In this document: piece after piece, positions 1 through 27,926 of the stretch | Layout: each line of letters starts with the position of its first letter | Position numbering within the stretch: the stretch's first letter is position 1 | Source of the DNA: a virus | Reading direction: 5' to 3' (one strand) | DNA: 27,926 bases | Virus record (IMG/VR): IMGVR_UViG_3300010885_025608 | Coordinates: 1 to 27,926 of that record | Translations under genes and position numbers: made by a program | The notes under the pieces: model-generated | What the model was told of the DNA's origin: nothing | Databases searched by the model: none | What the model saw: only the letters and a program-made list of their open reading frames with translations

Positions 1-3000
1 AACTTAGAAATGAAAGCGGTCCATACGTTTACCAAGGATATCATTCATTAATAAATGGTTCTTTTATTAACAACGATTATTTTAAAAGAACTTATTATCT
101 AAATGGTGTTTTACAATTAGCAGCCACTGGACCGTGGGTAAATAACGCCGATTCTGTAAAAAATAATAAAATCAGTAAAAACTTTACCGGATATAAACTT
201 AACTTATATAAACGTGCTGCGTGGTACGGTTCATCTGTTCATTCAGATCAACCATCTTCTGGTGAAGATGCAATTAATGAATATGTAAGATCTGCTGGTA
301 TGATGGAGCGTGATCGTATCTTTGAAAATGAAATTGTAATTGGTGAGACGTCGCTGTATAATTCTACACGCGCTGATGAATTAATCTTTTATACAGCATA
401 TAAATACACGTCAGGGTCTGATGTATTTGGTAATCCTTACACAGGTGCTGGGATAATTGGAAATCAATTAAACAGCAAGCCTGTTGTATTTATGTCATCT
501 TCCAGAAATGTAGGTATTACTACTGTTCCACAATCTGACATAGGAGTACTCGAACCCCACGGAAGGTTCCATGTACATGCTCGAGAATTCCTTCTGGGTG
601 ACAGGGGTGTTTGGGACGCTGTTGACGGGGGTAATTCTCAAGCAACTCAGAAATATTCAAAAGTTGCAATATTTTCTTCGGAAACACAAGATAACCAAGG
701 TGGTGAAACCGGTAATTACACTACAATTAAAATTGGTCGTGCTGTTAGCCCTGATTATCAATCAGAATCAATAGATACTCAATATACTGCAATACCTCAA
801 GGTGGTATTCGTTTTGAAAACTATAATGTAGGTGAATTAAATAAACTAACAAACACAGGATCTCTGCAACTGGGTATAGGTTTAGGTAGATCTAATCCTT
901 TATATGAAATTAACAGCTACGATGCCAACTTTTTAACGGAATGGGTTTTTGCAGTATCACCAATCGCAACAGGTCAAGCACTACTATCAGATGATCACAG
1001 TGACCGTAATAAATACGTTGCTGGGGTTGGTATACAGGAAAGATTCCCTAAGACAAGATTCCACATGTATGGTCAAAATACATATCGTGCTCTTGATCAA
1101 ACTGGTCCAAATGATCCCGAAGGATTGTATGGAAGAGGCCCTATTGTACAACAAGTACCAAGTGGAAATACAAAATCTCGATCACAAATTACTCTTGATT
1201 ATGTAAATGATACTTGGGTTACAACAGGTGGATTACTTGACTACAGATATGGGTCGGCGTATTATATTCCTGCATTAAACTCGGTCAACTATCCTTTCAC
1301 AGAAGGATATTATCCAAGAGCAGCATACGGAGTTGGGGCTGAACCTTCATATGATCATTTTAAAACATTCACCGGCCCTGCTACATCTAATGATGGTTGG
1401 TTAAAAACAGGTGGTACTTGGTTTCCAGGTGGTATAGCACAAGCGGCTGGCGTAGGTACAAGTACACACGGCGGACAATACAATGGTTGGTTCCCAATTA
1501 ATCACTACCAAGGTTTCAATCTTATTCGTGATTTATCTTATAATGGAGATAACGCTGATTTAACAACTTGGAAAGTAGGTGCAGACAACCAAGCAGGTGC
1601 TGCTGCATTTTTAACTAGCAACCTTGGAGATTTTGCAATTGCAAACATACCAAGATGGAGAGACGGCGGAGTTGCGGGTGGCTTATATGAACAACGCAAT
1701 CTGGGCAATCGTGATATTCTAAATGCAATTAAACTTCATTTAGATACAACTGGAAACTTAGGAATAAGTAATAAAGCCGGCCTTGATTTGAATGCATACC
1801 CTTCGAGATTTAAGGATGACAATAATAGAGTTTTTTACTTAGCTACTGGAACACCCCCATACACAGTACCTGGTTTTGCATATGCAACAGCTAATTACGG
1901 CGGCCCAACAGGACCATCCCGAGTAGCAGGGCTTGATTACGGTGGAAACTATATTGGTAAAACAAATTACAATCCAATTGGACTTGTTGGTCCTTATGAT
2001 GCCGGTGCTGTTAATACATTAACAACACAAGCAGAAATCATTCGTGTTGAAATCGGTGCTGAAAAACTGTTCGCTGCGCCAGGAAGAATCTTACAAAACC
2101 GTGGTTGGGGATATCAACCAGATTGTAATACTACACCAGATACATATATTCCCTTAAAATACACAGTTTGGGATTCTGGTAATGCTGCTCATGTGTACTC
2201 AGGAACGTGTTTGGTTGCCACAGATTCTGAAGGGCGTGTAATGAAAATATACTTTAGTATTGCTGATAATGCTGCTATACTCCTTGCATTCGGTGGTGGA
2301 GCAACATGTACTGCTGATCGCTTCTTATTACAACACCCAACTGAAATCACTGGTTACACTGCACCAATTAGCGCAACGTCACCAGGTATTGATTCTATCA
2401 AATTCTATCAAATAATCGGCGAAGAAAAAATATTTCCTGATATATCATGGTCTACAGTTTCAATACATACAGCAAATGTAAGATTAAATAACTTTGTTGC
2501 TGGTGAAGGTGAAGGAGAGATTGGTGATATTGAAGAATTAATTACACCGAATGGTTATTTAGATTCTGAATCTGCCGAAGAACTTACACCTCAAATTACT
2601 CAAGCAGCTCGTAGAACATCACCCAAAGTAATTCTTACGTACGAAGGTGTCAATGAAATTAATGGAAATATCATTAAGGTAAACACAGTAATACATTCAA
2701 ATCAAAATGTAACTTCTTTACGCGATTACTTCATTCCTAAAACTGATAACACCGGCGGAACCTTTATGGCTTTCACATCGCATTTTGAGAAAACTGCGTC
2801 TGATGATTCTATTGATAGAACAAGTATCAAGAAGGAAAGATTACAATTACAAGAGGTTACTTATGTTGCACTTGACTATAATGTAGGTGGAACAGATACA
2901 ACAACTGATGAGATATCAGGATACGTAATTGGAAAATCGCGAGGTGGCAACGATTCACTCTATAATATCCCGTCTACACAGACATTAGTTCCATTTGAGT

Positions 3001-5264
3001 ATGAGATTACGGAAAGCGCGGGTGGTAGTATTAACCCAACACCATTTGTTAACTATCAAGTAACAGTCTTAGCCGGGGATTACTTAATAACAGGATTTGT
3101 CAACTTGGATGTTGAACTATCACCAGCCGCTAGCAATTACATAAGTGCAAATGCAAAGATATGCAGACTTAGAGTGTTTATAAATAGCACTCCAATGCAG
3201 ACAAAAACGGTATATACAAGAAGTATAGCCTCGCCAACCATACATACCATTGATGCAGGTTTTACATCTTATATAGGTGTTTCTGAAAGAAAGACAATTA
3301 GAATCCCTTTTAATATTACAATAACTGCTAATTCAGGTGATACTTTTAAAATTACATTAGAAGATTGGCCATCAACGCCTACTTTATTGCAATCAACATT
3401 TTTCACTACTACACTCCCTGGTCCTGCTATTGGAACAGGTACATCATCTATTCATAAAGTATTACCTTTACGAGAATTTAACGTAAATGGTTTTATTAGT
3501 GGTGTACCAAATCCAAAACCCAAACATGGTTTATTTCATCCAACGTATATAAAATATGATTATGATCTTTCCGTTGCTGGTAATTATGGACAAGATGCAA
3601 CAAATACAGATACTCCAGACGGGATAATATTTCCGAATAGTTTTGATAATACATACGGCAAATACTATGATCGCTTTACTACTAGAGCATTACTGAGACC
3701 ATTAAGAGCGAGATACCAAACACCTGCTGTTAATTATTCACCGGCTGCTACCGATAGCACAGGATATGCATACGCAGTTGAGATCGTCAAGACCGACAGT
3801 GAAAATACTCGGGATAACCCAACACAAATAAGATTCAGAAGAATTAATTCTGAATGGGCAATGATGGACTATAACATTACATTAAAAGTAAATGATGCAT
3901 ATGATTTATTACTTGATGATATAGCTGTCCCATCATGGCCAGACGATTCTTCTATATACGGTGTAAATCGCTTTGGCAAAGATATTCAACGAAGAGGATT
4001 ATGGTGGTTGCAACATGCAAAAATTAGATTTGACATTGATTCTGGAATGGTGGTAGGAACACCAACCATTACCCCGATTGATACACCTAATTATCATAAA
4101 GCAGAATACGATAAAGGAATGGGATTCCGTATGTGGAGTGATTATAATCAGTGGTACACAGGAACGGCTGTTGCTCATTGGGATTCATCTAATGCAATTA
4201 GTTATGGTATCAACCCGTTATATGGTAAGACATTCAATCACAATACCTGGAATTGGGCTACTATGATGGGTGATTATTTGGATTCAAATAGTAGAGTTGA
4301 ACCTGTTTTGGAAACGAGGTGTACTGCATCTACTGGGTCTGGTATACGTTATCTAACCGATCTTCATTCTGGTAGTATGAGTAGTAGTTTTACTACGTTG
4401 CCTGCAACGTCATATGATAGAACAGTCTATGTTTGGTGCACAGGTGATGATTTTACTGACGAACAAGCATGGCTTGAAACAGGGGTAGGAACAGGTACAT
4501 ATATATGTATTGAACGAGTAGTTAAACCTGGCCCGACTGCCATTTCATCGGAATTTTCATATTCTTTTATAGTTCCAGCTGGTTGCAAATTTTATTTAAT
4601 AAGTAACGATTCGTCTGGCACAAGCGGACCATTTATTGTTACGACATATAGAATGGGTTCAACATTTGGTCTTAACTATCATAACCTAGTAAAAAATACT
4701 GGTATTACATGGGGTCTTACTTCAAACACTGGTGTTTTACTACCGTTTGCTCAAGCTTTACGTAACAGAGCGTATCATAACGGTACATGGGAAGATCTTT
4801 ATAATGAAGTGGATGGATATACTGGATCATCATCAATTAACTTGATTAATCTAATGCGTCAAGCATGGACTACTTTTGGTAATGGCGCCTTCATGAAATC
4901 GAAACCTTTGCAATGGAGAGTTACTCCGTATGATGATCCCGGTACACGAGGTGCTGGGTATGAAGGATTTGGAACTGTAATAAAAGGATTACCAATAAAC
5001 GCATCTCCAGCAAACACGATGACCGAATATACATCAAATAGTTTTTATCTTGAATTTATAATTCCTGATGGTATTCTACATGATCCAAGTGGAGGCTGGG
5101 GAAATTGGAAGGGTGGATTAAGCAAACCGTTACCTGAAGATGTTATAGATGGTTATACAGATAGACGTGGATATCGTTATGTAACTGTTAGTGGACAGGC
5201 AATGGTTAATTTTTCTGAAATCGCAACGGCGAGTGTAACCAACCCAGATGTACCACCAAACTAA
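1..5264 (+). CDS. Very large fibre-like virion protein, 5' end outside window
   Basis: The frame is open from the left edge (codons readable from base 3) to the TAA at 5262-5264, so at least 1,753 residues are present and the true start lies upstream. The ATG at 300 is only an internal methionine. The product is rich in G, Y, N, T and S with no enzyme motif, as in tail fibre or other surface virion proteins. Stretches around 507-582 and 1015-1080 (VGITTVPQSD then GRFHVHAR; GVGIQERFP then TRFHMYG) resemble the 'GIGTTxPxxxLHV' units of fibrous phage and bacterial stalk proteins; a weaker one lies near 1752-1800. The C-terminus carries NFSEIAT, also found in the 728-residue protein downstream. 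It is followed after 13 bases by a membrane protein gene and then more virion genes. A host-contact fibre is likely, but the exact homologue is not recognised. Confidence 0.7.
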   Translation, partial: LRNESGPYVYQGYHSLINGSFINNDYFKRTYYLNGVLQLAATGPWVNNADSVKNNKISKNFTGYKLNLYKRAAWYGSSVHSDQPSSGEDAINEYVRSAGMMERDRIFENEIVIGETSLYNSTRADELIFYTAYKYTSGSDVFGNPYTGAGIIGNQLNSKPVVFMSSSRNVGITTVPQSDIGVLEPHGRFHVHAREFLLGDRGVWDAVDGGNSQATQKYSKVAIFSSETQDNQGGETGNYTTIKIGRAVSPDYQSESIDTQYTAIPQGGIRFENYNVGELNKLTNTGSLQLGIGLGRSNPLYEINSYDANFLTEWVFAVSPIATGQALLSDDHSDRNKYVAGVGIQERFPKTRFHMYGQNTYRALDQTGPNDPEGLYGRGPIVQQVPSGNTKSRSQITLDYVNDTWVTTGGLLDYRYGSAYYIPALNSVNYPFTEGYYPRAAYGVGAEPSYDHFKTFTGPATSNDGWLKTGGTWFPGGIAQAAGVGTSTHGGQYNGWFPINHYQGFNLIRDLSYNGDNADLTTWKVGADNQAGAAAFLTSNLGDFAIANIPRWRDGGVAGGLYEQRNLGNRDILNAIKLHLDTTGNLGISNKAGLDLNAYPSRFKDDNNRVFYLATGTPPYTVPGFAYATANYGGPTGPSRVAGLDYGGNYIGKTNYNPIGLVGPYDAGAVNTLTTQAEIIRVEIGAEKLFAAPGRILQNRGWGYQPDCNTTPDTYIPLKYTVWDSGNAAHVYSGTCLVATDSEGRVMKIYFSIADNAAILLAFGGGATCTADRFLLQHPTEITGYTAPISATSPGIDSIKFYQIIGEEKIFPDISWSTVSIHTANVRLNNFVAGEGEGEIGDIEELITPNGYLDSESAEELTPQITQAARRTSPKVILTYEGVNEINGNIIKVNTVIHSNQNVTSLRDYFIPKTDNTGGTFMAFTSHFEKTASDDSIDRTSIKKERLQLQEVTYVALDYNVGGTDTTTDEISGYVIGKSRGGNDSLYNIPSTQTLVPFEYEITESAGGSINPTPFVNYQVTVLAGDYLITGFVNLDVELSPAASNYISANAKICRLRVFINSTPMQTKTVYTRSIASPTIHTIDAGFTSYIGVSERKTIRIPFNITITANSGDTFKITLEDWPSTPTLLQSTFFTTTLPGPAIGTGTSSIHKVLPLREFNVNGFISGVPNPKPKHGLFHPTYIKYDYDLSVAGNYGQDATNTDTPDGIIFPNSFDNTYGKYYDRFTTRALLRPLRARYQTPAVNYSPAATDSTGYAYAVEIVKTDSENTRDNPTQIRFRRINSEWAMMDYNITLKVNDAYDLLLDDIAVPSWPDDSSIYGVNRFGKDIQRRGLWWLQHAKIRFDIDSGMVVGTPTITPIDTPNYHKAEYDKGMGFRMWSDYNQWYTGTAVAHWDSSNAISYGINPLYGKTFNHNTWNWATMMGDYLDSNSRVEPVLETRCTASTGSGIRYLTDLHSGSMSSSFTTLPATSYDRTVYVWCTGDDFTDEQAWLETGVGTGTYICIERVVKPGPTAISSEFSYSFIVPAGCKFYLISNDSSGTSGPFIVTTYRMGSTFGLNYHNLVKNTGITWGLTSNTGVLLPFAQALRNRAYHNGTWEDLYNEVDGYTGSSSINLINLMRQAWTTFGNGAFMKSKPLQWRVTPYDDPGTRGAGYEGFGTVIKGLPINASPANTMTEYTSNSFYLEFIIPDGILHDPSGGWGNWKGGLSKPLPEDVIDGYTDRRGYRYVTVSGQAMVNFSEIATASVTNPDVPPN

Positions 5265-5277
5265 TATAAACTAAAAT

Positions 5278-6048
5278 ATGAAAACGATTAAAAAAGATGT
5301 AGTGTATCTTGCTATCATTGTGATAGCAATCCTACTTTTGCTAAGACAATGCAATTCAACAGCTGATGCAAAACGTGAGAAAAAGATTGCCGATATTAAT
5401 CTTGTTGCTCTAAACGATACTGTTCGTATTGTTAAGAATCGAGCAGGTGAATTACAGAGTCAAAAGAGTATTCTGATTGCTGATAAAGATAATCTGAAAA
5501 ACTTAAGTGCTGAGCTAGGTACTGAACTTAAGAAGCAACGAGGAACAGTTCTTTATTTACAGAAAACTGTGATTGAATTAAAAAATCAACCACCAACAAA
5601 TATACATACCGTTGATTATGTTTATCCCGATGGAAGACGTGCTCTTAAATGGTCATGGGATACTACATATTCTGCGGGTAATAGCCGTTCTTTAGCAGGT
5701 GAATCAATGTTTACCATTGATACTACAATTTCTGGGTTTCGTGTCATGCCGTTATTTACCAATATTACAAATGATGGTATGAAGATTAAACTTATTACGG
5801 GATTAAAGAAGGATAAAGACCGATATGAAATCTTTGTTAAGAGTGATTATCCAGGTTTTACTGTCACCGATATAGACGGAGCATTCATTCCAACTAACGA
5901 TCCTATATTTGGATCGCCACCAAAACCTAAAAGATTCGGGATAGGACTTAATATAGGTCCAGGAATCTACTATAATCCCGTAAACAAAAGCATCGGTATT
6001 GGTGCTGGAGTACAAATAGGATTACAATATAACTTTATCAAATTCTAA
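5278..6048 (+). CDS. Membrane-anchored coiled-coil protein (spanin-like architecture possible)
   Basis: This 256-residue protein has a short basic N-terminus, then a hydrophobic segment at about residues 8-22 (VVYLAIIVIAILLLL). A charged, heptad-like region rich in K, E, L and Q follows to about residue 105. The remainder is beta-rich, ending in a glycine-alternating segment (FGIGLNIGPGIYY, then GIGAGVQIGLQYNFIKF) with a terminal phenylalanine. N-in/C-out anchoring with a periplasmic coiled coil is inferred. Proteins of this shape occur in many Bacteroidota phages and sometimes serve as inner-membrane spanins. The glycine-rich C-terminus ending in F recalls outer-membrane strands, but is too short for a full barrel. 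It sits between two virion genes: 13 bases after the fibre stop, and its stop codon directly abuts the next ATG. The lysis role is speculative. Confidence 0.6.
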   Translation: MKTIKKDVVYLAIIVIAILLLLRQCNSTADAKREKKIADINLVALNDTVRIVKNRAGELQSQKSILIADKDNLKNLSAELGTELKKQRGTVLYLQKTVIELKNQPPTNIHTVDYVYPDGRRALKWSWDTTYSAGNSRSLAGESMFTIDTTISGFRVMPLFTNITNDGMKIKLITGLKKDKDRYEIFVKSDYPGFTVTDIDGAFIPTNDPIFGSPPKPKRFGIGLNIGPGIYYNPVNKSIGIGAGVQIGLQYNFIKF

Positions 6049-8235
6049 ATGGCATCAAGTTATTTACAAATCAATGAATACATACTTCTTGAGTATGAGT
6101 ATGCATCACAGGCTATTCCTCTTGCAGGCGCTGGGAGCGCGAAATCATTGCGTATTGAAAACTTATATCAAGATCAATACCAATTCATAAATAATTCTCA
6201 AGCTGTTGAGACAACAGGAAACGTGCTTGACCGTACATCTTCGTTGATGAATAAGTCTTCTAATTATTGGGCATATCATGACATTGACGCGGTCTTCCCA
6301 ACTATTAGTTCTGATACTAATTTCATTCTTACGGATATTACACCTTCATTAATAGGTTCTATTAAGTATGACGTCGTTAAACTTCATATCTTATCTGGGT
6401 ATAACTTTGAAGGTGTTGAAGGATTCATATCTGAAATTATCTTTAAAGAATTTGACGGCAGGAATTTCTCAGCTTCGTCTTTTTCATTTTTGAAAGGGCA
6501 GACATTTATTAACTTTTCAGTAACACCACTATTCTTAGGTGATAGACTATATGATCGATATATCGAATATAAAGTTCCATCATTATGGGAAATTAATGCT
6601 GACTTCTGGCCTAACCCGCTATCACTAAATACTTTTGGATATCAGTATACGCATAGTAATACAGGGTTTATTCAGGACTCACCTATCTACATTAATTTCT
6701 CAGAAATCGCAACGATTACTACAATTAATGGAAATCGTTTCCTAAACACTGGAAAAACATATGAAGCATCTTTTCCACAAAGCGATAGTTATTCATTCTT
6801 AGGATCGACTGTACAAGAAAACCCCGATTATGATTACATAGAATTTTACCCAACTTATAATGGTGGATTCTTAGAAGATTATATCTCTGCACTTAATTCA
6901 ATTGGTGGATCATGGGTTGTTATTAATCAAATTGAAGTACTTGAACAAGTAGGTACACAACTCTACAGAACAGCAAATATGACTATGATGCAAGACAGTG
7001 GTTTTGATACACCGGGAATATTTCGTCCTGTGATTCTTAACTCAGGTTTAGCATTCTCATATACTATTGAATATACTATGAGATTGTTTAATCGTAACGA
7101 CGGCCAAGAAATTATTCGTAGATCAACATTCACTTCTTACAATCCTAAAAAATACGGAAAACAACTTGAACGTATCAATGTTATTAACGGTTTCAGACCC
7201 TTTAAAGTTTATAACAAAATTGAAACTTTGAGTGATTCTGGTGTAGGTGCAAATAGTTATTCTAATAATGTTATTCCACAGCCGGTGATTAGCCGTGTGT
7301 ATATCAATAACTTTTACGAATCCTCAATGATATCCGTAGATTCAACGTCTGATATTTCAGAAACGGTAGGCGCTACTGTTTATCCACAAGGAAGAAATTA
7401 CATATTTATGAATCCGTTTGATAACTTTTTTAAGTTTAAGATCTTTACAAAATCTCCGGATAAAAAGGAAAATGTTAGCCTCGATTTGTCAACTGATTAT
7501 AATCGTCTCAACTTGGTTTTTATTCAAGATGATGAAACAAAAATCTTTATACCAGCAACAGTTAGTAATACGATTGCACCAACATCAGGTGAAGCACTTT
7601 TTAAAGTTGACGAAGTGACAGCAGGTGCATTATTAAAACAATCCAATAAGGAATATCATATTGTGATTAAAACGCCAGAAGGAAACGATACACTGATTTA
7701 TTCAGGGAATTATGCTAGACAAAAGGATCGTGAGAAAATCATGAAGAATTTGAGTTTAACAATCCAAGAAGATATAGCAAATCAATTGGCCGATCTTGAA
7801 CGTGCAAAAAATGATTTAGCAAATCAAGATGCAGAATTACAAGCAAAAGCAAAAGCGATCTCTGATCAACAAGCCATTCTTGATGCTCAACAAAATAACT
7901 TAAACGCAATTGCTTCTGCAACTACAGGGGCAAGTTCTACTACGGAAGCTCTAAATGCGTCACTTAAAAAGGAACTTGCTACAATTGCAAATGCTCATCA
8001 GTTCTTTACCAAACAACAACAGAGTTTAAAGGATGCACTAAATAAAGCTGCTACAAATAAAGGCAATCAATTTAATCTGGTAGAGATTCCAGGTGTCTCT
8101 GTGAGTATGGGTCAGAATGTTAAATATGCAACTCAACCTATTGTACAAAACCCAGCTAATCCAAATGCTAATCCTGAATTTACAAAACCAGCAACTGGAA
8201 AAGGTGGGCAGCAAATTTCAACTGTAGGAACATAA
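6049..8235 (+). CDS. Virion structural protein with C-terminal coiled coil
   Basis: This is a 728-residue protein whose ATG follows the previous stop with no gap. Residues 1 to about 560 look like a beta-rich structural protein full of aromatic and Asn/Ser residues, with no catalytic motif. From about 565 to 670 the sequence becomes strongly helical and heptad-like (LADLERAKNDLANQDAELQ and similar), followed by a low-complexity tail with repeated PANPNANPE-like residues. NFSEIAT at residues 216-222 is shared with the C-terminus of the large fibre-like protein, which suggests a common module or a shared partner. The position between the fibre-like and tail-tube-like genes supports a baseplate, neck or fibre-attachment role. 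I do not recognise the family. Confidence 0.6.
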   Translation: MASSYLQINEYILLEYEYASQAIPLAGAGSAKSLRIENLYQDQYQFINNSQAVETTGNVLDRTSSLMNKSSNYWAYHDIDAVFPTISSDTNFILTDITPSLIGSIKYDVVKLHILSGYNFEGVEGFISEIIFKEFDGRNFSASSFSFLKGQTFINFSVTPLFLGDRLYDRYIEYKVPSLWEINADFWPNPLSLNTFGYQYTHSNTGFIQDSPIYINFSEIATITTINGNRFLNTGKTYEASFPQSDSYSFLGSTVQENPDYDYIEFYPTYNGGFLEDYISALNSIGGSWVVINQIEVLEQVGTQLYRTANMTMMQDSGFDTPGIFRPVILNSGLAFSYTIEYTMRLFNRNDGQEIIRRSTFTSYNPKKYGKQLERINVINGFRPFKVYNKIETLSDSGVGANSYSNNVIPQPVISRVYINNFYESSMISVDSTSDISETVGATVYPQGRNYIFMNPFDNFFKFKIFTKSPDKKENVSLDLSTDYNRLNLVFIQDDETKIFIPATVSNTIAPTSGEALFKVDEVTAGALLKQSNKEYHIVIKTPEGNDTLIYSGNYARQKDREKIMKNLSLTIQEDIANQLADLERAKNDLANQDAELQAKAKAISDQQAILDAQQNNLNAIASATTGASSTTEALNASLKKELATIANAHQFFTKQQQSLKDALNKAATNKGNQFNLVEIPGVSVSMGQNVKYATQPIVQNPANPNANPEFTKPATGKGGQQISTVGT

Positions 8236-8262
8236 CATTAATACGATAAATATCAAACACAC

Positions 8263-8808
8263 ATGATCTTAAACTCAAAAAATAACAACTTTCTTATTAC
8301 GATACCCAAAAACTTTGTGTATCCTAGTATAGTTAAGAAGTACGAAACGTACTTAAAGAGACTTCCTCTACCGTATGATAATTTGTCAGATTATTTAAAT
8401 GCATCTATACAGGCAATGACTTTTCCATCTTTGTCAACGGAATTAGTTGAACAAGTTCTTTATGAAGATCCTGTGAGTGCAAAAGGTGGTAAAAGAATTC
8501 AGACATATTTATCCAGAGACTTTACAATGACATTTAAAACTTATGAAGGGTATATTAATTATTGGATCCTATACGATCTTCTATGGGCATACTGGGACTT
8601 AGACAATAAAGATAAATACCTCCCTGACATTACACTTACATTTTTAGATCATACAGGATTTGAATTCATTACTGTTGTGTTTAAACAAATTATTCTTCAA
8701 GGAATGTCTGAAATTGAACTTAACTATTCTTCTAATTCCGCGGAATTTAAAACGTTTACAGCAAACTTTAAGTATAATTATATTGAAATTAAGAAGAACT
8801 TGGCATAA
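8263..8808 (+). CDS. Tail-tube-like protein (T4 gp19 / gp48 / gp54 fold candidate)
   Basis: This 181-residue protein has the layout of myovirus tail-tube family proteins. An early 'MTFPSLSTELVEQ' segment lies where gp19 has its 'ATALPAGIVEKI' strand. A central 'FTMTFKTYEGYINYWILYD' region matches the conserved strand and helix. The C-terminal 'NSAEFKTFTANFKYNYIEI' parallels the T4 gp19 ending 'NNEIETFEVTLALDYWE'. These are alignments by eye to remembered sequence. T4 has several proteins of this fold: gp19 is the tube itself, while gp48 and gp54 cap the baseplate. The neighbouring fibre-like genes would suit a baseplate paralogue as well as the main tube. A homing endonuclease gene starts 10 bases after the stop. 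Confidence 0.6.
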   Translation: MILNSKNNNFLITIPKNFVYPSIVKKYETYLKRLPLPYDNLSDYLNASIQAMTFPSLSTELVEQVLYEDPVSAKGGKRIQTYLSRDFTMTFKTYEGYINYWILYDLLWAYWDLDNKDKYLPDITLTFLDHTGFEFITVVFKQIILQGMSEIELNYSSNSAEFKTFTANFKYNYIEIKKNLA

Positions 8809-8818
8809 TAAAAATATT

Positions 8819-9517
8819 ATGCTATACATATATAAAATAACGAATAAGCTTAATCAAAAGATTTACATTGGAAAAAATGAAAAGGCTAAGGATAAAAATT
8901 ATTTTGGTTCAGGATTGTTAATTAAACGTGCAATTTTAAAATACGGAATTGATAATTTTGTAAAAGAAATTATAGATATTGCGGATTCAAAAGAAAAACT
9001 AAACGAATTGGAAAAACATTGGATTAGTTTTTACAATTCGCAAAATCCTATCATTGGATACAATATAATGTCAGGCGGTGACGGCGGGGATACTTTTACA
9101 AATCACCCAGATAAAGAATACATTAGGATCAAAAAAAAGTTAAGCGCTAGTCATAATCCATTATCCCAAGAACATAAAGAAAAAATATCAAAAGCTACTT
9201 TAGGTAAACCTAAATCGGATGAAGCTAGGGATAAAATGTCTAAAGCTAGGACAGGTAAAAAATTCGGCCCTCGTCCAGACAGCGTCAAAGAAAAGATACG
9301 AAATTCTAAGAAAGGCATAGCAACTCTTATATTTACCGACGAAATACGTAAGAAAATGTCTATGTCGCGAAAAGGAAAGATTAAATCCGACAAACATAAG
9401 AAAGCAATTTCCGATTCTAAAAAAGGTATAAAATTTAGTGCTGAACACAAAGAAAAACTAAGATTAGCTTGGATAAAACGAAAACACGATAAACAAATTA
9501 AGAAGAATCTACAGTAA
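8819..9517 (+). CDS. GIY-YIG homing endonuclease with NUMOD3-type repeats
   Basis: This 232-residue protein opens with the GIY-YIG core: YIYKITNKLNQKIYIGKN, with YIY and YIG at the expected spacing. A conserved 'YFGSG' then 'AILKYGIDNF' and 'LNELEKHWISFYNS' follow, with Glu in the expected helix. The C-terminal half holds several copies of a short basic DNA-binding repeat (LSQEHKEKISKATLGKP, KSDEARDKMSKARTGKK, SVKEKIRNSKKGI, TDEIRKKMSMSRKGK and more), the NUMOD3 pattern. Family members are selfish site-specific endonucleases such as the T4 Seg proteins. The frame extends upstream into the tail-tube gene, but the GIY-YIG motif begins right at the ATG at 8819, so that start was chosen. The gene is free-standing, and no intron is apparent. 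Confidence 0.9.
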   Translation: MLYIYKITNKLNQKIYIGKNEKAKDKNYFGSGLLIKRAILKYGIDNFVKEIIDIADSKEKLNELEKHWISFYNSQNPIIGYNIMSGGDGGDTFTNHPDKEYIRIKKKLSASHNPLSQEHKEKISKATLGKPKSDEARDKMSKARTGKKFGPRPDSVKEKIRNSKKGIATLIFTDEIRKKMSMSRKGKIKSDKHKKAISDSKKGIKFSAEHKEKLRLAWIKRKHDKQIKKNLQ

Positions 9518-9530
9518 GATATATACAATC
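9518..9530 (+). promoter_or_regulatory. Candidate late promoter motif GATATATACAATC
   Basis: This motif lies immediately after the endonuclease stop and about 30 bases before the next ATG. It is one of five close copies of GA(A)TATATA(A/C)A in the window, all in short gaps before a gene. It resembles the T4 late promoter TATAAATA, but function is inferred only from recurrence and placement. Confidence 0.45.
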
Positions 9531-9547
9531 TACTAATACATATCTAA

Positions 9548-9826
9548 ATGATAAAAACATTTGAAAGTTATAATTCTTCTATAACGCTGGTTCAACAGGT
9601 GTGGGATTTATATAACCCAGCTCTTCACGGTGGTGAATACACAGACCTTTCTTCTGCAGAGAGAACTATGATTAAAAAGATCATTTCATTAAAAAACAAA
9701 GGAATGGATTTTGATACTATAGCATCAAACATACCTAACACAGAAGATGAACTTACACACGCAATTACAGTTCATAGAGACGATCTTATACGCAGATCAT
9801 TTCCTCAAGGAGATTTACAAGGTTAA
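9548..9826 (+). CDS. Small protein with weak CTS-like N-terminus
   Basis: The product has 92 residues. The start MIKTFESYNSS resembles the first half of the capsid-targeting peptide found on many downstream proteins (KTFESF), but no [L/I]-x-E cleavage site follows, so packaging is doubtful. The remainder is helical and soluble: 'YTDLSSAERTMIKKIISLKNKGMDFDTIASNIPNTEDELTHAI' could be a small helix-turn-helix-like fold with a basic C-terminus. It is the first gene after the endonuclease and is preceded by a TATATACA motif. The RuvC-like gene follows after 11 bases, so the two are probably co-transcribed. The family is not recognised. Confidence 0.6.
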   Translation: MIKTFESYNSSITLVQQVWDLYNPALHGGEYTDLSSAERTMIKKIISLKNKGMDFDTIASNIPNTEDELTHAITVHRDDLIRRSFPQGDLQG

Positions 9827-9837
9827 TACATAATTAT

Positions 9838-10452
9838 ATGGTAGGGATTGATTTCAGCACAAAGAGCCCAGCTGCTTGTGTTTTACAAAATAATGAGTAC
9901 ATCTTTTATAGTTGGCAATGGTCAGCAGGCAAAATTCACGATTCACTCAAAATTTCAGGTGTTAATGTTATAGTTCCTACCGATTATTCAAAATTTGATG
10001 GAACAGAATCTACTTTTAAAGAGAGGACATTTACATCAGAAGCCGAAAAACTTACAGACACTATTTATGAAACTCTCAAACATCACGAGGGGCCATTTGC
10101 TATTGAAGGATTCTCCTTTGGTTCAACTGGAAATCGGTTAGCACAGCTAAGTGGTTATCAATATCTTTTACGTAGTAAGTTAGCTAAAGTCTGGGGTATG
10201 GAAAACATGTGGGTATTTGCACCCATGACAGTTAAAGCTACTGCGGGTAAAGGAAACTTTAATAAGGAAAAAATGATGGATGCTTTCTATAATAATGATA
10301 GCGATCCTATCCTAGCAAAACACCCTTTCTTTAAAGCTATTCACGAAACACCAGAATTATTCCAAAACAAAAAAGGTGCCTGGATTAAACCATTCGATGA
10401 TTTAGTCGACTCATTTTTTGTGTTGAAAACTCTTGAAAGGAAGTGTATATAA
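9838..10452 (+). CDS. RuvC-like Holliday junction resolvase (RNase H fold)
   Basis: The 204-residue protein carries the RuvC signature in order. 'VGIDFSTKSPA' has the first catalytic Asp at residue 5. 'FAIEGFSFGSTGNRLAQLSGYQYLL' has Glu90 and the following helix. 'VFAPMTVKATAGKGNFNKEKMMDAF' corresponds to the RuvC 'YTPxxVKxxxTGxGxAxK' block. 'FDDLVDSFFVLKTL' has the C-terminal acidic pair (Asp187/188 and Asp191). RuvC-family enzymes cut four-way DNA junctions, which a phage needs to resolve recombination intermediates before packaging. T4 uses the unrelated endonuclease VII for this, so this would be a functional substitution. Compared with bacterial RuvC there is an insertion between the first Asp and the Glu strand (about residues 25-75). 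The upstream neighbour is a small gene; a recombination module follows downstream. Confidence 0.8.
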   Translation: MVGIDFSTKSPAACVLQNNEYIFYSWQWSAGKIHDSLKISGVNVIVPTDYSKFDGTESTFKERTFTSEAEKLTDTIYETLKHHEGPFAIEGFSFGSTGNRLAQLSGYQYLLRSKLAKVWGMENMWVFAPMTVKATAGKGNFNKEKMMDAFYNNDSDPILAKHPFFKAIHETPELFQNKKGAWIKPFDDLVDSFFVLKTLERKCI

Positions 10453-10459
10453 ACACTAT

Positions 10460-10759
10460 ATGGAAAATACTACTCAGAAATTAATAGGAAAACTCAAAGG
10501 TTCTATAGAAAGTCCGCGGTTATACAAAAAGTTTGACTTTAGTATGGAAGAGCTTGGCGATTCACCTGAACGTATACTGGAAGTCGTTGAGTATCTTGAT
10601 ATGCACAAAGACAAAATCATAGATTATAATATTCATACCTGGACAGATTCGGAAACTTTTCATACTATCATTATGCTAGAAGTCATTCCTAATGAAGAAT
10701 ACAGTAAGTATATGGAATCGTATGCTGGTGAAATTATCATAACGACATTAAGTAAATAA
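10460..10759 (+). CDS. Small conserved-looking protein, function unknown
   Basis: The product is 99 residues if read from ATG 10460, eight bases after the RuvC-like stop. An in-frame TTG at 10433 would add nine residues overlapping the upstream gene, but the ATG is preferred. The sequence is acidic with alternating helix and strand (KFDFSMEELGDSPERILEVVEYL, then YNIHTWTDSETFHTIIMLEVIP). It shows no motif I can assign, no signal peptide and no membrane segment. Its TAA overlaps the next ATG by one base, which suggests translational coupling. Position between a resolvase and the SSB operon hints at a DNA-metabolism accessory, but that is context only. Confidence 0.6.
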   Translation: MENTTQKLIGKLKGSIESPRLYKKFDFSMEELGDSPERILEVVEYLDMHKDKIIDYNIHTWTDSETFHTIIMLEVIPNEEYSKYMESYAGEIIITTLSK

Positions 10760-11040
10760 TGAGCACAGAGACAAAAACATTTACGGCAGAAGAAATACAA
10801 CAGATCTATACGTTGGTCAAGAAATACGATTCGTTTAATGATGGTATCAAAAAACTTGAGGTTGACATACAAGCTCTACTAAAACAACAAGAATCTATCT
10901 TATCAGAACTAACAGAGACAAGAAAAACTGAAGAAGCCTTCTTTGATGATATGGCCGAGAATAAAGGGTTACATGTCTTCGAATTAAAGAAAATGGCTCA
11001 ATCTGTTATCATGGATAAGGTTTCTGATCCCCAAAGTTAA
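10759..11040 (+). CDS. Small coiled-coil protein, function unknown
   Basis: This 93-residue, mostly helical protein starts in a TAATG overlap with the previous gene. Residues 10-60 have a heptad-like pattern of hydrophobic residues among K, E and Q (IKKLEVDIQALLKQQESIL), typical of a short coiled coil. No signal peptide or membrane segment is visible, and no enzyme motif is present. It is the last gene before a promoter-like motif and a lipoprotein gene. It could be a small oligomeric adaptor or regulator; no function is proposed. Confidence 0.6.
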   Translation: MSTETKTFTAEEIQQIYTLVKKYDSFNDGIKKLEVDIQALLKQQESILSELTETRKTEEAFFDDMAENKGLHVFELKKMAQSVIMDKVSDPQS

Positions 11041-11058
11041 AAACTATTATTCTTTCCT

Positions 11059-11102
11059 GAATATATAAACAATATAAAAATAACAAAAACAAAAACAAAA
11101 CA
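11059..11102 (+). promoter_or_regulatory. Candidate late promoter GAATATATAAAC plus A-rich leader
   Basis: GAATATATAAAC at 11059-11070 is a copy of the recurring TATATAAA motif. It is followed by a G-free leader of tandem AAAAAC units running up to the lipoprotein ATG at 11103. No Shine-Dalgarno sequence is present. An A-rich unstructured leader is typical of well-translated Bacteroidota genes. Promoter function is inferred. Confidence 0.5.
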
Positions 11103-11273
11103 ATGAAAACAAAAATTACAACGGTTGCCCTTGGGTTAACACTTTTATTAGCTGCATGTGGTAACGGCGCTGAAACAACAACAACACAATCAGATTCAAC
11201 TGCGGTACAAGTTGATTCTTCTAAAGTCGCAAATTGCGATTCAACTAAAGTTGATACTGTTACTGTAAAGTAA
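11103..11273 (+). CDS. Small phage lipoprotein
   Basis: This 56-residue protein begins MKTKITTVALGLTLLLAACG, a textbook type II signal peptide: basic start, hydrophobic core and lipobox L-A-A-C with the lipidated Cys at residue 19. The mature part is about 38 residues, Ser/Thr/Asp-rich, with repeated DST/DSTK units and no predicted fold. It would be exported and anchored to a membrane. Phage lipoproteins of this size act as outer-membrane spanins or as superinfection blockers (for example Llp of T5); the sequence does not decide between these. The A-rich leader and nearby promoter motif suggest strong expression. Two stops (TAA TAA) end it. It lies between DNA-metabolism genes, not with an obvious lysis cassette. 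Confidence 0.75.
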   Translation: MKTKITTVALGLTLLLAACGNGAETTTTQSDSTAVQVDSSKVANCDSTKVDTVTVK

Positions 11274-11318
11274 TAAGTATCCCTTACAGAGTTAAAGTAC
11301 TAAAAGACAAACAAATCT

Positions 11319-11345
11319 AAAAACTAAACAAAAACTAAAAGAAAA
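11319..11345 (+). promoter_or_regulatory. A-rich, G-poor leader of the SSB gene
   Basis: The last 27 bases before the SSB ATG are tandem AAAAACTAA-like units with a single G and no Shine-Dalgarno sequence. In T4, gp32 represses its own synthesis by coating an unstructured A/U-rich leader, so this sequence would suit the same autogenous control. That is inference from composition. Confidence 0.4.
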
Positions 11346-12284
11346 ATGGAAAATCTAAATGACATCTTTAATCTTTCTGTAGATGACTTCAAAAGTGAAG
11401 ACAAGAAAGAAACAACTAATTACAAACCTGACGCCAATTCTGGTAGAGATGGTGTTTACAAATCAGTAGTCCGCTTCCTTCCTTGGCATCAAAACCCAAA
11501 GAAAAGTGTAATGCAAAAATGGTCTTGTTGGTTAACAAATCCATTGACTGAAGAATCTAAAATGGTTGACTGCCCTTCATCTGTTGGGAAAAAATCAATT
11601 CTTCAAGATATGTTTTGGAAACTAAAGAAAAGTGAATCGGTAGCTGAACAAAAGTTATCTGAAAACTTTTCACGTAGACAAGTTTTCGCATCCCTTGTAC
11701 AAATCATTAAGGATGATAACCGTCCTGAATTGGTTGGTAAAATTATGATTTGGAAATATGGTGTTAAAATCTTTAACAAGATTCAAGCCGAAATGAAACC
11801 AGAGTTTGGAAAACCACATATTCCGTTTGATTTATTCGAAGGAAAACCATTCTTGGTACATATTACCAAAGTGGCTGGGTTTAATAACTATGATAACTGC
11901 CGTTTCCTTGATGAAAAGGTTCCTGTTACTATAGACGGTCAAAAAATGGAAAAATCTGAAGGTGATCTTGCAAAGATCATGGAGTTCTTAAAGGCTTCAC
12001 CGGATTTGAGTACATATGATTACCGTGAATGGGACGAAGATACAAACACATTCGTAAATGATGTGATTCGTAATTCTGTTCCAGGTGGTAGAATGATTGA
12101 ATCGGTTGAAAGAACTAACCGTGAAACTACAAAATCTGCACCTAAACCAGCAGCACAAATGAGTGCTCCTGCACCATCAGCAAAAATAGATACTACATTA
12201 CCTGAATTGGGTAGTGCTAATGAACTGAATCTCGATGATGATTTCAGTAAATCTTTTGATGATGATTTGTATGGATCTCTCTAA
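11346..12284 (+). CDS. 32: Single-stranded DNA-binding protein, T4 gp32-like
   Basis: The 312-residue product matches gp32 in layout and local sequence. 'VYKSVVRFLPWHQNP' (residues 38-51) parallels T4 'QAVIRFLPSKND'. 'RRQVFASLVQIIKDDNRPELVGKIMIWKYGVKIFNKI' aligns with T4 '[34 protein letters not shown]'. 'VAGFNNYDNCRFLDE' matches 'VSGFSNYDESKFLNQ'. A flexible Ala/Pro/Ser linker leads to an acidic tail (LDDDFSKSFDDDLYGSL), the gp32 protein-interaction tail. gp32 coats single-stranded DNA at the fork and works with primase, helicase, UvsX and UvsY. The T4 zinc ligands (one His and three Cys in the core) are not evident: only Cys61 and Cys76 lie in the region and there is no CxxC. The stop overlaps the primase start by 14 bases. 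Confidence 0.9.
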   Translation: MENLNDIFNLSVDDFKSEDKKETTNYKPDANSGRDGVYKSVVRFLPWHQNPKKSVMQKWSCWLTNPLTEESKMVDCPSSVGKKSILQDMFWKLKKSESVAEQKLSENFSRRQVFASLVQIIKDDNRPELVGKIMIWKYGVKIFNKIQAEMKPEFGKPHIPFDLFEGKPFLVHITKVAGFNNYDNCRFLDEKVPVTIDGQKMEKSEGDLAKIMEFLKASPDLSTYDYREWDEDTNTFVNDVIRNSVPGGRMIESVERTNRETTKSAPKPAAQMSAPAPSAKIDTTLPELGSANELNLDDDFSKSFDDDLYGSL

Positions 12285-13389
12285 TATATTCAACATAAAT
12301 GAGAAAGGGAACGAGTCGGAAGGCTCGTTCTCATTTTCTTTATCGTCAAACACAGACGCCGACCCGGCTGATGTAAATGTTTCCGTTAAGGATTCTTTAC
12401 AACGAGTTCTCAATACTCGTTTTTCTGGTGAAAGAACTCAGGTCGTTACTTACACCGGTCGTTTAAACTTTGCCTGTCCCTATTGCGGAGATTCCCATCA
12501 AGATTCGTTCAAGAAACGTGGTAATATATACTTTGCAAATTATATGTTCAAATGTTTTAACTGTGGAAAAACATCTGGTGTTACAAGATTCTTTCGTGAT
12601 CATGCAGTAGAATTATCTACATCGCATGTTAACTACATCATAAGTAATCAACACAATACACCTCATCATGAGAATGCAATTGATCCTTACTTTTTATATG
12701 ATAGGGATAAACTGATTGGATATGGAATTGAAAGACAAGCAATTGAAGAAAAATTTGGTCTTGTTCCTATTGATCGTAGTAAAATATTCATATGGTTGAA
12801 AAAACGATTACAACCTGAATATACAAAATTTTCTTGGAATGAGAAAAAACAACAACTATACATATTTCATATCATACCTGAGACTACAAAAGTTTTAGGA
12901 TATCAAATTAGAAACTTTATTACGTATCCAAAATACATGACGTTTAAACTTTCTAAGATATATGAAATAATGGGATTTGCTATCCCTGATGATTTAACCG
13001 AAATAGATAAAATATCTACATCATTCGGAATACTAACACTTGATCTTGCTAAACCTATTACGGTTTTTGAAGGACCGTTGGATTCCTTTTTATTCAAGAA
13101 TGGTTCAGCTACGTGTGGTGATAAAAAAGAGTTTCCACTTGAAGCTGAAAACGTGAGATATTTTTATGACTATGATGATGCCGGAAGATCCAGTTCAATT
13201 AAGAAACTTGAAGAAGGCAAAAAAGTATTCTTGTGGAAAAAGTTTTTACAAGATGCAAAAATACCCGAGAACTCCTTTAAGAAAATAGATTTATCTGATG
13301 TGATAGTTTATGCAAAACGTAAAGGAATAACATTACCCAAATTTAACGAATACTTTAGCGATTTAAAATATGATGCATACTGGATATAA
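12271..13389 (+). CDS. DNA primase (zinc ribbon plus TOPRIM), T4 gp61-like role
   Basis: ATG 12271 gives 372 residues and overlaps the SSB gene by 14 bases. In-frame ATGs from 12235 would add residues lying wholly within SSB, so 12271 is preferred. Residues 69-98 form a zinc ribbon, C-P-Y-C at 69-72 and C-F-N-C at 95-98, as in DnaG and gp61/T7 primases, where it recognises the priming site. The TOPRIM catalytic core follows: 'VFEGPLDSFLF' with Glu267 and 'FYDYDDAGR' with Asp300 and Asp302. Primase makes RNA primers for lagging-strand synthesis with the replicative helicase, which is not in this window. The gene order SSB-primase-UvsY-like-UvsW supports a replication/recombination operon. A terminator-like hairpin lies inside its first 70 bases. 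Confidence 0.88.
   Translation: MDLSNIFNINEKGNESEGSFSFSLSSNTDADPADVNVSVKDSLQRVLNTRFSGERTQVVTYTGRLNFACPYCGDSHQDSFKKRGNIYFANYMFKCFNCGKTSGVTRFFRDHAVELSTSHVNYIISNQHNTPHHENAIDPYFLYDRDKLIGYGIERQAIEEKFGLVPIDRSKIFIWLKKRLQPEYTKFSWNEKKQQLYIFHIIPETTKVLGYQIRNFITYPKYMTFKLSKIYEIMGFAIPDDLTEIDKISTSFGILTLDLAKPITVFEGPLDSFLFKNGSATCGDKKEFPLEAENVRYFYDYDDAGRSSSIKKLEEGKKVFLWKKFLQDAKIPENSFKKIDLSDVIVYAKRKGITLPKFNEYFSDLKYDAYWI
12309..12340 (+). terminator. Terminator-like hairpin inside the primase 5' end
   Basis: GAACGAG (12309-12315) and CTCGTTC (12324-12330) form a perfect 7-bp stem with an 8-base loop, followed by TCATTTTCTT. It begins 25 bases after the SSB stop codon. The T tract is interrupted, so it may attenuate and not end transcription. 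It could let SSB be made in excess over primase, or it could protect the 3' end of a processed SSB mRNA. No experiment supports this yet. Confidence 0.45.
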
Positions 13390-13576
13390 CGACATAGAAG
13401 ATTTAGAAATTCCTGTAAAACTTAAAGGTGTTAGTGAATATAAACTAAAACTACCTGAAAAAATAGAAATGACTTCCTTATTACTTGAAATAGTTAAAAA
13501 GAAGGAAAGCATCATTGCTGAAATAAAAGAAACTAATGGAAGAAAACAAAAATCAACAAACGGAAAGCTCTTCTGA
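13370..13576 (+). CDS. Small protein between primase and UvsY-like gene
   Basis: This 68-residue frame overlaps the primase end by 20 bases and the next gene by 41 bases. It is the only coding frame that fills 13390-13535, which supports it as real in this gap-free operon. A second ATG lies at 13373. The product is helical and charged (IEMTSLLLEIVKKKESIIAEI, then a basic tail NGRKQKSTNGK). No motif is recognised. The long overlap with the following gene is unusual here, where overlaps are otherwise 1-20 bases, and leaves some doubt. Confidence 0.5.
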   Translation: MMHTGYNDIEDLEIPVKLKGVSEYKLKLPEKIEMTSLLLEIVKKKESIIAEIKETNGRKQKSTNGKLF

Positions 13577-13991
13577 AAAACTTTCAAAACGGTTTACTGA
13601 AGAACGTGAGCAATGGAAAAAAACAATCGCGGACATGTCCGAAAGACTACGCGATATATATTCCGTAGGTAGTTTATTGACAGATTTGTATTCTCAAAGA
13701 CAAGTAGCATTAGAGTATTCACATACACTAATGTCTCACTTAATAAGATTAAACAAAATCCTTCGTGCCAAAAAGGCAGAAAGATGGTTGCACTATACAC
13801 AAAACTATGATCTTAGACTTGATAAAGATCCTAAGAATTTAATGGTAGATGTGGACTTAGGTCCAATTATAGAACAGAAAGAAATGGTGGAAAACCACCT
13901 TAACTATATGAGAGAAACTGTAAAGACGGTTGATACAATATGCTACGGCGTAAAATATCGTATCTCTCTTGAAGAATTCCGTAGAGGGTAA
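13536..13991 (+). CDS. Candidate UvsY-like recombination mediator
   Basis: The protein has 151 residues, close to T4 UvsY (137), and is helical and highly charged. It lies directly upstream of the UvsW gene (TAATG overlap), and in T4 uvsY and uvsW are neighbours. Its C-terminal 'HLNYMRETVKTVDTICYGVKYRISLEEFRRG' has the same pattern as the T4 UvsY end 'YWGILLDFCSGALDAIKSRGFAIKHIQDMRAFEAG', and the middle 'LRAKKAERWLHYT' resembles 'KKVALKARLDYY'. UvsY loads the UvsX recombinase onto gp32-coated single-stranded DNA as a ring-shaped oligomer. Similarity is weak and read by eye, so the synteny carries much of the weight. The N-terminal 25 residues are polar and probably disordered. Confidence 0.5.
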   Translation: MEENKNQQTESSSEKLSKRFTEEREQWKKTIADMSERLRDIYSVGSLLTDLYSQRQVALEYSHTLMSHLIRLNKILRAKKAERWLHYTQNYDLRLDKDPKNLMVDVDLGPIIEQKEMVENHLNYMRETVKTVDTICYGVKYRISLEEFRRG

Positions 13992-15511
13992 TGATACAAG
14001 CAGTAGTAACCCCAGATAGAAAGTTTATCCAACTTATTGACTTTAATGAAATGGAGATCGGACAGATTCGTCATAGTTTTAAACGTCGTATAAGTAATTG
14101 GCGATTTCACCCACTTGTGAAGAAAAAAGTATGGGACGGCTATATATCATTTATAGATAAATATAATCGCATCCCATCAGGTTTATGGAATGAAATTAAT
14201 GAAGTTTGTAAAAAGTTTAGTCTTGAGATTAACATAGAAGGATTAACAGAACTAATTGATTTTGATTTTGACGAATTAGACTTTCGTGAATGGGTAGAAG
14301 AATTCTTTTCGGACCATCCTAATTATAAGCCTCGCGATTACCAAATAGACGCAGCAATTCCTATTATTAAATATCGTAGATCTATTTCAGAAATAGCAAC
14401 GTCTGCTGGTAAAACATTGATTATGTTTATGATCTTTGGTTATCTAATAGACCGAAAGAAAGCTGGAAAGATGCTTATAGTAGTTCCCAATACAAATTTG
14501 GTTTTACAGACATTTGAAGATTTTGAAAAGTATAATAACGGAAAGCTGAAATACCGTTTGCAAATGATTCACGGCGGAACAGATAAAGCCAAACAGGATC
14601 TTGAACTTATTATAGGTACATATCAATCTTTGGTGAAACGTGACCGTGAATGGTTTGAAGGTGTTGATGCCGTTTGCGTCGATGAAGCTCATCATACACA
14701 AGCATCTTCAATTAAAAAGATTCTAATCAATTGTTACCAATCCAAATATGCATACGGTCTTAGCGGAACTATGATGCAAGATGGATCTACTGAAGCCCTT
14801 ACTATTCAGGCATATTTAGGTCCGCAGGTAAATAACATATCGGCTAATTTCCTAATTAAGAACAAACACGCTACTGCTATTTTTGTTAAACAGGTTAAGT
14901 TAAGTTATCTTGAGACAGAAGGTCGTGAGAAACTCGAACAACTACGAGCAAGAAAAAATGAGATTGAAGGTTCTAAAATGTTAGAATTGGAAAAACGTCT
15001 TGTCGTTGAAAACCGAGCAAGATTCTTGTTTGTATGTGACTTTATAATTCGAAGTTCAAAAAATTCACTTGTACTTTTCCAAAACGTTAAAGATCAATAC
15101 GGAAAACGTATTTATGATTATATTCGTGAGAACACTGCCGATAAGGAAGTGTTTTATGTTGACGGTGGAACAGGTATAGATCTTCGCGAAGACTATATTT
15201 CCCGTATGGAAAACGGAGAAAACAAAATTCTTATAGCTTCCTTTGGTACCTTTTCTACAGGTATCTCTATTAATAACATTCATAATGTCTATTTTGTTGA
15301 ATCTTACAAAAGCGAACGTATTATCCGCCAGAGCATCGGCCGAGGTATGCGTTTATTTGAAGGTAAAGACAGAGTTAACATCATTGATTTTGTTGATGAC
15401 TTTTCTCTCTCCCCGAGTTCCAAAAACTATCTGCTAAGACATGGAGAAGAAAGATTAAAAATCTACACACAGCAAGGATTCCCGTTCAAAAAGTACTCAA
15501 TTCAATTGTGA
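13991..15511 (+). CDS. uvsW: UvsW-like SF2 DNA helicase
   Basis: At 506 residues this is almost the length of T4 UvsW (503). Motifs appear in order: Q-motif-like 'KPRDYQIDAA' (113-122), Walker A 'SEIATSAGKT' with Lys141, motif Ia 'MLIVVPNTNLVLQ', motif II 'VDEAHH' (DEAH 231-234), motif III 'GLSGT', motifs IV-V 'KILIASFGTFSTGISINN', and motif VI 'QSIGRGMR' at 447-454. The C-terminus 'NYLLRHGEERLKIYTQQGF' matches T4 'NYLLKHGIDRIQRYADEKF'. UvsW unwinds R-loops and regresses stalled forks, moving the phage from origin-dependent to recombination-dependent replication. The N-terminal domain (1-110) would be the DNA-binding UvsW cap. The start overlaps the upstream stop by one base, so the two are likely translationally coupled. 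Confidence 0.93.
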   Translation: MIQAVVTPDRKFIQLIDFNEMEIGQIRHSFKRRISNWRFHPLVKKKVWDGYISFIDKYNRIPSGLWNEINEVCKKFSLEINIEGLTELIDFDFDELDFREWVEEFFSDHPNYKPRDYQIDAAIPIIKYRRSISEIATSAGKTLIMFMIFGYLIDRKKAGKMLIVVPNTNLVLQTFEDFEKYNNGKLKYRLQMIHGGTDKAKQDLELIIGTYQSLVKRDREWFEGVDAVCVDEAHHTQASSIKKILINCYQSKYAYGLSGTMMQDGSTEALTIQAYLGPQVNNISANFLIKNKHATAIFVKQVKLSYLETEGREKLEQLRARKNEIEGSKMLELEKRLVVENRARFLFVCDFIIRSSKNSLVLFQNVKDQYGKRIYDYIRENTADKEVFYVDGGTGIDLREDYISRMENGENKILIASFGTFSTGISINNIHNVYFVESYKSERIIRQSIGRGMRLFEGKDRVNIIDFVDDFSLSPSSKNYLLRHGEERLKIYTQQGFPFKKYSIQL

Positions 15512-15521
15512 TATATAAAAC
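15510..15521 (+). promoter_or_regulatory. Candidate late promoter motif GATATATAAAAC
   Basis: This copy of the recurring TATATAAA motif overlaps the uvsW stop codon and lies about 26 bases before the next ATG. It marks the switch from replication genes to the run of internal head proteins, where a late promoter would be expected. Confidence 0.5.
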
Positions 15522-15536
15522 AAATAAGATTGAGTG

Positions 15537-15848
15537 ATGCTAAACTATTCAGACTTTATAAATGAGTACCATGACCAACATGATGACGATGGAGTAGGTT
15601 TTCGCAATCACATGCTTTCTATATTTATGCCAATGGCTAAGGAAGACAAAAAGAAAGAAGAACGTATTAATGCAATCGTTACAACTTTTTGCGTTGCTTC
15701 TAATAAGGAACTAAGATTTGATGAAGACTTAATCAGAGAATTAGGTGATCTTGTAGGTATGAATTATGAAAAGATAATGAAAAAGTTAGAGGATGAAACC
15801 GACGGTTATTATGGTGGGTTTCGTGGAAATTTAGTATCAATGACATAA
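15537..15848 (+). CDS. Small protein with capsid-targeting-like N-terminus
   Basis: ATG 15537 gives 103 residues; an adjacent in-frame GTG at 15534 is less likely. The start MLNYSDFINEY fits the CTS pattern of this region: aromatic, two residues, Phe, then the [L/I]-x-E cut site 'INE'. The mature protein would be about 93 residues, acidic at first (HDQHDDDG), then helical. No enzyme motif is seen; 'FRNHMLSIFMPMAKEDKKKEERINAIVTTF' is a probable helix. It is the first gene after the replication module and is preceded by a TATATAAA motif, so it probably heads the late internal-protein operon. Packaging into the head is inferred from the N-terminus. Confidence 0.65.
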   Translation: MLNYSDFINEYHDQHDDDGVGFRNHMLSIFMPMAKEDKKKEERINAIVTTFCVASNKELRFDEDLIRELGDLVGMNYEKIMKKLEDETDGYYGGFRGNLVSMT

Positions 15849-15868
15849 AATAAAAATAAATTAAGAAA

Positions 15869-16654
15869 ATGAAAAAATTCACAGAAGCCGTTAATATCGT
15901 TCGTGAACTGAACGAAAAAGAACTATCTGAATTGCAAAAATCGTATCGTGAATACTTTGGTGCAAAGATGAAGAAATTTGATGTTAGTTCACCTGCTGAA
16001 TTAACCGATGACCAAAAGAAAGAATTCTTTAACGAAATTACCAAAGATTGGGAAAAGGGCAAAGGGGCTACTGACGCCGGAAAGAAAGATGTTGAAGAAC
16101 ATGGCGTTAAAGAATCGGAAGAAATCGCCGAATCTTTTGAGATTAATGAAGGAGAGATCAATTATAAAACTGATAAATATGCTTTAGTTTTAGTTGGAGG
16201 TTCAATTGGATCAAAACAATCATACCCTCTATTTGTTAGTGGTTCTATGGGATCGATCATAGAAACTAGTAATGATAAAGATGCTCTTGTTGAAACAAAA
16301 AAGAGAATGAATAAACAACTATCTCCGGGCGAGAAATCATATTACAGAATGTCTTATAAAGTTGTGGAATTAACAAGCAATAAAATAAAAGAAATTGACA
16401 TGTTAATTTCTAAACAATCTTCTTCCGAAGATACTATTATCGAAGAGTCTGAAGAAATCACCGAATCTAAGATTAATGAAAAGGATATCAAATCTGCAGC
16501 TGAATTTAAAGATTTTGCTGAAGCTAAATTAAAAAAGGTATTTGGTGATGATTACGATGAAGTCAAAGCTAAAAAAACAATAGATGGCCTTTCCGCTGAA
16601 GCAGAAAAATCTGGTGATTGGGGTGCTGCTATTGGTAAACTAAACAAAGCATAA
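15869..16654 (+). CDS. Acidic prohead-core-like protein with internal cleavage-type motifs
   Basis: The 261-residue product is rich in K and E. The N-terminus MKKFTEAVNIVRELNEKE is a diverged CTS with 'LNE' at 14-16. Two similar internal stretches, 'KESEEIAESFEINEGEI' and 'IIEESEEITESKINEKDI', each end in 'INE', so a gp21-type protease could cut the protein into three pieces. Between them lies a compact beta-containing segment (YALVLVGGSIGSKQSYPLFVSGSMG). The C-terminus 'YDEVKAKKTIDGLSAEAEKSGDWGAAIGKL' looks like a small helical domain. Multiple cleavage sites and high charge fit T4 core proteins such as gp22, gp67 and gp68, but I cannot match it to one of them. Confidence 0.6.
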   Translation: MKKFTEAVNIVRELNEKELSELQKSYREYFGAKMKKFDVSSPAELTDDQKKEFFNEITKDWEKGKGATDAGKKDVEEHGVKESEEIAESFEINEGEINYKTDKYALVLVGGSIGSKQSYPLFVSGSMGSIIETSNDKDALVETKKRMNKQLSPGEKSYYRMSYKVVELTSNKIKEIDMLISKQSSSEDTIIEESEEITESKINEKDIKSAAEFKDFAEAKLKKVFGDDYDEVKAKKTIDGLSAEAEKSGDWGAAIGKLNKA

Positions 16655-16655
16655 T

Positions 16656-17108
16656 ATGAGTTTTTTAAAATTTAACGAATTCCTTGCTGAAGAGGAAAAG
16701 AAAAAGTCCATCCTTAAAACGGAGGATGAAATTCACGGGTCTAAAAAGAAAGATGCCAAGAATGAAGAAGACGAAGAAGATTCTGAAAAGAAAGATGATA
16801 AAGATTCTGAAAAGAAAGATGCTGATGTAACAATTCCAGCAGCTGACAAAACAATGGATCCTGAGCATCCTGAAAAAACTGATGCTAATAAGGCCGCTGC
16901 GGATAAAGCTGGTGATCTTGGTGTTTTATCTGGAGCTGAAAAGAAACGTGTTGATGGAAATGATATTGATGATGATAAGGATGATGAAGAATCAGTTGAT
17001 CCCAAAGATAAAGATAAGGGTAAAGTTACTGGAGACGATGAAGAAAATGACGATGAAACTGAAGACGGGGATGATGATAATACTAATGACGATACCTCAA
17101 CATTCTAA
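16656..17108 (+). CDS. Extremely acidic core/internal protein with CTS
   Basis: By hand count 55 of 150 residues are Asp or Glu and 26 are Lys or Arg; the sequence is low-complexity and almost certainly disordered. It starts MSFLKFNEFLAEEEKKK, a clear CTS with 'LAE' as the cut site. The D/E content rises towards the C-terminus (NDDETEDGDDDNTNDD). T4 has a comparable highly charged prohead core peptide precursor, gp67, whose fragments remain in the head as internal peptides; that is an analogy of composition and not homology. The gene starts one base after the previous stop. A role in balancing or organising packaged DNA, or in the assembly core, is plausible. Confidence 0.6.
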   Translation: MSFLKFNEFLAEEEKKKSILKTEDEIHGSKKKDAKNEEDEEDSEKKDDKDSEKKDADVTIPAADKTMDPEHPEKTDANKAAADKAGDLGVLSGAEKKRVDGNDIDDDKDDEESVDPKDKDKGKVTGDDEENDDETEDGDDDNTNDDTSTF

Positions 17109-17122
17109 AATAACATACTAAT

Positions 17123-17335
17123 ATGAAAACATTCGAAAACTTTTTACAAGAAAAAGAAAATAAACTTAACGAAGGGCAAGAATCATTAATAAGTCTTCTT
17201 TCCGACGAATCACCAGAAATTCAAAAATTGGCTTCTGAAATTGAAAAAATGCTTGAACCGCAGAGATACAAAATTGGGGTGGCTTATTATGATAAGGTTA
17301 TGCAAATTATTGCAGCAATGGTTAAACTTAAATAA
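17123..17335 (+). CDS. Small CTS-bearing protein, unknown
   Basis: Seventy residues start MKTFENFLQEKENKLNEG, with two candidate [L/I]-x-E sites ('LQE' at 8-10 and 'LNE' at 15-17). The part left after cutting is a roughly 53-residue helical protein (LISLLSDESPEIQKLASEIEKML, then YDKVMQIIAAMVKL). No Shine-Dalgarno sequence is present; the ATG is preceded by CATACTAAT. The small size and N-terminal signal recall the T4 internal proteins IPI-IPIII, which are packaged and injected. There is no further clue to function. Confidence 0.65.
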   Translation: MKTFENFLQEKENKLNEGQESLISLLSDESPEIQKLASEIEKMLEPQRYKIGVAYYDKVMQIIAAMVKLK

Positions 17336-17346
17336 AATACAATAAT

Positions 17347-17805
17347 ATGAAAAATATAAAAACATTTAAAGACTTTGTTTCTGAATCTGTTACGGCAAAA
17401 AAGCCTAATGATGTAGAAACTATTGACGTAGATCTTATTGGTGATGACAAAGATATCATGGATGCCATAAAGAAATTCAACATCACAGCTAAAGAAAATG
17501 GTGCCAACAATGGAATGGGCCATGATCTAACTGGAAAAAAGAAAGATCTTATTGCGTATCTTCAAAGTGAATACTATGAGATGGACGATGATGACATTAA
17601 AAGTTTATACCCTGAACTTCTTGAAGGTGATAATTTAGACGAAGCATCTGTGCAGATAGCTGGAAAATCTAAGCCTTCTGGTGCTAAAGTGCTAGCAATT
17701 GTTATCATGAAGTATTTGGAAGACAATCTCCTGATGCCAGCCAACGCAAATAAAAAAACTATTGAATCTGAGATTGCAGAGTTAATCATGGATTCTACAT
17801 TCTAA
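17347..17805 (+). CDS. CTS-bearing protein, unknown
   Basis: This 152-residue protein starts MKNIKTFKDFVSESVTAKK, a CTS with 'VSE' in the cleavage position. The middle (DDKDIMDAIKKFNITAKENG, then LTGKKKDLIAYLQSEYY) alternates helix and turn. 'LLEGDNLDEASVQ' around residue 95 resembles a second processing site (xLDEA), which would leave a C-terminal piece of about 50 residues. No enzyme motif is seen. It sits 11 bases after the previous gene and 13 bases before the next CTS gene, in what appears to be one operon. Confidence 0.62.
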   Translation: MKNIKTFKDFVSESVTAKKPNDVETIDVDLIGDDKDIMDAIKKFNITAKENGANNGMGHDLTGKKKDLIAYLQSEYYEMDDDDIKSLYPELLEGDNLDEASVQIAGKSKPSGAKVLAIVIMKYLEDNLLMPANANKKTIESEIAELIMDSTF

Positions 17806-17818
17806 AAAACATATTATT

Positions 17819-18367
17819 ATGAAACATATACCCACATTTGAAAGCTTCTTAAACGAAAGTAGCAATGAAGTAATCTTTAGCATTGACGATGACAAACTGG
17901 ATCAATTGCTAAACGCAAGATTCTCTCGTCAGCTGGATTACAAAGATGACAAAGGTGATTCACTCTATGTTCTTCCTAAAAGAGAATTTGATCGTTTTAT
18001 CGATCTTGCAGATTCTTCGGGATTTGATGTAGATTATGAAAATAGCGAAGACTCTGTTGTTTATGTACAAGAGTCTGTAGTTAATGAAGCTGCGTATGTA
18101 CCTTCTAATGTAATGGATTTTGCTAAAAAGAAAGGGTCTTACGCTGCTTCATTAGTTAGGAAAGCTGCTGGATGGGCAGAAAAGGCGGGTAGACGTATAT
18201 CAGGTGGAACAGCTATTGGAAAAAATTATAACACTATCATTTTAGATATGAAATATCAAGGAGCAGAAATTTATATCAGTCTTGATAAAGAGACTATTGA
18301 ATTATTCGGAGAAGAAGTAACCGACGCGAAATCATTCGCTCAAGTTTTATCAGCTAATCAAAAATAA
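17819..18367 (+). CDS. CTS-bearing protein with second processing-type site, unknown
   Basis: The product is 182 residues. MKHIPTFESFLNESSNE is a near-perfect CTS, with 'LNE' at 11-13. A second site-like stretch, 'QESVVNEAAY' (VVNE at 87-90), divides the protein into an acidic N-terminal part and a basic, mostly helical C-terminal part (FAKKKGSYAASLVRKAAGWA). The end has 'GTAIGKNYNTIILDMKYQGAEIYISL', which resembles the end of the next gene's product ('AKAIGKDEIEIEMDFETLSLKL'), so the two are probably paralogues. No known domain is recognised. A packaged, protease-trimmed head protein is inferred. Confidence 0.65.
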   Translation: MKHIPTFESFLNESSNEVIFSIDDDKLDQLLNARFSRQLDYKDDKGDSLYVLPKREFDRFIDLADSSGFDVDYENSEDSVVYVQESVVNEAAYVPSNVMDFAKKKGSYAASLVRKAAGWAEKAGRRISGGTAIGKNYNTIILDMKYQGAEIYISLDKETIELFGEEVTDAKSFAQVLSANQK

Positions 18368-18380
18368 AAACTGAAAAACT

Positions 18381-18770
18381 ATGAAACACATACATACATT
18401 TGAAAGCTTCATTAATGAGGCTGCCAATAAAATGGTAACAAAGCAAGACTGGGACAAGGCTGACAATGAACAACGCGAAAATTGGCTTTTGTCTGCTATT
18501 AAAGATCCTGATGACGTAGAAAAATTTGTTAATGCTAAATGGGATAAACTTCCTGACGTAGCTACATCAAATATGATGAAAGAATCTATCAATGAAGCTT
18601 CTGCTGCAGATGGCGCTGCTCTTATTAACAGTTTGGTAGCAGATATAAATGCTGCTGCACTTAGTGGTAAACTTAAAAAAATTCAATCTGCTAAAGCAAT
18701 TGGAAAAGATGAAATTGAAATAGAAATGGATTTTGAAACACTAAGTCTAAAACTTAAAGGTTGGCGTTAA
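18381..18770 (+). CDS. CTS-bearing protein, paralogue of its upstream neighbour
   Basis: The 129-residue product starts MKHIHTFESFINEAANK with 'INE' at 11-13, the classic CTS of this phage. A second copy of the site, 'MKESINEASA' (SINE at 69-72), precedes a C-terminal part of about 57 residues that holds the 'SAKAIGKDEIEIEMDFETLSL' segment shared with the upstream protein. The region between the sites (KQDWDKADNEQRENWLLSAI) is helical. The shared layout of CTS, spacer, second site and small beta-ending domain suggests duplication. No function is known. Confidence 0.65.
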   Translation: MKHIHTFESFINEAANKMVTKQDWDKADNEQRENWLLSAIKDPDDVEKFVNAKWDKLPDVATSNMMKESINEASAADGAALINSLVADINAAALSGKLKKIQSAKAIGKDEIEIEMDFETLSLKLKGWR

Positions 18771-18784
18771 AAAATATAAAGAAC

Positions 18785-20080
18785 ATGTCATTACTCAACT
18801 ACATAGATTTCTTAACTGAATCACACATAAAAGAATCCTTTAATGAAACACTTAACGAAGGCGGAGCCTATGGACATTTAAGTCATCCGTTTGAGGATTT
18901 TGGATTGACTATGGCGGATCTTCAGCAAATGATTAACACTACTGTTAATGGTGCATTTGGACCGGAGAATTTTGTGATGGAGAAGACAGATGGCCAAAAC
19001 ATAATGATTTCTTGGAAGAACGGTCATTTAATTGCTGCAAGAAACAAATCACATTTGAAAAATGCTGGTGAAAATGCTTTAGATTCTATTAGTATGGCTG
19101 CTATGTTTGCAGGACGTGGTGATATTGAAACTGCGTATAATGCTGCTATGAAAGACCTTACAGCTTCTATCAGTTCTCTATCGGATAAAGATAAACACAA
19201 ATTTTTTGATGAAGGAAAGAAATTTGCTTCGGTTGAAATAATTACACCCGTTACACAAAATACTGTTCCTTATGGTCAGAACATGTTAGTTTTTCACGGT
19301 GTTGTTGAACATGATGATTCCGGTTCCCCCATTGGTGAAGATAAACAAGCAGGCAGAGATTTAGGAAAAATGATAGCAGATGCTAATGCCGCGGCGCAAG
19401 AAACTTTCTTCGTTCGTGGGCCACAGGATATTGCATCAATTCCTTTTCCTGATACAAAGAAAAGATCCGTGTATTACCAAAAACGATTAGCTGATGTTAT
19501 GCGTGACAGTGGAACTAATCCAAGTTCAACTGTTGGTGATTATGCATTGGGTATGGGTAAAAGAATACTTCTTGAAGAAGCTAAATCGGCAAAAATTGAT
19601 TTGCCTGCTGAATCTTTAGACGGACTTGCTCGTAGACTTGCTGATATTGATAAATCATACACGGTTGGTCAAATTAAAAAGGATCTTGGAGAAAGCGCTA
19701 CATGGTTTATTGACATGGAGAAATCTCGTGCTAAAGAATTGAAGAGAAAGATATACGCTCCGCTTGAAGGGCTATTCCTTGAGGTAGGAACTGAAATGAT
19801 GAAGAACATGTCTGCGTTTCTTTCAGCAAATCCAACTGCGGCGGCCGTAACTATGAGAAAAGAAATAGATAGTGCAATTAATTCTATTCGTACAAACGGA
19901 GATATTAAAGATATCGAAAAACTTGAACATGAATTAAGTAGAGTAGCAGCCGCTGGTGGTTTAGAAAGTATCGTTCCTACTGAAGGAATTACATTTATCT
20001 TTAATGGCAAGCTCTACAAATACACAGGAATTTTTGCTCCTCTTCATCAAATAAGATCAATGATTGCTTATAAAAAATAA
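18785..20080 (+). CDS. CTS-bearing KxDG nucleotidyltransferase (DNA/RNA ligase superfamily)
   Basis: ATG 18785 gives 431 residues; an in-frame TTG at 18761 overlaps the previous gene and would bury the signal. The N-terminus MSLLNYIDFLTESHIKE is a CTS ('LTE' at 10-12), followed by 'FNETLNEGG' with another site at 23-25. The ligase-superfamily motifs follow: motif I 'MEKTDGQNI' with the candidate AMP-accepting Lys67, motif III-like 'KFASVEIITP' (Glu151), motif IV 'TEGITFIF' (Glu400-Gly401) and motif V 'KLYKYTG' (Lys412). About 230 residues separate motifs III and IV, longer than in compact RNA ligases. The family transfers AMP or GMP to nucleic acid ends through a lysine adduct. Whether this one seals RNA, seals DNA or does something else cannot be told. 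A head-packaged, injected ligase would be unusual. Confidence 0.72.
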   Translation: MSLLNYIDFLTESHIKESFNETLNEGGAYGHLSHPFEDFGLTMADLQQMINTTVNGAFGPENFVMEKTDGQNIMISWKNGHLIAARNKSHLKNAGENALDSISMAAMFAGRGDIETAYNAAMKDLTASISSLSDKDKHKFFDEGKKFASVEIITPVTQNTVPYGQNMLVFHGVVEHDDSGSPIGEDKQAGRDLGKMIADANAAAQETFFVRGPQDIASIPFPDTKKRSVYYQKRLADVMRDSGTNPSSTVGDYALGMGKRILLEEAKSAKIDLPAESLDGLARRLADIDKSYTVGQIKKDLGESATWFIDMEKSRAKELKRKIYAPLEGLFLEVGTEMMKNMSAFLSANPTAAAVTMRKEIDSAINSIRTNGDIKDIEKLEHELSRVAAAGGLESIVPTEGITFIFNGKLYKYTGIFAPLHQIRSMIAYKK

Positions 20081-20091
20081 AACAAACATAT

Positions 20092-20652
20092 ATGAAAACA
20101 TTTGACAACTTTAGAAAAAAAGATTCTGTGAATGAAGCGATTGACTTTACAGCAAAAGCTTCACAGCCAAATAAATTGACTCCTGAAGTTGAGAAAATTC
20201 TTAATGACAGATTAGGTGATGAATACACCGCGTATTACTTTTATAGAAACGCAGCAAACTGGTGTAAGAATGTTAATTACAAGAAAGCTGCCGGATTCTT
20301 TGAAGCTGAAGCTGCCGGTGAATTAACACACGCGCAAGGTCTTCAAGATTATTTAACCAATTGGAATATCTTGCCTGCTATCCCACAAGTACCAACTTCT
20401 CAAAATTTCGCTGGTCTTGTTGATTTAATTAATAAAGCTTATGATCTTGAGTATAATCTTTTGATGAAATACTCAGAAAACCAAAAGACTCTATCTACCG
20501 TAGATCCTGCAACATTTAATTTTGTACAGAAATATGTAGATATCCAAATTGGTGAAGTTTCTGAATACTCTGATTATCTTAATGCATTAGAATTAATTAA
20601 CACCGATAATAAACTTGATGTGTTATTCTTTGAAACTGAGTACTTTGGTTAA
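20092..20652 (+). CDS. Ferritin with CTS-like N-terminal extension
   Basis: The 186-residue protein matches E. coli FtnA along its length: 'LNDRLGDEYTAYYFYRNAANWC' against '[22 protein letters not shown]', 'GELTHAQGLQDYLT' against 'EEMTHMQRLFDYLT', and 'TFNFVQKYVDIQIGEV' against 'TFNFLQWYVSEQHEEE'. Ferroxidase ligands are kept: Glu44, Glu77, His80, Glu120, Gln152 and Glu155 correspond to FtnA Glu17, Glu50, His53, Glu94, Gln127 and Glu130, and Tyr51 to Tyr24. The FtnA third-iron (C) site is lost: Glu49, Glu126 and Glu129 become Gly76, Ile151 and Gly154. The N-terminus is about 27 residues longer than FtnA; MKTFDNFRKKDSVNEA begins like the CTS and ends in 'VNE', but with an insert between the halves. 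Ferritins oxidise and store iron in 24-subunit shells. Packaging is inferred. Confidence 0.88.
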   Translation: MKTFDNFRKKDSVNEAIDFTAKASQPNKLTPEVEKILNDRLGDEYTAYYFYRNAANWCKNVNYKKAAGFFEAEAAGELTHAQGLQDYLTNWNILPAIPQVPTSQNFAGLVDLINKAYDLEYNLLMKYSENQKTLSTVDPATFNFVQKYVDIQIGEVSEYSDYLNALELINTDNKLDVLFFETEYFG

Positions 20653-20667
20653 AATATAAACACTACA

Positions 20668-21000
20668 ATGACAACAGCTACAATGATTGCTAATATAGAA
20701 ATGAATAACGGGCAACTTGTTATCATGGATTTGTCCAATCACATTATCACGCGTAAAACATTAATTAGTGGTGAGACTCTAGTGGGTTTCTCTACTGATT
20801 TGATTGTTACATTAAAACAATCACAAGTTATTAGCTATACATCAGAATGCAGGGAAATTAGTAGAATGAATGTATTTCCAGGCGATGCTGTTCGTGGTGT
20901 TATTGGACCAAACATTTTAATTTACCGGGTAAAAGGGAATTATCTTGGTACATATAACAGAAACTTTAACGAAATTACTCGTCGTTACCTTAGTAAGTGA
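20668..21000 (+). CDS. Small beta-rich protein, unknown
   Basis: This 110-residue protein appears to contain about three short four-strand-like units (GQLVIMDLSNHIITRKTL, LIVTLKQSQVISYTSECREI and NILIYRVKGNYLGTYNRNFN). They are reminiscent of partial beta-propeller blades, though too few for a closed propeller unless it oligomerises. There is no CTS, signal peptide or membrane segment, which stands out among its neighbours. Two possible starts exist (residue 1 or Met6); the first is taken. It is preceded by AAAATATAAACAC, a weak form of the recurring promoter motif. Function is unknown. Confidence 0.55.
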   Translation: MTTATMIANIEMNNGQLVIMDLSNHIITRKTLISGETLVGFSTDLIVTLKQSQVISYTSECREISRMNVFPGDAVRGVIGPNILIYRVKGNYLGTYNRNFNEITRRYLSK

Positions 21001-21347
21001 TAAATCTTAACTTAATTAATTTTGATCATTACAGAGATAACTATGATGATTTGCTGAATAACAAGGAAGATTACTTTATTTTTGTCCGAGGATTAACAGA
21101 GAAGAACTACAATCTTTTCAAGAATATAATCAATCCAAAAAGTTTAAAACGTGGATGGAAGAATAATCATGTTGATCATAAGTATAGTATTTCACAAGGG
21201 TTTAAGGACAAAATTAGTCCATTTTTAATCGCGCATCCATGTAATTTACAAATGTTAAAAGCAAAAGATAATAAAAAGAAAAACGCAAAATGCGATCATA
21301 CTGTTGAAGAACTGTGTGAGAAAGTAAATAATTTTGGTATTGTATGA
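20997..21347 (+). CDS. Putative HNH-like endonuclease, GTG start
   Basis: The 116-residue protein begins at GTG 20997, overlapping the previous TGA by three bases (GTGA); no suitable ATG is near. The segment 'HVDHKYSISQGFKDKISPFLIAHPCNLQMLKAKDNKKKNAKC' (about residues 59-100) matches the HNH-type pattern Asp-His, then Asn-Leu, then Asn-x3-Lys found in phage-encoded nucleases and homing endonucleases. The N-terminal part (FVRGLTEKNYNLFKNIINPKSLKRGWKNN) is basic and could bind DNA. It ends in an ATGA overlap with the next CTS gene. It may be a small mobile endonuclease that settled between packaged-protein genes, or a DNA-processing nuclease. It has no CTS. Confidence 0.55.
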   Translation: MINLNLINFDHYRDNYDDLLNNKEDYFIFVRGLTEKNYNLFKNIINPKSLKRGWKNNHVDHKYSISQGFKDKISPFLIAHPCNLQMLKAKDNKKKNAKCDHTVEELCEKVNNFGIV

Positions 21348-21382
21348 AACATATAAAACTATATGAAGATTTTATAAATGAA
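21344..21382 (+). repeat. CTS-coding 5' cassette, copy A
   Basis: The first 39 bases of this gene are identical to 21895-21933 at 36 positions, although the two proteins share nothing else obvious. Related versions open the genes at 17819, 18381 and 27561. This suggests that the targeting peptide spreads as a DNA module. Confidence 0.6.
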
Positions 21383-21898
21383 TTTGATATCACACCGGGG
21401 AAATGGATAGACATGGATCTTTCTAAACTATCTGACGATGATATGCAACTCATTTGGTCTATGTATGTTTCGACATATGCTAAGCAAGGAATGGATCTCT
21501 CTGCTGATGATTGGCAAGAAATGAAAACTAAGTATAAAGCAACAGCTATAAAGGATGTTGACTCCGATCATCAACCTGACGCGTTCATTATATACAAACC
21601 TACCAAATGGGGAAACAAAATTGCTCTTCTTGGTACTAATGATAAGAAACAAGCTAAGAGTGATTTAATAAAGAAACTCTTTGAATTACTAAATACTAAA
21701 GGATGGTTTATTGAAGCCAGCCTTAAAATGGAAGAAATTCTTTCAAACGCAAATGTTCCCGTTATTACTGACGAAGATATGATCTTTGACGTAGTTGGAG
21801 CAAACAAAAAACCTGAAATGGAAAAGGATGGTTATTATACCAGATTTCTATCAAAAGCAGGAAAACGAATTAGAAAAAGAATATACGGAAAGGTATGA
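21344..21898 (+). CDS. CTS-bearing protein, possibly GNAT-like
   Basis: The 184-residue protein starts MKHIKLYEDFINEFD, a full CTS with 'INE' at 11-13. The rest is a compact alpha/beta protein: 'LSDDDMQLIWSMYVSTYAKQGMDL', then 'PDAFIIYKPTKWGNKIALLGTNDKKQAKSDLIKKLFELL', then 'GWFIEASLKMEEIL' and 'VPVITDEDMIFDVVG'. The order of an early helix pair, central strands and a later 'FIEAS' strand reminds me of GNAT acyltransferase-like phage proteins, but the acetyl-CoA loop is not clear. The C-terminus is basic (KAGKRIRKRIYGK). It overlaps the upstream stop (ATGA) and the next start by four bases. The first 39 bases match the next gene's start at 36 of 39 positions. Confidence 0.6.
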   Translation: MKHIKLYEDFINEFDITPGKWIDMDLSKLSDDDMQLIWSMYVSTYAKQGMDLSADDWQEMKTKYKATAIKDVDSDHQPDAFIIYKPTKWGNKIALLGTNDKKQAKSDLIKKLFELLNTKGWFIEASLKMEEILSNANVPVITDEDMIFDVVGANKKPEMEKDGYYTRFLSKAGKRIRKRIYGKV

Positions 21899-21933
21899 AA
21901 CACATAAAACTATATGAACAGTTTATAAATGAA
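21895..21933 (+). repeat. CTS-coding 5' cassette, copy B
   Basis: This is the second copy of the 39-base cassette at 21344-21382. It differs at only three positions and codes for MKHIKLYEQFINE in place of MKHIKLYEDFINE. Confidence 0.6.
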
Positions 21934-22467
21934 GCTTCTAATGAAAAGGTCGTTCTCTTTCCTGGAAGATTTCAGCCAATGCATTTAGGACACATCAAAG
22001 CATTTGAGAAAGCATATAAACTTTTTGGTGTAAAAGTTGTTCCTATCTTAATTATATCTAAGAATGAAGAATCGCCCTTTCCACGTCCGCTACTTGAAAA
22101 GATTGCTAATGACGTTACCAAAGAATTTAGTTTTATTGCTGAGGTGATAGTTTATCCCGAAGGACTAAAAACTGTTATACCTCAAATGGTAAAACTAACT
22201 CGTGAAATGGGCTATGATCCTATTGGTGTTGCTTGTGGAGACGATCGTTTTAAAGATTATCAGAGACAAGTCAACTATTTATTATCTAATAAGTCTGATG
22301 TACCTACAAAAGAATTTCGAGTAGAGGTCGTTGATGAAAGAATACCCAACGGCCCAAGCGGAACAAAAACACGCGAAGCACTACGTTCTGATGAAAAGAG
22401 TTTTTCTGAAATGGTTCCTAAAAGTGTTCAAAAATACTTTTCAGAATTAAAAAAATATATTAAGTAA
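21895..22467 (+). CDS. CTS-bearing HxGH nucleotidyltransferase (NMNAT/cytidylyltransferase-like)
   Basis: In this 190-residue protein a full CTS, MKHIKLYEQFINEAS, is joined to a Rossmann-like nucleotidyltransferase. 'VVLFPGRFQPMHLGHIKAF' contains the HxGH motif (His30, His33) that binds the nucleotide triphosphate. 'GPSGTKTREAL' (Ser155-Arg160) is the second, ISSTxxR-type motif. Strand order and length fit the family that includes NMN adenylyltransferase (NadM/NadR) and cytidylyltransferases. The substrate cannot be read from the motifs. If CTS cleavage occurs after Glu13, the mature enzyme begins just before the first strand, so the domain would stay intact. The start overlaps the previous stop by four bases and the TAA overlaps the next ATG. 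Confidence 0.82.
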   Translation: MKHIKLYEQFINEASNEKVVLFPGRFQPMHLGHIKAFEKAYKLFGVKVVPILIISKNEESPFPRPLLEKIANDVTKEFSFIAEVIVYPEGLKTVIPQMVKLTREMGYDPIGVACGDDRFKDYQRQVNYLLSNKSDVPTKEFRVEVVDERIPNGPSGTKTREALRSDEKSFSEMVPKSVQKYFSELKKYIK

Positions 22468-23273
22468 TGAAGCATTATGTTAAAACATTTGAAGGGTTCA
22501 TAATAGAAGATATGGAAATTCTCAAGATGCGTGATGTTATTCCTTTAAGTAAGATTAACAAGAAAGCCGCACAAGCAGCAATGGGCAATGGAGAAAACGA
22601 TGGAGAAAGACGCGATGATTCTGTTAGTGGAAAAAAAGTTAGTATTGCTGTTAAAAATTTAGAAGCTGCGCAGACGGAGATTATTCCTGAGAAGGCTATT
22701 GGTATGGCTATTGGGACAATGCTAAATACTAAACCTACAAAAATAGGTGGTGATTTAGGATCAATTGTTTCTAAAGATAATTACATTATGGACGGTCATC
22801 ATCGTTGGGCAGCTACCTTTTTATGTGACCCTAATGCTAAAGTTGAAGCAACGCAAATTGACTTACCCGGAAAATCATTGGTAACTGCACTAAATACAAT
22901 TACTGTTGGTATGTTTGACCGAGGTGGTAATTACGGTGAAGGTGACATTCAAGATTTCACTGGTAAGAACATTGGTAAACTTTTAGATAATTGTATTCTT
23001 AATGGAATTCAAGGGAAGTTTCCAATTACGCCCGAACAAGTTAAAGAAAGTTTAGGAAATGTCCCGGGCGCTAACGGAGATTATGAAAAGGGGAAAAGTA
23101 TCATGATGAAAAACGCTGATTCTCTACCAAAGAAAATTATGCCAGGTGCACCACCGCGAGTAGAGATGCCAGTGATTGGTCCTGGTGAAGTTGAAAAAGT
23201 TAAAAAACTTTTAGCTGATGGAGATATTGATTTGACAAATCCCTACAGCGATATTGTAAATAAAGAACTATAA
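22467..23273 (+). CDS. CTS-bearing ParB/sulfiredoxin-fold protein
   Basis: The 268-residue protein starts MKHYVKTFEGFIIEDME, a CTS with 'IIE' at 12-14. 'GGDLGSIVSKDNYIMDGHHRWAATFL' (about 94-119) is the ParB/Srx signature, with Asp109-Gly110-His111-His112-Arg113. It is followed by 'KVEATQIDLPGKSLVTAL' as the next strand and helix. Members of this fold use ATP or CTP or act as nucleases (ParB CTPase, sulfiredoxin, phage ParB-like nucleases). The C-terminal third (MPGAPPRVEMPVIGPGEVEK) is Pro-rich and may be a flexible arm. It starts in a TAATG overlap after the HxGH enzyme and is followed after one base by the Pol-beta-type gene, so the three are probably translated together. Confidence 0.65.
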   Translation: MKHYVKTFEGFIIEDMEILKMRDVIPLSKINKKAAQAAMGNGENDGERRDDSVSGKKVSIAVKNLEAAQTEIIPEKAIGMAIGTMLNTKPTKIGGDLGSIVSKDNYIMDGHHRWAATFLCDPNAKVEATQIDLPGKSLVTALNTITVGMFDRGGNYGEGDIQDFTGKNIGKLLDNCILNGIQGKFPITPEQVKESLGNVPGANGDYEKGKSIMMKNADSLPKKIMPGAPPRVEMPVIGPGEVEKVKKLLADGDIDLTNPYSDIVNKEL

Positions 23274-23274
23274 T

Positions 23275-24198
23275 ATGAAACAATACGTTAAACTATTTGA
23301 ACAATTTATTTCTGACGTGAGTGAAGGCGGGAATGCTGTTAAGGAAGCAAGACCGATGTCACAAAAAGAAGTATCTGATGTTTATGAATATGTCAAGTCA
23401 AAAGTATTTCCACTTTTGGGACTAGATGGTAATGATGTTGATGCCGCGCCAATCGGATCGTTTGGTAAAAAGGCAGCTGATGCAACAAGTGGTGATCTCG
23501 ATATTGCTGTTTCTGTAGATAAAATTGCAAGTGTTAATTCATTGCCAATTAATCCAGATGCTGTTTTAGAATATATGGATGTTGTCTTGAGTAAGGCGGG
23601 TTTTTCTACAACAGTAAGTAGTGGGTTTAAACAAATTTCTATTGGTGTCGTTATTCCTGGAACAAAAGAAATCGCACAAGTCGATCTTATGTTATCAACA
23701 AGTCTTGAATGGTCTAAGTTTATGTACTATTCTCCAGACTTTACAAAATCTGAATCTAAATACAAAGGTGCATATAGAAATCTGTTAGTAATGGCTATCA
23801 TTAATTACTCTAAACGCGAAGCTGCTAAACTTACTGACAAAGGAGAAGTAGAAGAGATTAACACATACGTTCTTCAACTTGACCGTGGTGTTCAAGAAGT
23901 TCGTAAATCATTTATGGGTAAGAAAGGTGCTATCATTAAAACAACTGAAACATTACATGATTATGATAAATTTATATCTAACACACCTGATGTCGTTGTT
24001 AAACTTGCATTTGGTGATAATGTTAAAGTAAGTGATGTAATGACATTTGAAGGTTGCTGGAGTTTAACAAATTCTAGTGCTTTTCCACATAAAGATAAAT
24101 TGCCCGAAATTCTTAAAGCATTCAAAGGATACCTAATGGGTGCTAAATTACCAATGCCAACGGAGGCAGCGGAAACATACCCTAACATTTTTGGGTAA
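23275..24198 (+). CDS. CTS-bearing Pol-beta-type nucleotidyltransferase
   Basis: The 307-residue protein starts MKQYVKLFEQFISDVSEGG, a CTS with 'ISD' or 'VSE' as cut site. The Pol-beta superfamily active site is visible: 'PIGSFGKKAADATSGDLDIAVSV' contains the helix-capping Gly61-Ser62 and the metal-binding pair Asp74/Asp76, and 'EIAQVDLMLS' gives the third carboxylate, Asp137. This fold adds nucleotides to tRNA, RNA, proteins or small molecules (CCA-adding enzymes, MNT toxins, kanamycin NTases, OAS/cGAS-like enzymes). The C-terminal half is helical ('YNLLVMAIINY'-type segment 'YRNLLVMAIINYSKREAAKL') and could be the substrate domain. The exact subfamily is not recognised. No antitoxin-like partner is apparent beside it. 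Confidence 0.75.
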   Translation: MKQYVKLFEQFISDVSEGGNAVKEARPMSQKEVSDVYEYVKSKVFPLLGLDGNDVDAAPIGSFGKKAADATSGDLDIAVSVDKIASVNSLPINPDAVLEYMDVVLSKAGFSTTVSSGFKQISIGVVIPGTKEIAQVDLMLSTSLEWSKFMYYSPDFTKSESKYKGAYRNLLVMAIINYSKREAAKLTDKGEVEEINTYVLQLDRGVQEVRKSFMGKKGAIIKTTETLHDYDKFISNTPDVVVKLAFGDNVKVSDVMTFEGCWSLTNSSAFPHKDKLPEILKAFKGYLMGAKLPMPTEAAETYPNIFG

Positions 24199-24199
24199 A

Positions 24200-24211
24200 G
24201 AATATATACAC
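24200..24211 (+). promoter_or_regulatory. Candidate late promoter motif GAATATATACAC
   Basis: This copy of the recurring motif follows the Pol-beta-type gene stop by one base and lies 25 bases before the next ATG, with an A-rich leader (CAATAACAAATAAA) between. It would start a separate transcript for the large ligase-like gene, which ends at a terminator. Confidence 0.5.
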
Positions 24212-24224
24212 AATAACAAATAAA

Positions 24225-26018
24225 ATGGCTGGAATTAATACGATAGTAGAATTTTACAAAAAACACGGAGAAGATAAACTTAAAACTTTATTAACTTCTG
24301 ATTTGCGAATAACTGAAAAGTACGATGCTCATAGGTTTTCTTTTGAGAAAACGGAAAAAGGGTTTGTCTTTTTTGGTAAAAATGGTAGTTCGGCTCTATC
24401 ACATGTAGACAGAACTATTAACAATTTATATGAATCTGCTATACAGCACATTGAGAATCTACCCCGTGAAATAAAATCACAAATTCCAAGAGGGCAAAGA
24501 TTTGGCTTTTCATTCTTTCCTAATAACAAGCCGTTAAAAATTGAATATCAAAAAGTCCCTAAAAATCATTTAGTTTTAACTGACTTGACTATTCGCAAGG
24601 GTGATAAAATATCTGAAAGTATTGTTAATCATGAAGTTTTAAAACGTTGGTCAACAGTTCTCAATACAGAATGTGATAAACCACTATTTGAAGGTCGACT
24701 TGATGAACATACTCTTGATGCATTATTAGAAAGTATTAAACAAGAAGATAACATAACACAGTTATTTGAAAATGATAACACTAATATGTTCCTACGTACC
24801 AACGATCTTACAATGGAAGGTATTGTATTCCAATGTTCTACTGACCGTGGTAATCTTTTACTTAAATATGAAGATTCGCAATACATAACAGAATCTGTGT
24901 CTAAAGGGCGTGATCATATGTTTGATATCTTGTTAATGAATATCTTTGGTTTTGTTGAATCTTATAAGTTACCCAGGATCATTGATGAGAGTAGAACTGA
25001 TGATAGATATATTTCTATTATCTGCGAAATGTTTAATTCTTATGTTAAGAAATACGGTGATGATTTTTTATCTATGAACCTAAAGAAACCTGCATTCTTA
25101 GAGAAATCAGGATCGTTTGTACATGAATGGATTAAAGACAAGAAAACGATTACGATATTAAAGGAAAATAAAAATTATGAATATCTACTATCTATCTTTT
25201 TAACTAATCTCAAAAAGGAAAAGAAAACAGGGGGATTACTAACAGAATCATTAGTTAATAACTTTAACAAGATTGTAGTAGAAATTGATGAGTTATCACG
25301 CGGAACATCTGATGATTATGCTCATTTGGAATTCTCTCCACTTACTGAAACTGAAACTTACTTTTTAAGTTCTGTTAAAGATATTAAAGAAGATATTATC
25401 GAAACGCCTGAAGTTAATGACGCGGAAAATATTCGGGCTATCTCATTAATGCAAAAAGTTTTTTCCAAAGAACCAAGTACTACTAAACTTGGTAAAGAGG
25501 AAGTAAATGTTTTATTAGGAAACTATACATTATTTACTGACAAAGATTTTTCAGCCGCCGAATCACTTCATAAGAAGAATGGTAAACGTGTGATTATAGT
25601 CCATGTATCTCAAGATAAAAAGAGCGGAGATAAATTTGCATTTGAAAATATTAAAGTTAAAAAGATGTTATCAAAACTTGTTGAGGAAAATGAAGACGTA
25701 TTTACAAGTTGCGATATTATAAATGCACCTCTAATATCTCAAGTTTATCAAGGGTTACGTCCTAAATACGAACCAATACTAATTGCTGTAAATGGTTCAA
25801 CTGGTTCTCTGGAAATAGAATATGCTTCAAGAAAATGGCTGAGTACGCAATATTCTGATAATCTAAGTTTTCTATCTTATTCATCGGGAATTGATGCCGT
25901 TTATAAAACATTGGAGACAGGTTCTGTTGCCGACTTTTCTAAGCTTGTCCCTGACATCATATCCAAGTATTTTATGGAATACCAATCGGAGTATAGAAAG
26001 TTTATCTATGTATCTTAG
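24225..26018 (+). CDS. RNA-ligase-like protein fused to a degenerate HxGH nucleotidyltransferase domain
   Basis: The protein has 597 residues. The N-terminal domain has ligase-superfamily motifs: motif I 'ITEKYDAHRFSF' (Lys32, K-Y-D-A in place of K-x-D-G), motif III-like 'RFGFSFFP' with 'PLKIEYQ', motif IV 'MEGIVFQ' (Glu198-Gly199) and motif V 'NLLLKYED' (Lys214). Residues from about 428 resemble the HxGH enzyme at 21895. 'VLLGNYTLFTDKDFSAAESLHKKNG' lines up with 'VLFPGRFQPMHLGHIKAFEKAYKLFG', with T-D-K-D replacing H-L-G-H. The end, 'SSGIDAVYKTLETGSVADFSKLVPDIISKYF', lines up with 'PSGTKTREALRSDEKSFSEMVPKSVQKYF', with the motif Arg lost. So the C-terminal domain is probably inactive. No clear CTS is present (MAGINTIVEFYKKHGED). 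It has its own promoter motif and terminator. Confidence 0.72.
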   Translation: MAGINTIVEFYKKHGEDKLKTLLTSDLRITEKYDAHRFSFEKTEKGFVFFGKNGSSALSHVDRTINNLYESAIQHIENLPREIKSQIPRGQRFGFSFFPNNKPLKIEYQKVPKNHLVLTDLTIRKGDKISESIVNHEVLKRWSTVLNTECDKPLFEGRLDEHTLDALLESIKQEDNITQLFENDNTNMFLRTNDLTMEGIVFQCSTDRGNLLLKYEDSQYITESVSKGRDHMFDILLMNIFGFVESYKLPRIIDESRTDDRYISIICEMFNSYVKKYGDDFLSMNLKKPAFLEKSGSFVHEWIKDKKTITILKENKNYEYLLSIFLTNLKKEKKTGGLLTESLVNNFNKIVVEIDELSRGTSDDYAHLEFSPLTETETYFLSSVKDIKEDIIETPEVNDAENIRAISLMQKVFSKEPSTTKLGKEEVNVLLGNYTLFTDKDFSAAESLHKKNGKRVIIVHVSQDKKSGDKFAFENIKVKKMLSKLVEENEDVFTSCDIINAPLISQVYQGLRPKYEPILIAVNGSTGSLEIEYASRKWLSTQYSDNLSFLSYSSGIDAVYKTLETGSVADFSKLVPDIISKYFMEYQSEYRKFIYVS

Positions 26019-26042
26019 ATTACATATCAAAATAGTTTAACG

Positions 26043-26067
26043 GTCAGGAGTAATCCTGACTTTTTTT
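26043..26067 (+). terminator. Intrinsic terminator
   Basis: GTCAGGA (26043-26049) pairs perfectly with TCCTGAC (26054-26060) across a GTAA loop, followed by seven Ts. It starts 25 bases after the ligase-fusion stop and is the clearest rho-independent terminator in the window. A new promoter motif follows at 26088. Confidence 0.9.
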
Positions 26068-26087
26068 ATTTATAGGTACCGCGAGTA

Positions 26088-26099
26088 GATATATAAAAT
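26088..26099 (+). promoter_or_regulatory. Candidate late promoter motif GATATATAAAAT
   Basis: This motif lies 21 bases after the terminator T tract and 30 bases before the next ATG, which is the best positional support for the recurring motif being a promoter. The leader to the ATG is A-rich without a Shine-Dalgarno sequence. Confidence 0.6.
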
Positions 26100-26117
26100 C
26101 TAAAAACAATATAACAC

Positions 26118-26465
26118 ATGCAAGAAAAACTAATACAAACTTTTGATGAATTTATCACAGAAGGTCATATTGTGTTTAAGCGCAAATACACCGATGCACA
26201 TCCTGAAAAGAAGGTTGGTGCAACTGGACCAATACGCGAGAAAATATTATCTTTCTTACACGAAAAAGGTACTGTAAATAAAACAGAAATGATGGAATTT
26301 ATTTCTGGGTTAAACGAAGAAACGGGTGGTAAGACATCGCGTAAGTGGTTAAACAAAAATTCACATCTTGTAATAGTTACCGAAAAGGACGGGACAAAAT
26401 TTTATACGCTCTCAAAGACAGGTCAAAGAATACATTCTAAAATAGTAAACGGAGCTAATGCCTAA
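26118..26465 (+). CDS. CTS-bearing winged-helix protein
   Basis: This 115-residue protein has its CTS slightly shifted: MQEKLIQTFDEFITEGH, with 'ITE' at 13-15. Residues about 38-110 look like a winged helix: helix 'IREKILSFLHEKG', helix 'NKTEMMEFISGLNEE', recognition-helix candidate 'TSRKWLNKNSHLV', and a wing 'IVTEKDGTKFYTLSKTGQRIH'. Winged helices usually bind DNA, so a packaged one might be a transcription factor delivered with the genome or a DNA-coating protein. It is the first gene after the terminator and promoter motif. It overlaps the next gene by eight bases. Confidence 0.68.
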   Translation: MQEKLIQTFDEFITEGHIVFKRKYTDAHPEKKVGATGPIREKILSFLHEKGTVNKTEMMEFISGLNEETGGKTSRKWLNKNSHLVIVTEKDGTKFYTLSKTGQRIHSKIVNGANA

Positions 26466-26802
26466 AGATACAAATAAAGAGGTTTACCGACCAAATCTTC
26501 CTGATGAAGATGTTATGACTGCGTCTGCAAGAAAAGATAAACGAGATCCTTCTGTTAAAACGTTCATGCAATTTCTTGATGATGAAGACGATGAGATGGT
26601 AAGAGTAAAAGAAGATTTTGCGGCTCCGGCTGCATCAACAACAAATACACCTGGTATGGGAAATGTCGTTGCCCCAACATCTACTACTAAAGGTAGTGGA
26701 GATAAATTTTCAACTGACGATGATGAAGACGAGAATGACATCATTATGAAATCATTTCAAAAATTTCTAAAAAAATCAAAAATGAATAGTGGCAAAAGCT
26801 AA
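26458..26802 (+). CDS. Acidic protein with two internal CTS-like helices
   Basis: The product is 114 residues, disordered and acidic. Two segments resemble the CTS helix but are not at the N-terminus: 'SVKTFMQFLDDEDDE' (about 32-46) and 'IIMKSFQKFLKKSK' (about 95-108). Between them lie an Ala/Thr/Pro linker and a run of acidic residues. Neither is followed by a clean [L/I]-x-E site. This could be a core protein that presents CTS-like helices permanently, or the similarity could be chance in a low-complexity protein. It overlaps the winged-helix gene by eight bases and the next small basic gene by 14. Confidence 0.55.
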   Translation: MPKDTNKEVYRPNLPDEDVMTASARKDKRDPSVKTFMQFLDDEDDEMVRVKEDFAAPAASTTNTPGMGNVVAPTSTTKGSGDKFSTDDDEDENDIIMKSFQKFLKKSKMNSGKS

Positions 26803-26935
26803 AACATCAAGTGTTACAAGATCCTTTATCTCTAAACCAAAAAAGAAACGCGCAGGCGTTCATGCAAAGAAGAAATCTTCTCGTAGTAAAAAATCAAAGA
26901 ACTACCAAAAGCTGTATTGTGGCCAAGGTAAATAA
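26789..26935 (+). CDS. 48-residue, highly basic protein, GTG start
   Basis: GTG 26789 overlaps the end of the acidic gene and gives a 48-residue protein, reading VAKAKTSSVTRSFISKPKKK then RAGVHAKKKSSRSKKSKNYQ and KLYCGQGK. About 19 residues are Lys, Arg or His. The 'R-x-G-V-H-A-K' and 'S-K-N-Y-x-K-x-Y-x-G-Q-G' signature looks like a small conserved phage protein I have seen without an assigned role. The acidic gene before it and the basic gene here look like a charge-complementary pair. Binding to nucleic acid is the obvious guess from composition. The protein is short, but the open frame exactly fills the 134-base space before the next gene. Confidence 0.65.
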   Translation: MAKAKTSSVTRSFISKPKKKRAGVHAKKKSSRSKKSKNYQKLYCGQGK

Positions 26936-26946
26936 TTTATAAAGAG

Positions 26947-27552
26947 ATGACAGAATGGATCGGACCAGCAATAACAGGGATATCCTCGATTATTGTAGCA
27001 TTAATAACTGTATGGGTTAAAAACCGATATGACGTTAGAAAAGCGGATAAAGATAAACATGCAGATGAAAATATACAAGAATCGGATCTAGGTGAAATGA
27101 TTTTTGTTAATGAATACATTGAAAGTATGCGACTGAAATATGATTTTGATCGTATATCAATTTGTCAGTTTCATAACGGCGGTAAATTTTTTAACGGAAA
27201 GTCAATGAAAAAGTTTTCAATGACTTATGAATCCGCAGCACCCGGCTATGCAAAACTAAAAAGAGATTTTCAAAATGTTTTAGTGTCAGAATATCCTGAC
27301 GTTATACAATCTTTGCTTTTGGGCGAAACTGTCGCATCCAATATAAACGATTTAAAAGACACATCTTATCGTCGTGATATGGAATTAAACGGAATTTTAC
27401 AATGCATTAAAATTCCAGTACTAGGATTGCGCGGTGGATTGGCCGGGTTTATCATGTGTCATAACATTAGTAAAACAATAAAAATAGATGAAAATGTAAG
27501 GGTGCATTTACGCGATGATGCAAATCAACTATCAGGATACATAATTAAATAA
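26947..27552 (+). CDS. Single-pass membrane protein with GAF-like cytoplasmic domain
   Basis: The 201-residue protein has one hydrophobic segment near the N-terminus (about 4-24, WIGPAITGISSIIVALITVW), followed by basic residues (KNRYDVRKADKDKH), consistent with a cytoplasmic C-terminal part. Residues about 45-200 look GAF-like: 'EYIESMRLKYDFDRISICQFHNGGKFFNGKSMKKFSMTYE', a connecting helical region, then 'CIKIPVLGLRGGLAGFIMCHN' as the closing strands. GAF domains bind small molecules or cyclic nucleotides. A membrane sensor, for example of lysis timing or superinfection, is conceivable, but no function is established. It has no CTS. It is preceded by AATTTATAAAG, a weak TATAAA-like sequence. 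Confidence 0.62.
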   Translation: MTEWIGPAITGISSIIVALITVWVKNRYDVRKADKDKHADENIQESDLGEMIFVNEYIESMRLKYDFDRISICQFHNGGKFFNGKSMKKFSMTYESAAPGYAKLKRDFQNVLVSEYPDVIQSLLLGETVASNINDLKDTSYRRDMELNGILQCIKIPVLGLRGGLAGFIMCHNISKTIKIDENVRVHLRDDANQLSGYIIK

Positions 27553-27560
27553 TCAAACAT

Positions 27561-27902
27561 ATGAAACATATACAAACATTTGAATCATTCTTAAATGAGA
27601 ACTTGAACGAAGCCATTATCAGTCCAATGCAAATGGAAATGAAAGGCAAAACTCTAATCTCTAAAATATCAATTGGTGCTAAGTTTGAAGGTGAATTAGA
27701 TCACAAACCTGAAACTCTTACTGTTGTTGGTTATGGTGATCGTTCAAACGCTTTTAGGATTTTTGAGGTCGAGACTTCAGGCGGAACAAAAACTTACTTA
27801 AAGGTGACTGTTATGTATGGATGCAGTTACAGAGTATTGGACAACCCTCGTGGAAACTGGGATGGTGCTAAAGGGTTTGATCTTAAAACGATTACAATAT
27901 AA
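27561..27902 (+). CDS. CTS-bearing small beta-rich protein
   Basis: In this 113-residue protein, MKHIQTFESFLNENLNEAI contains a full CTS with two cut sites in tandem, 'LNE' at 11-13 and 'LNE' at 15-17. After it comes a beta-rich, single-domain protein (TLISKISIGAKFEGEL, TLTVVGYGDRSNAFRIFEVE, GTKTYLKVTVMYGCSYRVL). No catalytic motif is recognised. It begins after a terminator-free 8-base gap and is preceded by AAACAT. Similar in size to T4 internal proteins, it is predicted to be packaged and trimmed. Confidence 0.65.
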   Translation: MKHIQTFESFLNENLNEAIISPMQMEMKGKTLISKISIGAKFEGELDHKPETLTVVGYGDRSNAFRIFEVETSGGTKTYLKVTVMYGCSYRVLDNPRGNWDGAKGFDLKTITI

Positions 27903-27907
27903 AACAT

Positions 27908-27926
27908 ATGCCTATAGTAGACATAT
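27908..27926 (+). CDS. Start of next gene, cut by right edge
   Basis: ATG 27908 follows the previous stop by five bases in the context AAAACATATG, the usual start context here, and reads MPIVDI before the window ends. It is too short to identify. It would be the next gene of the same operon. Confidence 0.35.

What the first reader, a model, noticed from the sequence alone, without database searches (positions are those of the whole stretch)
25497..26018. Ligase-like protein fused to a catalytically dead copy of the nearby nucleotidyltransferase
The C-terminal domain of the 597-residue protein follows the HxGH enzyme at 21895 at both ends: the N-terminal strand-loop-helix, with H-L-G-H changed to T-D-K-D, and the closing S-G ... 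L ... F-S-x-x-V-P-x-x-x-x-K-Y-F segment, with the motif Arg lost. This looks like duplication, fusion to a ligase domain and loss of catalysis. Pseudoenzymes of this sort often bind the substrate or dimerise with the active partner.
Basis: seen in the sequence. Interest (0 to 1): 0.75.

Follow-up and report, generated by a model that had tools for sequence, protein, structure and literature searches.

The report
Doubly dead ligase–nucleotidyltransferase in phages
In a family of very large bacterial viruses, a two-in-one enzyme (an RNA-ligase-like half joined to a nucleotide-transferring half) has kept its shape but lost the working residues of both halves, while separate intact-looking genes for both activities sit beside it in the same gene cluster.

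Summary
Residues 425-597 of the 597-residue protein (24225-26018) are a HIGH/NMNAT-like nucleotidyltransferase (NTase) domain with HxGH changed to TDKD and the ISxTxxR Arg lost. AlphaFold plus Foldseek and a profile of intact relatives (E 2.5e-16) confirm it. The first half is T4-Rnl2-like ligase, also crippled.

The ligase-NTase fusion is old: 53 homolog groups, most with both sites intact. The window's fused domain resembles that family far more than its neighbour; sisterhood with the 21895 enzyme is rejected (p=0.0018). Instead, 21895 is a separate leader-bearing NTase found in twelve related contigs. Where the fused protein's C-terminus can be read in these (8 of 8), the fused NTase is deleted (5) or dead (3). 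A KTDG ligase-like gene (18788-20080) accompanies degenerate ligase halves (18 of 30 groups) but none of 38 intact ones.

Two sister proteins keep the same dead domain, more degenerate still, under purifying selection (dN/dS ~0.08). The gene is best read as a conserved double pseudoenzyme inside an enzyme cluster. What it does without catalysis is unknown; a non-catalytic partner or RNA-end/nucleotide binder is most likely.

The parts
24225..26018 (+). 597-aa ligase-NTase fusion protein, double pseudoenzyme; no capsid-targeting-like leader
   Evidence: ORF; family; AF2 model; Foldseek
24225..25319 (+). T4-Rnl2-like ligase region (about residues 1-365), degenerate
   Evidence: PF09414 below cut-off, E 9.5e-4 over residues 28-215; Foldseek top hit T4 Rnl2 2hvr E 2.5e-7
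24315..24329 (+). ligase motif I, E-K-Y-D-A (family consensus E-K-M-D-G); Lys kept, Gly lost
24501..24518 (+). ligase motif III region, F-G-F-S-F-F (family consensus F-G-L-E-Y-F); Glu lost
25497..26015 (+). pseudo-NTase domain, residues 425-597, Rossmann (HIGH superfamily) fold
   Evidence: profile E 2.5e-16; AF2; Foldseek
25536..25547 (+). HxGH position, now T-D-K-D
25881..25904 (+). ISxTxxR position, now S-S-G-I-D-A-V-Y (Arg lost)
21895..22467 (+). standalone HxGH NTase with leader MKHIKLYEQFINE; all motifs intact
   Evidence: PF01467 E 3e-7; twelve contigs carry the type
18788..20080 (+). second ligase-like gene with the KTDG motif (ORF listed from TTG 18761)
   Evidence: alignment; motifs invariant in 30 relatives; Foldseek best hits are RNA ligases but weak, E 1e-3; collinear motifs with the fused ligase in hhalign, not significant
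23275..24198 (+). pol-beta-type NTase-like gene (GS...GDLDIAV) with leader; directly upstream of the fused gene
   Evidence: motif and alignment; adjacent to the fused gene in most both-intact relatives
22467..23273 (+). gene with DGHHRW motif (ParB/Srx-like by motif only), with leader
   Evidence: phrog_2859 (unknown function) E 1.8e-9; relatives in L239, L236, L237
26118..26465 (+). small gene with leader-like N-terminus, conserved downstream of the fused gene
   Evidence: homologs downstream of the fused gene in L240 and several relatives

Best explanation
The gene at 24225 descends from a bifunctional phage enzyme: an Rnl2-type RNA-ligase-like domain followed by an NMNAT-like HxGH adenylyltransferase domain. 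In this phage lineage both activities are now encoded by separate intact-looking genes, a KTDG ligase-like gene (18788-20080) and a leader-bearing NTase (21895-22467). The fused protein has lost the catalytic residues of both halves but keeps both folds under purifying selection. Shown by sequence: domain identity, motif losses, an ancient fusion, separate genes present wherever the fused NTase is dead or deleted in this clade, constraint on the dead domain in sisters. Inferred: that the separate genes are active and took over the original roles; and that the protein now works without catalysis, most likely as a binding or scaffolding partner of these neighbours (or as a binder of RNA ends or nucleotides) in an RNA-repair-like cluster that also holds a pol-beta-type NTase.
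For: Fold: N-half = T4 Rnl2 (E 2.5e-7), C-half = NaMN/PPAT adenylyltransferases. Ancient fusion: 53 groups, about 30 with both sites intact. NTase exchange: 8 of 8 records that carry the standalone leader-NTase and show the fused C-terminus have it dead (WIN, L428, L430) or deleted (L240, L416, L417, L418, L419); 20 records with an intact fused domain show no such standalone gene. The deletions are not one clade with the window lineage (p-AU 1.1e-5), and in L240 the domain is cleanly cut out relative to L248. Ligase exchange: the KTDG ligase gene is near 0 of 38 intact-motif groups and 18 of 30 degenerate ones, and absent from four core contigs of 349-482 kb. Constraint: pseudo-NTase of sisters L428/L430, 170 codons, pS 0.70, pN 0.14, dN/dS about 0.08; their ligase half 0.03. 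Those sisters also carry the KTDG ligase and an intact leader-NTase at 53% identity.
Against: The ligase nucleophile Lys and motifs IV/V survive in the window protein, so weak adenylylation cannot be excluded. Constraint was measured in sisters, not in the window gene itself, and pS is near saturation, so the ratio is approximate. Against the neighbours' 48-66% identity to L240, the fused gene is only 25% identical, as relaxed constraint would also give. The ligase exchange involves essentially one or two clades, and about ten degenerate groups have no KTDG ligase nearby, so it is an association, not a repeated test. Many records are fragments. No partner or ligand was tested.
Confidence: 0.6

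Rival explanations
1. Vestige: the fused protein is on its way out after its functions moved to other genes, and the window copy is a late stage before deletion of the NTase domain.
For: Clean deletion of the NTase domain in L240/L418 and absence in L416, L417, L419; the fused gene diverges much faster than its neighbours.
Against: Open frames of 557-597 codons; well-formed fold; dN/dS about 0.08 in the dead domain of L428/L430; the NTase-less ligase-like proteins themselves are retained in several records of the clade.
Confidence: 0.15
2. Still a ligase: the N-terminal half keeps Lys32, EGIVF and the motif V Lys and remains an adenylyltransferase or ligase with a rewired pocket; only the NTase half is dead.
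For: Motif I Lys, motif IV and motif V retained; PF09414 weak match; deviant Rnl2 pockets are known (PMC4599027).
Against: Motif I Gly to Ala and motif III Glu to Ser; sisters L428/L430 have KAEA and also lost motif IV; a separate KTDG ligase-like gene is present.
Confidence: 0.17
3. One reading: a recent copy of the 21895 NTase fused to a ligase and lost activity.
For: Shared fold and the closing FS..VP....KYF segment.
Against: Window fused domain + window standalone as sisters rejected, p-AU 0.0018; the fusion exists in dozens of other lineages; profile of the fused family matches, a small profile of the standalone family does not.
Confidence: 0.03
4. New chemistry: the altered HxGH pocket has acquired another catalytic activity rather than none.
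For: The domain is constrained in sisters.
Against: The positions that replace the motif are not themselves conserved between the window (TDKD) and L428/L430 (TNKV), which speaks against a new shared active site there.
Confidence: 0.05

Closest known systems
T4 RNA ligase 2 (Rnl2) family, PF09414 / phrog_548
   Same: Fold of the N-terminal half; order of motifs I, III, IV and V; intact relatives carry KMDG / FGLEYF / EGIVF / AKMVDP, and L008 passes the Pfam cut-off
   Different: Window copy lost the motif I Gly and the motif III Glu; fused to an NTase domain not found in Rnl2
NMN adenylyltransferases (archaeal NadM, NadM-Nudix 2qjo) and other HIGH-superfamily NTases, PF01467
   Same: Rossmann fold; intact relatives and 21895 have GRFQPxHxGH and SxTxxR; best PDB sequence hits of the family are NMN adenylyltransferases
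   Different: Fused to a ligase; substrate not shown; window fused copy lacks all catalytic motifs; forms a clade apart from archaeal NadM
Phage 'cytidyltransferase' families phrog_3041 / phrog_395, phrog_27149, and UniProt A0A6J5NWC5
   Same: Closest named phage families; A0A6J5NWC5 (623 aa, named only for its cytidyltransferase-like domain) matches the window model end to end, E 2.4e-41
   Different: Named for the NTase domain alone; the ligase half and its decay are not described in what I could search
RNA-repair clusters of jumbo phages with RNA ligase plus pol-beta NTase (RlaP), reviewed in PMC7824862
   Same: Ligase-like gene next to a pol-beta-type NTase gene
   Different: HIGH-type NTase as fused or neighbouring partner and the pseudoenzyme are not mentioned in the passages I read; membership of the window pol-beta gene in RlaP was not tested
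T4 internal proteins with capsid targeting sequence (PMC3012670)
   Same: 21895, 22467, 23275 and other genes start with M-K-x(3-6)-F/Y-E-x-F-I/L-x-E leaders; larger relatives encode a T4-type prohead protease
   Different: Packaging not shown; the fused gene itself has no such leader

Membership tests
Rnl2-type RNA ligase (active enzyme) | Nucleotidyltransferase fold of the ligase superfamily | tested here: met
   Foldseek 2hvr E 2.5e-7
Rnl2-type RNA ligase (active enzyme) | Motif I K-x-x-G with nucleophilic Lys | tested here: not met
   Lys32 present but K-Y-D-A, Gly lost
Rnl2-type RNA ligase (active enzyme) | Motif III acidic residue (family FG-x-E) | tested here: not met
   FGFSFF, Ser
Rnl2-type RNA ligase (active enzyme) | Ligation activity | not testable with these tools
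   needs protein
HIGH-superfamily / NMNAT-like NTase (active), residues 425-597 | Rossmann-like HIGH fold | tested here: met
   5vir TM(target) 0.63; 4nah 0.66; profile E 2.5e-16
HIGH-superfamily / NMNAT-like NTase (active), residues 425-597 | (H/T)xGH motif | tested here: not met
   TDKD
HIGH-superfamily / NMNAT-like NTase (active), residues 425-597 | ISxTxxR motif | tested here: not met
   SSGIDAVY
HIGH-superfamily NTase, protein 21895 | GRFxPxHxGH and SxTxxR motifs | tested here: met
   GRFQPMHLGH, SGTKTR; PF01467 E 3e-7
HIGH-superfamily NTase, protein 21895 | NMN (versus other acceptor) specificity | not testable with these tools
   sequence similarity only; phrog_395/3041 call it cytidyltransferase
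Phage ligase-NTase fusion family (this report) | N-terminal ligase and C-terminal NTase in one ORF, homologous over the full length | tested here: met
Conserved pseudoenzyme | Catalytic residues lost, fold kept, purifying selection | tested here: met
   motifs; fold; dN/dS about 0.08 in sisters L428/L430, not measurable for the window copy itself
Conserved pseudoenzyme | Defined non-catalytic role (binding or allostery) | not testable with these tools
   no complex prediction available
T4-type capsid-targeted internal protein (24225) | N-terminal targeting leader | tested here: not met
   starts MAGINTIVEFYKK
T4-type capsid-targeted internal protein (21895 and neighbours) | N-terminal targeting leader ending in I/L-x-E | tested here: met
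   11 of 33 window genes match, 0 internal matches; packaging itself untested

The most novel reading that the evidence does not exclude
The double pseudoenzyme is a dedicated non-catalytic subunit that holds the separately encoded ligase, HxGH NTase and pol-beta NTase together, perhaps in an RNA- or NAD-repair complex of which the leader-bearing enzymes are carried in the virion and delivered with the DNA.
Probability: 0.2. Interest if true: 0.82.

Novelty: new variant of a known kind. Interest (0 to 1): 0.6.

Why it matters
It shows, within one virus gene family, a bifunctional enzyme losing either active site or both in different lineages, and in one clade being kept as a shape after both activities appear in separate genes. 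That is a natural series for testing why viruses keep pseudoenzymes. It also points to an undescribed phage module that couples an RNA-ligase-like enzyme to an NMNAT-like enzyme. The coupling recurs in several arrangements: fused in either order, adjacent, or dispersed. It may bear on RNA or NAD repair against host defences.

Tried and rejected
Direct pairwise comparison of the two window NTases was too weak to decide anything. The window protein alone found no relatives in the viral collection; alignments were needed. Recent local duplication was rejected by AU test. Simple vestige is disfavoured by the sister pair. Placement of the window in the ligase tree is unsure because of its long branch. 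Window pseudo-NTase + standalone clade as one old clade is not rejected (p 0.12-0.18). A PF04919/DUF655 weak hit and arginine-deiminase hits were ignored as chance. hhalign of the KTDG ligase family with the fused ligase is collinear at motifs I and III but not significant. Searches of the open-access library found no paper on this fusion, on DUF6267 or on the cyanophage gene name, with the limits of that library. The L131-136 group was first counted as dead but keeps HPGH; its status is left open.

Full report
What is there. The ORF at 24225-26018 encodes 597 residues. Residues 28-215 match Pfam RNA_ligase below its cut-off (E 9.5e-4); residues 425-597 match nothing in Pfam or PHROGs. The protein at 21895 is a clear HxGH nucleotidyltransferase (PF01467 E 3e-7; phrog_3041/395 'cytidyltransferase'). 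The two NTase stretches in the window are only faintly similar when compared directly.

Relatives settle the identity. The 462-kb uncultured phage LR756500 has a 653-residue ortholog with the same MAGI start and an intact C-terminal domain (GRFQPFTLGH ... SASVVR); the 21895 protein aligns with that domain over 185 residues. Two scans of IMG/VR gave 53 groups (85% identity cut) of homologs. About 30 have both halves intact: motif I EKMDGSAF, motif III FGLEYF, motif IV EGIVF, motif V AKMVDP, then GRFQPFHxGH and SGTxVR. A profile of 34 intact fused NTase domains finds the window domain at E 2.5e-16 and 21895 at 7e-33, while a three-sequence profile of the standalone family does not find the window domain (E 0.14). 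The AlphaFold2 model built on 42 relatives gives a Rossmann-type domain at 425-597. Foldseek against the PDB returns T4 RNA ligase 2 for the first half (E 2.5e-7) and nicotinate-mononucleotide/phosphopantetheine adenylyltransferases for the second. In the viral structure library the best match is a full-length 623-residue protein named only for its cytidyltransferase-like domain.

What is broken. In the window, HxGH is TDKD and the ISxTxxR Arg is gone. The ligase half keeps Lys32, EGIVF and the motif V Lys, but motif I is KYDA and the motif III Glu is Ser. Across the fused family every combination occurs: both intact (about 30 groups); ligase degenerate, NTase intact (18); ligase intact, NTase degenerate (8, of which the L131-136 group still has HPGH and is uncertain); both degenerate or NTase absent (12) (with L055 recounted as intact by eye).

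Where the activities went. The window also encodes a KTDG ligase-like protein (18788-20080) whose motifs are invariant in 30 relatives and whose model finds RNA ligases first in the PDB, though weakly. Genes of this type lie near 18 of the 30 groups with a degenerate fused ligase and none of the 38 with an intact one, and are absent from four contigs of 349-482 kb of the both-intact type. For the NTase, twelve contigs carry a 21895-type standalone enzyme, in most with a short leader; the ten sampled in the tree form one clade (100/100). In the eight of these records where the C-terminus of the ligase-like protein can be read, its NTase domain is deleted in five (L240, L416, L417, L418, L419) and dead in three (window, L428, L430). 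In 20 records with an intact fused NTase no such standalone gene is seen. The eight do not share one loss: holding the NTase-less and window-type ligases together is rejected (p-AU 1.1e-5), because L240/L418 sit inside a clade with intact NTases. L240 shows a clean excision: SPIDES|NLLTFSQFL against SPITEA-[NTase]-TNES|EFLTFEKF in L248. Many records are fragments, so absence is suggestive only.

Origin. The window's two NTases as sisters are rejected (p-AU 0.0018). An old common origin of the pseudo-domains and the standalone clade is not excluded (p 0.12, 0.18). The fusion is therefore older than the pseudo-domain and was not made from the neighbouring gene in this genome.

Is the dead domain kept? 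L428 and L430 (557 and 559 aa) are the closest full-length relatives of the window protein (33% identity; the truncated copy of L428, L415, is the window's sister in the ligase tree, 100/99). Their C-terminal domain aligns with the window's (z 10.8 against shuffles) but is still more degenerate (GNYTLFTDKD against MNLGEVTNKV). Between the two, the pseudo-NTase has pS 0.70, pN 0.14 and dN/dS about 0.08 over 170 codons; the ligase half 0.03. Synonymous sites are near saturation, so the ratio is approximate, but nonsynonymous change is plainly held back. Both contigs carry the KTDG ligase and a standalone intact NTase at 53% identity to 21895, with the pol-beta-type gene directly upstream as in the window. 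In the window itself the fused gene diverges faster than its neighbours (25% identity to L240's ligase-like protein against 48-66% for the KTDG ligase, standalone NTase and pol-beta genes).

Setting. The standalone NTase, the DGHHRW gene, the pol-beta-type gene and eight other genes start with leaders like MKHIKLYEQFINE (11 of 33 genes, none matched at internal positions), resembling T4 capsid-targeting sequences; T4 internal proteins are packaged and injected (PMC3012670). Larger relatives encode a T4-type prohead protease. The fused protein has no leader. Ligase-like and HIGH-type NTase genes are linked in several other ways. They are neighbours in Stenotrophomonas and Xanthomonas phages and in cyanophage S-H9-2, where the partner is DUF6267 with a KWDG motif. 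They are fused in the opposite order in long ORFs of other IMG/VR contigs, in some with a P-loop kinase domain. A further fusion, L259, belongs to phrog_27149. This supports a functional link between the two activities, of unknown substrate. Reviews describe phage RNA ligases with pol-beta NTases in RNA repair and, separately, HIGH-type NMN adenylyltransferases in NAD synthesis (PMC7824862, PMC9503650); the passages I read do not mention the fusion.

Verdict. The pseudoenzyme reading is right and extends to both halves. The duplication story is not supported. Best reading: a conserved double pseudoenzyme whose ancestral activities are matched by separate genes in the same cluster; its present role, most likely non-catalytic binding or scaffolding, is inferred and untested.

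Noticed in passing
window 16656-18770, 21344-24198, 26118-26465, 27561-27902: Eleven of 33 genes begin with M-K-x-F/Y-E-x-F-I/L-x-E leaders like T4 capsid-targeting sequences; no internal match in the same proteins. Suggests a large set of packaged, injected proteins, including enzymes.
   Followed up: partly
L240, L241-L258, L416-L419: C-termini: Most proteins of these ligase-like clades end in a tail such as NES-FLTFEKFIKNI or AES-LMTFEQFVKKD with the same TFExF core as the N-terminal leaders: a possible C-terminal capsid-targeting tail.
   Followed up: partly
L345:3589-7227, L404:983-5383 and about 25 other loci: Single ORFs of about 800-1470 aa carrying a GRFQPFHxGH NTase followed by the KTDG ligase, some with an N-terminal P-loop kinase domain: an independent fusion in the opposite order to the window's.
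   Followed up: partly
L238:2769-3998 (cyanophage S-H9-2): The Pfam family of unknown function DUF6267 carries a KWDG motif and sits directly before an HxGH NTase gene; it may be ligase-like.
   Followed up: no
L259:3924-5450: A different ligase-like (HKTDG) and NTase fusion, equal to phrog_27149, listed as unknown function.
   Followed up: no
window 20092-20652: Ferritin-like protein (PF00210 E 2.3e-20) with a leader-like start, within the same gene cluster.
   Followed up: no
L131-L136, L146: A clade with an intact ligase half but a strongly altered NTase half (SDFQPxHPGH, Arg motif lost) that is nevertheless highly constrained (dN/dS 0.01-0.16 for pairs of L131-L136 that are not saturated): a second candidate for a kept pseudo-NTase.
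   Followed up: partly
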